Of a DNA stretch of 64,000 nt, positions 1 through 64,000 are shown one piece after another (the first letter of the stretch is position 1; each line of letters starts with the position of its first letter). Below the pieces are notes generated by a model. It worked only from the letters and a program-made list of their open reading frames with translations, ran no database searches and was not told where the DNA came from. The stretch lies in assembly GCF_034480035.2 (NCBI RefSeq), contig NZ_CP118753.2, forward strand, positions 2,275,486 to 2,339,485, read 5' to 3'. A program made the translations under genes and the position numbers. This stretch comes from Methanosphaera sp. ISO3-F5 (GTDB lineage: Archaea > Methanobacteriota > Methanobacteria > Methanobacteriales > Methanobacteriaceae).

Positions 1-19
1 TTTTTCAAAATTTTTTTAT

Positions 20-137
20 TTTTTTATTAGTCTAATGTTTTTTATAATAATTTATATTTATTGGAATAGTCATAATTGTTATATAAGAAAGTAGTTATGA
101 GATTATAATATCTACTAATTGATAGACTAATAAAAAA
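20..137. repeat. 15-bp perfect inverted repeat flanking the promoter region of the first adhesin gene
   Basis: TTTTTTATTAGTCTA at 20-34 recurs as its exact reverse complement at 123-137. The 88 bp between the arms hold the likely TATA box of the downstream adhesin gene, while its ribosome binding site lies outside the right arm. The arms are seen directly. Whether they are recombination sites, a regulator site or a chance pairing in AT-rich DNA cannot be told from one sequence. Confidence 0.6.
79..87 (+). promoter_or_regulatory. Candidate TATA box for the first adhesin gene
   Basis: TTATATAAG lies about 73-80 bp upstream of the ATG at 160. It would place a transcription start near 108-112, between the two arms of the inverted repeat at 20-137. 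Other TA-rich stretches nearby could also serve. Confidence 0.35.
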
Positions 138-159
138 TTTTTTTTTATTGGGGTGAATA

Positions 160-3033
160 ATGAATATGAAAACGAAAGGTATATTATTTTTGCTTTGCAT
201 ACTCTCATTATTTTTTTGCCTAGCAGTAGTTTCTGCTAGTGATGTTCAATCAAATGATTCGAACATTATCCAAGACAAGGATACATCAATAAATGCTGAT
301 GTCACAGCAAATAATAATGTTGCAAAGACAAAAGAAATTGTTAAAACAAGTAATAAAAATGTTAAAAAGGCTTCAGATACTATAACTGTTACAAGCAGTA
401 ATTATGCTAAATATTTCAAAACCAACACTACTACTGGAATTTCCAACACGACCAGTCTGGTGAAATCTGGAAATATTATTAATTTGCAGGGTAATTTCAA
501 GGATGTTACTTTTAATGCTGATAAGAAAGGTTTAACCATTACCAGTATTGGTAAAAAGGCAAGGTTAACTGATTGTACTGTTTATGTTACAAAAAATGGT
601 GCTGGTTCTAAGGTTTATAATTTAACCATTAATAATAGTAAACCAGTATGTGAAGGAATTATTCTTGATCAGGCTAGTAGTGCAGTTGTTAAGGATAATA
701 CTGTGTATGTTTATGGACCTGAAGACTTTGTAATGACAACTTATTCCATGAATAAGTGTACTATTGAAGGAAATTATTTTGAAAGTTATCATACTCAGAC
801 TAATATGAGAATTTATTCCTCTGAAAATAATAAGATAATAAATAATACTGTTATAGGAAATGCTAATTGTATTTATTTATGTGCTTATGGTGGTGACGAG
901 TCTAATAATAATCTTATTAGTCAGAATACTGTTATTGGAAAAAGTGAATATTCAACTTGTTATCCTATACAGATTATGGGAAATAATAACCTTGTAGAAA
1001 AGAATACTGTTATTGGAGGAAATCGTGGAATTTCTTCTGAAAATTCTAATATAATCCGGGGTAATGATATTAATGCAAACTTTACCGGTATTTATACCCG
1101 AGAGAATTCAACTATTGAAAATAACTTTATTCATGTTTCAAAGGATAGTCGTGGAATAAGCATTAATGGTGAAGGAAGTGTAGTTAGAAACAATGTAATA
1201 TATTGTAATGATAGTGCAATAGTAATTGGTTGTGATGATGTTACTATAACAGGCAATGATATTGTTTCTAAGAATATGAGTATTATTACTGATGATAATG
1301 TGAGAAGGGTTAAAGGAATTAAATTGTTAAATAATAATATTACAGGTAAATTGGACAATGATTTGGGTAATATTGTTGTGACGGGTAATGTTTTCGGGAA
1401 TAATTCAGGATATTTCCGTATCGATAATAGTCAGATTAAATTAGATGATGAATATGCTTTTGTTCCGGTTGATGCTAGTATCTCCGTTTATGAAAATGAT
1501 AAATTAGTTAAAAATGTTAATATGAAACATTCAACAATAGATTACAGTGTTCCTTCTGGCCGTCATTATTACACTTTATTATTTACGAACTCTTCTCTTA
1601 AAGATAATAAGTTTCTTGTGAATAATGATAACAGAACTTTGTTAACTTTAACCCCTAACAGTATAAATGCTAAAATAAACACGAACATAACTATTGGCGG
1701 AAAATTATCTCTTAACGGTAAAGGAGTTAATAACGAAGCAGTTTCAATTACTATTGATAATAAAAAGTATGATCTTACAAGTGATGCAAATGGTGCATTT
1801 AGTGTAAAATATCCTGCAACTAATGCTGGTTCTCATACTGTAATATTTGAACATGCTGCGAATGAAAAATATTTATCAAACAGGGAAAGTGTTAATTTCA
1901 CTGTTAATAAGATCATATCCAAATTAACAGTAACAGCAAATGCTGCCAGGTATGGTGAAACTGTAACAATTACTGGAAAATTAGTTGATGCTAATAATAA
2001 GGCAATTAATGGTAATGTTAATGTTAATTTAAATGGTAAAACTAGTACTGTTAAAACAGGCACAAATAGTGTATACAAGTATACAACGAAAGCTGTTAAG
2101 GTTGGAACCAATAACATAACAGTAACATATCCTGGAAGTTCTTATTATGAGAAAGTAAGTGCTGTAAAAACTTTCAAGGTATCAAAACAGAACACTAAAC
2201 TCACACTAGCTAAGATTAAATCAACGGCTTATGGTAATAATTTTGTGGTTACTGGTAAATTAACTGATAAAAATGGTAAAATATTAAAAAATACTGCTCT
2301 TAAGATAACAGTTAACAAGAAAACAGTAGCAGTGAAAACAAACACTAAGGGAGTATACAAGTACACAACCAAGGCAAACAAAGTAGGTACTAATACTATA
2401 ACAGTAGTTTATGCAGGAAATAGTAATTATAATAAAGCTACTATTAAAACTAGTGTTAAATTTACTAAACAAAGCACAAAAATAACTGCCACTGCTACTA
2501 AACAAGTAAAATATGGAAACAAAGTAACAGTAACTGGTAAATTAACCACAAAAACTGGTAAAATTTTAAGTAAAGTGCCTGTTAAGGTAAGTGTTAATGG
2601 AAAACTTGTGTCCACAAAAACAAATGCTAAAGGAATATATAAAATTACCAGCACTACATCTAAGATTGGTACAAACAATGTCCTTGTAAGCTATGCAGGA
2701 AATACTAATTACAACAAGATTTCTAAAAAAGTAACATTCAAAGTAGCAAAACAGAACGTAGTAGTAAGTATAACTTCAGCAAAACAAGTAACTAATAAGA
2801 AACAAGCAAAGATAACTGGAAAGTTAGCTGATGCTAATGGTAAAGTTATTAAAAATACTAAGATTATATTGAAAGTTAATGGTGTTAAAAAATCCGTGAA
2901 AACCAATAATAAGGGATTTTACACTTTAACAACAGCATCTAAAACTGGAAAGAATACTGTGATTGCAAGTTTCAATGGAAACAGTTATTACAATAAATAC
3001 ACATCCAAATCAAAAACATTCACCATAGCTTAA
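160..3033 (+). CDS. Adhesin-like surface protein: beta-helix plus Ig-like repeats
   Basis: A 957-residue secreted Asn/Thr-rich protein. Residues 1-26 form a signal peptide (basic start, hydrophobic core, SAS cleavage region). Residues about 90-430 have the short irregular 'NNxI..N.I' repeats of a right-handed parallel beta-helix (NosD/pectate-lyase-like). From about 480 to the end come five Ig-like repeats of roughly 90 residues, each with YG...VTVTGKL, a K/NG turn and a GTN-ITV-Y-GN-YY ending. The last repeat is lysine-rich, lacks the GTNN motif, and is shared with the next two genes. The family matches the adhesin-like (asn/thr-rich) proteins of Methanosphaera and Methanobrevibacter; the ligand is unknown. 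No C-terminal membrane anchor is visible. GGGGTGA precedes the ATG by a few bases and sets the start. Codons are mostly T-ending, unlike the next gene. Confidence 0.85.
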   Translation: MNMKTKGILFLLCILSLFFCLAVVSASDVQSNDSNIIQDKDTSINADVTANNNVAKTKEIVKTSNKNVKKASDTITVTSSNYAKYFKTNTTTGISNTTSLVKSGNIINLQGNFKDVTFNADKKGLTITSIGKKARLTDCTVYVTKNGAGSKVYNLTINNSKPVCEGIILDQASSAVVKDNTVYVYGPEDFVMTTYSMNKCTIEGNYFESYHTQTNMRIYSSENNKIINNTVIGNANCIYLCAYGGDESNNNLISQNTVIGKSEYSTCYPIQIMGNNNLVEKNTVIGGNRGISSENSNIIRGNDINANFTGIYTRENSTIENNFIHVSKDSRGISINGEGSVVRNNVIYCNDSAIVIGCDDVTITGNDIVSKNMSIITDDNVRRVKGIKLLNNNITGKLDNDLGNIVVTGNVFGNNSGYFRIDNSQIKLDDEYAFVPVDASISVYENDKLVKNVNMKHSTIDYSVPSGRHYYTLLFTNSSLKDNKFLVNNDNRTLLTLTPNSINAKINTNITIGGKLSLNGKGVNNEAVSITIDNKKYDLTSDANGAFSVKYPATNAGSHTVIFEHAANEKYLSNRESVNFTVNKIISKLTVTANAARYGETVTITGKLVDANNKAINGNVNVNLNGKTSTVKTGTNSVYKYTTKAVKVGTNNITVTYPGSSYYEKVSAVKTFKVSKQNTKLTLAKIKSTAYGNNFVVTGKLTDKNGKILKNTALKITVNKKTVAVKTNTKGVYKYTTKANKVGTNTITVVYAGNSNYNKATIKTSVKFTKQSTKITATATKQVKYGNKVTVTGKLTTKTGKILSKVPVKVSVNGKLVSTKTNAKGIYKITSTTSKIGTNNVLVSYAGNTNYNKISKKVTFKVAKQNVVVSITSAKQVTNKKQAKITGKLADANGKVIKNTKIILKVNGVKKSVKTNNKGFYTLTTASKTGKNTVIASFNGNSYYNKYTSKSKTFTIA

Positions 3034-3058
3034 AAACTTTACCCTTTTAATCACCAAT

Positions 3059-3107
3059 GGAGTAAATAAACCCCCAACCTTTTTACTCCACATATATTTA
3101 ATTTTTT
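3059..3107 (+). terminator. Hairpin terminator after the first adhesin gene
   Basis: GGAGTAAA at 3059-3066 pairs with TTTACTCC at 3082-3089 across a 15-nt loop. A T-run follows at about 3101-3107. It lies 26 bp past the stop codon. Confidence 0.5.
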
Positions 3108-3231
3108 TACTATTTTTATATGACAAATAATTAAAAGCATAACGAAAATAAATTAATATTAATTAGTTTAGAAAAAATGTAACTGAAAATATTATAATTT
3201 ATTAAAGAAAATTATCGAAGAGGTTATATTA

Positions 3232-6200
3232 ATGATACTGAAAAAAACACAAATAATTATTTTTCTTTTAATGACAATAGCATTGATGTCTGTATCCGTA
3301 GCAACAAACATAGACGATGACAACAACCAAACACTTACATTAACCCATGATTCATTAACAACTAACATGGCACAGACAATTAAAAACGAAAAAAGTGTGA
3401 TTGCAGAAAATACAAACATCAATAAAAAAACACCAAAATCATATAACATTAAATCATATGAAGAAAATTCTTCCAACAATACACAATATACAAATAATAA
3501 CCAAGAAAACAGGACAAATACAATCATTATAACACCAGAAACATTTTCAGAATACATAACTGATGGTTTACTAGCTAACAATATAGCATGTGGAACAACT
3601 TTAGACTTCACAGGAAAATTTGATGGTGAACAATACGCATTCACTATAAACAAGCCAGTAAATATAATATCCAGCAAGAATGATGCATTCATTTGTTTCT
3701 ATTCAACACAAAATCTTGAACAAACATATGGAACACCAAACCATTCCTTCCTAATAACAAAAGAAGGATCAGGAACAAACGTTACAGGAATCTACTTTGA
3801 AAACACTATGATAGTAACTCAAAGAGCATGTAATGTAACCTTCGATAACCTGACAGTATACTGCAGTAGCGATTATGGGTGGGGCCTAGGATCACCAAGC
3901 ATACGTAACAGTGAAAACGTGACAATAAAAAACTCATACTTTAACACCACAGAAGACAATACATGGGTAAGTACAGTTGTCTTCGCAGCATCAAAAAATT
4001 GTCTGCTGGAAAATTGTACAGTAACCGGTAGCAACTTTATCGGAAACCTAGTATATGCAACCACATACAATGTAGAATTAACTGACGAATACGGTAACAA
4101 CAACATCACCATACGAGGAAACAGGATAATTGGAAGAAATCTTACACCTAACCTACAAACCTGTTACAGTGTATGTCTCATCGGAGATAATATGACTGTT
4201 GAAAACAATTATATTGAAAACAGTAACAGTTACCTTGTAATGTCCCAATATCATGATCACATATATCATGCTGATGGAACCTCAAGAAAATTAATCATAA
4301 GAAACAACTCCTTCGGACCAGGAAAAATAGGAGTAGAATTTGATCCATGCACAATAGTAAACAATACATTCTATGGAACGGTAAAATTAGATGTGCTGAA
4401 CACTACAATACAGGAAAACAACACCCTAAAAGATGAAAACTCTAACCCCTACACAATAGAGGAGGAAAGCACCCTTACCCCTACACTTGTAAATATAACA
4501 GCACCCTCCAGTTACATTTATGATGAAACAAACACATTCACTGTAACAGTAACCAACCTTAAGAACAACCAGAAAATAAGAGAGGGATGTCTGGAAATAT
4601 ATTCTGATGGAAAACTATACAAAAACATAACTATTTCAGATGAAACAACAACATTCACCTATAACAACAGAGAACTAGGAGAACACCATGTGAGAGTATG
4701 GTACTATCCAAACAACAACACACTAATGGGAAGTCAAAAAGTACACACAATAAAATCTGAGAAAATACAGGGACAACTAACTATTGAAACAAAAAACAAT
4801 CCAGAAATAGGGGAAACAATAACATTAAAAGTATCATACACATTAAACAAAGAAAGAAATCATCGAACAAACATAACATTCAACCTACCAGGACAAAAAA
4901 CATTCACCGTAGAAGCAGTAAATAATACTGCGACAATTGAAACAAAGATAACCCCTGATTATATACGTGACATTCTTGGTGGAAGAGAACAAAGCATAAA
5001 GGTAAGTGCAACAACTAACGATTCAAACATAGAAATAACAGGTACAACCAGAAAACTAGGAGTACAAAAAGAAACCACGAACATTACCATTACTCCGACA
5101 ACTGCCAAAATAGGAGAAAAAACCCTTATTACTGCAACCATAAATTCCAGAAATAACATAAATACTGGAAGTATAACATTCACCGATGAAGAGGGAAACA
5201 TAATATCAACAAGTAATATTAAAAATAATCAAGCAACAACAGCTATGACTTATAACACGTCCACCACACATAATATCACTGCAACATACTCAGGAACAAT
5301 ACACTTTAAAAATAGTAATAAAACAAGCAGTATCCTAGTGACACGATATGACACCCTCCTAGAATGTAACAGCACCATTGCAAAGTATGGTGAAAAAACT
5401 AGCATAACAGGAAAACTAACCGACGAAAACAACAAAGCAATAAACGATGCAGACATCACAATCACAATCAACGGAGTACAAAACAAGGTAACAACAAACA
5501 ACAACGGAGAATACACACTCAATACCAACATAAACAAGGTAGGACAAAACAAGGCAACAATAACATACAATGGAAACAATAACTACAACCCAACAAGCAC
5601 AACCAACACCATCACAATAAACAAACAAGACACCACAATAATAATAAATAATATACCAGCAACAAAATGCACGCAAAGTGTAACAATCACAGGAACACTC
5701 AAAGACAAACTAGGAAACAACATACCAAACGCCAATATAAAACTAAGCATAAACAATAAAGAAACAACAATAACCACTAACAACCAGGGAACATACACAT
5801 ACACCATCACATCATATACCACGGGAAGCAACAATATAACTGTAACATATACTGGAAATACTAACTACAACAGTGCACATGTCCAAACTACATATACAGT
5901 AAACAAATTAGATACAAAAATCACAATCACAGCAAACACTGCTAAATATGGGGAAACAATCACAATAACTGGAAAACTAACCGACGAAAACAACAAAGCA
6001 ATAACCAACACAGACATCACACTAACACTAAACAACAACAAACACAACATAAAAACAAACAACAACGGAGAATACACATACACAATCATAGCCGATACAA
6101 TAGGAACCAACAATATAACAGTAACATACAATGGAAACAATAACTACAACCCAACAAGCACAACCACAACATTAAACGTGAACAAACAAGATACTACCAT

Positions 6201-7590
6201 CACAATAAACAATATCCCAACAACAAAATGCACCGAAAGTGTAACAATCACAGGAACAGTCAAAGACAAAAACGGTAAAACATTAGCAAACCAAAACCTA
6301 AACCTATCAATTAACGACAAAATGGTCATAATAAAAACAGACAAAAACGGAGCATACTCCTACACAACACAAGCAAGCACAGTAGGAACCAACAACTTAA
6401 CAGTAACATTTGCAAGCAATAATAACTACAACACAGCCACTACCAGGACAACATTCACAGTTACAAAACAGGACACCACCATCACATTAAACAATATAAA
6501 ATCATCATACACCAGCAACGCAACAATCAAAGGAAAACTCACAACCCATGATGGTATAATATTAACAAACCAAAACATGAAACTAACTATCAACGGCAAA
6601 ACAGTTACAGTAAAAACAGATGAAAATGGTATATTCACTTACAAGTACCAGACAAACAAAGCAGGAGGTAACACGATAATAGCAACATACAATGGAAACA
6701 GTGACTATCAGGGCACATCACTCAGAAAAACATTCATTGTAAGCAAACTAGACCTTAAAATCACAATAAACAAAATAACAACAAAAGCGTATGGAGAAAA
6801 AGTAACAATCAAGGGAACATTCAAAGACAAAAACGGTAAAATACTAGGAAACAGCAAACTAAAACTTAACATCAACGGAAAAACAGCCACAATAAAAACA
6901 GACAAAAATGGAGTATTCACCTACAAACACACCACACGAAAAGTAGGAACCAATAATATCACAATATCACACCAGGGAACAAAAAACTACAATAAAATCA
7001 CCAAGAAAGCAACATTCAAAGTAACCAAACAAAATCTTAAAATCACACTCAACAGGACAAACAAGGTAGGCTACGGATCCAAAGTATACGTCAAAGGACA
7101 ACTAACAGATAAACACGGCAAAATAATAAAAAACACAGTAATAACCATAAACATTAACGGCAAAACTATAAGAGCCAAAACCAACAGCAAAGGAATATAC
7201 AACCACAGCCTAACAACCACCAAACTAGGAAGCAACACGATAACAGTAACATACAATGGAAACAAAAACTACAACAAAATCACCAAGAAAGCAACATTCA
7301 AAGTAACCAAACAAACAGTAAAAATAACCACAAACACCAAACAAGTAAAAGGAAACAAAAAAGTAACAATCACAGGAAAACTAACAACCAAGGATGGTAA
7401 AGCATTAAGAAACAGTAAAGTAACACTCACAATCAATGGTAAAAAGAAAACCGCAAAAACAAACACCAAAGGAGCTTACACATTAACAGTCACTGCTAAA
7501 ACTGGTAAGAATACTCTTGTAGCTGGTTTTGCTGGTAACAGGTATTATAATAAATTAACACTTGCTAAGAAAGTGTTTACTTTGGTATGA
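3232..7590 (+). CDS. Adhesin-like surface protein with about eleven Ig-like repeats
   Basis: A 1452-residue secreted protein. Signal peptide at residues 1-24, then a low-complexity N/T-rich linker to about 85, then a parallel beta-helix region to about 410 rich in 'NN.I' turns. About eleven Ig-like repeats follow; the later eight are the 90-residue type (YGE.VTITGKL..DENNKAI...TNNNGEYTYT..GTNNITVTYNGNNNYN). The last three repeats are strongly lysine-rich and close in sequence to the end of the next gene. GAGGT lies about 9 bp before the ATG. Most of the gene uses A- and C-ending codons (aca, ata, aac), but the last 90 bp switch to T-ending codons, suggesting the end was exchanged with a paralogue. 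Probable role is surface attachment, from family resemblance only. Confidence 0.85.
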   Translation: MILKKTQIIIFLLMTIALMSVSVATNIDDDNNQTLTLTHDSLTTNMAQTIKNEKSVIAENTNINKKTPKSYNIKSYEENSSNNTQYTNNNQENRTNTIIITPETFSEYITDGLLANNIACGTTLDFTGKFDGEQYAFTINKPVNIISSKNDAFICFYSTQNLEQTYGTPNHSFLITKEGSGTNVTGIYFENTMIVTQRACNVTFDNLTVYCSSDYGWGLGSPSIRNSENVTIKNSYFNTTEDNTWVSTVVFAASKNCLLENCTVTGSNFIGNLVYATTYNVELTDEYGNNNITIRGNRIIGRNLTPNLQTCYSVCLIGDNMTVENNYIENSNSYLVMSQYHDHIYHADGTSRKLIIRNNSFGPGKIGVEFDPCTIVNNTFYGTVKLDVLNTTIQENNTLKDENSNPYTIEEESTLTPTLVNITAPSSYIYDETNTFTVTVTNLKNNQKIREGCLEIYSDGKLYKNITISDETTTFTYNNRELGEHHVRVWYYPNNNTLMGSQKVHTIKSEKIQGQLTIETKNNPEIGETITLKVSYTLNKERNHRTNITFNLPGQKTFTVEAVNNTATIETKITPDYIRDILGGREQSIKVSATTNDSNIEITGTTRKLGVQKETTNITITPTTAKIGEKTLITATINSRNNINTGSITFTDEEGNIISTSNIKNNQATTAMTYNTSTTHNITATYSGTIHFKNSNKTSSILVTRYDTLLECNSTIAKYGEKTSITGKLTDENNKAINDADITITINGVQNKVTTNNNGEYTLNTNINKVGQNKATITYNGNNNYNPTSTTNTITINKQDTTIIINNIPATKCTQSVTITGTLKDKLGNNIPNANIKLSINNKETTITTNNQGTYTYTITSYTTGSNNITVTYTGNTNYNSAHVQTTYTVNKLDTKITITANTAKYGETITITGKLTDENNKAITNTDITLTLNNNKHNIKTNNNGEYTYTIIADTIGTNNITVTYNGNNNYNPTSTTTTLNVNKQDTTITINNIPTTKCTESVTITGTVKDKNGKTLANQNLNLSINDKMVIIKTDKNGAYSYTTQASTVGTNNLTVTFASNNNYNTATTRTTFTVTKQDTTITLNNIKSSYTSNATIKGKLTTHDGIILTNQNMKLTINGKTVTVKTDENGIFTYKYQTNKAGGNTIIATYNGNSDYQGTSLRKTFIVSKLDLKITINKITTKAYGEKVTIKGTFKDKNGKILGNSKLKLNINGKTATIKTDKNGVFTYKHTTRKVGTNNITISHQGTKNYNKITKKATFKVTKQNLKITLNRTNKVGYGSKVYVKGQLTDKHGKIIKNTVITININGKTIRAKTNSKGIYNHSLTTTKLGSNTITVTYNGNKNYNKITKKATFKVTKQTVKITTNTKQVKGNKKVTITGKLTTKDGKALRNSKVTLTINGKKKTAKTNTKGAYTLTVTAKTGKNTLVAGFAGNRYYNKLTLAKKVFTLV

Positions 7591-7727
7591 ATGTGATTAT
7601 AGATCATATGTATTCCCCACCCTTTTTCCTCCCATCATTTTTATGTTTCTTTTTTAATAGATGTTTATTAGCCTTTTTTTTATTAAATAAATTTGATTTG
7701 ACAACATTGTTTAAAAATTCAACTACT

Positions 7728-7739
7728 TTAAATATAAAC
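7728..7739 (+). promoter_or_regulatory. Candidate TATA box for the protease-adhesin gene
   Basis: TTTAAATATAAA lies 63-74 bp upstream of the ATG at 7802, predicting a start near 7760 and a leader of about 40 nt containing the GGGGA ribosome binding site. Confidence 0.4.
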
Positions 7740-7801
7740 TTACACATATTATTAAATAATTATTAATATAGAACATCCAACCAGAGACCTAGGGGATTAA
7801 A

Positions 7802-10800
7802 ATGAGATTTAAAACGGGAAACATATTGATTTTTTGTTTAATATGTGTGTTATTTCTTTCAATTTCATTTGTATCAGCCACGGATAATATAAATGAAAGC
7901 AAAGAAAATATAGGTGAATATTCATCAGATAATGCTCATATTACTATGAACACAGAAAATAAGGATAAGATTTTAATTAAGAACACGTCTTCACGTGTTA
8001 AAACTAGTAATGATAATTCGAAACATGTTTATGTGAATAATACTGGTAATTCCTCAAGTGATGGTAGTTTATCTTCTAATCCTACAACTTTAGTTAATGC
8101 TCTTAGAAATGTTGAAAATGAGGGCACTATAGTATTAATGGGAAGTTATGAGGATACTTATTACAATATTACGAGCAATATTGATACTTCCAGTATAACA
8201 AGTGGTGTTAAAGATTTTGCCATCACATCTTCTGAGGGAAGTAATGTTATTTTACGTTTTTATTCAGATAAATATTTGAATTTTAAGGGTGCATTTAACA
8301 TTAAAATCAGTAATATTTCGTTTACTGGAAGTGTTGTGTCTTCACAACCTATTATTTATAACAATATTACTAGTTTAACATTAGATCATTGTTCCATTTA
8401 CAATATTAACAATAGTTATCGTTGTGGTGCCATCTATAATAATAAGATTATTACTTTGAATAATTCATTGTTTATCAACAATTCTGCTTCCCGTCAGGGA
8501 GGAGTAATTTATTCAAGGAATGGTACTGTTAACATTATGAATAGTTGTTTTAAGGATAATCATGCATGTAATGGTGGAGTTTTGTCTTCAATGGATACTA
8601 AGATAAATTGTGTGAATTCTTCCTTCCATGATAATGATGCAGATTTTGGTGGCGTTTATTCTGTTCGTGACAATTCAGTGTTAAGTATTGATAATTCTTC
8701 GTTTTTGAATAATTCCGTGGAGTATAATGGTGGAGTTATTGATTCATGGTATTCCAGTATAAATGTTGATACGTCCATATTCAGGGGCAATCGTGCAGAT
8801 TATGGTGGAATAGTTTATAGTGCTAATAATATTAAAACACGAGTTGTTAATTCATTATTGGAGGATAACCTTGCTTTATTGAATGCTAATACTGTGTATT
8901 CTTTCGGAGACAGTTTAACTGTTTATAATAATGTCATATTAGATTCAGGTAATTCAAGGTCCATATATTGTTATAATTCAAGTTATAATTTGAATAATAA
9001 CTGGTGGGGAAGAAATAGTCCTGATTTTAGCACGTTAACTAATGTTTTTCCGGGCAATTGGAGGCTAATGACCCTAAGTAGTATTAATGATAACTCACCT
9101 TACACTATTAGAGTATCATTATCAAATTTAACTGATTCAAGTGTTACTGCTGAAAAATTATTCAATAGAACTGTTTATTTGAATAGTGATAATGGAAGTT
9201 TTGGATTAAACACTGCCAATATTACATCCAATGTTTCCAATACATATACAGGCAATCTTAGTGGAGTAAGTGTTCGTATTGATGATGAAGAATTAGGATT
9301 AGATGATAAGATTGTTCCTTTCATGCACATGAATGATGTTAATGTTAAAATAAATGATAATGTAACCTTTTTAATCAGATGTAACCCTAATATTAAGAGG
9401 ATTCATATCAATGTTGATGACAAACTCATTACTAGTGTATCACCCGTTAATGGTATTGCAAGATATACCTATAAGTTTAATTCATCCTGGACTCCTGGAA
9501 CATATAATGTTACTTATTCAGTGAGGGATGATACCATTTACCAGAACACCCTTAAAGTTTCACTGTTAAATCTTAGAAACAATTACAATACCAGTGTAAC
9601 ATTAGTTTCGGGTAGCAACAATAATTATACTTATGAAAACAGGAGTATTGGAACAAAATTTGAATTAACTAATACTTTACAATACCAGAGCAGTGTAAAG
9701 AACCAGAAAGATAGTGGTAGCTGCTGGGCTTTCAGTGCACTTGCTGCTTTAGAATCTTCATACAAGAAGGCGTATGGTGTGGAATATGATTTCTCAGAGA
9801 ACAATATGAAAAACGTGCTGAAAAAATATTCAGTAATTGGTGATGTCAGTGGCTTCCCTGATGGTGGTAACAATTTGTTAGCACCAATATCATACCTTAT
9901 TGGAGGGTATGGTCCTGTAGATGAGAATGATGATCCTTATGATGATTACAGTATAATGTCCCCTATAACAACAGGTAATCTTAAAGTGGAGGATGTTTAT
10001 TTCATTTACAGAAACAGTTCAACAGGTAAGGACAATAAGAATCTTAAGGATGCAATTTTGAAGTATGGTGCAATATCTTCTATAATGTATAGTGATACTA
10101 GAGTAAGTGTTTATAATAATGATGAAATCTATCCTAATCATGGCATTGCAATAGTTGGATGGAATGATTTCTACAACAATTTTATTGGTTCAGACAAGCC
10201 GAAGGGAAGTGGTGCTTATATTATTAAGAACAGTTGGGGAACATCAATTGGTCAAGACGGTTACCAGTACGTATCCTATTATGATACCAGTCTTGGTGGA
10301 GTAAATTTAAATTTACCGGAGGCATTTAGTTACGCATTCCCAGTACTATCCTACGAAAATTACACTAACATATACCAGCATGACACAGTATCCACGAGAA
10401 TTGAAACATTAACACCATCAGCTTGGATGAGAAATATTTACACTGCTACAAGAAATGAGAGCATAGCTGGTGTTGGAACATTCATATACAAGGATACAGA
10501 TTATGAGGCATATATTTATGTAAATGACAGGTTCTGTTATTCACAGAAGGGAACTTTCACACAGGAAGGGTACCGGATAATTAAATTAGATAAGTATGTT
10601 CCAATCAGAGAAGGAGACATTTTCAGGGTAGATTTAAGATTAAAAGCTCGTGAGGGAGATTATACTTCAATCACTTTACAAGATACCAGTATTTATAAAT
10701 CATTATCTAAGGAAAATCAGTCATTTACAAGTACTGATGGAGAAAACTGGGATGATGTGTACCAGAATAGTAACCATAAATATTCGGCAGTTTGCCTTAA

Positions 10801-13800
10801 AGTATACACTAAGGACACTCCAAGTATTGCTTCAACAATCAATCAGACAGAAGATTATACTATCAGTACAAACGTGGAAAATCTTAACACGCCGGGAATA
10901 TTAACATACAAAATTGATGACGAATATTACACTGATGATAATGGAAACATTATACGGGTAAATGTTGATGAAAACGGATTATATAATATAAGCATAGCAA
11001 AGAGAAATATTGAAAAATATGAGTACAATATAACAGTAATACTTGAAACTCCTGATACTGTTATTACAGAAAATATTACCCTCATAAAACCTGTTACAAT
11101 AAATATCAGTGCAGGGAATGTCACATGCTTTGTTGATGAAGAACAAAGAATTACTGCAACTGTTACAATCGAAGACAACATTTATAACAAGACATTGAAT
11201 GAAGGATCATTACTGTTAATTGAAAAATCACGTATTAAACAAGCACCCCCAGTATGCAATGGAAGTGTAACATTCCTATTAAATGAATCTGCAGGAGTTT
11301 ATAATTACATCCTCAGATACAGGGGTTCCCCTGCTTATAGTGGTGAAGATGTTAATGTTACATTAACTTTATTAAAGCATAATCTGACACTGGAAATTAC
11401 TGAAATAGAGAATAAGAAGTATGATGAAAATGCTACAATAACCGGAAAAGTATATTATGAGGATAATATTACTCATACAATTAAAAATCTGAGACTATAC
11501 ATTAAAATTGATGGAAAAAGTTATATTGTTCAAACGGATAGAAATGGTCAATTCACACTATCACATCATGTTAATAAAACAGGTGTGAACCAATATTCTA
11601 TAGAAGCATATTCTGGTAACACATACAATAACCTGAGATTCAATGATTCATTCATTACAATAAAACAGGACACAACATTAACCATTAGTACTACTAACAC
11701 CTCTGAAAATGAAATTATCATCACGGGAAACTTAATGAATTTGCTTGGAAGAAATGTTCCAAATGAAACATTAAAATTATATGCTAACAATATGTTCATA
11801 GCTAACATTACAACAGACGAAAATGGAGAATACACTTATGCATACAAGACAGATACAATTGATGAAAACACGATTCAAGTAATATTTGATGGAAACACCA
11901 ACTACAATCCAACTAGTAACACAACAACATTCACAATAAAACGGACACCTACTAAAATAACAATAAATGTAGAAAACACCAAATTCGGAGAAAACATAAG
12001 AATCACAGGAAGACTAAGCGATGAAGAAAACAATCCATTAGCCGACAAAGACATAACATTAACATTAAACGAAGAAGAAATTACAATACAAACAGGTACA
12101 AACGGAGAATACACATACACAAGAATAGCAGATAGGATGGGAACCAACAACATAACAGTAACATACAATGGAAACCTCAACTATGAAAATAGCTCAAATA
12201 AATCAACATTCACAGTAAACAAACAAGACACAATAATAACCGTAACACCAATTGATAACACAAAATACCATGAAACAATATTAATAACCGGAACATTAAC
12301 AGACAAAAATAATATACCAATACCTGACGAAGAAATAACAATAACCCTAAACAACAATGAAACTGTTACCACAAGCAACAACAACGGACATTTCACATAC
12401 CAACTAATCACAGACACCATAGGAACCAACAACATAACAATAACATACAATGGAAACACTTACTATATAAACAGCACAAACAACCTTGCTTTCACGGTAA
12501 ACAGGCAAGACACCATATTAACAATAAACAACACCCCACAAACAAGATACTCAGAACAAGTAACAATTAAAGGAAAACTAGTCGACAAAAACAACAACCC
12601 ACTAACAAACACAAACATAACAATCACAACAAACAAAGAAAATACAACAATACAAACCAACAACAACGGAGAATACACATACACCATAACAGCAGACAAG
12701 ATAGGAACCAACAACATAACAATAACATACAACGGAAACAACAACTACAACCCAAGCAGCATAAACTCAACATTCACCACAGAAAAACTCAAAACACAAA
12801 TAATCATAACACCAACAACAGCAACAAAATATAAAGAAGAAATAACAATAACAGGAACATTAACAGACGAAAACAACAAAGCAATCAAAGACACAATAAC
12901 AATCACAATAAACGAAAACAAACACACAATAACAACACAGGAAAACGGAACATTCACAGAAAAAATAACAGCAAACACAACCGGAACCAACAACATAACA
13001 ATAACCTACAATGGAAACACCTACTATAACAACACCACAAATAAATCAACATTCACAGTAAACAAACAAGACACCACACTAACAATAAACACTACCCCAA
13101 CAATACAATATGATAAAAACATAACAATAACCGGAACATTAACCGACAAAAAAGGAGCTGCAATAGCCGACAAAACAATAAAAATAAACATTAACAATGA
13201 AACAATAACCCTAAAAACAGACAATACCGGAAAAATCCAATACACCCACACAGCAGATAAAAGTGGAGAAAACACAGTACATGCAACATTTGATGGAAAC
13301 AACAACTACAACCCAAGCAGCAATACAGTGACATTCACAGTAAACAGGATACAAACAAACATAACACTAAACACGAAAGACACGAAAATCATGGAAAATA
13401 CAACAATAACAGGCACATTAACTGATGAGGACAATAATGCACTACCAGGTAAAGTGCTTCTAATAAAAATAGGTGACTACACTACCAGTACACGTACCAA
13501 TGAATATGGACAATATAACATATCAATCAAAACAAGCCATGCAGGAATAAATAATGTTACAATAACATTCGAAGGTGATGATAAGTATTTATTCACCGAA
13601 AAAGTGGGAACATTCACAGCATATAAGAAAAATACTGTCTTAATCATCATACACATAGGTACTGTGAAATATGGTGACACATTAACCATAACCGGTTCCT
13701 TAAAAGATGAAAACAACAATCCACTCACCAGTACAAACCTAACAATCAATAAGAACAATAAGATAACCCATATCAGCACGGACAAGACGGGCAAATTTAC

Positions 13801-16438
13801 TTTCACAAGCACTGCCGACACGGTAGGAACCAATAACATAACAGTAACATACAATGGAAACACTTACTATATAAACAGCACCAACAACCTTGCTTTCACG
13901 GTAAACAGGCAAGACACCATATTAACAATAAACAACACCCCACAAACAAGATACTCAGAACAAGTAACAATTAAAGGAAAACTAGTCGACAAAAACAACA
14001 ACCCAATAACAAACACAAACATAACAATCACAACAAACAAAGAAAATACAACAATACAAACCAACAACAACGGAGAATACACATACACCATAACAGCAGA
14101 CAAGATAGGAACCAACAACATAACAATAACATACAACGGAAACAACAACTACAACCCAAGCAGCAATACAGTGACATTCACAGTAAACAGGATACAAACA
14201 AACATAACACTAAACACGAAAGACACGAAAATCATGGAAAATACAACAATAACCGGTACATTAACTGATGAGGACAATAATGCACTACCAGGTAAAGTGC
14301 TTCTAATAAAAATAGGTGACTACACTACCAGTACTGTTACCAATGAATATGGACAATATAACATATCAATCAAAACAAGCCATGCAGGAATAAATAATGT
14401 TACAATAACATTCGAAGGTGATGATAAGTATTTATTCACCGAAAAAGTGGGAACATTCACAGTATATAAGAAAAATACTGTCTTAAGCATCATACACATA
14501 GGTACTGTGAAATATGGTGACACATTAAGCATAACCGGTTCCTTAATAGATGAAGACAACAATCCGATCATCAGTACTGACCTAACAATCAATAAGAACA
14601 ATAAGATAACCCATATCAGCACGGACAAGACGGGTAAATTTACTTTCACAAGCACTGCCGACACGGTAGGAACCAATAACATAACAGTAACATACAATGG
14701 AAACACCAACTACAACCCAAGCAGTAATACAGTGACATTCACAGTAAACAAATTAGACACAAAAATCACAATCAATACTAAAAATGTTAAATATGGAGAA
14801 ACTGTCACAACCACGGGAAAACTAACCGATGAAAACAATAAAGCCCTAAGCAACACAGACATCACACTAACACTAAACAACAACAAGCACAACATAAAAA
14901 CAAACAACAACGGAGAATACATATACACGAGCACTGCTGACACCACAGGAACCAACAGTATAACAGTAACTTATCCTGGAAACAATTTATACACGAGCTC
15001 TACAACAAGAACCACCATAAACATAAACAAACAAGACACCCTAATAACAATAAATAGTATACCGGCAACAAAATACACTGAAAATGTAACAATCACTGGA
15101 ACACTCAAAGATAAAAACGGTAAAACACTACCAAACCAGAACATGGACATCTCAATTAATGATAAAACAGTCACAATAAAAACGGATGAAAACGGAGCAT
15201 ACTCCTACAAACACACAACAAACAAAGTAGGAACCAACAACCTGACAGTAACATTTGCTGGCAATAATAACTACAACAATGCCAATACACAGACAACATT
15301 CACAGTAAACAAACAAGACACCACTATCACATTAAACAATATAAAATCCACATATACAAGTAATGCAACGATCACTGGAAAACTCATAAGCAAGGATGGT
15401 ACAGTATTAGCATACCAAAATATGAAACTTAACATAAATGGTAAATCAGTTAGCGTAAAAACTGATAGTAATGGTATATTCACCTATAAGTACCGGACAA
15501 ACAAGGTAGGCACTAACAATATTACAGTAACATACTATGGAAACAGTAACTACCAGGGTACAACACTTAAGAAAACATTCACTGTAAGCAAACTAGACCT
15601 TAAAATAACCATAAACAAAATAATAACAAAAGCGTATGGTGAAAAAGTAACAATTAAGGGAACATTCAAAGACAAAAACGGTAAAATACTGGGAAACAGT
15701 AAATTAAAACTTAACATCAACGGTAAAACAGTGACGGTGAAAGTTAATAAGAACGGAATATTCACATACAAGCACACCACACGAAAAGTTGGCGTCAATA
15801 ATCTTACAATAAGTCATGCAGGAAATAGAAACTATAATAAGATTACCAGGAAAACAACATTTAGGGTAATTAAACAAAGCCTGAAAATCACAGTAAACAG
15901 GACGAGCAATGTGGGTTATGGTTCCAAAGTTTACGTTAAAGGATTATTAACAGATAAAAACGGTAAAATAATAAAAAACACGGTGATAACCATAAATATT
16001 AATGGTAAAATTATCAGAGCTAAAACTAATAATAAGGGAACATATAATCATAGCTTAACTACCAGCAAATTAGGAACTAATAATATTAGTGTAAGTTATC
16101 CTGGAAACAAAAATTATAATAAGGTTACTAAGAAGGTTACTTTTAAGGTAGTGAAACAAAAGACCAGGTTAAGTATTGCTTCTGTTAAGCAGGTCTCTGG
16201 TATGAAGAAGGTTAAAGTTACTGGTAAATTTGTTACTGTTGATGGTAAGGCAATCCGTAATAGTAATGTTCTGGTAACGGTTAATAAGGTTAAGAAGTAT
16301 GCGAAGACTGATAAGTATGGTGTGTATACCGTTACCGTGAATGCCGTGAAGGGTAAGAATAGTGTTCTTGTGAATTTCGGGGGCAATCGGTTCTATGAAA
16401 AAAATTCTGGTGTTAAAAAATCTGTGAAAATTGTTTAA
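7802..16438 (+). CDS. Giant adhesin-like protein with an embedded papain-type (C1A) cysteine protease domain
   Basis: A 2878-residue secreted protein. Signal peptide 1-27; beta-helix about 65-400 ending in a NNWWG motif; a linker/Ig-like region to about 600; then a C1A peptidase domain. Its catalytic residues are all present: Gln635 (oxyanion hole, six residues before the Cys as in papain), Cys641 in SGSCWAFS, His780 in NHGIAIVGW, Asn810 in IKNSWG. The segment to about 1000 resembles the lectin-like domain that often follows such peptidases. About twenty Ig-like repeats complete the protein; the last three are lysine-rich. Repeats 7, 10 and 11 are nearly identical to 12, 13 and 14. Codons are T-ending at both ends and A/C-ending in the middle. 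GGGGA precedes the ATG. Likely surface-exposed; the protease substrate (self, neighbour or host protein) is unknown. Confidence 0.85.
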   Translation: MRFKTGNILIFCLICVLFLSISFVSATDNINESKENIGEYSSDNAHITMNTENKDKILIKNTSSRVKTSNDNSKHVYVNNTGNSSSDGSLSSNPTTLVNALRNVENEGTIVLMGSYEDTYYNITSNIDTSSITSGVKDFAITSSEGSNVILRFYSDKYLNFKGAFNIKISNISFTGSVVSSQPIIYNNITSLTLDHCSIYNINNSYRCGAIYNNKIITLNNSLFINNSASRQGGVIYSRNGTVNIMNSCFKDNHACNGGVLSSMDTKINCVNSSFHDNDADFGGVYSVRDNSVLSIDNSSFLNNSVEYNGGVIDSWYSSINVDTSIFRGNRADYGGIVYSANNIKTRVVNSLLEDNLALLNANTVYSFGDSLTVYNNVILDSGNSRSIYCYNSSYNLNNNWWGRNSPDFSTLTNVFPGNWRLMTLSSINDNSPYTIRVSLSNLTDSSVTAEKLFNRTVYLNSDNGSFGLNTANITSNVSNTYTGNLSGVSVRIDDEELGLDDKIVPFMHMNDVNVKINDNVTFLIRCNPNIKRIHINVDDKLITSVSPVNGIARYTYKFNSSWTPGTYNVTYSVRDDTIYQNTLKVSLLNLRNNYNTSVTLVSGSNNNYTYENRSIGTKFELTNTLQYQSSVKNQKDSGSCWAFSALAALESSYKKAYGVEYDFSENNMKNVLKKYSVIGDVSGFPDGGNNLLAPISYLIGGYGPVDENDDPYDDYSIMSPITTGNLKVEDVYFIYRNSSTGKDNKNLKDAILKYGAISSIMYSDTRVSVYNNDEIYPNHGIAIVGWNDFYNNFIGSDKPKGSGAYIIKNSWGTSIGQDGYQYVSYYDTSLGGVNLNLPEAFSYAFPVLSYENYTNIYQHDTVSTRIETLTPSAWMRNIYTATRNESIAGVGTFIYKDTDYEAYIYVNDRFCYSQKGTFTQEGYRIIKLDKYVPIREGDIFRVDLRLKAREGDYTSITLQDTSIYKSLSKENQSFTSTDGENWDDVYQNSNHKYSAVCLKVYTKDTPSIASTINQTEDYTISTNVENLNTPGILTYKIDDEYYTDDNGNIIRVNVDENGLYNISIAKRNIEKYEYNITVILETPDTVITENITLIKPVTINISAGNVTCFVDEEQRITATVTIEDNIYNKTLNEGSLLLIEKSRIKQAPPVCNGSVTFLLNESAGVYNYILRYRGSPAYSGEDVNVTLTLLKHNLTLEITEIENKKYDENATITGKVYYEDNITHTIKNLRLYIKIDGKSYIVQTDRNGQFTLSHHVNKTGVNQYSIEAYSGNTYNNLRFNDSFITIKQDTTLTISTTNTSENEIIITGNLMNLLGRNVPNETLKLYANNMFIANITTDENGEYTYAYKTDTIDENTIQVIFDGNTNYNPTSNTTTFTIKRTPTKITINVENTKFGENIRITGRLSDEENNPLADKDITLTLNEEEITIQTGTNGEYTYTRIADRMGTNNITVTYNGNLNYENSSNKSTFTVNKQDTIITVTPIDNTKYHETILITGTLTDKNNIPIPDEEITITLNNNETVTTSNNNGHFTYQLITDTIGTNNITITYNGNTYYINSTNNLAFTVNRQDTILTINNTPQTRYSEQVTIKGKLVDKNNNPLTNTNITITTNKENTTIQTNNNGEYTYTITADKIGTNNITITYNGNNNYNPSSINSTFTTEKLKTQIIITPTTATKYKEEITITGTLTDENNKAIKDTITITINENKHTITTQENGTFTEKITANTTGTNNITITYNGNTYYNNTTNKSTFTVNKQDTTLTINTTPTIQYDKNITITGTLTDKKGAAIADKTIKININNETITLKTDNTGKIQYTHTADKSGENTVHATFDGNNNYNPSSNTVTFTVNRIQTNITLNTKDTKIMENTTITGTLTDEDNNALPGKVLLIKIGDYTTSTRTNEYGQYNISIKTSHAGINNVTITFEGDDKYLFTEKVGTFTAYKKNTVLIIIHIGTVKYGDTLTITGSLKDENNNPLTSTNLTINKNNKITHISTDKTGKFTFTSTADTVGTNNITVTYNGNTYYINSTNNLAFTVNRQDTILTINNTPQTRYSEQVTIKGKLVDKNNNPITNTNITITTNKENTTIQTNNNGEYTYTITADKIGTNNITITYNGNNNYNPSSNTVTFTVNRIQTNITLNTKDTKIMENTTITGTLTDEDNNALPGKVLLIKIGDYTTSTVTNEYGQYNISIKTSHAGINNVTITFEGDDKYLFTEKVGTFTVYKKNTVLSIIHIGTVKYGDTLSITGSLIDEDNNPIISTDLTINKNNKITHISTDKTGKFTFTSTADTVGTNNITVTYNGNTNYNPSSNTVTFTVNKLDTKITINTKNVKYGETVTTTGKLTDENNKALSNTDITLTLNNNKHNIKTNNNGEYIYTSTADTTGTNSITVTYPGNNLYTSSTTRTTININKQDTLITINSIPATKYTENVTITGTLKDKNGKTLPNQNMDISINDKTVTIKTDENGAYSYKHTTNKVGTNNLTVTFAGNNNYNNANTQTTFTVNKQDTTITLNNIKSTYTSNATITGKLISKDGTVLAYQNMKLNINGKSVSVKTDSNGIFTYKYRTNKVGTNNITVTYYGNSNYQGTTLKKTFTVSKLDLKITINKIITKAYGEKVTIKGTFKDKNGKILGNSKLKLNINGKTVTVKVNKNGIFTYKHTTRKVGVNNLTISHAGNRNYNKITRKTTFRVIKQSLKITVNRTSNVGYGSKVYVKGLLTDKNGKIIKNTVITININGKIIRAKTNNKGTYNHSLTTSKLGTNNISVSYPGNKNYNKVTKKVTFKVVKQKTRLSIASVKQVSGMKKVKVTGKFVTVDGKAIRNSNVLVTVNKVKKYAKTDKYGVYTVTVNAVKGKNSVLVNFGGNRFYEKNSGVKKSVKIV
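12457..14165 (+). repeat. Repeat A inside the protease-adhesin gene: 12457-12761 copied at 13861-14165
   Basis: About 305 bp encoding one Ig-like repeat occur twice, offset by 1404 bp (468 codons). I noticed only about two base differences. Identity breaks sharply just after the shared 'aacccaagcag' segment. The in-frame offset keeps the reading frame. Confidence 0.8.
13294..14706 (+). repeat. Repeat B inside the protease-adhesin gene: 13294-13863 copied at 14137-14706
   Basis: About 570 bp encoding two Ig-like repeats occur twice, offset by 843 bp (281 codons), with scattered differences such as acacgt/actgtt and aaccat/agcat. With repeat A the order is A, two unique repeats, B, A', B'. Confidence 0.8.
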
Positions 16439-16672
16439 ATACAATTTTTCTTTGACCTCCCCTTTTTAATCTATTTTTTTTAATAATTTGGACTTTCCTA
16501 GTATATTTTTCATTTAATACTGATTATTTTTACAAATTAACTTGTTTATTTCTAATTTATCAACAAAGACCGTTAAAATTATATACATTAGTTGAAAGAA
16601 TATAAATCATAATAGATAAGTTTACAACAGACAAACTTGTTCTATGTTAACAAATTACAAGCATAGGAGGTA

Positions 16673-19600
16673 GTGACAATTAGGAACAAAAAAGTGAAAA
16701 TAGTATTAACAGTCATGACAATACTGTTTTTGTTTTTAATAATCAGTAATGTTTCCGCAACAAATGAAACCGTGACTCTAGAAAAAGACTCAACTAATGA
16801 TAACATAGACACAGTAAGTTCACAATCAAATGATAAAAGCGTGAAAAAACAACTTATTGAAGAAAGAATAGTTAAAAAAGATAATGCAACCACTGAGAGC
16901 AACCTTCAACTAGAAGATCCAGACATTCGTTTAAGTGATTCAGAAATTCATCCAGGCGTGGAAAAAACATTTCTTGCACTGGTACCGGAAGATGCTAATG
17001 GAAGCAGTGTATTTAAAATAAACAGTAAGACAATTTCTCCACAATTACAAAATGATGCAGGAGTAGTAACATACACTTATATCATACCAAAAACATACAA
17101 ATCAGAGGAATATACATTAAGCTTAGTGTTTTCAGGTGACGAGAAATATGCCGGAAAAACCGTGAATGCTACACTAACCTTAACTCCTGAGGGAGGAAGA
17201 GTTAATGCCAGCATGATCATGAACAATAGAAGCATTAAATATGCAAAGCCAAGCATGTTAACTGTTAAATTAAACAAGGATGCATTTGGTGTAATAATAC
17301 TAAAAGCCAATGATACTAACATTTCAGCAATAAAATTTACAGATGGAGTTGCAAAATACAATTATACCACAAAACTTACTCCGGGAGTTTATACTTTAAC
17401 AGCACATTATAATGGAAGTTACATGTACACTCCGACAACAGTAAATGCAACATTAACTATTAAGAAATTAAAATCAACATTAACATTAAATAATATTACA
17501 TCAAAGGCAGGAAAGTTAACTTTATTTAAAGCTGTTGTTAAGAATGAATTAAATAAGTCAGTAAGTGACATGAATGTTACATTTAAGTTAAAAAATAAGG
17601 TGATAGGCTCAAATATTACAGACAACAGGGGAGTTGCAAGATTATATTACACGTTACCATCATCATTATACAATAAAACATACAATATTAGTGCAATAGG
17701 ACTGGCAACAAACACAACATCTTGGTCAAAAAATACTGGTATACTTAAATTAACACAACTAAAAACAAGTGTTAAAGTTCCAAATATTTCAACCAAACCT
17801 TCAAAAACTGTGGTGATTTCGGCCACTGTACTTGACCAATTCAATAATTACGTGACAAAGGGTAATGTTACCTTCAAGAAAAGTGGAAAGACACTGGGTA
17901 GGGCAAAGGTTGTTAATGGTTTTGCAAAATTCACATACACCACCAACTATCGAACATCAAATAAGACAAATGTTTATGCTACTTATAAGGGTGATTGGAA
18001 GTATGCTTCTTCAACAGGAAAAGGAACATACCAGGTTACTAAGCTAAAAACTACTGTAAGTGCTAATGCTATTGATGCAAAGCCTAACTCTGTCATAACA
18101 TTCACTGCAATAGTAAGAGATCAGAACCAGAACTATGCAACGGATGGTAGTGTGAAATTCTACCTGAATAGTAAACTGATGAAAACTGTTAAAGTTAAGA
18201 AGGGTATTGCAACGGCAAGGTATGCTTTAAAATCATATTCTGCTAAGAATTATAGGATAAAGGCAGTTTATAGTGGTTCAAAGATTTATAAGCCAAGTTC
18301 CAATACTAATACTATGACTGTGACAAGGTATGAAACTACTATTACTGGTAGTGAAATGTTTGCTATGGTGGGTTCAAAGTCAAAGATTACGCTCAGCGTA
18401 GTTGATGAGGAAAGATATAATGTGAATAAGGGCAGAATTAAGTATTATATTAACAATAAGTATATTGGAAGTGCTAAGGTAGTTAATGGTGTTTCAACTA
18501 TCAGGTACACTGTTCCGAAGGAGTATGATGGTAAGATTGTGAAATATTATGCCAATTATGTTAAAAATGGAATTTATGATTCCAGTTCATATAGTGATAG
18601 TTTAACTGTTACTCATCAAAAGACTGTGTATGTTAGTCCAAATGGTAGTGACACGAACCTTGGAAGTAAAGCTAAGCCGTATAAGACTATTAAGTATGCT
18701 TTAAATCATATTTCATTATTTGGTACGATTAAGTTAGCTCCAGGTACTTATTCAACTTCTGGATTAAAACTTAACACGTCTGTGAATATTATTGGTAGTG
18801 GCAGGTATGTTACTTTTATTGATGGTAAGAATAGTGGTGTTCCAGTATTTAATATTACCAAGAAAAATGCAGTTCTCACGATGAGGGGAATAACCATAAG
18901 GAATGCTAGGAGTAAGCACCAATTTAGTGCACCTGCAATCGTAACATCAGGTAAATTAAACATCATAAATTCAAGATTTGCAAACAATACTGCTAGTGGA
19001 GCATTCTCTGGTGGGGCAATATATACTAATGGAATACTAAATGTTACAAACACGGAATTCAATAACAACAAGGTAACCAGCACCAACAGCCAGGGAGGAG
19101 CAATAAGATGCTACGACAACACAACCTACATAACCAACTGTAAATTCATAAATAACAAAGTTACAGGTAAAAACTCAACCGGAGCATCAGCAATATACTC
19201 CGATTCATGTGACATAATCATCAACCAGACAACATTCACCCAGAACATAGCAAAAGGAAAATACATAACAGGAGGAGTAATCCGTAGCATAGCCAGCGCA
19301 ATTGTAATAGAAAACACTAAATTCACAGGCAACAAGGTCACTGCAACAGACTATGCAATAGGAGGTATCATAGGATCATTAAACAGTGGAATATCCATGA
19401 TAAAAACAACAATAACCTCAAACAATATACAAGCAACAAACACTGCCGGAGGAAGCGCAGTATACATTGAAACTGCTGCAATGGACATTAAGAATTCAAG
19501 AATATCATCAAATACTGTGAGTGCAAAGAACACTTATGGTGGAGCAATATACACATACAAGGCAAATATCAACATCAACGACTCACAAATCAACAATAAC

Positions 19601-20014
19601 AAGTTAACAGACACTGATAATGCGTATGGTGGAGCATTATATGCTTATGATGGACAGATTAATATAACAAAAACAAAATTCAACAGTAACACTATTAAAG
19701 CTAAGAAACTGGCATTGGCCGGAGCAGTATACACATACTCAAGGATAGTGATTAAAAACTCAGAGTTTGCTAAAAACTATGTGAATGCAAGTAATCTTGG
19801 TGGAGGAGCAATAGCTAACATGGGCCAGTTAACAGTTACCCATTCAAACTTTATCAACAACACAGCATATCATGCTGGTGATGCGATAACTGCAACAAAT
19901 ACTTCAAAAAACAGTGTTGAAAACAATTATTGGGGTTCAAGTAAGCCAACATGGAGTAATCTTTTATACAGTGTACGTAAGCCAAAAGCATACTCTAAGA
20001 CCAGAATAAAATAA
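16673..20014 (+). CDS. Adhesin-like surface protein: Ig-like repeats first, beta-helix at the C-terminus
   Basis: A 1113-residue secreted protein with the domain order reversed relative to the three upstream genes. Signal peptide about 1-34 (RNKKVK, then a long hydrophobic core ending in VSA). About six Ig-like repeats of a different subtype (S/TTV...KPSK.V...V.D..N..V..G.V.FK) fill residues 75-640. At about 655 a VYVSPNGSDTNLGSKAKPYKTI motif opens a parallel beta-helix with regular GGAIY...N.NNN turns that runs to the end, closing with a NNYWG motif. The start is GTG at 16673, only 2 nt after GGAGG; an ATT at 16679 has more usual spacing but is non-canonical. A TATA-like AATTATATAC lies near 16577. 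Codon use changes from T- to A/C-ending near 18.95 kb, where the beta-helix is under way. Confidence 0.82.
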   Translation: MTIRNKKVKIVLTVMTILFLFLIISNVSATNETVTLEKDSTNDNIDTVSSQSNDKSVKKQLIEERIVKKDNATTESNLQLEDPDIRLSDSEIHPGVEKTFLALVPEDANGSSVFKINSKTISPQLQNDAGVVTYTYIIPKTYKSEEYTLSLVFSGDEKYAGKTVNATLTLTPEGGRVNASMIMNNRSIKYAKPSMLTVKLNKDAFGVIILKANDTNISAIKFTDGVAKYNYTTKLTPGVYTLTAHYNGSYMYTPTTVNATLTIKKLKSTLTLNNITSKAGKLTLFKAVVKNELNKSVSDMNVTFKLKNKVIGSNITDNRGVARLYYTLPSSLYNKTYNISAIGLATNTTSWSKNTGILKLTQLKTSVKVPNISTKPSKTVVISATVLDQFNNYVTKGNVTFKKSGKTLGRAKVVNGFAKFTYTTNYRTSNKTNVYATYKGDWKYASSTGKGTYQVTKLKTTVSANAIDAKPNSVITFTAIVRDQNQNYATDGSVKFYLNSKLMKTVKVKKGIATARYALKSYSAKNYRIKAVYSGSKIYKPSSNTNTMTVTRYETTITGSEMFAMVGSKSKITLSVVDEERYNVNKGRIKYYINNKYIGSAKVVNGVSTIRYTVPKEYDGKIVKYYANYVKNGIYDSSSYSDSLTVTHQKTVYVSPNGSDTNLGSKAKPYKTIKYALNHISLFGTIKLAPGTYSTSGLKLNTSVNIIGSGRYVTFIDGKNSGVPVFNITKKNAVLTMRGITIRNARSKHQFSAPAIVTSGKLNIINSRFANNTASGAFSGGAIYTNGILNVTNTEFNNNKVTSTNSQGGAIRCYDNTTYITNCKFINNKVTGKNSTGASAIYSDSCDIIINQTTFTQNIAKGKYITGGVIRSIASAIVIENTKFTGNKVTATDYAIGGIIGSLNSGISMIKTTITSNNIQATNTAGGSAVYIETAAMDIKNSRISSNTVSAKNTYGGAIYTYKANININDSQINNNKLTDTDNAYGGALYAYDGQINITKTKFNSNTIKAKKLALAGAVYTYSRIVIKNSEFAKNYVNASNLGGGAIANMGQLTVTHSNFINNTAYHAGDAITATNTSKNSVENNYWGSSKPTWSNLLYSVRKPKAYSKTRIK

Positions 20015-20026
20015 TTAGGATTAACT

Positions 20027-20058
20027 AGTGTTAATTCTAACACTTAATTCTCTTTTTT
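20027..20058 (+). terminator. Hairpin terminator after the fourth adhesin gene
   Basis: AGTGTTA at 20027-20033 pairs perfectly with TAACACT at 20038-20044 over a 4-nt loop, followed by a T-rich run at about 20050-20058. Confidence 0.6.
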
Positions 20059-20237
20059 TAATATTTTTAATGTTTTACTAGAACATAATTCTATTATAAG
20101 AATTATCTTTAGGCAAAAATTATTATATTTTATAAAATAAAAAGTATTCTATATATAGAAAATTTAGAAACAATAAAATAATAATAGAATTAAATTTAAT
20201 AATATTTTTTTTTAATAAGGATAAGGAGTGATAAAAT

Positions 20238-20720
20238 ATGGGATGGGATGATGCACCAGCTCATGTATGCAGAGGAGGAGATGCTAGAGGACTTGCATTC
20301 TGTTGTCCACCAGTAAAACCATGCCCTGTTCATACAAAAATAGCAGAAATAGGACTTAGTCCACAAGAGTTCGTGAACATTAAAGAAGAATTTGGTAAAA
20401 AAACAAAACTTGGAGTAGGTGCTGCAACATGCTTTGGTTCCCTGATCTGGTGTTGTAAAGCTTCAAAACCATGCCCACTCAGAGACATGGAACTTCAGGC
20501 CAATGGAATTTCACATGATGAATACATGACCCTGAAAAAAGAGTTAGCAGAGGAAATACTTAAACATTCAAATGTTAACACCAACTCATACACTGATGAG
20601 GACATTAATAGTCTTGCAGAAACATTCAACATATCCTTTGATGAAGCAAGACAGGCACTTGATGATGCAGATAATGATTTGAAAACTGCTATCAAGAATT
20701 TAAGACTTAAAAGTTTATAG
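20238..20720 (+). CDS. Methanogenesis marker protein 9 (eight-Cys domain) with a UBA-like tail
   Basis: 160 residues. The N-terminal 90 residues contain the two CCxxxKPC motifs (FCCPPVKPC and WCCKASKPC) plus two further Cys, giving the eight invariant Cys of the methanogenesis marker 9 domain, a family confined to methanogens and of unknown function, probably metal or Fe-S binding. Residues about 118-158 resemble a UBA-type three-helix domain (FNISFDEARQAL...DLKTAIKNL). AAGGAGTGAT sits just before the ATG. It is followed on the same strand by two tetrapyrrole genes, which may hint at a role near F430 or corrinoid metabolism; that link is inference from position only. Confidence 0.88.
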   Translation: MGWDDAPAHVCRGGDARGLAFCCPPVKPCPVHTKIAEIGLSPQEFVNIKEEFGKKTKLGVGAATCFGSLIWCCKASKPCPLRDMELQANGISHDEYMTLKKELAEEILKHSNVNTNSYTDEDINSLAETFNISFDEARQALDDADNDLKTAIKNLRLKSL

Positions 20721-20778
20721 TTAAACTTTTAATAATTAACTTTTTTTTATTATTTAATTTTTTTGAGAGTATGTTACT

Positions 20779-21408
20779 ATGGGACTTACTTCCTTATTTT
20801 TTGAAATGAAAAACAAGCATGTTTTGATAATAGGTACTGGTAGTGTGGGTATTCGTAGGAGCAAACGCTTCCTGGAAAGTGATGCGAGAGTTTCCATAAT
20901 TACACATGATATTGATTCAAGTGTTAAAGAGGAACTTGAATCCTTAGGGGCTACTTTTTATCCTGATGAGTGTCGGGACAGGTTACTTAGTGAATGTGAC
21001 CTTGTTGTTGTTGCAACAGATAATCTGGAGTTGAATGAGGAGATTGCTCTGAAGGCTAAGGATAAGCTGGTTAATTGTGCTAGTGATACTAGTTTAAGCA
21101 ATGTTATTGTTCCTTCCACGTTCATGCTGGGTAATGTGACAGTATCATTATATACTGGTAATAAAAGCCCTCTTATGGCTAAGGAATTGCGTAAAAAGAT
21201 TCAGAGCGTTATTACTCCTAGGGATATTTTAAATATTGAGTTACAGGAACGTGTTAGAGAACTTCTTAAGAATAATATTGATTCTCAGTCAGAAAGAAAA
21301 GAGTTTATGATTAAAATAAAAGAGGATTCTGTTGTTCAAGGATATATTGATGATGAAGATTTAGATTCTGCTGTATGTTATGTTAAAGAAAAGTTATTAT
21401 TAAGTTAA
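20779..21408 (+). CDS. Precorrin-2 dehydrogenase / sirohydrochlorin ferrochelatase-like protein (Met8/CysG N-domain type)
   Basis: 209 residues with an N-terminal Rossmann motif IIGTGSVGIRRSKRFLESDA at residues 16-35, followed by the second half typical of siroheme synthase N-domains (STFMLGNVTVSLYTGNKSPLMAKELRKKI). The family oxidises precorrin-2 to sirohydrochlorin with NAD+, the branch point to siroheme, cobamides and coenzyme F430. Directly upstream of hemA on the same strand, so probably one tetrapyrrole unit. The length is normal for archaeal stand-alone forms, which lack the methyltransferase half of bacterial CysG. Whether it also inserts iron is not readable here. Confidence 0.87.
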   Translation: MGLTSLFFEMKNKHVLIIGTGSVGIRRSKRFLESDARVSIITHDIDSSVKEELESLGATFYPDECRDRLLSECDLVVVATDNLELNEEIALKAKDKLVNCASDTSLSNVIVPSTFMLGNVTVSLYTGNKSPLMAKELRKKIQSVITPRDILNIELQERVRELLKNNIDSQSERKEFMIKIKEDSVVQGYIDDEDLDSAVCYVKEKLLLS

Positions 21409-21525
21409 TTATAGTTGAATAGAGACCATATAATGTTTAAGTAGTATAAACTTAAAATATAATAAAAAGAACAATACTTTATTGAAATAATAAAAGGAAA
21501 TACCATTTTTTAGGAGAATGAACTG

Positions 21526-22719
21526 ATGCTAGTTAACATAAGAATAGATTTCAAAATAGCTGATGTAGGGTCAATGGAAAACTCATATGCGAAGCTTGAT
21601 GCTTTAAATGAAAAGATACATAATAATACTAAAGTTTTAGAAGAAGTTACCCTGAAAACGTGCAATCGTTATGAAATATACTTAATTTTAGATGAAAATA
21701 TTAACATTCCAACCACAACATTCATAGTTGAAAAGGATGATAATGCAATTAATCATTTGTTACGTTTAGCATCAGGTCTTGAGTCCATGATTATGGGTGA
21801 AGATCAGATCCTTGGACAAATTAAGAATGCTCGTAAAAAAGCTATTAAGGAAGAGACTATTGGTCCTAAGCTTGAAAAGGTGTTTACTAAGGCTATTCAT
21901 GTCGGACAGTCAATTCGTAAGAACACTCATATTAATGAGGGTGGAGTGTCTGTTGGTAGTGGTGCTGTAGAACTTATTGAACAGAAGTATGGTAGTGTTG
22001 ATGATAAGAATGTTCTTATTGTTGGTGCCGGTGAAATGGGTACTATTGTTTCCAAGGCTTTGCTTAATAAGAATACTAATGCTATTGTGGTGGCTAACAG
22101 GACTTTTGATAAGGCTCAGCAATTAGCTGGTGAGCTTGATGGTATTGCTATTCGTTTTAAGGATATGGATGCTACTCTGGACAAGATTGATATTTTAATC
22201 AGTGCTACTGGTGCTCCTCATAGCTTAATTAATAAGGATAGGTTATCATTTTTACCTGAGGAACACTTGAAAAACATGATTATGTTGGATCTTGCTAATC
22301 CTCGTGATATTACTGAGGATGTTAAGGAGTTGGGTGTTCAGTTGTATAATCTTGATGATCTCAGATATGTTCAGGATAAGAATGTTGAAAAACGTGTGAA
22401 GGAAGCTGAGAAGGCTGAGAAGATTATTGCTGATGAAACTGTTCTTTTGAAGGATGCTCTTAAGCAGATGGAAATTACTCCTATTTTATCTTCCCTTAAT
22501 GTTGAGGCGGAGAAGGTTCGTAGTAATGAGTTAAAGAAAACATTGCATATGCTTGACTTGGATGAGGGTGATGCTAAGAAGTTGGAATTGTTAACCCATA
22601 GTATTGTTGATAAGATGTTGTTTAAGATTATTAAGAATTTGAAGTTAGCTGTCAGTAATGATGATGATGAAACTATTAAGGTTGCACGTAAGGTTTTGAT
22701 TGATTATAATGAGGAGTAA
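21526..22719 (+). CDS. hemA: Glutamyl-tRNA reductase
   Basis: 397 residues. It reduces glutamyl-tRNA(Glu) to glutamate-1-semialdehyde with NADPH, the first committed step of C5 tetrapyrrole synthesis. Catalytic Cys46 lies in TCNRYE; MGEDQILGQIKNA at about 89-101 is the substrate-binding signature; GAGEMG near 168 is the NADPH Rossmann motif; the C-terminus is the helical dimerisation domain. AGGAGAATGAACTG before the ATG at 21526 supports the start. It feeds heme d1-like, F430 and cobamide pathways in a methanogen. Confidence 0.95.
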   Translation: MLVNIRIDFKIADVGSMENSYAKLDALNEKIHNNTKVLEEVTLKTCNRYEIYLILDENINIPTTTFIVEKDDNAINHLLRLASGLESMIMGEDQILGQIKNARKKAIKEETIGPKLEKVFTKAIHVGQSIRKNTHINEGGVSVGSGAVELIEQKYGSVDDKNVLIVGAGEMGTIVSKALLNKNTNAIVVANRTFDKAQQLAGELDGIAIRFKDMDATLDKIDILISATGAPHSLINKDRLSFLPEEHLKNMIMLDLANPRDITEDVKELGVQLYNLDDLRYVQDKNVEKRVKEAEKAEKIIADETVLLKDALKQMEITPILSSLNVEAEKVRSNELKKTLHMLDLDEGDAKKLELLTHSIVDKMLFKIIKNLKLAVSNDDDETIKVARKVLIDYNEE

Positions 22720-23051
22720 ATATTTCCACCCCAACAACTATTTTTAAATTAAAAAAAACCAAGTAGTATTCAGGTAGTTGTTACTATAACTACTAATTTA
22801 ATCTAAGTTATTTTTAAAAACAAGTATTTATCAGATAATTTTCTATTTTTAATTAATATTAATGTAGATGTACTGTAACTTTTTTATCAAAATACTGTTT
22901 ACAAATAGGAACACGAAAATAAATTAACTACCCCCAGCATTGAATTATTCAATTCACAAATATTAATGTAGAAAATTATTGACTATTGACTGTTAAAACA
23001 GTAAAACCTTTAAAAGATTAGCTTAATTTCTCATAACTTAAAGAATACAGT
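22720..23051. other. 332-bp intergenic space between convergent genes
   Basis: No gene seen. Two small hairpins are present: GTAGTT/AACTAC at 22774-22793 and ACTGTT/AACAGT at 22989-23002. Neither is followed by a clear T-run on the strand that would need it. The segment AATATTAATGTAGA occurs twice (about 22854 and 22963). Confidence 0.5.
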
Positions 23052-23747
23052 TTAATCTATATTATTGATAAAATTTTTAGTATATGGACATGCTACCAAA
23101 CATTTCCCACATACAGTATCTGCTTTCCCAAGATTTTTCTCAGACACCCTTAATGCATATTCTTCACATTTTTTATCATTAAAGAATTCATCACGATATA
23201 TTTTATAGTTCCATTCCTTACCACTTATTGCTCCCCCTAGACAAGCTTCCTTACATATAATACATGACCCACATTTTGATTCTAAAATTGGTGTTCCATA
23301 ATCCAGTGGTGCATCAGTTAGAACTGATGACAATCTTAATGCAGATCCATGATCATACGTTGTTAATAATGCTGATTTGCCTATCCATCCAAGCCCCGCT
23401 TTTGTTGCAACTGTTTTATGCGGCAGTTCAAATGAATTATTTTCTCCAAAATCATGACCTAAACGTTTTTTGGTTTGAGCATATGCATTATATCCTTTTT
23501 TTATTAGAAATTTTTCACATAACATTCCAAGATTGTCTAATTTGGAGTTCATTTCAACTAATTCCATAACGTATTCCATTGTTGGAGCATTAGTCATTCT
23601 TCTAATAATGTCCTTAGGATATGTTATGTAGAATATTATACCGGAATTATATCCTTCAATTATTGTAACATCACTAATATCTGCAAATCCGACCCGGTCT
23701 GCACCATGTTTTAATAATAGTTTCCTTAATTCTCCTGATAAAGACAT
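23052..23747 (-). CDS. QueG-like 4Fe-4S protein (epoxyqueuosine reductase family, short form)
   Basis: 231 residues. The N-terminal half and the TKAGLGWIGKSALL motif are those of epoxyqueuosine-reductase-like proteins; the C-terminal half carries two cluster motifs, CxxCxxCxxxC (CGSCIICKEAC) and a distal C..CGKCLVACP. True QueG is longer and acts on queuosine, which archaea do not make, so the substrate here is unknown; a corrinoid- or flavin-dependent redox reaction is only a family-level guess. Convergent with hemA, and in the same orientation as the histone gene upstream. Confidence 0.75.
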   Translation of the reverse strand: MSLSGELRKLLLKHGADRVGFADISDVTIIEGYNSGIIFYITYPKDIIRRMTNAPTMEYVMELVEMNSKLDNLGMLCEKFLIKKGYNAYAQTKKRLGHDFGENNSFELPHKTVATKAGLGWIGKSALLTTYDHGSALRLSSVLTDAPLDYGTPILESKCGSCIICKEACLGGAISGKEWNYKIYRDEFFNDKKCEEYALRVSEKNLGKADTVCGKCLVACPYTKNFINNID

Positions 23748-23891
23748 GAAGTAATATTTATTTATGAAATTATATTAACATTTTTAAATTATTACCATAA
23801 TTGTCCGATTGATGAGATTAGTAATAATTTTTTTTTGAAAAAATAGATTTGATAACGGCGTTGAAAAGTAAGAATAAGATAATTTGTTATC

Positions 23892-24104
23892 TTATTCTTT
23901 TGCAGCTAAAACTATGTCTTCTGCTTTAATAGTTTTACGACCAGCATGTTTTGCAAATTGGTATGCACGAATTGCTAGGCTTTCTCCTACTTCTTCAAGT
24001 GCACCGGCTAGTTCTACTGCTGCTTCATCACTTACTCTTGCTGCACCAGAATTTTTTAAAATTCTTTTGATAGGTGCGATTGGTAATTCTGTCATAAATA
24101 TCAT
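23892..24104 (-). CDS. Archaeal histone (HMf-like)
   Basis: A 67-70 residue histone-fold protein: ELPIAPIKRILKN, then RVSDEAA, RAYQFAKHAGRKTIKAEDI and a short final helix, the pattern of HMfA/HMfB that wraps DNA as dimers and longer chains. Two starts are possible: ATG at 24104, 3 nt after AAGGAG, or the in-frame ATG at 24095 (MTELPIAPI), 12 nt after it; family members usually begin like the second. A strong TATA box lies upstream. Confidence 0.95.
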   Translation of the reverse strand: MIFMTELPIAPIKRILKNSGAARVSDEAAVELAGALEEVGESLAIRAYQFAKHAGRKTIKAEDIVLAAKE

Positions 24105-24144
24105 TATCTCCTTAATTTAATTAATTATAATGTTTGATAGTCTC

Positions 24145-24156
24145 AATATATAAATG
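24145..24156 (-). promoter_or_regulatory. TATA box of the histone gene
   Basis: CATTTATATATT on the minus strand, about 45 bp before the start codon, predicts a short leader of roughly 20 nt. Confidence 0.55.
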
Positions 24157-24253
24157 TATCTTAAAATGATAGGAATATTCCAATAATTTTGTTTTTTATT
24201 GTCTGTTTTTGAGAAGATTAATTATCTACTTCCATCTAGAAGATATATCCTTA

Positions 24254-24266
24254 AAAATATATAAAA
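24254..24266 (+). promoter_or_regulatory. Candidate TATA box of the universal stress protein gene
   Basis: AAAATATATAAAA lies about 85 bp upstream of the ATG at 24346, divergent from the histone promoter. Confidence 0.45.
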
Positions 24267-24345
24267 AAAATATTAATCATAACTAATATTAACACTAACA
24301 AATATAATTTAAAATATAAACAATACAATCAATAAGGAGGAAATC

Positions 24346-24810
24346 ATGATGTATAATAAGATATTATTACCTACAGATGGTTCTAAAAATTCTGAAAAAG
24401 CAATAAAACATGCACTAACAATAGCAGAATACGAAGATGCAGAAATCATTATTCTTAATGTAGTTGACAGTGTTTACTTAACAGGATTACCAGAAGAAGA
24501 TTTAATCACAAAATCAGAGATGATCCTTGAAGAGGAAAGTAAAAAAGTTACTTCAAGAGTTGAAGAAATAATCCATGAACTCGAAGAAGAAAAAGGATCA
24601 AATGCAAAAGATATTAAATTAAGTACAAGAACAGTTGAAGGTAATGCTGCTGATGTAATACTTAAATTATCTGAAAAAGAAGATATAGATTTAATTGTTA
24701 TTGCAAGTAGTGGTAAACACATGCTTGACAGATTCCTTCTAGGTAGTGTAACTGAAAAAACAGTCAGACACACAAAAGTTCCAATTCTTGTTATTCCAAA
24801 TAAGGAATAA
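24346..24810 (+). CDS. Universal stress protein, UspA family
   Basis: 154 residues with the USP alpha/beta fold: ILLPTDGSKNSEKAIKHAL at the N-terminus and the nucleotide-binding signature SSGKHMLDRFLLGSVTEKTV near the C-terminus (G-x2-x-x7-LLGS pattern, ATP-binding type). Single domain, usual length. AAGGAGG precedes the ATG. The role is stress-linked and not more specific from sequence. Confidence 0.92.
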   Translation: MMYNKILLPTDGSKNSEKAIKHALTIAEYEDAEIIILNVVDSVYLTGLPEEDLITKSEMILEEESKKVTSRVEEIIHELEEEKGSNAKDIKLSTRTVEGNAADVILKLSEKEDIDLIVIASSGKHMLDRFLLGSVTEKTVRHTKVPILVIPNKE

Positions 24811-24877
24811 CTACCTTATTTTTAATTTTTTAAAGCAAAACCACATTTAAATAGGAAAAAAAATATGAATAAAAAAC

Positions 24878-24923
24878 TTATAACTTATACTATTATAACT
24901 TATTACTAATACAATTATAACTT
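24878..24923. repeat. Three copies of TTATAACTT upstream of gatD
   Basis: Exact TTATAACTT at 24878-24886, 24893-24901 and 24915-24923, with a partial copy near 24959. The same motif in the other orientation (AAGTTATAA) recurs in intergenic spaces up to 37.2 kb. Confidence 0.6.
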
Positions 24924-25071
24924 ATAAATAAACAAAGTATAACAAATAACTTACACACTTATAACAAAACAAGAAAAAAATAAAAACCACAACAAACAAA
25001 TATAAACACATTATAAATCCTTAAAAAATAGAAAATGTTAAAGAAAAAACAACAAAAGGAGGAAAAAAACT

Positions 25072-26388
25072 TTGGCATACGAAGGATACCTCAAAGATTT
25101 TCTGGAAACATCCAACATAACCGTAGGAGACACAATAAAAGTAACAAAACCAGGAATAACCCACAAAGGAATGTTACTCGAAAAACCAGATTACTCAAAT
25201 GAGAACACAATAATACTAAAACTAAATAGCGGATACAACATAGGAATAGACATCAAAAACGCAAAAATAGAAAAAATCAGCACAGGAGAAAAACCAAAAA
25301 TAGAACTAGACCCTGTAGACAAAGAAATAAGCCCCAACAAACAAAACCTATCCATCCTATCCACAGGAGGAACAGTAGCAAGCGTAATCGACTACAAAAC
25401 CGGAGCAGTACACCCAGCATTCACCGCAGACGACCTGCTAAGAGCAACCCCCGAACTAGTAGACCATGCAAACATAGAAGCAAAAGCAATATTCAACATA
25501 CTAAGCGAAAACATGACCCCCCAATACTGGAAAGAAACAGCAGAAGCAATATACAACGAAATAAACAACGGAGCAGACGGAATAATAATAGCACACGGAA
25601 CAGACACAATGCACTACACAGCATCAGCACTAAGCTTCATGATAGACACCCCAGTACCAATAGTACTCACAGGAGCACAAAGAAGCTCAGACAGACCATC
25701 AAGCGACGCATTCACAAACCTAATGGCATCAGTAACAGCAGCAAAATCAGACATAGCAGAAGTAACAATATGTATGCACGCAACAGAAGACGACCCACAC
25801 TGTGACCTACACAGAGGAACACGAGCAAGAAAAATGCACACATCCAGACGAGACACATTCAACAGCATAAACATGAACCCACTAGCAAAAATAGAAAACA
25901 ACAAAATAACAATAAACGACAAAGAAATAAAATACACAAAAAGAAACGAAACAGAACTAAACCTAAACAATAACCTAGCAGACAAAGTAGCATTAATAAA
26001 AATGTATCCTGGAATAAACCCAGAAATCATAGACCTATACGTTGACAAAGGATACGATGGAATAGTAATAGAAGGAACAGGACTAGGCCACTGCAGTGAC
26101 GACGTAATTGATAAAATATCAAGAGCAACAAACGAAAACATACCAGTAGTAATGACATCACAATGCCTCTACGGAAGAACCAACATGAACGTATACAGTA
26201 GTGGAAGAAGATTACTACACGAAAATGTCATACCAGTAAGTGACATGCTACCCGAAACAGCATACACCAAACTATTATGGGCAGCAGGCCAAACCGACAA
26301 CATAACCGAAATACGCAACATAATGCAAAAAAATCTTAAAGGGGAACTAAGTACAACAATATCCCAGAATTATTTTATAAAAAACTAG
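25072..26388 (+). CDS. gatD: Glutamyl-tRNA(Gln) amidotransferase subunit D
   Basis: 438 residues. The asparaginase-like subunit of archaeal GatDE releases ammonia from glutamine to convert Glu-tRNA(Gln) to Gln-tRNA(Gln). An N-terminal beta-barrel (1-85) precedes the asparaginase core: the first active-site Thr is in STGGTVAS near residue 98, and the second Thr-Asp pair is in [10 protein letters not shown]. The start is TTG at 25072 after AAAGGAGG. gatE follows after 13 bp, so the two are co-transcribed. Codons are almost all A- or C-ending, much more so than in most neighbours. Not to be confused with the bacterial MurT partner also called GatD. Confidence 0.95.
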
Positions 26389-26401
26389 AAGGAATGAAAA
26401 T

Positions 26402-28300
26402 ATGCCAGAAGATAAATTTGATTATAAAAAACTAGGATTAATGATGGGATTAGAAATACACCAACAATTAGACAGTCAAACAAAACTATTCTGCAGATGC
26501 CCAAATTCTTTAACAGACAAACAACCAGAACGAAAAATATACCGCCGATTAAGACCAACACAGAGTGAACTAGGAGAAATAGACAGAGCAGCATACGAAG
26601 AATCACAAAGAAACCTACAATTCGTATACGAAGCATACAACCACCACACATGCCTAGTGGAAGCAGATGAAGAACCACCAGCAAAACTAAACCAAGAAGC
26701 AGTAGACATATCAATCATACTTGCAAGCCTAATGAACATGAAAGTAGTGGATGAATTCCACACAATGCGTAAACAAGTAATTGATGGAAGTAACACCAGC
26801 GGATTCCAAAGAACAGGTATCCTCGCAACCGACGGATACGTTGAAACAGAATTCGGTAACGTAACCATAGAAACACTAGGATTAGAAGAAGATGCAGCAC
26901 GTCGTATAGGAGAAGAAGAAGGAAAAATAGTATTCAGACTAGACAGACTAGGAATACCTTTAGCAGAAATTACAACATCACCCGATATGCACCACCCAGA
27001 ACAAGTAAAACAAGTAGCATACCAGTTAGGACAAATACTAAGAAGTACTCGTGTAAAAAGAGGACTTGGTACCATAAGACAAGACCTTAACATCTCAATC
27101 AGAGAAGGTGCAAGAATAGAAGTAAAAGGAGTGCAAGACCTTGAACTAATGCCTACAATAGTAGAAAATGAGGTTCAAAGACAACTAAACCTAATCGACA
27201 TAGCAAACACACTAAAAGAAAGAAATGCCGAAGTTGAAACAAAAATATATGATGTAACAGAAGTATTTGAAAACACAGAGTCAAAGGTTGTTAAATCAAT
27301 ACTCGCAGAAGACAACAGTAAAGTATTAGCAATAAGGCTCAGACACTTTGATGGACTTATAGGCAGAGAAGTACAGCCAGGCAAAAGACTTGGAACAGAA
27401 TTCAGTGAACACGGAAAGAAAATGGGTGTTTCAGGATTATTCCATACAGATGAATTACCAAATTATGGTATAACCCAAGAAGAAGTAGATAAAGTAAAAT
27501 CCGAACTTGACGTAACCGGAGATGATGCATTCATACTAGTTGCAGGTCCGGAAGAAAAAGCATACAATGCATTACAGGAAGTTATTAAACGAGCAAAACA
27601 ATCACTGGAAGGTGTTCCTGAGGAAACCAGACGTGCACAGGATAATGGTAATACTGAGTACATGAGACCATTACCAACTGCCAGCAGAATGTATGTTGAA
27701 ACGGATATTCCAACAGAAGTAATAGACCCTGAAAGAGTAAAACGTATCGCCTCAGATCTTCCAGAACTACCAGTAGTTAAAAAGGAACGTATACAAAAAG
27801 AGTATTCTTTAAGTGAAGAGTTAGCAGAACAATTAGTTCAACGTAACAATGCAGATTTATTCGAAGAAATTAAAGCAGAACTCCCAAGTATGGATGCTAC
27901 CAAGATTGCATCAGATATCGTGTCCACCATCCGTGATTTGAAACGTGACGGACAGGACGTATCATTATTAAATAAGGATGTTCTTGTAGAAATTTTTGCT
28001 CTTGTAAATGATGATGTGATTCCTGCTGCTAAGACAGAAGTCATATTCAAAGACGCATGTAATGGAATTAGCCCAGAAGAATCAGTTAAAAAGAATAATT
28101 TGGAAAAATTGTCTGATGAAACAATTAGTGCTGGAATTAATGAGATTGTAGAAGAAAACAAGTCTATGATTGTAGAACGTAAGATGGGTGCTATGGGCCC
28201 ACTTATGGGTAAAGCTATGGCTAAGTTCCAGGGAAAAGCTGACGGTAAGACTGTGAGCAAATTGTTAACCCAGGAAATTCAGAAAATTATAAATTCCTAA
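26402..28300 (+). CDS. gatE: Glutamyl-tRNA(Gln) amidotransferase subunit E
   Basis: 632 residues. Phosphorylates Glu-tRNA(Gln) and transfers ammonia supplied by GatD. The N-terminal GatB/GatE cradle is clear (LMMGLEIHQQLDSQTKLFCRCPN; GTIRQDLNISIREGARIEVKGVQDL), followed by the AspRS-like insert specific to GatE and a YqeY-like helical tail (MGPLMGKAMAKFQGKADGKTVSKLL). Length is normal. GAAGGAATGAAAAT precedes the ATG. Codon use drifts from A/C-ending in the first half to T-ending in the second. Confidence 0.95.
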   Translation: MPEDKFDYKKLGLMMGLEIHQQLDSQTKLFCRCPNSLTDKQPERKIYRRLRPTQSELGEIDRAAYEESQRNLQFVYEAYNHHTCLVEADEEPPAKLNQEAVDISIILASLMNMKVVDEFHTMRKQVIDGSNTSGFQRTGILATDGYVETEFGNVTIETLGLEEDAARRIGEEEGKIVFRLDRLGIPLAEITTSPDMHHPEQVKQVAYQLGQILRSTRVKRGLGTIRQDLNISIREGARIEVKGVQDLELMPTIVENEVQRQLNLIDIANTLKERNAEVETKIYDVTEVFENTESKVVKSILAEDNSKVLAIRLRHFDGLIGREVQPGKRLGTEFSEHGKKMGVSGLFHTDELPNYGITQEEVDKVKSELDVTGDDAFILVAGPEEKAYNALQEVIKRAKQSLEGVPEETRRAQDNGNTEYMRPLPTASRMYVETDIPTEVIDPERVKRIASDLPELPVVKKERIQKEYSLSEELAEQLVQRNNADLFEEIKAELPSMDATKIASDIVSTIRDLKRDGQDVSLLNKDVLVEIFALVNDDVIPAAKTEVIFKDACNGISPEESVKKNNLEKLSDETISAGINEIVEENKSMIVERKMGAMGPLMGKAMAKFQGKADGKTVSKLLTQEIQKIINS

Positions 28301-28314
28301 AAAAAATAGTTTTT

Positions 28315-28345
28315 GATGTGTTTATATTTATTCACATCTTTTTTT
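28315..28345 (+). terminator. Intrinsic-type terminator after gatE
   Basis: GATGTG at 28315-28320 pairs with CACATC at 28333-28338 and is followed directly by a run of seven T. It overlaps the 3' end of the convergent Mur ligase gene. Confidence 0.65.
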
Positions 28346-29752
28346 AATTTCTTTTTTTAGTTCATCCCAGAATACTATTTCCTCACCACAACCAGAGATA
28401 AATATTGAATCATATTCTGAATTATTTATAATTTCTATTATTTTGTTTATTCTCTGCTGGAAGTCAAATTCTATAGGAACATATGTTGCATCATAATCAT
28501 CCTTTAACTGATTATAATATTCCTCAGCTGCATCTAATGATGTTCTACCCGGCATAACAATTAAATTATCAGGATTTAATGCTTTAATTGATTCTGCATG
28601 ATCTTCAAATATTTCTTCCTCATTAGCATCGGGTGTTGTATATATGAATTGTAAGTTTTCTTGGATAAAATCTTTCATGAATAATGAATTAATTTTTAAT
28701 GCATCACCATTATCTCCCTGTCCTACTCCTATTACCTTGTTTCCAATATTCCATATTTCAAAACGTCCCGGTGGTACTATGAATTCATAGTTTTCAAAGA
28801 ATTCCTGTAAACTTTGTTGAATGTTTTCACTTGATGAGAAAACTGAGTATGTGGTTATTGCAGTTAAGCAATTGTATATGTTATGCAATCCTATTAATGG
28901 CAATTCTAGTTTTAAAGTGTATTGAATGTTTTTTCCCTGGATATAATTGTATACATCTGCATTTATTGTTAATTTACAATTATTATTGTCTTTAATGTAT
29001 TCTGTTAATTTAACGTTTAGTTCTGGTTTGCTGAATCCGCAGTCACATGAATAAATTCCTCTATGATTAAAGTAACGTTTTTCATATTTGAGTTTGTTTC
29101 CACATTTTGGACATTTGGTTTCCTTTTCTTCGAATATGTCTTCATAATTTTTTAAGTCTAGACCATAGTACATTACTTTATTATCTGATTCCTTGTTTTT
29201 TCCTATGAATGTTGTGTATGGATCGTCCCCATTTGTTATTATAACACCATTTTTCATTGACTGTGATAGTAACGTTTTTGCTTTAACATAATTTTCGAAT
29301 GGGTTTTTAACTCCTGCCACTTGTGTGTGTTCCCTTGATATATTAGTATATGCTACTCCTATTGGTTGGATTGTGTTACAGATTAAGTCTGGAGTTCCAT
29401 GCTCGATATCTCTTATACCATATTCGAAAACTCCAAATTCTGATTTTTGTTTTAGTAGAGCTGTTGCTAATGAGTATATTGTGTTGTTACCTACACTTGA
29501 TGATAGGTTATAGTCTTTTGAGAAGAGTTTTATTAGCATTGTTGTGGTGGTTGTTTTACCGTTTGTTCCCGTGACAAGTATTGACCCCCTTTGGATTTGT
29601 TTAGAAGCCAAATCTTCTAATCCTTCTTTGCCCGTGACTTTCAGGTATACTAATCCTGGGAAGCTTTGTCCTCCGGTTGGAAGAATTTTCAGAAAGTATG
29701 TGGACAAGTTTGCCATATTTTTTGCAATAGCATATTTTATCTTATTAACCAT
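28328..29752 (-). CDS. Mur ligase family protein with a zinc knuckle (MurT-like)
   Basis: 474 residues from the ATG at 29752, which follows AGGGGT; a GTG at 29770 would add six residues but lacks a good ribosome binding site. The ATP-grasping loop TGTNGKTTTT is at 61-70 and the Mur central and C-terminal domains follow (GLHNIYNCLTAIT; PPGRFE). A four-Cys insert (C214-x2-C217 and C236-x-C238) resembles the zinc ribbon of bacterial MurT, which amidates lipid II. The order also makes pseudomurein with Mur-ligase homologues, so a cell-wall peptide or cap-modifying role is plausible, but the substrate cannot be read from sequence. Convergent with gatE. Confidence 0.8.
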   Translation of the reverse strand: MVNKIKYAIAKNMANLSTYFLKILPTGGQSFPGLVYLKVTGKEGLEDLASKQIQRGSILVTGTNGKTTTTTMLIKLFSKDYNLSSSVGNNTIYSLATALLKQKSEFGVFEYGIRDIEHGTPDLICNTIQPIGVAYTNISREHTQVAGVKNPFENYVKAKTLLSQSMKNGVIITNGDDPYTTFIGKNKESDNKVMYYGLDLKNYEDIFEEKETKCPKCGNKLKYEKRYFNHRGIYSCDCGFSKPELNVKLTEYIKDNNNCKLTINADVYNYIQGKNIQYTLKLELPLIGLHNIYNCLTAITTYSVFSSSENIQQSLQEFFENYEFIVPPGRFEIWNIGNKVIGVGQGDNGDALKINSLFMKDFIQENLQFIYTTPDANEEEIFEDHAESIKALNPDNLIVMPGRTSLDAAEEYYNQLKDDYDATYVPIEFDFQQRINKIIEIINNSEYDSIFISGCGEEIVFWDELKKEIKKRCE

Positions 29753-30009
29753 TATTAAACCCCTATACACCTTAATTAAATTATCCTGATAATTTAAATG
29801 TTAAAAATAATTTTTTTTTAATGATTATTTTTTTATAAAAAGAACATATCACATTTATAGTATGTTATTATATAGTTTTATTATTATTTAAACTATTATT
29901 ATTTCAGGGTACCAGATTCGGATAATAATTATTCATATTTAAATAGATATAATATTAATATAGAATTATTGAGAGTACTTGACAAAATTATTTTTGATAG
30001 AAAAAAAGT

Positions 30010-30029
30010 ATTACTCCCTTTGGGATAAT
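30010..30029 (-). other. Hairpin downstream of tnpB, possible end of a guide-RNA scaffold
   Basis: ATTACTCCC and GGGATAAT pair around a TTT loop with one bulge, about 100 bp past the tnpB stop on the coding side. TnpB guide (omega) RNAs end in the element's 3' region, so this is where a scaffold would lie. No transcript evidence. Confidence 0.3.
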
Positions 30030-30129
30030 CCTTTTATATCTTATAAAAATAATGATTGTCTTTGCAAAATCAAACTAACAATTATTACAAAATAATTATG
30101 ATATAATCATAATTTTTTTTGTAAAATGT

Positions 30130-31434
30130 TTAAATGGGTTTAATTTTACTTGGAGCGTACTGGACCCACTTATACAGTCGTTCAAAATTGAATTTCTGCT
30201 TACATTTACGTATAATATTGGCAGCAGCATTTACATCGGCATTGATAAGTTTTCCTTCACTTGTTTTGTATAGTCCTCTTTTTATTCTTGTTCCTTTGAA
30301 TTCATAAGATTTGTTATTGTTTGGCCGGTATGTTGGTAGTATGTCGTTGTCTAGGAAGCTGCTTTTGCTGGTGTAGGATTCTTCTTGGATTATTAGTGTT
30401 ATGTCGTGTATTTTGCATTTGTTTTCTAGTTTTTCTTTGAATTTTTTGAATGCCATATGTGCGAATATTTGATTTTGAGGTGGTCTCATATTGCTTTGGT
30501 TTTGAAAATCCTTGTTATATCCGAGAACTATTGTACCAATATCCTGTTTTTCACATATACTTAGTATAAACCGGGTGACGTGATTTAAATAGTTGTTTTG
30601 TATTTGTTTAAACTTGGTGTTTATCTTTGTTATTCTTTTGGATTTTTTTAGACCTTGTTTATTTAATATTGATTGGTAATGTGCTATTTTTTTGTTTTTG
30701 AAGGCTATTTGATTTTTTAGAAATCTCCCGTCCACAATAAATGGAGTCCCTTCCGTTGTAACCAGTGTTGCAAAATTATTAACACCCAGATCAATACCCA
30801 TAACATTATCTTTATCCAAACCGAGTGGTTCTTTTTCTATTTGATAAGTAAAGTTTGCCTTAAACATTTTACCATCGTCTATTGGTATTATTTCCACCTG
30901 AATAATCTTTTTATCACGTATATCCTCTGGAATTTTAATCCTAGGCCTATACTTCACATCATCTAATTCTTTCTTATATTTCCTACTAAGAGGTAATTCA
31001 ATAAAACCCTCCGCAAGTTTCTTTTTAGAAGAGGTTATAGACTCTTTCGGTATAATAATATTATGTAAACGATTGTCATGCTTTTTAGGACTATTAACCT
31101 CCCGATCAAATTCATTATCAATTTTTTTATTCAATAATACAACATACCCATTAAAAGAACCCACATGCTTTTTAATAGTCGCATTTGCCAAATGAGCTTG
31201 AATAAAAGAATAAACATCACCATATTTAGATTTAACTTTATTAATAATGGTTTTATAATTTATTTTTTTATAATGTTTTTCATCACTTTTTTTGATTAAA
31301 TGGGTTGTTTCTACAGCATAATTTCTTAAATCATTAAGTTTAGATGAAATATCCACTAAAACATTAAACTGCTCCTTAGAAAGCCCACGAACCAGAATAC
31401 TCTTAGTCAAATACAAATTATCATCAACACACAT
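30130..31434 (-). CDS. tnpB: TnpB-type RNA-guided nuclease (IS200/IS605 OrfB family), no zinc ribbon
   Basis: 434 residues. The RuvC-like core is visible: Asp215 in GIDLGVNNFATL and Asp400 in NADVNAAANI. At the usual second position (the IVxE-x-L Glu) the sequence reads TIVLGYNKDFQ with no Glu; instead Glu351/Glu352 stand before SYTSKSSFLDND. The Cys pairs of the usual zinc ribbon between 360 and 400 are absent. This matches the subgroup of OrfB proteins with GKNKxWKQ and EESYTSKASF motifs. Family members cut DNA guided by an RNA from the transposon end and help keep the element in place. No TnpA partner lies nearby. The ATG has no obvious ribosome binding site. The gene appears intact. Confidence 0.85.
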   Translation of the reverse strand: MCVDDNLYLTKSILVRGLSKEQFNVLVDISSKLNDLRNYAVETTHLIKKSDEKHYKKINYKTIINKVKSKYGDVYSFIQAHLANATIKKHVGSFNGYVVLLNKKIDNEFDREVNSPKKHDNRLHNIIIPKESITSSKKKLAEGFIELPLSRKYKKELDDVKYRPRIKIPEDIRDKKIIQVEIIPIDDGKMFKANFTYQIEKEPLGLDKDNVMGIDLGVNNFATLVTTEGTPFIVDGRFLKNQIAFKNKKIAHYQSILNKQGLKKSKRITKINTKFKQIQNNYLNHVTRFILSICEKQDIGTIVLGYNKDFQNQSNMRPPQNQIFAHMAFKKFKEKLENKCKIHDITLIIQEESYTSKSSFLDNDILPTYRPNNNKSYEFKGTRIKRGLYKTSEGKLINADVNAAANIIRKCKQKFNFERLYKWVQYAPSKIKPI

Positions 31435-31779
31435 AACAAATAACTAAAAAAAAAATTCACCCCAATTTCAACTTTTATAAAAAAATCATAAAAGAGTAAA
31501 CAATAACATAAAATATAAAATATACTTATAATTTATAAAATTATTGAATAAACTTATGATTTTATAATAATATTCTATACAAACACATATATAAATGTAA
31601 TCCAGACATGATAACAAATAAAAGGGGGGAACTGATAACTAATATAAAACCCATAATCAAATAAATATAATAATAAACAAAAAAAAATGTCAAAATGAAA
31701 AAAGTATTACAAAAACAAATAAAAAGATAATTTTGTCAAATACTAATTGAATAAAAAAAAAATTGTAGAAAGTGAGATT
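31435..31779. other. Intergenic space upstream of trxB and tnpB
   Basis: Contains a TATA-like CATATATAAATG near 31587-31598, a strong ribosome-binding-like GGGGGG near 31625 that no open frame with a normal start uses, the right inverted-repeat arm (31723-31744) and the trxB leader. No gene is supported. Confidence 0.5.
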
Positions 31780-32682
31780 ATGTATGATGTTATTATTATT
31801 GGAGCAGGTCCAGCTGGACTTACTGCAGGAATTTATGCTGGACGTGCAGGATTAGATGCTCTTATCATTGATCAGGGACAGAGTGGGGGTACTGCAAATA
31901 CTGCTCCATTAGTTGAGAATTATCCTGGTTTTGATAAGATTCCGGGTGATGAGTTGATGAAAAATGTTTCCCAACAGGCAGGTTTATACTGTGATATTGA
32001 AGAGTTAACGATTGTTCAGGAAATAGTGAAAAGTTCTGATAATTCTTATGAAGTGGTTACTCATAAGGGTTCTTTTACTTCCAAGTATGTTATCTTGGCT
32101 ACTGGTTGTGAACATAGAACTTTGGATGTTCCTGGTGTTGCCGAGTTTACTGGCAGGGGTGTGTCCTATTGTGCGGTTTGTGATGGTAATTTCTTTGTTG
32201 ATCGTGAGGTGATTATTGTTGGTGGAGGAAACAGTGCTGCTACTGAGGCATTGTACTTGAATCGTATTGGTGTTAAGTGCAGTATTGTTCATAGGCGTGA
32301 CAAGTTAAGGTGTGATGTTAAGCTTCAGGAAGATCTTGAAAAGAACAATGTGCCTATTTATTGGGATAGTGAGCTTAAGGAAATCAGGGGCGAAATGATG
32401 GTTGAGGAAGCAGTTATTATAAACAAAAAGACTGGCAAGGAAACAACACTCAAAGTCAATGGAGTCTTTATTGCTGTGGGCAATATTCCAAATAATAAGT
32501 TAGCACTAGATTATGGAATTAAATGTAATGAGTACGGATATATCATAACTGATGAAAATATGAAAACCAGTGATGACAACATTTATGCAGTTGGTGATGT
32601 AACAGGCGGAATAAAACAGATAGTTGTAGCAGCAGGCCAGGGTGCAATAGCCAGTGACAGCATCCAATACTTATTAATATGA
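31780..32682 (+). CDS. trxB: Thioredoxin reductase (NADPH-type, low molecular weight)
   Basis: 300 residues from the ATG at 31780. FAD motif IIGAGPAGLTAGIYA at 6-20, redox-active C131-AVC-134 followed by DGNFF, a second dinucleotide motif IIVGGGNSAATEA, and the C-terminal FAD motif YAVGDVTGG. It moves electrons from a nicotinamide or F420-type donor to thioredoxin; some methanogen homologues use F420H2, so the donor is open. An in-frame TTG at 31747 is upstream but lies next to the inverted-repeat arm and lacks support. The start of the next small gene overlaps its stop codon. Confidence 0.92.
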   Translation: MYDVIIIGAGPAGLTAGIYAGRAGLDALIIDQGQSGGTANTAPLVENYPGFDKIPGDELMKNVSQQAGLYCDIEELTIVQEIVKSSDNSYEVVTHKGSFTSKYVILATGCEHRTLDVPGVAEFTGRGVSYCAVCDGNFFVDREVIIVGGGNSAATEALYLNRIGVKCSIVHRRDKLRCDVKLQEDLEKNNVPIYWDSELKEIRGEMMVEEAVIINKKTGKETTLKVNGVFIAVGNIPNNKLALDYGIKCNEYGYIITDENMKTSDDNIYAVGDVTGGIKQIVVAAGQGAIASDSIQYLLI

Positions 32683-32897
32683 TTAACATGACAAACAAAG
32701 AGTTACAAGAAGAAATAATAAATGATTTAAAAAATGACTTCCCAGAAATAGAAATTGAAACAGAAAATGACAACATTATAATAAGAGCAGATACAAACAC
32801 ATTATGGGAAATATTTGAAATATTATACAAAGGATTAGATAATGTTGAATTTAATATGGATAAAGATAAAGATAGCCATATAATTATAAAAACATGA
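32679..32897 (+). CDS. Small acidic protein of unknown function, translationally coupled to trxB
   Basis: 72 residues (69 from the second ATG at 32688), rich in Asp/Glu, with alternating strand/helix pattern (IEIETENDNIIIRAD; WEIFEILYKGL). The first ATG overlaps the trxB stop as ATGA. Only 24 bp separate it from the AAA ATPase gene, so the three genes look like one operon. I do not recognise the family. The close packing and sensible composition argue it is real. Confidence 0.6.
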   Translation: MINMTNKELQEEIINDLKNDFPEIEIETENDNIIIRADTNTLWEIFEILYKGLDNVEFNMDKDKDSHIIIKT

Positions 32898-32921
32898 AAA
32901 AACGATTAACGAGGTGATGCA

Positions 32922-34037
32922 ATGAAAAATAGGGCAGAAAGCAAATATTTAACAGATGAACAGATAAGACAACAAATAATACAAAACAGGGTAGAGGCAA
33001 AAGTTCTTGTAATATCACCAGTAGGATACCCAGTAGAAAGTAATTTCATTGAATCCCCACAAATAGAAGTGTCCAACAAGGAATTATTTGAATTATATGC
33101 CAAAGAACAGTGGAATGGATACAAAGTACATAAAAATCAGTACATATTTGACCAAAAACTGATGCCTGACTTTGCATTTCAGGTAGTGGAAGTAAGACCA
33201 GATAATTCATATATAACAAACAATACTTCAATTCTTGTCTTATCACCAGAAACAAAGGTAGAACTGGTTAAAACAAGCACTGATATTAAAATTGATGATG
33301 TTATAGGTCAACAGAAAGCTAAAGATAAAACTAGGATTATAACAAAATATTTGGAAGAACCTGAACGATTTAATGGATGGGCACCTAAAAATATATTGTT
33401 TTATGGTATGCCCGGAACAGGAAAAACCATGCTTGCACAGGCACTGGCAAATGAGTTGAACATTAATATTCAGATGATTAAAGCAACCAGTCTTATTGGT
33501 AGTCATGTTGGTGATGGTGCTTCTCAGATACATGAGTTATATAAACAGGCAAGGATTAAGAAGCCTACATTGATTTTTATTGATGAGATTGATGCTATAG
33601 CTTTGGAGAGAAAATATCAGTCATTGCGTGGTGATGTGACAGAGATTGTTAATGCTCTTCTTACTGAAATGGATGGTATAGAAGATAATGATAATGTTAT
33701 TACAATTTGTGCTACTAATAATCCGGCATTGTTAGATTATGCTGTTAGAAGTCGTTTTGAAGAGGAGATTGAATTTACATTACCTGATGATAAGGATAGA
33801 TTGAAAATTTTGGAAAACAATGTTAAGATATTACCTTTGGAATGTGCTTTTAATATAGATAGTGTTATTGAGAAGACTAAGGGTTTGTCTGGTAGGGATA
33901 TTAAACAGAAGGTTTTGAAAACTGCTCTTCATAAGGCTATTACTGAGTCCAAGGATGTTATTGGTGATGAGGATATTGATTATGCTATTAAGGAGTGTAG
34001 GAAGGAATTTGTGAATTCTGATACTATGTTTACATAA
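32922..34037 (+). CDS. AAA ATPase, proteasome-regulatory/Cdc48-like single-domain protein
   Basis: 371 residues. N-terminal domain of about 125 residues without recognised motif, then an AAA core: Walker A GMPGTGKT at 162-169, Walker B IFIDEIDAI with Asp221-Glu222, sensor-1 CATNNP and the arginine-finger region SRFEEEIEF, then the small helical lid domain with GLSGRDIKQKVL. Similar single-AAA proteins in methanogens are annotated as 26S protease regulatory subunit homologues; a chaperone or unfoldase role is expected, the substrate unknown. GAGGTGATGCA precedes the ATG. Downstream of trxB and a small acidic protein. Confidence 0.85.
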   Translation: MKNRAESKYLTDEQIRQQIIQNRVEAKVLVISPVGYPVESNFIESPQIEVSNKELFELYAKEQWNGYKVHKNQYIFDQKLMPDFAFQVVEVRPDNSYITNNTSILVLSPETKVELVKTSTDIKIDDVIGQQKAKDKTRIITKYLEEPERFNGWAPKNILFYGMPGTGKTMLAQALANELNINIQMIKATSLIGSHVGDGASQIHELYKQARIKKPTLIFIDEIDAIALERKYQSLRGDVTEIVNALLTEMDGIEDNDNVITICATNNPALLDYAVRSRFEEEIEFTLPDDKDRLKILENNVKILPLECAFNIDSVIEKTKGLSGRDIKQKVLKTALHKAITESKDVIGDEDIDYAIKECRKEFVNSDTMFT

Positions 34038-35770
<1,733 letters not shown>

Positions 35771-36184
35771 ATTCACTCACCACTCACCTCCTCTTTCACA
35801 TACAAATACTCATTATATAAAAAAAATTAATTATATTTAAACACATATTCATCCAAACCAATAATGAAAAATAATAAGTTATAATTTATTAAAGTATAAT
35901 TTATAATAAAACTAAAGTTTTACACAACAAAAAATATGACCAAAAAACTTGAACAAAAAATTATAACTACATCAAAAAATATTTTAACATAACAAAAAAA
36001 ATGCCATAAATAAATATAATAATGATTAGGGTATTATTGTTTCTAATTCTACACAACAGATAGAAAAAAATTAACGATGCAATTAATATTTCATTCATAA
36101 GATTTGCATTATTATGAACATTTTAGTAATAGTTTTTACATAATTATTATATAATTATGAATTTTATATTAAAAAGGTGATTAT
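35771..36184. other. 414-bp intergenic space after gdhA
   Basis: No gene seen. It contains AAGTTATAA at 35876-35884, further TA-rich half copies, an imperfect stem GATGCAA/TTGCATT at about 36075-36110, and an AT-rich promoter-like stretch before 36185. Confidence 0.45.
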
Positions 36185-36583
36185 TTGTCAACATTTAAAT
36201 CGTTAGAGGAAGCTCGTGAAAATTTCAAAGAGGATAAGTTTGCAACTAATATGGGTGCAAGGATTGATGAATTAACAGAAGAGTATGCTGTTTGTAGTTT
36301 AGAATTGAATGATAGTCATAGAAATGCCTATGGTGGAGTTATGGGTGGGGTGATTTTTACTCTGGCTGATTTTGCTTTTGCTGTTTTATCTAATCATATT
36401 CATTCTTTGACAGTTGCTCAGAGTGTTAATATTAATTATTTGAGTGCTGCTAAGGGTGATAAATTAATTGCTAGGGCTACTTGTAGAAAAAGTGGTCGTA
36501 CTACTTCTATTATTAATGTGGATATTAGTGATGATACGGGTCGTGATGTTGCCGTGTTTATTGGTAATGGGTTTAAACTTTAA
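36185..36583 (+). CDS. Hotdog-fold thioesterase (PaaI/YiiD-like)
   Basis: 132 residues with the hotdog core: ELNDSHRNAYGGVMGGVIFTLADFAFAVLSN, where the N..G..GG...LAD pattern marks the thioester-binding helix, then SVNINYLSAAKGDKLIARATCRKSGRT. Hydrolyses an acyl-CoA or similar thioester; the substrate is not predictable. The start is TTG after GGTGATTA; no ATG fits better. It stands alone between two motif-rich intergenic spaces. Confidence 0.82.
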   Translation: MSTFKSLEEARENFKEDKFATNMGARIDELTEEYAVCSLELNDSHRNAYGGVMGGVIFTLADFAFAVLSNHIHSLTVAQSVNINYLSAAKGDKLIARATCRKSGRTTSIINVDISDDTGRDVAVFIGNGFKL

Positions 36584-36752
36584 TCATTACATTCCCCCTT
36601 TTTGAGTTTGTTTTATTTTTTTTCCAAGAGTTTATGATAAGTTTTTAGTTATAAGTTTTTAGATTTAAGTTATAATATATATGATTAGTATAATTAACAT
36701 CCTAAATCAAAAATATAAATTAAGAAAGAAAAATGTAAAGGAAATATTTTTT

Positions 36753-37163
36753 ATGAGTAAAAAGGGTTCAGTAGAAGAAAGAGACTTAGTCAATAAATTA
36801 TGGGATGCAGGTTTTGCCGCCATGCGTGCACCAGCCAGTGGAGGTGCAACAAAAAGACCATTACCAGATGTTCTTGCAGGTAACGGCAAAATATATCTGG
36901 CAATAGAAGTAAAATCCACCAGACAAGACCACATATACATTGACAATGAGAAAATAAGCAACCTACAAGAATTTTGCAACATATTTGGTGCCACACCCTA
37001 TATTGGTGCTAAGTTTATCCGTAAACCTTGGAGATTTGTTAAAATAGAAGATTTACATATTACCCGTAGCGAAAATTATAGAGTCAATACAGATCTTGCT
37101 TTCAGCAAAGGTTTAGATTTTGAAGAAATAATAGGTGGTACTAAGCAGACTCGTTTAATTTAA
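36753..37163 (+). CDS. hjc: Holliday junction resolvase Hjc
   Basis: 136 residues from the ATG at 36753, preceded by AAGGA; an in-frame ATG at 36681 would add 24 residues unlike the family. The nuclease core is present: Glu in GSVEERDLVNKLW, Asp in LPDVLAG and Glu-x-Lys in AIEVKSTRQ, the metal-binding set of archaeal Hjc. A basic APASGGATKRPLPD loop contacts the junction. It resolves four-way junctions in recombination and repair. Confidence 0.92.
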   Translation: MSKKGSVEERDLVNKLWDAGFAAMRAPASGGATKRPLPDVLAGNGKIYLAIEVKSTRQDHIYIDNEKISNLQEFCNIFGATPYIGAKFIRKPWRFVKIEDLHITRSENYRVNTDLAFSKGLDFEEIIGGTKQTRLI

Positions 37164-37185
37164 TTATTAATTTTTTTATTATAAT

Positions 37186-37231
37186 AAGTTATAAGTAACT
37201 AAGTTAAAAATAATAATTACATAAGTTATAA
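37186..37231. repeat. AAGTTATAA motif pair after hjc
   Basis: Exact copies at 37186-37194 and 37223-37231, between the convergent hjc and pyrK genes. A further copy at 36667-36675 precedes hjc. Confidence 0.55.
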
Positions 37232-37292
37232 AATATATAAAAAACATGGAAAAAAAAACATGTCAACACAAAAAACAAATAATAAGGAAGTA

Positions 37293-38105
37293 CTAATATT
37301 TCACAATACTTCCTGCAGCATCACGCCTGTACTTTCCAAACTCAGAAAGTTGACTTAACTGTTTTTTATCAAATACTGGTCCTTCTACGCATACTCTGTA
37401 ACCTGTATCGTCTATACAGCATTGTCCACATATTCCTAGACCGCATTTCATGTATCGGTCTAATGCTAATTGACAGTCTACATCATATTTTTGACTTAAT
37501 TCTAGTAGTTTATATGACATTATTTCTGGTCCACAGCCCACGATTATGTCGTATTCTCCGGTTTGAAGCATTTGTTCTGCTAGTTCTGTGCTGAATCCTT
37601 TAAATCCTTGGCTTCCATCATCGGTACATTCATGTACTTTTATGTTTTCTTTTTCAAATTTTTCAACGAAGACTAATTCTTCTTTACAGCTTGCAGCAGA
37701 TATTAGGTCAACATTATCATAGAAGGATAGTAATGGTGCTAGTGATGCTATTCCTGATCCTCCACCTACGGCTAGTATCTTCTTATAATCTGATAATTCG
37801 TATCCGTGGCCGTATGGTCCTCTGATTCCTATTTTGTCGCCGACATCTATGTTTTCATACATGTTTTCTGTGAATGGTCCTGCTTTTCTTACTGTTATAC
37901 CCATTTGATTGTTTTCTTTGTCTATTACTGATATTGTCATTGGTTTTTCTGTGTTTAAGTCCCATACCATTACGAATTGTCCTGGATGTATGTCTTCTGT
38001 TATTTGGAATGGGAATATGAATGTTTTTACTGTTGGTGTTTCGATTATTGTTTCTTTTATTGTCACTACTTTTGGTACTTCATCATCATATACATTTTGA
38101 ATCAT
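37293..38105 (-). CDS. pyrK: Dihydroorotate dehydrogenase electron transfer subunit
   Basis: 270 residues. FAD-binding domain (PGQFVMVWD; MGITVRKAGPFT), NAD-binding region (ILAVGGGSGIASLAPLLS) and a C-terminal 2Fe-2S motif KCGLGICGQCCIDDTGYRVC. With PyrD it forms the class 1B enzyme that passes electrons from dihydroorotate to NAD+ in pyrimidine synthesis. It follows pyrD by 14 bp on the minus strand, with AAGGAGTG before the ATG. Confidence 0.93.
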   Translation of the reverse strand: MIQNVYDDEVPKVVTIKETIIETPTVKTFIFPFQITEDIHPGQFVMVWDLNTEKPMTISVIDKENNQMGITVRKAGPFTENMYENIDVGDKIGIRGPYGHGYELSDYKKILAVGGGSGIASLAPLLSFYDNVDLISAASCKEELVFVEKFEKENIKVHECTDDGSQGFKGFSTELAEQMLQTGEYDIIVGCGPEIMSYKLLELSQKYDVDCQLALDRYMKCGLGICGQCCIDDTGYRVCVEGPVFDKKQLSQLSEFGKYRRDAAGSIVKY

Positions 38106-38119
38106 CCTAAAAACACTCC

Positions 38120-39037
38120 TTATAGTTCATGTGATAATCCTATTATCTCGGTTATGTTGTTATATCCGTTTTCTTCTAGGAATATGCTTAGGTCGTCGGT
38201 TATGTTTTTGAATATTTCCGGGCCATCATACATTATTGATGTTCCTATTTGCAGTAGGCTTGCTCCTGCATACATGAATTCAAGCACATCCCTGTAATCT
38301 TTTATTCCACCGACTCCGAATATTGGTATGTCGACTGTTTTATATGTGTTGTATACGCATTTTAGTGCTATTGGCTTTATCATTGGCCCTGCTATTCCTC
38401 CGAGTACGTTGTTGAGTATTGGTTTTGCTGTCTGGTAGTCTATTCTTAGTCCTGGTCCTACACTATTTATTAGTGTTAGTGCGTCTGCTCCTGCTTCTTC
38501 GCTTGCTTTTGCTATTTTTGTTATGTCTGTTACGTTTGGTGTTAGTTTAACTATTATTGGTACGTCTTTTATTGCATCTTTTACGCTGCTTACTATGTTG
38601 TATGTCATTTCGGGGTCTTCGCCTATGTTTGATCCGAATCCACATTTTGCGTGTGGGCATGAAACGTTTAATTCGAATGCGTCAACTAGTTTTTTTGTTT
38701 GTTCTGCTACTTCACAGAATACTTCTTCACTATCACCATATATTGATGCTATTACTGGTGTTTCGTCTCGTATTTCTTCTAGTTCCATTAGTTCTTCCTT
38801 TTTTGCTTCGACTCCTGGGCTTGCTAGTCCTACTGAATTTATTACTCCTCCCTCTATTTTTACGATTGTCGGGTTTTCGTATCCATCGTTTGCTTCTAAG
38901 CTAAATGATTTTGTTACTATTCCACCGGCTCCTGCTCGTGCTACCATTTTCATACTGCTGGCAGTTGTTCCGAGGATTCCTGCTGCTAAAAATAGTGGGT
39001 TTTTCAGTTTCATTCCAAGAATATTAGATTTTAACAT
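38120..39037 (-). CDS. pyrD: Dihydroorotate dehydrogenase, catalytic subunit (class 1B)
   Basis: 305-residue FMN TIM barrel. The catalytic Cys is in FELNVSCPHAKCG, as in 1B enzymes (class 2 uses Ser); FMN contacts are in IVKLTPNVTDI and GVGGIKDYRDVLEFMYAGAS. It oxidises dihydroorotate to orotate. First gene of the pyrD-pyrK unit. AGGA lies before the ATG. The upstream space to nop5 is only 88 bp and divergent. Confidence 0.94.
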   Translation of the reverse strand: MLKSNILGMKLKNPLFLAAGILGTTASSMKMVARAGAGGIVTKSFSLEANDGYENPTIVKIEGGVINSVGLASPGVEAKKEELMELEEIRDETPVIASIYGDSEEVFCEVAEQTKKLVDAFELNVSCPHAKCGFGSNIGEDPEMTYNIVSSVKDAIKDVPIIVKLTPNVTDITKIAKASEEAGADALTLINSVGPGLRIDYQTAKPILNNVLGGIAGPMIKPIALKCVYNTYKTVDIPIFGVGGIKDYRDVLEFMYAGASLLQIGTSIMYDGPEIFKNITDDLSIFLEENGYNNITEIIGLSHEL

Positions 39038-39087
39038 GATATTTCCTATTCCATTTTTTTTATTAGTATAATTTTTGTTTTTTAAAG

Positions 39088-39105
39088 TTAATTAATATTA
39101 ATTAA
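39088..39105. promoter_or_regulatory. 18-bp perfect palindrome between divergent pyrD and nop5
   Basis: TTAATTAATATTAATTAA is centred about 29 bp upstream of the nop5 ATG and 60 bp upstream of pyrD. Its position fits a TATA element for a nearly leaderless nop5 transcript, and by symmetry it could also serve pyrD. Confidence 0.4.
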
Positions 39106-39125
39106 TAATACTAAAAATATTATAC

Positions 39126-40349
39126 ATGAAAGCTTTTATTACAACAACTAGTTTTGGATTTATTGCCCTGGATGAAGAATTTAGTATTGTTGATAAATTC
39201 TTGTTTGATGAAAGGCAGGTTGAATTCTTAGAGAAAGTTGAAAAGAGGGAGTTAACTGATGAAGAAGTTGAATTGATTGGACGTTTACTTGAAGATTATG
39301 ATGAGGTTATCATTGAAACTAATAAGAGTAAGTCAGTTTATGATGCTTTATTTGATCAGGGAAATGTTTTTGTTGAGAATTTCACGGGTCATGGAGATTA
39401 TGTTAGGGCGAATTTTGATGAAATTATTTCTTCGTTGACTGATGTTGATATAGGAAAGAGTCTTAACAGTTCTTATAATATTTTAGCTTCTCGTAAAATA
39501 CGGGAGTCTGTTAAAACTAATGATGTTATGATTGTTGAGACGATTAATTCGTTAGATGAAATTGAGGAAAGTAGTGGAAAGCTGATTGAACGTTTACGTG
39601 AATGGTGTACTCCTATTCTTCCGGAGCTGGATAAGCTTCATAATCATGAGTTGTATTCCAGGATTATTGCCGAGTATACTAGTCGTGAGAATATTATTGA
39701 ATCGAATGTTTTGGACAATACTCATGTTAGTTTAAATCCTGATTATAGTGTTGATATTGGTGAAGCTGATTTGATGATTATCCGGTCTTTTGCTAAGAGT
39801 GTGTATAGTTTGTATGAAACTAGGAATACTTTGGAAGAGTTTATTGATTCTAAGATTAGGGAGGTTGCTCCGAATATGTATGATGTTGCTGGGGCTAATC
39901 TTAGTGCCAAGCTTATTGCTCATACTAATGGTCTTGAGAATTTAGCTAAGCTTCCTAGTAGTACTGTTCAGATTATTGGTGCTGAGAAAGCTATTTTTAG
40001 GCATTTGAAGACTGGTGAAAATCCTCCTAAGCATGGTTTGATTTTCCAGCACCCTCTTATTCGTGGTTCTAACTGGTGGGTTAGGGGTAAATTGGCTCGT
40101 GCTGTAGCTGGTAAGATTACTATTGCGGCTCGTAAGGATGCTTTTAGTGGTGATTATGATCCAGGTTTACGTGTTGAGCTTGAGGAAAGAATTGATGAGA
40201 TTAAGAAGGCACATCCTTTTCCTGAACGTAAGAAGAATAAGAAGGATGATTCTGGTGATAATGGTCGTAAGAAGAAGGGTAAGAAAGAGCGTGGAAAGAA
40301 GAAGAAACGTAATAAGAAGAAGTTAAGAAAAGGAGAATATACTTATTAA
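39126..40349 (+). CDS. Nop5 (Nop56/58 homologue), C/D RNP core protein
   Basis: 407 residues. N-terminal domain, coiled-coil middle, then the Nop domain that binds L7Ae and guide RNA (VAGANLSAKLIAHTNGLENLAKLPSSTVQIIGAEKAIFRHLKTG; PKHGLIFQHPLI) and a lysine-rich tail of about 35 residues. Bridges fibrillarin to C/D box guide RNAs for rRNA 2'-O-methylation. The ATG lacks a ribosome binding site, suggesting a leaderless message. flpA follows directly, the conserved archaeal pair. Confidence 0.95.
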   Translation: MKAFITTTSFGFIALDEEFSIVDKFLFDERQVEFLEKVEKRELTDEEVELIGRLLEDYDEVIIETNKSKSVYDALFDQGNVFVENFTGHGDYVRANFDEIISSLTDVDIGKSLNSSYNILASRKIRESVKTNDVMIVETINSLDEIEESSGKLIERLREWCTPILPELDKLHNHELYSRIIAEYTSRENIIESNVLDNTHVSLNPDYSVDIGEADLMIIRSFAKSVYSLYETRNTLEEFIDSKIREVAPNMYDVAGANLSAKLIAHTNGLENLAKLPSSTVQIIGAEKAIFRHLKTGENPPKHGLIFQHPLIRGSNWWVRGKLARAVAGKITIAARKDAFSGDYDPGLRVELEERIDEIKKAHPFPERKKNKKDDSGDNGRKKKGKKERGKKKKRNKKKLRKGEYTY

Positions 40350-40367
40350 GATGAGGAGTTGAATATT

Positions 40368-41033
40368 ATGCAGGTAATTGAGATTGGTGAAAATGTTTAT
40401 CAGATTGATAACAGTATTGCTACTGTTAATTTGACTCCTGGGATTCAGGTGTATCAGGAAAAATTGATTGAATATGAGGGTAAGGAGTTACGTATCTGGA
40501 ATCCTAGGCGTTCTAAGTTAGCTGCTGCTATTGTTAAGGGTTTGCATACTTTTCCGTTTAAGCATGATTCTAAGGTGTTGTATCTTGGTGCTTCTGCGGG
40601 TACTACTCCTTCGCATATTTCTGATATTTGTGTTGATGGTCGTGTGTATTCTGTTGAGTTTAGTCCTACTATGATGAGGGATTTTCTGGACGTGTCAGGT
40701 AATCGTGAGAATTTGTTTGCTATTCTTAATGATGCTACTCGTCCTCATAATTATCAGCACCTTGTTGAGAAGGTTGATGTTGTTTATAGTGATGTTGCTC
40801 AGGCTACTCAGACACAGTTGTTCCTGGATAATTTCAGACTATTTGGAAAAGATGATTGTGTTGGAATATTAATGATTAAAGCTAGAAGTATTGATGTTAC
40901 CCGTAAACCAAATGATATTTTTAAAGAAGAAAAGAAACGTTTAAAAGAAGGTGGCCTGAAAGTTATTGAAGAAATAAAACTAGACCCATATGAGAAGGAT
41001 CATATAGCATTTATTTGTGAAAAAAATTTCTAA
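40368..41033 (+). CDS. flpA: Fibrillarin-like rRNA/tRNA 2'-O-methyltransferase
   Basis: 221 residues from the ATG at 40368, 9 nt after GAGGAG; a TTG at 40359 would abut the ribosome binding site. The SAM-binding motif VLYLGASAGTTPSHISDI and VYSVEFSP, then the catalytic Asp-Lys region VDVVYSDVAQATQTQ and LMIKARSIDVT, are as in archaeal fibrillarin. Methylates RNA in complex with Nop5 and L7Ae. Convergent with coaBC. Confidence 0.95.
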   Translation: MQVIEIGENVYQIDNSIATVNLTPGIQVYQEKLIEYEGKELRIWNPRRSKLAAAIVKGLHTFPFKHDSKVLYLGASAGTTPSHISDICVDGRVYSVEFSPTMMRDFLDVSGNRENLFAILNDATRPHNYQHLVEKVDVVYSDVAQATQTQLFLDNFRLFGKDDCVGILMIKARSIDVTRKPNDIFKEEKKRLKEGGLKVIEEIKLDPYEKDHIAFICEKNF

Positions 41034-41061
41034 AAAAAAGTATGAAAAAATTAGAAAAGGA

Positions 41062-42216
41062 TTATAACATAGAACATACCTTCTCAACAATCCTTTTAGA
41101 TATGTTCTCCTTAGTATCAAGACAATACTTCTCATAACCATCACGATCAACCAGGTAAACCTCATTATTATCAGAACCAGGCCCACCATCCTCAACCAAT
41201 ATATCATTAGCAACAATAATATCAGTACCATAATTATTCATACGATTAACCGCCTTTTCTATGAGAAACTCCTCACTAACACCAGCCTCGGCCTTAAAGC
41301 CAACCACAAAAGTGTCAGGATTCAAAACTTTAATCTGTTTTAAAAGCTTAGGCAACCTAGTAAAATGCACAGTAACATCATCATCCGATGAAATCTTATT
41401 TTCACAAACATCACCCACCGAAAAATCAGATATAGCAGCTGCCGAAACATAAACATCAGAACAGACAACTTTTTCTTTTAAAACATCCATCATTTCACGA
41501 GTAGACTCAACATCAATCCGGTGAAAAAGCTTAGGAACATGAGTTCTTATAAGACCACAGATAAGTGTGACATTTGCTCCCTGCCGGTAGGCTTCCTTAG
41601 CAATTTCAACACCCATCTTACCAGAACTTCTATTGGTTATACCCCTCATAGCATCCATAGCTTCAAAGGTAGCACCAGTAGATACTAAAACATTCTTACC
41701 AGCAAGCTTCTGATTACCAGTTAATCTTTCAACTTCCAGGACAATATCATGCCTTGATGGAAACTTAGCCTTACGTTCAGATTCATTAGGCTCCATAAAA
41801 TAGACATGCTCATTATCTTCCTTAATCTTCTCAACATTATCACTGATTGCTTCATACATTGATATGTGCATTGAAGGAACAAATAAGATGGGAGTATCAT
41901 AACCACTAGCAGTTAAGAGCAATGTTGTGACTGTTGTATCTGCAATTTTATGTGCAAACTTGCTGATAGTGTTTGCAGTTGCTGGAGCTACTAGTATCAA
42001 GTCTGCCTGTGCTCTTGTTACATGTTCCACATAACCAGTAATCTTGGTTATTACAGGATTTTTTGTGGCAAACTCCATGGAGAGTGGAGTTATGATCTCT
42101 GTGGCGGCTTCTGTCATGAAGCATTCCACTTCATATCCATGTCTTTTTAATTCATGAACTAATTTTAAATCTTCTGTAGCGGCTATGCTGCCTGTTATAC
42201 ATAATATTATCTTCAT
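41062..42216 (-). CDS. coaBC: Bifunctional phosphopantothenoylcysteine decarboxylase / phosphopantothenate-cysteine ligase
   Basis: 384 residues. The CoaC half (1-175) shows ILCITGSIAATEDLKLVHELKRHG, the PATANTISKFAHKIADT active-site segment and an FMN-binding HIS-M pattern; the CoaB half follows with KNVLVSTGATFEAMDAMRGITNRSSGKMGVEIAKEA and the DMIVANDI-like TDIIVAND motif. It makes 4'-phosphopantetheine for coenzyme A. Last gene of a minus-strand run starting at pheA, 12 bp after the lipoprotein gene. Confidence 0.95.
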   Translation of the reverse strand: MKIILCITGSIAATEDLKLVHELKRHGYEVECFMTEAATEIITPLSMEFATKNPVITKITGYVEHVTRAQADLILVAPATANTISKFAHKIADTTVTTLLLTASGYDTPILFVPSMHISMYEAISDNVEKIKEDNEHVYFMEPNESERKAKFPSRHDIVLEVERLTGNQKLAGKNVLVSTGATFEAMDAMRGITNRSSGKMGVEIAKEAYRQGANVTLICGLIRTHVPKLFHRIDVESTREMMDVLKEKVVCSDVYVSAAAISDFSVGDVCENKISSDDDVTVHFTRLPKLLKQIKVLNPDTFVVGFKAEAGVSEEFLIEKAVNRMNNYGTDIIVANDILVEDGGPGSDNNEVYLVDRDGYEKYCLDTKENISKRIVEKVCSML

Positions 42217-42228
42217 CTTATCGCCTTA

Positions 42229-42822
42229 TTATGAAAAGAACCTGTTTACTTGTTCCATGAATGTTGATGCTAATGAACCATCATATGTTGGGTCGTTTTT
42301 TAGTTTGAATGTTCCCATTATTAAGTCATAACTGGACCTTTGTGATTCGTATGATTCCAGTGGTGCTGAGAAGAGTACTACATACATTTTTCCGTTGCTC
42401 ATTTTTATCCATGTTGCAACATGTTCTTTTTGTGTTCCATCTGCCTCGTTTACAAGGTATCTGTGTACTATTACTGACTGGTTGTTTATTGTGGTTTTTA
42501 CTTCCTGGATATTCACATAGTTCGGTGATTTAACCAGATTTTTATTATTGTTACTGCATGCTTCCTGTATGTCTGCTCCAAGTTCTAATGGTACTTGCTG
42601 TACTACTGCTGATATTTTAGGATTTTGTTTATCTGCTACTGCTCCTATTGATCCTTCTGCTACGCTGTTTACTACTTGCCAGCTTTCAGGGTATTGGAAT
42701 GTAATACCGTTTGATTCGAATGTTTCTCCGGATTTGAACAGGTCGTCTGTTATGCATCCAGATAATGAAACTACTATTACTATCAGTATTGGTATTAGTA
42801 TTATTGTTTTGTTTATTTTCAT
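42229..42822 (-). CDS. PsbP-like lipoprotein
   Basis: 197 residues. Lipobox LSGC after a hydrophobic signal (residues 1-22), so probably a membrane-tethered extracellular protein. The rest matches the PsbP-related fold of methanogen lipoproteins (GITFQYPESWQVV; a central SVIVHRY strand; YDLIMGTFKL). No catalytic motif. GGGGTGT precedes the ATG. It lies between a Ser-rich membrane protein (13 bp) and coaBC (12 bp) in one unit. Function unknown. Confidence 0.75.
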   Translation of the reverse strand: MKINKTIILIPILIVIVVSLSGCITDDLFKSGETFESNGITFQYPESWQVVNSVAEGSIGAVADKQNPKISAVVQQVPLELGADIQEACSNNNKNLVKSPNYVNIQEVKTTINNQSVIVHRYLVNEADGTQKEHVATWIKMSNGKMYVVLFSAPLESYESQRSSYDLIMGTFKLKNDPTYDGSLASTFMEQVNRFFS

Positions 42823-42835
42823 GTATTACACCCCC

Positions 42836-43531
42836 CTAATTACCGGAACTTGAACTTGAACCTGAACCTGAGCTACTCGAACTTGATCTTGAACTAGAAC
42901 CTGAGCTGCCCGAACTTGATCTACCACTACTTCCATAGCTACTGCTGCTTGATGAACTAGAACTACTTGAAGATGACTTCTTATAGTTAGAATATGATTT
43001 CTTAGAATATGTCTTAGTCTTATTATAAGTTATATTTGCAGTATTATTAGTCATATTTGAAGCATTTAATGTTGTTGAATCTGCTGAAAAAGCAGTGTCT
43101 GATACTGTTACATTAGGTGAAGTGTTTGCTTGAGAATTATTTATAGCAGTAATTCCCGCAATTATTCCAATACCAAATGCCAACAATAAGAACAGTATGA
43201 TAAATGCCCTCTTGGTTGTGCTACTGAACATGTTAGCACGCTGTATCTGTCCATAATCTTTTCCTTCACTTTTAGAGTACTGGTCTACAAATTCATCATA
43301 TAACTCTTCTTTTTTAGCCTTTTTTTCTTTTATGAGTGAAGGTTTGAATCCTTTAGATTCCTGAAGTTTCGATACTGTTTCCTTGTTACCTAATTTTCTT
43401 TCATAACGTATACGTAGTGTATCATATTCATCTAATGTTATGTTTCCTTTATTTTTTTCTTCTTCCAATTCTTTTAATTTTCTTTCTATATTATGTCGAG
43501 AGCTTCCTCTTGCTATGCTAATTCCCCCCAA
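42836..43531 (-). CDS. Membrane protein with coiled-coil N-domain and Ser-rich tail
   Basis: 231 residues. Residues 1-60 are charged and helical (KLKELEEEKNKGNITLDEYDTLRIRYERKL, a SHOCT-like pattern), a single membrane segment lies at about 108-130, and the outer part is Asn/Thr-rich and then almost pure Ser/Gly for the last 60 residues, a likely extracellular low-complexity stalk. The only start is TTG at 43531, overlapping the end of pheA by 14 bp in another frame, with no clear ribosome binding site, so it may depend on translational coupling. Function unknown. Confidence 0.65.
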   Translation of the reverse strand: MGGISIARGSSRHNIERKLKELEEEKNKGNITLDEYDTLRIRYERKLGNKETVSKLQESKGFKPSLIKEKKAKKEELYDEFVDQYSKSEGKDYGQIQRANMFSSTTKRAFIILFLLLAFGIGIIAGITAINNSQANTSPNVTVSDTAFSADSTTLNASNMTNNTANITYNKTKTYSKKSYSNYKKSSSSSSSSSSSSSYGSSGRSSSGSSGSSSRSSSSSSGSGSSSSSGN

Positions 43532-44354
43532 CAGTTATAGTTGAATAAGAACCTAGTACCTTAAGGATACTGACTTCTTCTTCAATTGCAGATAATGTTC
43601 TGTTTATATGAGGCTCATTTATATGTCCCTGCATATCAATAAAAAACAAGTATTTGCCCATGCCCTTTTTTGAAGGTCTGGATTCAATTCGAGTAAGGTT
43701 TATGTTTTCCTGAGCAAAAAGTCGTAACACTTCATAAAGTCCTCCGGGCTTATCTCCTTTTAATAAGATAATTATTGATGTTTTATCATGTCCTGTGACT
43801 TCTTCTTGAGATTTTTTTGAAATTATTACGAAACGTGTAATGTTATTATCATAATCCTGAATGTTTTTATCTATTATTTCTAGATTATATTTCTCTGATA
43901 ATATTTCATTACCTATTACTGCGGCGGTGGATAATTCTGTTACATAACGAGCAGCATTTGCCGTGCTTGACATTGCATGAACTTGTTTGTTTATGTTGTT
44001 TATATAATGTCTGCATTGAGCTAGTGCTTGTTGATGAGAACAGATTACGAATATGTCATCCAAGGTTTTTCCTTTCTGTGCTAAAAGATTCTGTTTTATT
44101 GGTAATTCTAATTCTTTGTATATCTTCAGATTATATTGTGTTAAAGCATCTAGTGTTACGAGTACTGATCCTTCTGTTGAATTTTCAATTGGCACTACTG
44201 CTTCGTCTATTTCATCATTTTCTAATGATTCGAAGATATGAATTATATTATCATAGGGCACTATTTCAGTATCCTTATCTATAACTTTTAGTACGGCTTC
44301 ATGGGAAAATGTGCCTTCTGGTCCCAGGTATCCTACTTGTTTATTTTTTTTCAT
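43518..44354 (-). CDS. pheA: Prephenate dehydratase
   Basis: 278 residues. GYLGPEGTFSHEAV at the N-terminus, the ENSTEGSV motif, and DNNITRFVIIS with the catalytic Thr-Arg-Phe, followed by a C-terminal ACT domain (KPGGLYEVLRLFAQENINLTRIESRPSKK) that senses phenylalanine. Converts prephenate to phenylpyruvate. First gene of the run to coaBC. The ATG has no ribosome binding site and a TATA element 15-23 bp upstream, consistent with a leaderless transcript. Confidence 0.95.
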   Translation of the reverse strand: MKKNKQVGYLGPEGTFSHEAVLKVIDKDTEIVPYDNIIHIFESLENDEIDEAVVPIENSTEGSVLVTLDALTQYNLKIYKELELPIKQNLLAQKGKTLDDIFVICSHQQALAQCRHYINNINKQVHAMSSTANAARYVTELSTAAVIGNEILSEKYNLEIIDKNIQDYDNNITRFVIISKKSQEEVTGHDKTSIIILLKGDKPGGLYEVLRLFAQENINLTRIESRPSKKGMGKYLFFIDMQGHINEPHINRTLSAIEEEVSILKVLGSYSTITVGGN

Positions 44355-44368
44355 TATTATATAATATG

Positions 44369-44377
44369 TTTAAATAT
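44369..44377 (-). promoter_or_regulatory. Candidate TATA box of the pheA operon
   Basis: TTTAAATAT (plus-strand reading) lies about 15-23 bp upstream of the pheA ATG on the minus strand, close enough for a leaderless start. Confidence 0.4.
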
Positions 44378-44477
44378 CTTGTTAATGTTTGTGAAAAAAT
44401 AGGGTGTACATTTTTTTTGCTTGGAGGTTAATGCTAATGAAAATATAAAAATATTAAAAGAGGAAATAAAACTATTT

Positions 44478-45302
44478 TTAGTAGTTTCCTCTTTTTCTGT
44501 TGTAGTCATAGATGTATTTGAGTATGTCTGTTTTTGAAACAATACCCTGTACCTTGTTTTTGTCATCAGATACTGGCATTCCACTGAATTCTTTTTCAAT
44601 CATTATTTTTGCAACTTCTGCTATTGAAGCATCTTTTGTGGTTGTTTCAATTGTCTGTGACATTACTTCCTGTATGAAGAGGTTTCTTATCTGTGAGTGC
44701 TGATATTTTTCAGGTACTCGTTTTTTGAAGTCTATGATTGTTTTTGCCATGTCTTTTGCTGTGAATATGCCTATGATGATTCCATTGTTTACTACAACTA
44801 GTCTTGCAATGTCGTTATCTATCATTAATCTTCTTGCATGTACTAATCTTTCATCTGGATTAATGGTTATTACACGTTTTGTCATTACGTCTTTGATTGG
44901 TGTTTCTGAGTATGCGTCGGTGTTTGCTTCTTTGAGGAAGTCTGTTTTTGTCACCATACCTACTATTTTGTCACCATCAGTTATTGGTATTCCACCTATA
45001 TGGTTTTCCACCATCTTTTTAAGAACTTGTACTTTTGATTCTTCAACATTTGCTGTTATTACTTCATCGGTCATGATTGTTGAAATTCTCATGTGTGAAA
45101 GTGGAACTTCTTCGTATTTTGCTGAAGCAATTTTTGTTGCCATGTCTTTTTCTGTTATGATTCCTACAAGTTCGTCTGTTTTTGGAGAAATGACTGGTAA
45201 TCTTGAAATTTTATGTTTACTCATCAGTTTTAAAGCATCATTTATTGTTTGATCTTTACGTACTGTGATAATATCTTTAGCCATTACTTTATCTATTGTC
45301 AT
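44478..45302 (-). CDS. CBS domain protein (four CBS motifs)
   Basis: 274 residues made of four CBS motifs, i.e. two Bateman modules, each beginning MAKDIITV/IMTDEVITA/VMTKRVITI/VMSQTIETT and ending in a GIITEKD-type strand. Such proteins bind adenine nucleotides or SAM and report energy state; no effector domain is fused. GGAGTTGAT lies before the ATG. First of three neighbouring CBS genes on the strand. Confidence 0.9.
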   Translation of the reverse strand: MTIDKVMAKDIITVRKDQTINDALKLMSKHKISRLPVISPKTDELVGIITEKDMATKIASAKYEEVPLSHMRISTIMTDEVITANVEESKVQVLKKMVENHIGGIPITDGDKIVGMVTKTDFLKEANTDAYSETPIKDVMTKRVITINPDERLVHARRLMIDNDIARLVVVNNGIIIGIFTAKDMAKTIIDFKKRVPEKYQHSQIRNLFIQEVMSQTIETTTKDASIAEVAKIMIEKEFSGMPVSDDKNKVQGIVSKTDILKYIYDYNRKRGNY

Positions 45303-45410
45303 TTAAATCAACTCCATTTATTTTTTAAACAATATAATTAATTCTATGGTTTTCTAGATATAAATAAATATTTCTTAGTTTTGAATATTTTTGTAGAAAA
45401 TCTTTATTTA

Positions 45411-46346
45411 TTATTGGATTACTGATTTTAGTAAGTCTCTTATTGTTATTATTCCGACCAGTTTTCCTGTTTCATCGTCTGTTACTGTTAAACCTCTGAT
45501 ATTGTCTTTGAACATTTTATCTGCTACTTGGTCTAGTTTATCATATTTGGATACGCTTATAACATCTTTAACCATTAATTCTTCGATGGATACGTTTACC
45601 ACATCATCTCCTTCATTTGAGAATAGTTTTGCGAATAGTTTGTGTTCTCCGATGTATTTAAGAATGTCTGATGCTGTTACAAATCCTAGTAATTTTTCTT
45701 CTTTACTGGCTGATTTTACATCTTCCCCTACTATTGGTATTCTTCTTATGGAGTTTCTTACCATTATTTTTGTTATTGCTTCTATTTTTGTTCCTGGAGT
45801 TGTTGTTATTAGGTTGGTTGCCATTACATCCTGTACTTCAACTGAGGATATTAGTGTTTGTAATTTTTTTACTACATCTCCTTCTGTTACCATTCCAACT
45901 ATTTCTTCTTCACTGTTTATTATTGGGAATCCGCCTATGTCTTCTTCTAACATTAGTGTTGCTGCATCTATTATTGTGTCCTTGTTTGTCATGGTTTTTA
46001 CGCCGGTTGTCATGATTTCTTTTATTGGTGCGTTGATTGCTGATAGGAAGTTTCCTTTATGTTTTTCTGTTATTAGATTGTATTTTTTTCCTCCTCCAAA
46101 GAAATCTAGTATATCCATTGTGGTTACGATTCCTAAGAGTTTTCCTGTTCCTGGATCAGTTATAGGTACTCTTCTTATATCTTTTTGACTCATAAGGTTT
46201 GCTATTTCAATTATTGTTGAGCTTTGTGAAGCAGTTACAACGTCCTTATATGCTATTTTCATGATGTCGCCGTCATTTTCTGCTTTTTTAGTTTGTAAGT
46301 CTAGGTTATCGTATGTTTTTAATTTTTTGATTAATTTATTTTTCAT
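45411..46346 (-). CDS. CBS domain protein (four CBS motifs)
   Basis: 311 residues with a 28-residue charged N-terminal extension and four CBS motifs (AYKDVVTASQ; IKEIMTTGVKTM; VQDVMATNLITT; VEELMVKDVISV-like). AAGGAGAG precedes the ATG. A paralogue of the adjacent CBS gene 108 bp downstream; ligand and partner unknown. Confidence 0.9.
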   Translation of the reverse strand: MKNKLIKKLKTYDNLDLQTKKAENDGDIMKIAYKDVVTASQSSTIIEIANLMSQKDIRRVPITDPGTGKLLGIVTTMDILDFFGGGKKYNLITEKHKGNFLSAINAPIKEIMTTGVKTMTNKDTIIDAATLMLEEDIGGFPIINSEEEIVGMVTEGDVVKKLQTLISSVEVQDVMATNLITTTPGTKIEAITKIMVRNSIRRIPIVGEDVKSASKEEKLLGFVTASDILKYIGEHKLFAKLFSNEGDDVVNVSIEELMVKDVISVSKYDKLDQVADKMFKDNIRGLTVTDDETGKLVGIITIRDLLKSVIQ

Positions 46347-46421
46347 TGTTTTGTCTCTCCTTGTGTTTTGGTTTAATTTTTATAATATAATTGAAATTTG
46401 TTTTATACTAATATTTTTTTT

Positions 46422-46997
46422 TTAATCATCTGAGTCATCTATACAATCAGAGCAGATGTATTTTCCGTCAATTTCTTCTAGTTGACCGTATACACCACAG
46501 TTTTCACATACTCCTTCGTCGAGGTTTTCATCGTAATCTATTGAATAACTTGCACCGTCTTGGTAATTCTTATCATCTATACTTTTTTGTTCTATGAATA
46601 TTTCGATAAGTTCTGGTGATACTCGGACTATGTCTGTGAGTGTTATTATTCCTTTGAATTCTTCTTTGTCAAAGACTAATAATACTTTGCGATTGTTTTT
46701 AATCATTAATGAAGAAGCTTCATATAATGTTGAGTCTATGTCTGTTTCCACATATTTGTCCATTACCATTCCCGCAGTTATGTCCTGTGGTGAAATATTT
46801 TTTGATACAACCTTTGAAATAATACTGTTGGTTGTTACTATTCCCTCTACTTTGTCATCTTCTATAACCACGGAACTAATATCGTTTTTAGTCATTATGT
46901 CTGCAATATCGGATATTGCTGTGTCACTTGTTGCTGTTATTACATCGTATGTTACAGCATCTTTAATACTAAAATTGTTATCCATTTCTAATTCCAT
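46422..46997 (-). CDS. CBS domain pair fused to a C-terminal zinc ribbon
   Basis: 191 residues from the ATG at 46997; a GTG at 47006 only 3 nt after GGAG is the alternative. Two CBS motifs (DAVTYDVITATSDTAISDI; VEGIVTTNSII; TAGMVMDKYVETDID) precede a rubredoxin-like CENCGVYG...YICSDCIDD zinc ribbon at the C-terminus. The ribbon suggests contact with RNA, DNA or protein controlled by nucleotide binding; the target is unknown. Third of the CBS trio. Confidence 0.88.
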   Translation of the reverse strand: MELEMDNNFSIKDAVTYDVITATSDTAISDIADIMTKNDISSVVIEDDKVEGIVTTNSIISKVVSKNISPQDITAGMVMDKYVETDIDSTLYEASSLMIKNNRKVLLVFDKEEFKGIITLTDIVRVSPELIEIFIEQKSIDDKNYQDGASYSIDYDENLDEGVCENCGVYGQLEEIDGKYICSDCIDDSDD

Positions 46998-47006
46998 GTT
47001 TATCAC

Positions 47007-47407
47007 TACTCCGAGTTAAAAATTTTTTAGTAACATAATTATTATTATGTTGTTTATAATATACTTATTCTTTTATTATGTGGAGTGTTTTTAGTGTATT
47101 ATTTAATTTTTTTGTGTGCGAACTATTTTTTCTGGTTTTATGTTTGGTTTAGGTGTGTACTGTTTATTTTTGTATAATCTGCTTGTTTTTTATGTTAAAT
47201 GATTAATTAAGGGTTTTGATTAAGGGAAATTTTTTAGAGTGGTGAGAAAATTTTAAATAGTATAAAAACCTAATAGTATGAAGTTTGAATTTAGTTGTAT
47301 TGGAAATTATCGGCTTATCTTATTTGTTAGTGTGTTATTGTGAGTAACTGGTGTTGAGGGTTGTGTGTTCTGGGAAAAAAATAGTTAATATATGGTGGGT
47401 GGTTATG
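47007..47407. other. 401-bp intergenic space, G/T-rich on the plus strand
   Basis: No gene supported. A promoter-like TTTTAAATAGTATAAAA stands near 47252-47268 on the plus strand, followed by only a 22-codon frame. No terminator or stable hairpin was found, so an RNA gene is not claimed. Confidence 0.4.
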
Positions 47408-48103
47408 TTATTCTATTTCCATGTATTTGTGGATTTGGGGGATTATTGCTACTTTGAAATGTTTTCCTATTGTTTCGGATATTTTGAATAGGTTTTCTTT
47501 ATTTTTCCATAGTGACATTGGACTTACTGGTTGCACTATTATCTCCACATTGCTACTTACCCCGGGTATTAAATCCTTCAAAATATCTTCAATAATCTGG
47601 GTGGAAGTTGTTGGAGATACAACTATTTTAATATAATATTGAATATTATTGTCTTCCATTATTTGTATGGATTTTAACTCATTATCATATACATTTAACC
47701 ATTCATCTTCACTGTTAAAATGTTCCGGTAATTTAATATCCATCGAAACAATATCAATGACATCACACAACTTTGCCAAATTATCCGGCAAAGAAGCATT
47801 AGTTTCGAGCATGGCCCTGTAACCATATTCGCTGAGAAAATCATGAATATAATCACAGTGAAGCAAAGGCTCGCCACCAGTAATTTCAAGGGAATCAACA
47901 TCAACAGTCATAAGACTCTGAATTTCTTCATTTAATTCCTCAAAGGAATAATACCTTCCAACATCCACATTTTTACTATCCTGGGTATCACAGTACTTAC
48001 AATCAATATTACATCCGGCAAAACGAATAAATATCTGACGTTTACCAATCAATAAACCTTCACCCTGAATACTGGAAAATATTTCAATTATTTTAGATTT
48101 AAT
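47408..48103 (-). CDS. queE: 7-carboxy-7-deazaguanine synthase-like radical SAM enzyme
   Basis: About 231 residues. It converts carboxytetrahydropterin to 7-carboxy-7-deazaguanine on the way to preQ0 and archaeosine. The radical SAM cluster motif is CNIDCKYCDT (Cx3Cx2C), followed by LEITGGEPLL. The conserved N-terminal IIEIFSSIQGEGLLIGKR is encoded without a break from 48100, but no ATG, GTG or TTG precedes it: an in-frame stop lies at the end of queD and the only later TTG (48052) falls after the QGEG motif. ATT at 48103, 8 nt after GGGG, is the most plausible initiator; this start is uncertain. Downstream of queD. Confidence 0.85.
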   Translation of the reverse strand: MKSKIIEIFSSIQGEGLLIGKRQIFIRFAGCNIDCKYCDTQDSKNVDVGRYYSFEELNEEIQSLMTVDVDSLEITGGEPLLHCDYIHDFLSEYGYRAMLETNASLPDNLAKLCDVIDIVSMDIKLPEHFNSEDEWLNVYDNELKSIQIMEDNNIQYYIKIVVSPTTSTQIIEDILKDLIPGVSSNVEIIVQPVSPMSLWKNKENLFKISETIGKHFKVAIIPQIHKYMEIE

Positions 48104-48117
48104 AAGAATAACCCCAA

Positions 48118-48606
48118 TTATTTGTTAAGAATATGACGATAAGTAGCTCCCTGACCGATACCTTCATTGACGCGTACTTCTATATATTCCAGGGTATCCA
48201 TATCACTAAGTTCTTCAACAATCTTATCAGTAATATAAACAGATAATGATTCTGCAGTAGTAGAAGGTATTGGCAGTAATAGTGCATCCTGTTTTGGAAG
48301 CTTATATTCCAGACAGTCCAGGACTGTGAATTCCACCGATTTATCATTATCAAGGGTAATTTCCAAATCAGGACTATCCACTGGTATCAGTACTCTGTGA
48401 TCTAGTGACTTGCAGATTTTCCTAGCAATACTCTTTAAAATTTTGAAGTCTATTACGAAGCCGAATTTTCCACTTCTTTCTCCGGACACTTCCACATCCA
48501 CTATGTAACTGTGTCCATGTATTTTTCCGCATGATTCGTGTCCTATTACCATGTGTGCTGCTGAAAATCTTAAATTTGCATGAATTCCATCTAAATTTAC
48601 TTTCAT
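48118..48606 (-). CDS. queD: 6-carboxy-5,6,7,8-tetrahydropterin synthase (PTPS family)
   Basis: 162 residues. Zinc-binding His residues are in RFSAAHMVI and GKIHGHSYIVDV, with Cys in GHESCGKIH as the catalytic base; KSLDHRVLIP and a C-terminal Glu (YIEVRVNEG) complete the PTPS fold. It makes carboxytetrahydropterin for QueE. Set between the DUF366-like gene and queE on the minus strand, one archaeosine-precursor cluster. Confidence 0.93.
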   Translation of the reverse strand: MKVNLDGIHANLRFSAAHMVIGHESCGKIHGHSYIVDVEVSGERSGKFGFVIDFKILKSIARKICKSLDHRVLIPVDSPDLEITLDNDKSVEFTVLDCLEYKLPKQDALLLPIPSTTAESLSVYITDKIVEELSDMDTLEYIEVRVNEGIGQGATYRHILNK

Positions 48607-48619
48607 ATCATTTATCCTC

Positions 48620-49198
48620 CTAGAATACTTTTGTTTTTGTAATGTCTTTATCTATTGTTTCTATCATTTCTATATAAGCTTGTGCTATTTCATCCTGTAG
48701 GTTGTGAATGTCGTTATGGCTTAGATTATTATCTTCTAAGGCTGATGTTTGAACATCATCAGGTGTTCCTTTTGTTGTAATGTTTAATGCAAAGTGCATT
48801 TTCATGCTGCTGATTGATGCTGTGGCTATGGATACTGATAGTTTTTTATTGTCTATGAATATGTCATCTCCGTCTTGTGTGGTTTTGATTCCGTAATTTA
48901 GTAGTTTGTCTCTTGTTATCATTACTAGGATTCTTTGTCTGTGGTATGCTAGTTTCAGGTTTCCTGGTTGTTCGTCGAAGTGTTCTACTATGAAGTTTAG
49001 CATGTTGTCTCCTTTAATATCTAGGCCTACATCTTCATAGTCTATTAGGTTATCGCCTAGTATGTTCATTGGTCCTATCCATGATACTATTGTTGAATCT
49101 TTTACTTTAAATTCCTGAAATGCCCATGATGGATTTATTTGACTTCCATCATATTCGTTTCCATCTTCCCATTTTAAGTACTGCATTTTATCACTCAT
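48620..49198 (-). CDS. DUF366-like conserved protein in the 7-deazaguanine cluster
   Basis: 192 residues; a second ATG at 49186 (MQYLKWEDG) is preceded by GAGTGAT and may be the true start. Sequence features: YDGSQINPSWAFQEF near the N-terminus, WIGPMNI, a central RQRILVMITRDKLL strand, and ISSMKMHFALNI. I believe this is the DUF366 family, found in methanogens next to queuosine/archaeosine genes; biochemical role unknown. The left end of an IS4-type element lies only 46 bp upstream of the start. Confidence 0.7.
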   Translation of the reverse strand: MSDKMQYLKWEDGNEYDGSQINPSWAFQEFKVKDSTIVSWIGPMNILGDNLIDYEDVGLDIKGDNMLNFIVEHFDEQPGNLKLAYHRQRILVMITRDKLLNYGIKTTQDGDDIFIDNKKLSVSIATASISSMKMHFALNITTKGTPDDVQTSALEDNNLSHNDIHNLQDEIAQAYIEMIETIDKDITKTKVF

Positions 49199-49235
49199 TA
49201 TTTACTTATATTTTTAGGATGTATTAATTTTAATG

Positions 49236-49244
49236 ATAATTGAT
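49236..49244. repeat. 9-bp target duplication of the outer IS (left copy; right copy 52335-52343)
   Basis: ATAATTGAT directly abuts the left inverted repeat and is repeated exactly next to the right inverted repeat at 52335-52343. Confidence 0.85.
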
Positions 49245-49642
49245 CAATGCTATCAAGTTAAGGATTTCTTCTTTTTAATATCTTATTTTTCTATTTAATC
49301 ACCATTTTTAACTTTATTTTTACTTAATTCTTCATATTATATTATTATACTTTATACTACTAATTGTTTTTTATTTATATCTATTTTTAAGTATTAATTA
49401 TAGTTAATTTTATATATTACTTATTATATAGTTTTATTTAAGTAATTAGATATGTTAATAGTTTTTATTTGATGTATTGTCAAGTTTTTGTTATTTATAT
49501 TTGTTTTTGGTGTGATTTATTATGTGTTTCATGTCTTTTGTTTCTGATTAGATAGTGTCAACACTTGTGGGTATGAATTTCATATTACAATATAGTTACA
49601 AAAGTATGAAGTTAAATTTGATGTTATAAATTTGTTTTTTAT

Positions 49643-49657
49643 CGCCCCTTGTGGGCG
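49643..49657 (+). promoter_or_regulatory. GC-rich hairpin in the transposase leader of the nested IS
   Basis: CGCCC at 49643-49647 pairs with GGGCG at 49653-49657 over 5 nt, about 60 bp before the transposase start. Such leader hairpins in insertion sequences often damp expression from outside promoters; that role is inferred. Confidence 0.4.
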
Positions 49658-49715
49658 TGCTTCAAAAAATAAGTGATAATTAGGTTTATATAGTAAAAAG
49701 GAGAGATATTATATT

Positions 49716-50921
49716 ATGAAATCCCAAAATACCTCTCCTATTAATAATTATGACGACAAACAATATAAACTTGACGATTATTTTGATGAACTACCTAAGC
49801 AATGTAGCCGAAAAGAATATATAGAAGATAAAATTGAAAAATTAAATTCCAATTTAACGATCTTTAAACTTAATGATACGTATCATTTAAAACAGAAACA
49901 TGTTTATTGTCCTGAATGTTATTCTAAAGATATAAATGAAAAAGGATATTACTCTAGAGGAATATTATTAATGGATTATGGTCTTGTTGATTGTAAAATT
50001 AAACGATACAAATGTAAACATTGTGGAAACGATTTTTCAGCAGATATTTCTTCTATTGTAAAACCTAATTTTACAGTATCAAATGAAGTATTAGACATTG
50101 TAGAAACATATTACTCAATTGACTTCACAAATGTCAGAAAAATCAGAGAATTCTTTGAAAAAGTTCATGGAATTAAGATATCCCATCAAGAAATTCAAGA
50201 CATCTTAGTCGATTATCATATTCATTTTAATCCAAATATTAAAGAATATTCAGGATATTATGCATTTGATGCTTTATGGATAAAAATAAAAGAAATCAGT
50301 GATAAATACGTGTTTTTATTAGCATTAGTTGATGTGTGTCATGATACTATTGTAGCTTATAAAGTTGTTGAACATGAAACAGAAGAAGAAGTACTAAAAT
50401 TTCTCAAAGAAGCCACATCAAATCAAGAACGAAAAGCCATTACAACAGACTTAAAACCCGAATACATGTCTCCCATCAATGCTTTAGGATTTAAACATCA
50501 ATTTTGTAAATTCCATTTTAAACAAAATAACAATAGAATTATCAGAAAATATGTTAAAGATAACAATCTACCTGAAGAAAAAATAAAAGAATATAAAAAG
50601 TTTTTACCAGAATTATATGAAATATATGATGTAAAAACTCAAACAGAAGTAGCAAAAATCGTAAAAAACTTGAAAAAGAAAATAAATGACTTTCCCGAAG
50701 TTATTCAATACATAATTAATGAAAAATCAGCACCGTATTTTAAAAACTTAACATATTTCCTTGAAAATGCAAAAATCGAAAGCACAAGCAATATCCTAGA
50801 AAGAATATTTGAAGATCTTGCTCCAAAGCATGTGAAAAAATGTTATAAAACTATAAAAGGATTTTTATCAAGATTTAACTTAAAATTAAAGCGATGGGAT
50901 GAGAGAAATGCGATTTACTGA
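49716..50921 (+). CDS. DDE transposase of the nested IS, with N-terminal zinc finger
   Basis: 401 residues. An N-terminal zinc-finger pair CPECYSKDINEKGYYSRG...YKCKHCGNDF at about 67-108 binds DNA ends; the catalytic triad is likely Asp in YYAFDALWIKI, Asp in AITTDLKPEYM and Glu in STSNILERIFEDL. Length and frame are intact, and AAAGGAGAGATATTAT precedes the ATG. The stop codon is only 12 bp before the right inverted repeat. The element has split an IS4 transposase gene. Confidence 0.88.
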   Translation: MKSQNTSPINNYDDKQYKLDDYFDELPKQCSRKEYIEDKIEKLNSNLTIFKLNDTYHLKQKHVYCPECYSKDINEKGYYSRGILLMDYGLVDCKIKRYKCKHCGNDFSADISSIVKPNFTVSNEVLDIVETYYSIDFTNVRKIREFFEKVHGIKISHQEIQDILVDYHIHFNPNIKEYSGYYAFDALWIKIKEISDKYVFLLALVDVCHDTIVAYKVVEHETEEEVLKFLKEATSNQERKAITTDLKPEYMSPINALGFKHQFCKFHFKQNNNRIIRKYVKDNNLPEEKIKEYKKFLPELYEIYDVKTQTEVAKIVKNLKKKINDFPEVIQYIINEKSAPYFKNLTYFLENAKIESTSNILERIFEDLAPKHVKKCYKTIKGFLSRFNLKLKRWDERNAIY

Positions 50922-50957
50922 AATGATGTTAAAATACCCACACATCTTGACACCACC

Positions 50958-50965
50958 TCTGATTA
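50958..50965. repeat. 8-bp target duplication of the nested IS (right copy)
   Basis: TCTGATTA, identical to 49543-49550. It falls inside the coding frame of the IS4 transposase. Confidence 0.85.
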
Positions 50966-52343
50966 TCTGGAAAAAATTAATAAGTATTGTTGTAGAAAAT
51001 ATGTATTAGATGATGTTCATTTTACTCGTAAGCGTAAAATTGGGATGGATGATTTGATTCTTCATCTTATTACCAATAAAAACCGTGCTAATGTTGTAGA
51101 ATGTTTATCTTTTTATAAAGAACTTAAACAGGATGATTTTGTGACTATTACTCCTCAAGCTTTTAGTGAAAAACGACAATATTTGGATCCAAGAGTATTT
51201 GTTGATATGAATTCTGATTTGATGTCTGATATTTATAATCAAAGTGATGAATTAAAGGAATATAAAGAATATTGGGTATTTGGTTGTGATACAAGTGTTA
51301 TTGATTGTCCTAATACACCTTTAACTAAAAAAGAATGGGATGTTCCAAAAGATAATCCTATCCACGAATATCGTAGTAGAGCAAGAATTTCTGCCATTAC
51401 TGATGATTTAAATCATTTTATTCTATCTTCAGAAATAGTTCCTAAAAATACATCAGAAGTAGAGTTAGCAATAAACCACATAAACGATTTAAAAGATAAG
51501 ATAACTCTCAATAAGAGTATAACAGTATATGACCGAGGATATAACAGTACAAAACTAATATTATATCACTTGATTAACAAATCAAACTTCATAATAAGAT
51601 TAAAAAAGGACACCTATAAAAATCAACGAGCAAAAATGCTATCAGATGATGAAAACATAGAAATCAAAGTCAAAAAAATTCATAAAAAAGATTTAACACC
51701 TGAAGAAAAAATAATTGCTAAAAGTATAGGAAACCCACAAATAAGAGTAGTGAACATACCAGTAACAAGATCCAATGGAGAAACATACATAGAATCATTA
51801 ATAACCAATCTTCCACAAGAAAAATTTACCCCAGAAGACCTTAAAAGATTATATGGAACCAGATGGGAAACAGAAATCAATTTCGACAGATTAAAAAACA
51901 GATTAGACATAGAAAACTTCTCAGGACAAAAGAAAATAACTATACAACAAGACTTTTACAGCCACATATTCATTTTCAACATACTAATGGCAACATACAA
52001 TGACGCCACACAACAAATAAACCGAAAATCACGAAAAGAAGTACAAGAAAAACTAGAATACAAACCAAACTTAAACACAATAATAGGACTAATAAGAAAA
52101 TACCTATTAAAACTAGTATTCGAAGATAAAGCAACACGGACAAAAATAATAAAGCACATAACAGAAATAGCATCCAAAAGTTTAGTCACAACAAAAATAA
52201 GCCCACCCCCAAACACCAACAACAGACTAGCACAAGACCCAACAAACAAACACCCCGGAAACAACAGAAAACCATAAAAAAACAAAATGAAAAAAAAGTT
52301 ACTTCAACACAAAATCCTTAACTTGATAGCATTGATAATTGAT

Positions 52344-52585
52344 AGTGGGGGGGGGGTGGATGTTTTGTTTTATGGTGGGGGAGTTTAGTATGTGATGATA
52401 AATTTTGAAAAATAAATAGTGTGTAATGTACATATAGTATGTGTGAAATAAAAGTTTATGACACCAAAATATAATTTATTAAAATAACATTAAATTTACT
52501 GATATTTATGCCATTAACATTGAATATAAATAAGGCAGTGATGCATTAAATTAATGTTTGTATTGGAGGGAAAAAAATAAAAGTA
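52344..52585. other. Intergenic space with a G10 tract next to the IS
   Basis: A run of ten G at 52347-52356 stands 3 bp beyond the right target duplication, followed by further G-rich bits (TGGTGGGGGAG). The rest is AT-rich without a gene. Confidence 0.55.
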
Positions 52586-53236
52586 TTATAAAGTTTCATT
52601 AACCCTATCAATATCAAACTTAGCAGTACTTGCAATAGCCATAACAGCCATAACACCAGCCTGAACAGGATCAGTAACAACCAAATCAGCATGATCCCTT
52701 ACTGAACCCACCATATTTAAACTAATAACCTTTACGCCATAATTCTCTTTAATTTCATCAATAGCATCCACAATAGAACCACCCATCAATGAACCTGCAA
52801 GTACCAGTCCACTTACGCGTGGAAGACTGCCAACAGCACGTACCGCTTCTGCTAATTTTTGTTCACCTGCCAGTGGTATGGTATCAATACTTATACGTTC
52901 ACCCCTAATATTATGACGATCAGCCTCTGTTATAGCACCAAGCGCTACCTGAGACACCTGTGCCCCACCGCCGATTATGATGATACGCTTCCCCCATACC
53001 TGATCCATTGAGGGTGACTTGCTTATTTCTTTAACCTCTGATAGATTATTCAGCTCATTAATTACATTATCCAAAGACTCTACTTCTTCAATTTCCATGT
53101 AAATATGTGCATTATCTATAGAATCTTTGTGCATATGTGTATAAACAATATTTATATTGTTTTGAGCTATAAAATCTGTTATTTTTCTTAGAACTCCTGG
53201 TTTATCGATAGTTTTTATGTTTATTGCATTTACCAT
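52586..53236 (-). CDS. ACT domain protein with DUF5612-type C-terminal domain
   Basis: 216 residues from the ATG at 53236, 4 nt after GGTGAT; the longer frame to 53269 lacks support. Residues 1-75 form an ACT domain ([28 protein letters not shown]). The rest has [26 protein letters not shown] and a Gly-rich [18 protein letters not shown], a Rossmann-like conserved archaeal domain. ACT domains bind amino acids and regulate enzymes; the ligand is unknown. Confidence 0.82.
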
Positions 53237-53386
53237 TTTTATCACCATAAAAATAAAGATTTGAATCAATTATGACTAATTATTCCTAGTTAATGTTTTG
53301 TAGAAAATATTTATAATATTTATTTCATCTCTTTTAATTCAGCCATGAAAAAATAATAAAAAATATTTTAATGAAAATAAAGCAAT

Positions 53387-53396
53387 CTTTATATAC
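53387..53396 (+). promoter_or_regulatory. TATA box for a candidate RNA gene
   Basis: CTTTATATAC, the same ten bases as the TATA box of feoA on the other strand, predicts a start near 53417-53421, exactly where the hairpin series begins. Confidence 0.5.
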
Positions 53397-53417
53397 TACG
53401 TTATTAAATATAATAAC

Positions 53418-53613
53418 TGTGGAACAAAACCACAATAAGAATAACAATTAAAGTAAGGGTATTGTTATTAAGATTAAAAATTAATAAATTTAGACCCCTA
53501 AAATATATATTCAAGTAAAAATAAGGAAAATATTCACCATTTGATGAATTCTTGAATGACAATATCCTTTGCACATCCCACAAGAATATACAAAACTTGA
53601 CATTCTTTTTTTT
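53418..53613 (+). ncRNA. Candidate structured non-coding RNA, about 195 nt
   Basis: No usable reading frame, but a full transcription-unit layout: TATA box at 53387-53396; hairpin TGTGG/CCACA at 53418-53434; 9-bp stem AATAACAAT/ATTGTTATT at 53440-53469; a longer imperfect stem with outer pair AAGGA/TCCTT (53523-53527 and 53565-53569) and inner ATTCA/TGAAT; and a terminator-like stem AAGAAT/ATTCTT (53582-53607) ending in an eight-to-nine T run. The size does not fit SRP RNA or RNase P RNA. Existence is inferred from sequence only. Confidence 0.45.
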
Positions 53614-53724
53614 ATAAATTTTTAAAATGCTTTAAAAAACAGTAGAACATAAAACATTACTTAATAAAAAATAATTCTCAATAAAAATAGTAAAATTAAT
53701 TAAAAATAGGAAATGAATCCTCTT

Positions 53725-53940
53725 TTAATAGCTATCCATACGGAAAACTTTCATAACTTTTCCAAAAAAGCCCATTTCTTCTTGTTTTTTGACTTTCTTA
53801 GGAATAGCATTGTTTGGTAGTCTTACCTCATATCCACAATTTGGACATAAAACTTTGTCTCCTCCACAACCACAAGTACAATCAAGTAATTCTTCCTTGG
53901 ATTCGTCAAATTCGTGTCCACATAATCTACATGATATCAT
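53725..53940 (-). CDS. Mini zinc-ribbon protein
   Basis: 71 residues with CRLCGHEF, a CTCGCGG centre and CPNCGYEVRLP, i.e. two treble-clef-like zinc ribbons, then a basic amphipathic tail (KKVKKQEEMGFFGKVMKVF). GAGG is 8 nt before the ATG. Paralogue of the gene directly upstream (15 bp). Function unknown; possibly nucleic-acid or protein binding. Confidence 0.75.
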   Translation of the reverse strand: MISCRLCGHEFDESKEELLDCTCGCGGDKVLCPNCGYEVRLPNNAIPKKVKKQEEMGFFGKVMKVFRMDSY

Positions 53941-53955
53941 ATTATTAGCCTCATG

Positions 53956-54162
53956 TTATTTTTTAAATACTTCTTTAAGTTTTTTTAAGAATGATTCTTC
54001 ATCAAATTCTTGTTGGCGTAGCTCTTTAGGAACTGGAACATCATGTCCACAGTTAGGACATAATACATTACTTCCATGACAATCTCCAAATCCACACTTA
54101 AAGTCACATGGTCCCACAGTTTTTTCATCAAACTTGTTACCACATAACATGCATTGTATCAT
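53956..54162 (-). CDS. Mini zinc-ribbon protein, paralogue of the next gene
   Basis: 68 residues with CMLCGNKF, CDFKCGFGDC and CPNCGHDVPVP, then a charged helical tail ending FLKKLKEVFKK. GGGAGG precedes the ATG. Shares layout with its neighbour, so a tandem duplication. It sits downstream of feoB but behind that gene's terminator. Confidence 0.75.
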   Translation of the reverse strand: MIQCMLCGNKFDEKTVGPCDFKCGFGDCHGSNVLCPNCGHDVPVPKELRQQEFDEESFLKKLKEVFKK

Positions 54163-54257
54163 ATTTTTTTATCCTCCCATTTTATTTCTTGTTTTTATTA
54201 GGATATTTTTTAGTATTAACTCCAATAATCATGAAAAAACACCTCCCCATAAATTCT

Positions 54258-54297
54258 TCTAAAAAAAAGATGTAATAGTATAAAGTGTTATACTATT
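54258..54297 (-). terminator. Terminator of feoB
   Basis: A perfect 10-bp stem, AATAGTATAA/TTATACTATT at 54274-54297 with a 4-nt loop, begins at the feoB stop codon and is followed on the minus strand by an eight-T run near 54261-54268. Confidence 0.7.
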
Positions 54298-56315
54298 TAT
54301 TTATATCCAAGTAATAATCCTCCTTGGAAAACAATGAGTGAAAGCACGTAAGCAATGACCAGACATATACCTATTGATGCAAACATCCATTTCCATGAGT
54401 TGGATTCTTCCTTGATAGCACCGATTGCTGCGAAACATGCAGGGTATAATAAAGTGAATACCATGAATGAAATTGCTGATAATGGTGTGAACATCTGAGA
54501 GAGTACACCTGAAATTCCTTGTTCATCATCTTCTGCTAGTGAGAATAATGTACCGAATGTTGATACTACAATTTCTTTTGCCATTAATCCGAATACTAAA
54601 GCTACTGCTGCTTGCCAGAATCCGAATCCTAATGGACCAAATAGTGGTGCTAATATGCTACCAAACATACCGATTAGGCTGTTTGCTGAACCGTATTCTA
54701 CTCCAGGTGGTAGGTTTGCTAATATCCATACAAGTACGGATGTACCTAATATGATTGTACCTGCTTTTTTGATGAATAAGAATCCTCTTTCCCACATGTG
54801 TAATACTGCACTTTTTAGTGTAGGTATTCTGTATGGTGGAAGTTCCATGATAAATGGTGATGATTCTTCTGAGAATACTGAGCTTTTAAGTACTTTAGCT
54901 ACTATTATTGCTACAATCATACCTAATATGTAGAGTCCGAATGTTACTACTGTTTGTTGGAATGGATCAGAGAAGAATGCTGCTGTGAATAATGCGTATA
55001 TTGGCACTCTTGCACTACATGATATGAATGGTATTGCTAACATTGTGGATATTCTGTCACTTTCGTTTGATAATGTTCTTGTTGACATGATAGCAGTTAC
55101 TCCACATCCAAATCCTAATATCATTGGAATAAATGCTTTTCCTGATAATCCCATTACTTTGTGCATTGCTCTGTCTATTACGAATGCTGCTCTTGCCAGG
55201 TATCCTATGTCTTCTATTAGACTTAGTAGGAAGAACAGTATGAAAATGATTGGTACGAATGTTAGTACTCCACCTACTCCACCGATTACTGCATCTATGA
55301 GTAATGATGAGACTAGTCCTTCACCGAATATTTGGAATAAGTATTCGCTTAATATTCCCCATCCTTGATCTATTAGGTCTTGGAATGGTGCTCCTATTGT
55401 GTATGTGATTTGGAATATTAAGAATATTACGATGAAAAATATTGGAAGTCCTAAGTATTTGTTTGTTACTATTTTATCTATTTTATCGGTAATTGATTCT
55501 TTTTCGCCTGTTGGTTTTTTTACTGATTGTTTTAGGATTTTGTCTATTTCTGCGTATCTTGCATCAATGAATGTGTCGTCTACATTGTCATTGAATTTGT
55601 TTTCTAGTTCTTTTCTTATTTCTGTTACTTTTCGTAGGTTTTGTTTGTCTGATGATTGTTCGGCTAAGTCTAGGACTTCGTCGTCGCCTTCGAGTAATTT
55701 TACTGCTGTCCAGCTGTCTGGTGCAGATCCTACTTTTAAGTGTGGGAATAGTTCTTTTACTTGTTTGATTTGTTCGTCTAGTTCAAATCCATAGGTTAGG
55801 TTTGCTGAGTTGTCGGATGGATTTTTTGCTGCTTTTATTGATGCTTTTACTAGGTCGTCTAGTCCTGTTCCTTCTCTTGCATCAACTACTACTACTGGTA
55901 TTCCCAGTGCTTTTTCTAATTTTTTTATGTCTATTTTGAACCCTGCTTCTTCAGCGTAGTTTAACATGTTTAATGCGAGTATGGTGTTTGCACCAGTTTC
56001 CATTATTTGTAATGTTAAGTATAAGTTTCTTTGTATGTTTTCTGCGTCTATTACGTTTATTACTGCGTCGTTTTCTTCGTGTATGATTGCGTCTCTTGAA
56101 ACTTGTTCTTCTACTGAGTATGGGGTTAAACTGTAATTTCCTGGTAAATCTATTACTTCAATATCATAGTTATCAAATGTAAAACTACCAGATTTTAGTT
56201 CTACTGTTTTACCTGGCCAGTTTCCTACGTGTTGTTTCATACCTGTTAGTTGGTTGAATACTGTACTTTTTCCTACGTTAGGGTTTCCGGCAAGTAAAAA
56301 TTTTAATTTCTCCAT
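54297..56315 (-). CDS. feoB: Ferrous iron transport protein B
   Basis: 672 residues. N-terminal G domain with GNPNVGKST (10-18) and DLPGNYSL (G3), then a helical domain, then eight or so membrane segments with the FeoB core (GCGVTAIMSTRTL; CSARVPIYALFTAAFF) and a final GFWQAAVALVFGLMAKEIVVSTFGTLF gate. Moves Fe2+ across the membrane under GTP control. AGAGGTATGAC precedes the ATG. It has its own promoter with a DtxR-like palindrome, 135 bp downstream of feoA. Confidence 0.96.
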   Translation of the reverse strand: MEKLKFLLAGNPNVGKSTVFNQLTGMKQHVGNWPGKTVELKSGSFTFDNYDIEVIDLPGNYSLTPYSVEEQVSRDAIIHEENDAVINVIDAENIQRNLYLTLQIMETGANTILALNMLNYAEEAGFKIDIKKLEKALGIPVVVVDAREGTGLDDLVKASIKAAKNPSDNSANLTYGFELDEQIKQVKELFPHLKVGSAPDSWTAVKLLEGDDEVLDLAEQSSDKQNLRKVTEIRKELENKFNDNVDDTFIDARYAEIDKILKQSVKKPTGEKESITDKIDKIVTNKYLGLPIFFIVIFLIFQITYTIGAPFQDLIDQGWGILSEYLFQIFGEGLVSSLLIDAVIGGVGGVLTFVPIIFILFFLLSLIEDIGYLARAAFVIDRAMHKVMGLSGKAFIPMILGFGCGVTAIMSTRTLSNESDRISTMLAIPFISCSARVPIYALFTAAFFSDPFQQTVVTFGLYILGMIVAIIVAKVLKSSVFSEESSPFIMELPPYRIPTLKSAVLHMWERGFLFIKKAGTIILGTSVLVWILANLPPGVEYGSANSLIGMFGSILAPLFGPLGFGFWQAAVALVFGLMAKEIVVSTFGTLFSLAEDDEQGISGVLSQMFTPLSAISFMVFTLLYPACFAAIGAIKEESNSWKWMFASIGICLVIAYVLSLIVFQGGLLLGYK

Positions 56316-56338
56316 GTCATACCTCTTAACTAACTTAT

Positions 56339-56360
56339 CAATTTAGGCTTGCCTAAATTG
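56339..56360 (-). promoter_or_regulatory. DtxR-type operator at the feoB promoter
   Basis: Arms AATTTAGGC and GCCTAAATT form a 22-bp palindrome broken only at the centre, ending 23 bp before the feoB ATG. A TATA-like GTAATAAAATAC lies just upstream, so a bound repressor would cover the transcription start. The TTAGGC/GCCTAA halves fit the DtxR/IdeR/MntR family. Confidence 0.6.
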
Positions 56361-56450
56361 AGTTGTATTTTATTACAACTTAAAATTTAAAATGAAAATA
56401 AATATTAACCCTTTAGTTAATAATAAATAAAAAGATACAATTAATTAGAT

Positions 56451-56675
56451 TTATTCTAATTCAATTGCCTGAGCTTCTTCTTTTCTTAAAGCCAAAGAAA
56501 AACCTTGAATTCTAATTTCAACAGGATATCCTAATGGTGCTTTCCTTTCTAATTTTACTGGAATTCCATTAATTAAACCCATTTCCCTGAGATGTTTACC
56601 AAGAGTTCCTTTTACTCTGTGTTTTCTAACAATTCCTGTTTCTCCTGGTTTTAAGTCATCTACTGTTTTTGCCAT
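56451..56675 (-). CDS. feoA: Ferrous iron transport protein A
   Basis: 74-residue SH3-like protein (DDLKPGETGIVRKHRVKGTLGKHLREMGLINGIPVKLERKAPLGYPVEIRIQGFSLALRKEEA pattern, typical FeoA length). Assists FeoB. AGGAGGC precedes the ATG. The leader is about 125 nt, behind an operator-controlled promoter. Confidence 0.94.
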   Translation of the reverse strand: MAKTVDDLKPGETGIVRKHRVKGTLGKHLREMGLINGIPVKLERKAPLGYPVEIRIQGFSLALRKEEAQAIELE

Positions 56676-56789
56676 GAAATGCCTCCTATAAATAATATAA
56701 GTTTATCTATGATATTTTACCATCAAAAAAAAATATTTAACACGATAATTAGGTCAATGAAATAATTTTTTTTAAACACATAATTAGTA

Positions 56790-56833
56790 ATACCTAATTA
56801 GGTATACCTAAGTTTTTCATAGTATATAAAGTT
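56790..56833 (-). promoter_or_regulatory. feoA promoter with overlapping DtxR-type operator
   Basis: On the minus strand a BRE/TATA-like CCAAAACTTTATATAC (about 56824-56839) is followed about 20-30 bp later by the perfect palindrome TACCTAATTAGGTA (56791-56804) and an overlapping TTAGGTATACC half-site. A further ACCTAATTAT half-site lies near 56745-56753. Placement over the expected start site suits iron-dependent repression. Confidence 0.6.
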
Positions 56834-56933
56834 TTGGTGAATAAAAATTTATAACAACAAAAAAAAGTAACAAAAATAATAAAAAATTGAAAAAATAATA
56901 AAAAAAACACTAAAAAAAAATTGTAGAAGGTAA

Positions 56934-57203
56934 TTAGTTACCTTCTAAAGCTTTTCTTTCTTCATCTAATTTATGTTTAGCCATTTGGAAGAGAACTAAG
57001 TAATCAGAATCATCCATAACAGGAATAACTTCTAAACCTAATGCTTCATGTTCTTCAATCCAATCATCATTAAGAACAGGAACTTCTAATTTAATTGGTT
57101 CATCGCTATGATTAACAACAATTAAGTTTCTGAAAGTAGTTCTAAGTTCTACAATGTATCCACCTAAACCTATTATATGATGTTCACGTAATACTATTTT
57201 CAT
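56934..57203 (-). CDS. ehbP: Energy-converting hydrogenase B subunit P
   Basis: 89 residues, no membrane segment or Cys motif; short beta-rich N-half (KIVLREHHIIGLGGYIVELRTTFRNLIVV) and helical end. Assigned by length and place after ehbO, as in the Methanothermobacter Ehb operon. AAGGTGATAAC precedes the ATG. It is the last Ehb gene here; a following ehbQ, present in that operon, is absent at this spot. Confidence 0.78.
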   Translation of the reverse strand: MKIVLREHHIIGLGGYIVELRTTFRNLIVVNHSDEPIKLEVPVLNDDWIEEHEALGLEVIPVMDDSDYLVLFQMAKHKLDEERKALEGN

Positions 57204-57212
57204 GTTATCACC

Positions 57213-58229
57213 TTATAATAATACAGTTGTTAAAACAGCTGTTACAACTCCCACTACTGCGATCATACTTGTAGCAATGACTGTAGGATAGAATTCACGG
57301 TTAGTGAATAATGGTGCGAAAGCACTGGTTACAGCAATTGCCATTGTGATGATAATTGAACAAATAATAGGTATTATTATTGAAATATTCAAAGGATTTA
57401 GAGCAAAGAATGGTGGCATACCTAAGAATAATGTTGAATAAATACATGCTCCAACAAATATTAAGGAAGCGTGAGCCATTGTATAAATTGCTCTTGATTT
57501 TGACATATATTCCATAATAGGACCTTGAATTACATCAGAGTGACCTTCCAAGTATGCGAAAGGATTTGAATTTAATATAATTAAGAATCCTATGAAGAAT
57601 ACTATTGAACCAATTATACCTGGTAGAGTGAATAAGAAAGCACCGTTAACTTGTTGGAATCTTACGATTTCAATTAAGTCAATACTTCCAGCCATTATTA
57701 CAGGTATAAATAATGCTATATAGAATGGTAAACTACCAAATGAAACAAGTCTTAATGACCTATTTGCACTTATTGTTTCTAAGAATGATTGTTTAGCACC
57801 TCTATGTTTTCCACCTTTTGCTTGGTCAGGGAAAGGCATTGTTTTAGACATAAGTGACTGTGAGAATGAACTCATGAATAAATATAATACTTCTTCCACT
57901 TTTAATAAACCTACAACTGCTACTATACTAGCAAATGGACCCCATGCTGCCATTACAGGAGGCATTAATATAAGGAATAATGCTGCTACTACAATCAATG
58001 TTACAATAGGTAATGCGTTGTATACTCTTGGCATAACTGCTGATGGTTTTAAAGCTTTTTTATAAAAGAACTTTAATGTAGTGTATATACCAGGACTAGT
58101 AAGTTGAGGTCCAATCCTTTGTTGTACCCTAGCTTCTGATTTCTTTTCAATACCTGGTAACCATAAAGCTACGAAACCAGCAATTATGAAAGTAACGACT
58201 ACATAAATGATTGATGTTAATAAATCCAT
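57213..58229 (-). CDS. ehbO: Energy-converting hydrogenase B subunit O (NuoH-like membrane protein)
   Basis: 338 residues with about eight membrane segments. Complex I NuoH/HyfC signatures: RVQQRIGPQLTSPGIYTTLKFFYKK near residue 35 and PFAYLEGHSDVIQGPIMEYMSKSRAIYTMAHAS. It couples the hydrogenase module to ion movement. Close to ehbN (11 bp) and ehbP (9 bp). Confidence 0.92.
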   Translation of the reverse strand: MDLLTSIIYVVVTFIIAGFVALWLPGIEKKSEARVQQRIGPQLTSPGIYTTLKFFYKKALKPSAVMPRVYNALPIVTLIVVAALFLILMPPVMAAWGPFASIVAVVGLLKVEEVLYLFMSSFSQSLMSKTMPFPDQAKGGKHRGAKQSFLETISANRSLRLVSFGSLPFYIALFIPVIMAGSIDLIEIVRFQQVNGAFLFTLPGIIGSIVFFIGFLIILNSNPFAYLEGHSDVIQGPIMEYMSKSRAIYTMAHASLIFVGACIYSTLFLGMPPFFALNPLNISIIIPIICSIIITMAIAVTSAFAPLFTNREFYPTVIATSMIAVVGVVTAVLTTVLL

Positions 58230-58240
58230 TGTCTGATCTC

Positions 58241-59392
58241 CTATAATTTAATTATTTGTATAGCTCTATCAGTACAAGTGAAACATGGATCACAAGAAAC
58301 GATTGCAAGCTGAGCATCCTGTACTGGGTGACCAATACATGATTCTTGCATAGCACCAATGTTAGACATTGATGGTGTTCTTATAATACTGTGTCTTACT
58401 TTTCCATCTTCTAAACCATATGAATGGTAACATACACCACGAGGTACTTCTATGTAACTTTTATATACTGGAGAGTCAACCATTTCCCAATCCCTATTTA
58501 CAACAGGTCCTTTAGGTAAGTCTCTGATAACTTGTCTAATAATTTTAGTTGCTTCAAAGATTTCTGTAGCTCTCATTAAAATGTTAGCTGCTACGTCTCC
58601 ACCATCTTGAGTTATTACATCAAATTCAATGCCTTCATATTCTGGCATTTTTGTTCTGTAATCATATTCGTATCCTGTTGCCCTTAATGTTGGTCCGGTA
58701 ACATGTAAATCTAATGCTTGTTTTTGTGATAATTGACCTGTACCAACAATACGGTGCATTACCATAGGGTCTGAAACAAACCTTTCAGCAAAGTCTCCAA
58801 CTTTTTCATCGATGTAATCCATTACATCAAGAATTCTTTGTTGTTCTTTTAAGTTTAAGTCTGCTCTAGGTCTTACTCCACCGAGTACAGATATACCGTA
58901 TTGTACCCTGTTTCCACCCATCATGTATAATAGTTCCATTACAGATTCCCTGATGTAGAAAATTCTCATTGCGAATGTTTCATGGTTTAATACTTCGGAA
59001 CCGTGTCCTAAGTAAAGCATGTGACTGTGAAGTCTTTCAAGTTCCTGAGCTAATACTCTTAAGTATCTTGCTCTTTCAGGTATTTCTATACCGAGTGCAC
59101 CTTCACCAGCACGACATGAGTTGAATATGTGTCCATTTGAACAGATACCACATACTTTTTCTGTTAAAGCATTTGCTTTTTCTACTGGTAATCCTTCCAT
59201 GATTCTTTCAATACCTCTATGGTTTAAACCTACAGTAATCTCAGCATCCTTAACTATTTCGTCTTCTACGAATAGTCTTACTCTGTAAGGTTCTAATGCT
59301 GCTGGATGTACTGTACCCATATCGATTTCTGTTTCAAAAACTTGTCTTTCTACTTCGTTACAAGTTGTTGCTCCATCTATTTTTGTAACCAT
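58241..59392 (-). CDS. ehbN: Energy-converting hydrogenase B large subunit N
   Basis: 383 residues, group 4 [NiFe] hydrogenase large subunit. Both nickel-binding Cys pairs are present: [13 protein letters not shown] near residue 80 and DPCFTCTD at the C-terminus, with no processed tail beyond IQIIKL. Catalyses H2 oxidation that reduces ferredoxin at the expense of the ion gradient. AAGGAG precedes the ATG. Confidence 0.95.
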
Positions 59393-59416
59393 ATATAAAT
59401 ACTCCTTACAAATTTT

Positions 59417-59866
59417 TTAATCTTTTAAGCCATTAATGATAGGAATAACTGATGCTACACCAGCCACTACATCTTTAGCTCTTACTGCACATCCAGGGAT
59501 TTTTGCATCTACTGGTATTACGTTTTCTACTGGTCCTTCGATTTCTTCGGATGGTATTTCTCCGTGAATATTTTTGTAAACTCCACCGGTTAGTGCACAT
59601 GCTCCTACTGCAACAACTAATTTTGGATTAGGTATTGATTCGTAGATTTTTATCAGTGGTTCTTTTGTCCAGTGAGTTACAGGACCACTTACTACAAGAA
59701 CATCAGCTTCTCTTGGGTTCCAAGTTAAGTATACGTTATACTGTTCTAGATCGAATTTTGGAGATAAAACTGCGTTAACTATTTCAATATCACAACCGTT
59801 ACAACCACCAGTATATACGAGCATTACGTGGATGGATTTTGATCGTGAGGTTCCTTTAAGTCCCAT
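59417..59866 (-). CDS. ehbM: Energy-converting hydrogenase B small subunit M
   Basis: 149 residues, complex-I NuoB-like small subunit. Cluster ligands: CNGCD near residue 20, GACALTGG and PGCAVRA, one proximal 4Fe-4S cluster as in group 4 enzymes. Passes electrons between the [NiFe] site and the ferredoxins. AAGGGGGA precedes the ATG. Confidence 0.93.
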
Positions 59867-59877
59867 ATTAATCCCCC

Positions 59878-60423
59878 TTATTCCTCTACAGCTTCACTTG
59901 AATCAGCTGCTGATTCTTCTTGAGCTTTTAGTTTTTCGTTCATTTCTTTTCTCTTTTGGATAATTGAATCATCAGTTAAATATTGTGCGATATATTTAAT
60001 TTTTGCATCTGGTATTTCACTAGGATCCAAAAGCATACTGTTTACATCTTTACTACATTTATTACCAACGTGATTTGGATGTATTGTTGCTGCTACTCCA
60101 AATAATGCGAAGATAGGACAGAAATCGTGACAGTGGTAACAGTGAACACAATCAAGTTCATTGATTTCTGGTACTGCTGTTTTAACTATTCCGTCTGCAA
60201 TTTCTACTGGTTCTATTGGAGTCATTACAATAGCTTTTGTAGGACATACATTTGAACATCCACCACAACCAATACATTCAACTTCTGCAACTAAAGGTGC
60301 TGGTTTAACATTTCCGGTTAATACATCGTTACGGAATTGCATGTCAGTTACACGGTCACTTGCAAAGATTAATCTTTTGAGGTTGGTATAAATTCCATTT
60401 AAAAATATTTTTCCTAAACTCAT
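59878..60423 (-). CDS. ehbL: Energy-converting hydrogenase B subunit L (two 4Fe-4S ferredoxin)
   Basis: 181 residues with [12 protein letters not shown] and [12 protein letters not shown] motifs for two 4Fe-4S clusters, NuoI-like, and an acidic C-terminal tail rich in Glu/Ala/Ser. Start ATG overlaps the ehbK stop as ATGA, so translation is coupled. Links the small subunit to the polyferredoxin. Confidence 0.9.
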
Positions 60424-61778
60424 ATTTGTGCCTCGAAATCTCTTTGTATTTTAATTGCTCTTGCTGGACATGCAGTCTTACAAGCTCCACAGTAGATACA
60501 TCTGTCCTGGTTAATATTCAGGTTACCTTCTTCGTCAGCAGTGATTGCTTTGAATACACATGCATCTACACAACGATTACAGCCAACACATAAGTTGTTG
60601 TTTATCATTGAGTATCCACTTGAAATTTTCATTTTAAGTGGTGTGGTTTTTGGTATTGCACTTACAGGGCAGTGCATTGCACATTTTTCACAAAGTACAC
60701 ATTTGTCAAAGTTTACATTTACTCCGTCATCGGTTACAGTAATTGCATCTTTTGGACATACTTCTTCACATATTCCACATTTTAGACATTGTGGTGCAAC
60801 TTCACCGTTCCATGTAGCGCTTGCAAATTTACGTGCATCGTATTTACATTCGCTTACACATCCTCCACACATTACACATACTCCTTCAAGTGTAATTTTA
60901 GAATCTGGTACGAATTCTAGTACGCCTTGAGGACATGCGTTTGTACATGGTGCGTGTTCGAAGTCTGTTGCACATGCTGCTTCTCCGTTTTCGTTTCCGC
61001 ATAGTGTGCATAAGTCAACATCGAATCTGATTCTTTTGTTAACTATTTGTAATGCTTCTGTTGGACATGCGTCTGCACATAGTTCACAGTCTACACATGC
61101 TATCATTCTTGTATCATTTTCAACGTCATATTCTGGTTGATTGATTTCAAGTTGTAAGTGTTTTGCTGTGATTGCATCGTTTGGACATTCAATTAGACAT
61201 TTGTAACATAATGCACATTTTCCCATGTCGACTTTGTATGGGCCGCCTTCTTCTACTGGTCCTATTGCGTCTCTTGGACAGACATCTATACATAAGTCAC
61301 ATTTTGTACAGACACCTGGTTCTATGTATGAGAATTTAATTGAATTTGATGGACAGAAGTATGCACATCTTCCACATTCTATACAGTCTTCATGGATGGT
61401 TCCCACGTATAGTCTGCTTGCAGAGTCTTTTTCTGTTGGTACTGCCTTTTTAGGTGCTGGCATTCTTGCATCGTTTTTACATGCTGGTACACATACTCCA
61501 CAGTTGGAACACATTCCCATGATTTTTCCATCTTTAACTGTAATTACATCTACTGGACAAACGTTGATACACATTCCACATAAGTTACATTTAGTTCTGT
61601 CTACTACATAACCACCAAACTTGTTTTTAAATATAGCTTTGTTTGGACATACACGTTCACATTTTCCACAAGTTATACAGCTAACTACTTTTCCGTCTAC
61701 TAATTTTATTGCATCAGTAGGGCAAGCATCTACACAATCACCTGAGCCATCACATTTTCCTGGATTTGATAAAAACAT
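60420..61778 (-). CDS. ehbK: Energy-converting hydrogenase B subunit K (polyferredoxin)
   Basis: 452 residues holding about fourteen CxxCxxCxxxC-type motifs in tandem, e.g. [47 protein letters not shown]; two are irregular (the first, [12 protein letters not shown], and [13 protein letters not shown]...CTNAC near 275). Thus up to about 13-14 4Fe-4S clusters. It carries electrons between the hydrogenase and ferredoxin-dependent oxidoreductases. Overlaps ehbL by 4 bp. Confidence 0.93.
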
Positions 61779-61793
61779 TCTCTATTACCCCAC

Positions 61794-62108
61794 TTAAGCT
61801 TTAATTTTAGTTCCTATTAATCCTCTTCCAATAATTGCTCCGATTACACCCATTACAAATCCTGGTCCTAATGGTAATCCACCATAGTATGGGAATGTTC
61901 CTAACCAGAATGCTACTAGTAATGCACCGATTATTATTGCTATCCAAGAGGATGTGTTTAATTTTATTCCATTAGTTGGAGTTTTATGCATCATTGCTCC
62001 AGCTATAATCCCTATTATTAAAGCACAAATTGTTGGCCCGGTGTATAACATACCGAATAAATTAGGACCTACTGATTGTAAGAATGGTACTGTTGTTTCT
62101 AAAACCAT
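61794..62108 (-). CDS. ehbJ: Energy-converting hydrogenase B subunit J
   Basis: 104 residues with three membrane segments (IIGIIAGAMMHK; WIAIIIGALLVAFWL; GFVMGVIGAIIG). No known catalytic motif; assigned by position between ehbI and ehbK. AGGAGGAG precedes the ATG. Confidence 0.78.
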   Translation of the reverse strand: MVLETTVPFLQSVGPNLFGMLYTGPTICALIIGIIAGAMMHKTPTNGIKLNTSSWIAIIIGALLVAFWLGTFPYYGGLPLGPGFVMGVIGAIIGRGLIGTKIKA

Positions 62109-62119
62109 TAAAACTCCTC

Positions 62120-62608
62120 CTAATCAATTTCCTCGTTATCTATGTAATCTCCTGCAAATTTAGTTACTCCGTAGAAGAGTATTACTAAAGTTGTTAATCC
62201 GATAAATACTTTTACACCGATTGCGATGTTAAGGTATGGGATTATTCCTGCGTGTAATGCGTCAGGATAGTTTAACATAGATTGTAATCCTGCTGGTACT
62301 AATCCGTAAATGTTTGTACCTACATTGTAAAGGAATGAGCCACCAGCAAATAATCCTACTAATCCTAGGCATATGTAAAGTAATGCTCCGCAACTTTCCA
62401 CTAGGGACATTCTTGCGTGGGATAAGTTGAATGGATTATCTTTTAGTCCGTAAGCAAGTATACATAATATTGCTCCAGAAGCCATCATAGCTCCACCTTG
62501 GAAACCTCCACCAGGTGTTATGTGACCACCGAGTATTGTCATTATACCATAGCCCATCATAATAAATGATACGGGGTATGCGATTAATTTAAGAAGATCA
62601 CTCATCAT
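62120..62608 (-). CDS. ehbI: Energy-converting hydrogenase B subunit I (MnhB/MrpB-like)
   Basis: About 162 residues from the ATG at 62608, which follows GGAGGTGA inside the end of ehbH; the longer frame starts with TTG and is less likely. Four membrane segments and the MrpB signature GHITPGGGFQGGAMMASGAILCILAYG, a part of Na+/H+ antiporters. Overlaps ehbH by 11 bp. Confidence 0.83.
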   Translation of the reverse strand: MMSDLLKLIAYPVSFIMMGYGIMTILGGHITPGGGFQGGAMMASGAILCILAYGLKDNPFNLSHARMSLVESCGALLYICLGLVGLFAGGSFLYNVGTNIYGLVPAGLQSMLNYPDALHAGIIPYLNIAIGVKVFIGLTTLVILFYGVTKFAGDYIDNEEID

Positions 62609-62885
62609 CGTCACCTCCAAGGTTTACTTTTCCTCTGCCGAATACTAACATTGTGGTTACTACTGCACTTACTAAGATAAATGCTTCTCCAAGGGTATCG
62701 AATCCTCTGAAATCGAATACAATGTTTGTTACTAGGTTTGGTGCTATTGATACACCAAGTCCTTGGTATATGTAGTTGATACCAGGGAAGATCATTCCAC
62801 TGAAGTTAACCATTGAGTTTAAGAATATTGCTGAGAATGCTGCTATAGCTAATATTAGTGCTATGTCTCTTATTGAAGCCTGCAT
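62598..62885 (-). CDS. ehbH: Energy-converting hydrogenase B subunit H
   Basis: 95 residues, two to three membrane segments, with FDFRGFDTLGEAFILVSAVVTTMLVFG, a motif shared with MrpA/B C-terminal pieces. Starts directly after the ehbG stop; its end holds the ehbI ribosome binding site. Confidence 0.78.
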   Translation of the reverse strand: MQASIRDIALILAIAAFSAIFLNSMVNFSGMIFPGINYIYQGLGVSIAPNLVTNIVFDFRGFDTLGEAFILVSAVVTTMLVFGRGKVNLGGDDDE

Positions 62886-63218
62886 CTAGAATACCCCCCA
62901 GTAGAATACTATTGCAAATATTGCTAATGTTAATACTGCGTAGAACATCATGTTGTTGAAATCATCACTATGTTCTTTGTACAATTTAGGCATTATTGGT
63001 GTTGCGAACATGAATAATAACATTAATGCTACTACTACAACAATCATTAATGCTGGACTGACAAGTCTTATTGTTAATGCAGCTATTAGTAAGGATGCCA
63101 TTAACACTAATTCTGCAGACAGGATTGATGATGTTTTTGATCCGTTTACTAATGTTTTTTCTGGATCTTGCCCAAATGTACTTTTTAAAGTTTCTACGAA
63201 TTTGTCGTACATATTCAT
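62886..63218 (-). CDS. ehbG: Energy-converting hydrogenase B subunit G
   Basis: 110 residues with a soluble N-terminus of about 30 and three membrane segments (LVLMASLLIAALTI; LMIVVVVALMLLFMFA; FYAVLTLAIFAIVFYWGVF). Assigned by order after ehbF. AAGGTGATAAG precedes the ATG. Confidence 0.75.
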   Translation of the reverse strand: MNMYDKFVETLKSTFGQDPEKTLVNGSKTSSILSAELVLMASLLIAALTIRLVSPALMIVVVVALMLLFMFATPIMPKLYKEHSDDFNNMMFYAVLTLAIFAIVFYWGVF

Positions 63219-63230
63219 CTTATCACCTTA

Positions 63231-64000
63231 CTATAATGCAAATGCTGTTAGTGCTAATACACCTAATCTATTTACTACTAAACCAGGGAAGAGACCTATG
63301 ATTAAACATACGATTAAGAACACTACCATTACTGCTACTGTTGTTTTTGGTATTGGTGCAGATGATATTTCTAGATCGTCAGGTTTTTCTCTGAGGAATA
63401 TTGCGTATGCCATTTTGAGGAATGCGAGGAATGTTACAATACTTAATATTATCATTATTACTGCTAATTCTGGGATTCCTGCTGCGATTGCTGCTTGACA
63501 TAATAAGTATTTACTTTGGAATACGTTGAATGGAGGTACTCCTGCCATTGCGAATCCTGCAAGTACTGTTAGTAATGCTGCTGTTGGCATGGTTGGTAAT
63601 AATCCACCAAGTTTACTAATTTTACTTGTTCTGGTTTTGTATAATACTAATCCGAATCCTATGAATAGGAATGAAGTTACTACTAATTCGTTTACTGCTT
63701 GGAATAATCCTGCTGTAATACTGAGTGGTGTTGCTAATCCAATACCTACTCCTATGTAACCGAGTTCTCCTACTGCTAAGTATGCGATGATACGTTTGTA
63801 GTCATCTTGTACCATAGCCATACATATACCTAAGATCATTGCAACTACGCTTACTGCGAGCATTGCCATTTGTGCTGTAGGTAAGTATCCGAAGATTCTT
63901 ATGATTACTAATCCTATTGCGATACATGCTATTACGGAGAATGATTGTAATAACATTGATCCGCTAGGTAATCCTTTTGAATAGATTTCTGATTTAATTG
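63231..64000 (-). CDS. ehbF: Energy-converting hydrogenase B subunit F (NuoN/MrpD-like), C-terminal part
   Basis: The frame stays open to the window edge, so at least 256 C-terminal residues are present and the start lies outside. Antiporter-like membrane protein: MAMVQDDYKRIIAYLAVGELGYIGVGIGLATP, with the conserved Lys in the broken helix region, and AGFAMAGVPPFNVFQSKYLL, typical of complex I ion-pumping subunits. Likely drives ferredoxin reduction with the ion gradient. Confidence 0.88.
   Translation of the reverse strand, partial: IKSEIYSKGLPSGSMLLQSFSVIACIAIGLVIIRIFGYLPTAQMAMLAVSVVAMILGICMAMVQDDYKRIIAYLAVGELGYIGVGIGLATPLSITAGLFQAVNELVVTSFLFIGFGLVLYKTRTSKISKLGGLLPTMPTAALLTVLAGFAMAGVPPFNVFQSKYLLCQAAIAAGIPELAVIMIILSIVTFLAFLKMAYAIFLREKPDDLEISSAPIPKTTVAVMVVFLIVCLIIGLFPGLVVNRLGVLALTAFAL

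Follow-up and report, generated by a model that had tools for sequence, protein, structure and literature searches.

A probable stand-alone small RNA gene with a covarying long-range stem, conserved in most of the genus Methanosphaera

The DNA analysed here (the window) spans 64,000 nucleotides of Methanosphaera sp. ISO3-F5, whose genome of 2,680,162 bases consists of two contigs, the first of 2,506,044 bases. Its gene order runs from ehb-type genes through feoA, feoB and zinc-ribbon genes to an RNA gene and an ACT/DUF5612 gene. The RNA gene occupies 53380-53613 of the + strand, with a predicted transcript of ~200 nt (53412-53613). It is divergent from the ACT/DUF5612 gene (52586-53233, - strand). 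On its other side are two small zinc-ribbon genes (53725-53940 and 53956-54162, both on the - strand), beyond which feoB and then feoA are found. The initial annotation, made from the sequence alone, described the divergence from the ACT gene correctly; however, the convergent flank that it ascribed to the iron genes is the 3' end of the zinc-ribbon gene, which the 3' end of the RNA gene faces, and not feo itself. The zinc-ribbon stop codon lies ~110 nt past the end of the U-run that closes the RNA. An open reading frame survey of the window found no + strand gene within or downstream of the RNA locus. With no gene following on the + strand, the RNA is therefore not a leader or riboswitch. Its G+C content is 24%, compared with 30% for the ISO3-F5 genome. 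Two transposase-like genes, assigned by eye only, adjoin the locus at 49716-50921 and 51045-52277 (+ strand).

The RNA gene has its own archaeal promoter, composed of a BRE-like ATAAAGCAAT followed by the TATA box CTTTATATACTA (53377-53398, + strand). Directly 5' of the BRE is a putative A/T-rich upstream promoter element similar to AAAAATnATTTAA (53356-53376, +), which is found at equal spacing in nearly all of the 14 species compared, and TAAAG(T/C)A...TTTATATA is almost invariant across 14 species. The TATA box had been reported as identical to that of feoA, and this was confirmed: the 12-mer CTTTATATACTA is present at 53387-53398 (+) and upstream of feoA at 56820-56831 (-), and nowhere else in the window. 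From the archaeal TATA-to-start distance, transcription is predicted to start at 53412-53417 (+), and a 5' hairpin comes next in all species. The spacing noted earlier is also right, as the clean hairpin at 53418-53434 begins ~26 nt past the TATA centre, where an archaeal start is expected. A promoter of its own, with TATA and BRE at start distance, is what characterizes a stand-alone archaeal sRNA gene. At the other end, a run of 8 T (53606-53613, +) presumably acts as an archaeal terminator, and an equivalent T-run occurs in most species. The hairpin that had been described together with it (53583-53607, formed by AAGAAT at 53583-53588 and ATTCTT at 53602-53607) is present in ISO3-F5 but is not kept in sister species.

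DtxR/IdeR-type palindromes were found at the iron genes: TTAGGTATACCTAA (56798-56811) comes directly after the TATA box of feoA, and TTAGGCTTGCCTAA (56343-56356) lies upstream of feoB. Palindromes similar to the DtxR type (TTAGGTTAACCTAA) also stand 5' of feoB in relatives, for example in G009. The sequences suggest iron-dependent repression of feo and not of the RNA gene. DtxR control of the RNA gene was rejected, with palindromes at feoA and feoB and none at the RNA promoter.

When the sequence 5' of the ACT orthologue was read in 20 Methanosphaera assemblies, the RNA gene stood at the same position in 16 of them (G000, which is ISO3-F5, and G010, G015, G014, G009, G019, G007, G005, G008, G004, G018, G002, G003, G016, G017, and G006). 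These carriers represent 14 distinct sequences, as G010 belongs to the same species as ISO3-F5 and the G002 and G003 sequences are almost identical. All 16 share the divergence from ACT/DUF5612, the convergence with the zinc-ribbon gene, a near-invariant BRE/TATA and the 5' hairpin, and most have the U-run. In a DNA search of the genus, G015, G014, G009, and G019 matched at 71-83% identity across at least ~200 nt, and more distant Methanosphaera gave shorter matches, partly of the promoter only. Identity is greatest at the promoter, at the helices P1 and P3 and at the motif UUCACCA (all described below), and falls past the U-run. The earlier proposal had been staked beforehand on conservation above background, and comparison with sister species bears this out.

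In G001 and G012 a different gene lies upstream of ACT, the same promoter is found elsewhere nearby, pointing at the zinc-ribbon gene, and the RNA body is strongly diverged. G013 yielded no RNA gene, and the G011 contig stops short of the locus. An extra insertion separates the RNA from the zinc-ribbon gene in G014, and the RNA is retained. In G016 (L029, 1,767,403 bp) the RNA interior is longer by ~200 nt, with both P3 strands and UUUCACCAC retained. RNA models detected one copy per genome, with E values of 1e-15 to 1e-23, and G004, G002, and G018 were also detected once they were included in the model. No second copy was found in the genome; the remaining DNA matches are short and A/T-rich. 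In whole-genome mode, model R2 missed G006, G016, and G017 despite their carrying the gene, and a missing model match is therefore weak evidence of absence.

Folded as a single sequence, the RNA has a minimum free energy of -28.7 kcal/mol (z = -1.6), and 12 of 200 shuffles were equally good. As this is only slightly better than shuffled sequence, the case for structure rests on comparison. The 5'-terminal hairpin P1 (UGUGG-loop-CCACA, 53418-53434, +) has a counterpart in all species, although its sequence and loop length vary. Support for P1 was taken from per-species folds, because a MAFFT alignment that included P1 misaligned it in some species. The conserved core is P3, a long-range helix between AAGGGUAUUGUU (53455-53466, +) and GACAAUAUCCUU (53558-53569, +), to which the larger imperfect stem of the initial annotation corresponds. 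All 14 sequences can pair a 5' GGRUAUUGU with a 3' ACAAUAYCC, or changed equivalents of these. The strands lie about 90 nt apart in ISO3-F5, and the interior ranges from 51 to 313 nt across the 14 sequences.

P3 was found to covary. With its blocks anchored by hand, 92.9% of its pairs are standard, and both sides have changed at 5 of 12 pairs, in 14 cells (13 distinct rows). Pair 5, for instance, occurs as G-C, A-U, and G-U, and pair 12 as A-U, U-G, C-G, and U-A. Sliding the partners by 1-3 columns left 0-1 pairs changed on both sides, and 0 of 500 shuffles scored as high on any measure except the pair-type count (5/500). On an unedited MAFFT alignment of 13 longer sequences, P3 was 83.7% paired, with both-side changes at 6 pairs in 16 cells; the slid controls gave 0-3 such pairs and no more than 4 cells. 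P3 thus has the conserved secondary structure with compensatory changes that marks an sRNA gene.

Some members of the genus also show an outer helix, P2, which is GCAUAUUAUC/GAUAA-UAUGC in G005 and G008 and differs in sequence in G004, G006, G009, G017, and G018; in ISO3-F5 it is weak. Two clean hairpins had been reported near the 5' end. The first is P1, which is general; the second, between AATAACAAT (53440-53448) and ATTGTTATT (53461-53469), is either missing from sister species or takes another form there. Because it draws on the 5' strand of P3, it competes with that helix, and it can at most be an alternative fold for some members of the genus.

Unpaired motifs are conserved as well. UUCACCA (53533-53539, +) is near-invariant amid the fast-evolving interior. 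The C-rich ACCCCUAA (53494-53501, +) is kept in much of the genus, being missing or changed in G005, G007, G008, G006, and G018, and AUCCCA (53575-53580, +), directly 3' of P3, is kept in most species and degenerate in G002, G016, G017, and G006. These three motifs are the main C clusters of the RNA. Internal hairpins presenting ACCCC and CACCA were in most species not above shuffled flanks.

The RNA does not belong to a known family. Rfam 15 gave no match in the window at the curated cut-off and only noise at loose thresholds across 53200-53800 (E 1.2 and 4.9), and none at E <= 0.5 in 11 sister loci, so the known-family match that the initial annotation had named as fatal to its proposal was found neither in the window nor in the sister loci. 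A C/D box sRNA was rejected, as conserved C (RUGAUGA) and D (CUGA) boxes are absent; UGAUGA occurs only in ISO3-F5 (53542-53547) and G015, and elsewhere it is UGAUAA or missing. The description of the segment as frameless holds, as there is no + strand gene and no reading frame conserved in position, length or sequence among the 16 sequences. A limited full-text literature search found no described regulatory RNA in Methanosphaera.

Homologues had also been suggested in Methanobrevibacter, and none was seen at the syntenic place, where RNA models gave no significant match at the ACT/DUF5612 locus. In Methanobrevibacter (L095-L113) the ACT/DUF5612 gene directly follows the ehb-type genes with no gap for the RNA, whereas most Methanosphaera have feoAB, two zinc-ribbon genes and the RNA in between (52586-58229 in the window). 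This difference in gene order suggests an insertion of the feo-zinc-ribbon-RNA block in Methanosphaera. Results for the syntenic place and eight order-level relatives suggest that the RNA is absent outside the genus.

Taken together, comparison of sequences indicates that the locus is very probably a stand-alone RNA gene not catalogued before. The candidate small RNA gene has stood up in its promoter, P1, U-run and lack of a frame, and across Methanosphaera it keeps its location, its promoter, the 5' hairpin and the long-range stem, with compensatory changes, although some of the stems first listed are not the conserved ones.

A search for targets among neighbouring leaders and by one motif found none. 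For the leaders of five neighbouring genes, pairing was no better than with shuffled RNA (duplex z ~0, the last species incomplete), and when seven genomes were searched for exact complements of the ACCCCUAAA motif, no conserved start-site target emerged. TTTAGGGGTY sites were rejected as targets, as their excess in ISO3-F5 comes from the paired ends of an insertion sequence; in other genomes the sites read were mostly within coding sequence. This insertion sequence of ~1.26 kb has inverted ends TTTAGGGGTCTAGA and at least 5 copies on chromosome and megaplasmid (188064-189323, 689835-691093, 969919-971178, and 2170287-2171544 on contig 1; 13958-15215 on contig 2). The local Shine-Dalgarno sequences seen were mostly GGAGG or GAGG, which are not complements of the motifs.

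As to function, the comparison supports a single-copy RNA with its own promoter, P1, P3 around a variable interior, C-rich motifs and a fixed neighbourhood. The reading placed first, and held tentatively, is that of a trans-acting regulatory sRNA whose C-rich unpaired motifs pair with mRNAs and block translation. Transcription would proceed from about 53415 to the U-run, and P1 and P3 would stabilize the RNA while leaving UUCACCA, ACCCCUAA, and AUCCCA free. These motifs could then pair with rare G-rich mRNA stretches near starts, of the GGUGA-, GGGGU- or GGGAU-type, and such pairing would block translation. This reading is ranked first because of two precedents. Unpaired C-rich motifs find Shine-Dalgarno regions in low-G+C bacteria, as in IsrR of S. 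aureus, which has three C-rich regions and acts by hiding ribosome-binding sites (PMC9410917), and the 191-nt intergenic sRNA162 of M. mazei masks a ribosome-binding site (PMC3510493). It is held no more firmly because the neighbouring leaders paired at chance level, GGAGG and GAGG prevail, and the motif search led to insertion-sequence ends.

The main rival, itself rather unlikely, is a structured RNA that binds protein as a scaffold or sponge, its single-stranded motifs being protein sites and not antisense seeds. Short invariant motifs inside a covarying frame would fit such a role, as would the failure of the pairing searches to find a target; however, no known RNP motif is present, Rfam is empty even at loose thresholds, and the C/D-like UGAUGA is confined to this species and G015. 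A local antisense effect appears improbable. It would act either on the zinc-ribbon mRNA, by read-through from the convergent side, or on the ACT/DUF5612 gene, by interference between the divergent promoters. The zinc-ribbon convergence does persist in G001 and G012 despite their altered ACT side, and sRNA162 likewise overlaps the 5' UTR of its divergent neighbour (PMC3510493). Against this stand the ~110 nt that separate the U-run from the zinc-ribbon stop codon, the chance-level leader duplexes and the retention of the RNA in G014 despite the insertion before the zinc-ribbon gene, and read-through would need no selection on a long-range stem.

Still less probable is a switch-like RNA, in which the P3 5' strand pairs by turns within the local hairpin (53440-53469) and in the long-range stem, with a ligand or temperature altering stability or motif exposure. 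The two folds are mutually exclusive in ISO3-F5 and local alternatives fold in G009, G019, G014, G007, G005, and G008, but they vary between species, are absent in G015, and are weak A/U hairpins of the kind expected at such base composition. That there is no RNA gene at all, but conserved regulatory DNA or chance A/T-rich stems, would agree with the unremarkable single-sequence fold, and is very improbable given compensatory changes across strands separated by ~90 nt in ISO3-F5 and by 51-313 nt in relatives, together with a U-run and a conserved promoter at the proper distance from the start. An mRNA for a very small protein is scarcely credible, as short frames exist (e.g., a 14-aa ATG frame near 53556 in ISO3-F5) but none is conserved among the 16 sequences, and length differences in loops and interior are not multiples of three.

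A broader and doubtful proposal is a family of regulatory RNAs, genus-wide among gut Methanobacteriales and placed beside the feoAB and zinc-ribbon genes, whose several C-rich anti-Shine-Dalgarno-like motifs retune translation, for example as an archaeal counterpart of bacterial iron-sparing sRNAs. A covariation-supported RNA gene with a near-invariant promoter in nearly the whole genus is a ready test object in cultured strains such as ISO3-F5. If it controls translation, it would give a first handle on post-transcriptional control in rumen and human-gut methanogens of this group.

Among known systems, the RNA resembles sRNA162 and sRNA171 of Methanosarcina mazei (PMC3510493) as an intergenic methanogen sRNA of similar length that is divergent from one neighbour, confined to close relatives and built of stem-loops with a single-stranded linker. 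The comparison concerns layout and not sequence. sRNA162 consists of three stem-loops, whereas most of the Methanosphaera RNA sits inside a long-range stem. Masking of a ribosome-binding site has been shown for sRNA162 and is proposed by analogy for the Methanosphaera RNA. One UGAUGA (53542-53547) recalls archaeal C/D box sRNAs, but it is not conserved in the genus, no C/C'/D/D' set was seen, the RNA is about three times too long and Rfam is negative. IsrR and its functional analogue FsrA, iron-sparing RNAs of Firmicutes (PMC9410917), resemble it in having several conserved C-rich motifs in single-stranded form, within a genome of low G+C content that has few G-rich stretches other than Shine-Dalgarno sequences. 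Unlike these bacterial RNAs, which are controlled by Fur, the Methanosphaera RNA has its nearby DtxR-type palindromes at feoA and feoB and not at its own promoter; what it shares with them in iron context is its place near iron-uptake genes.
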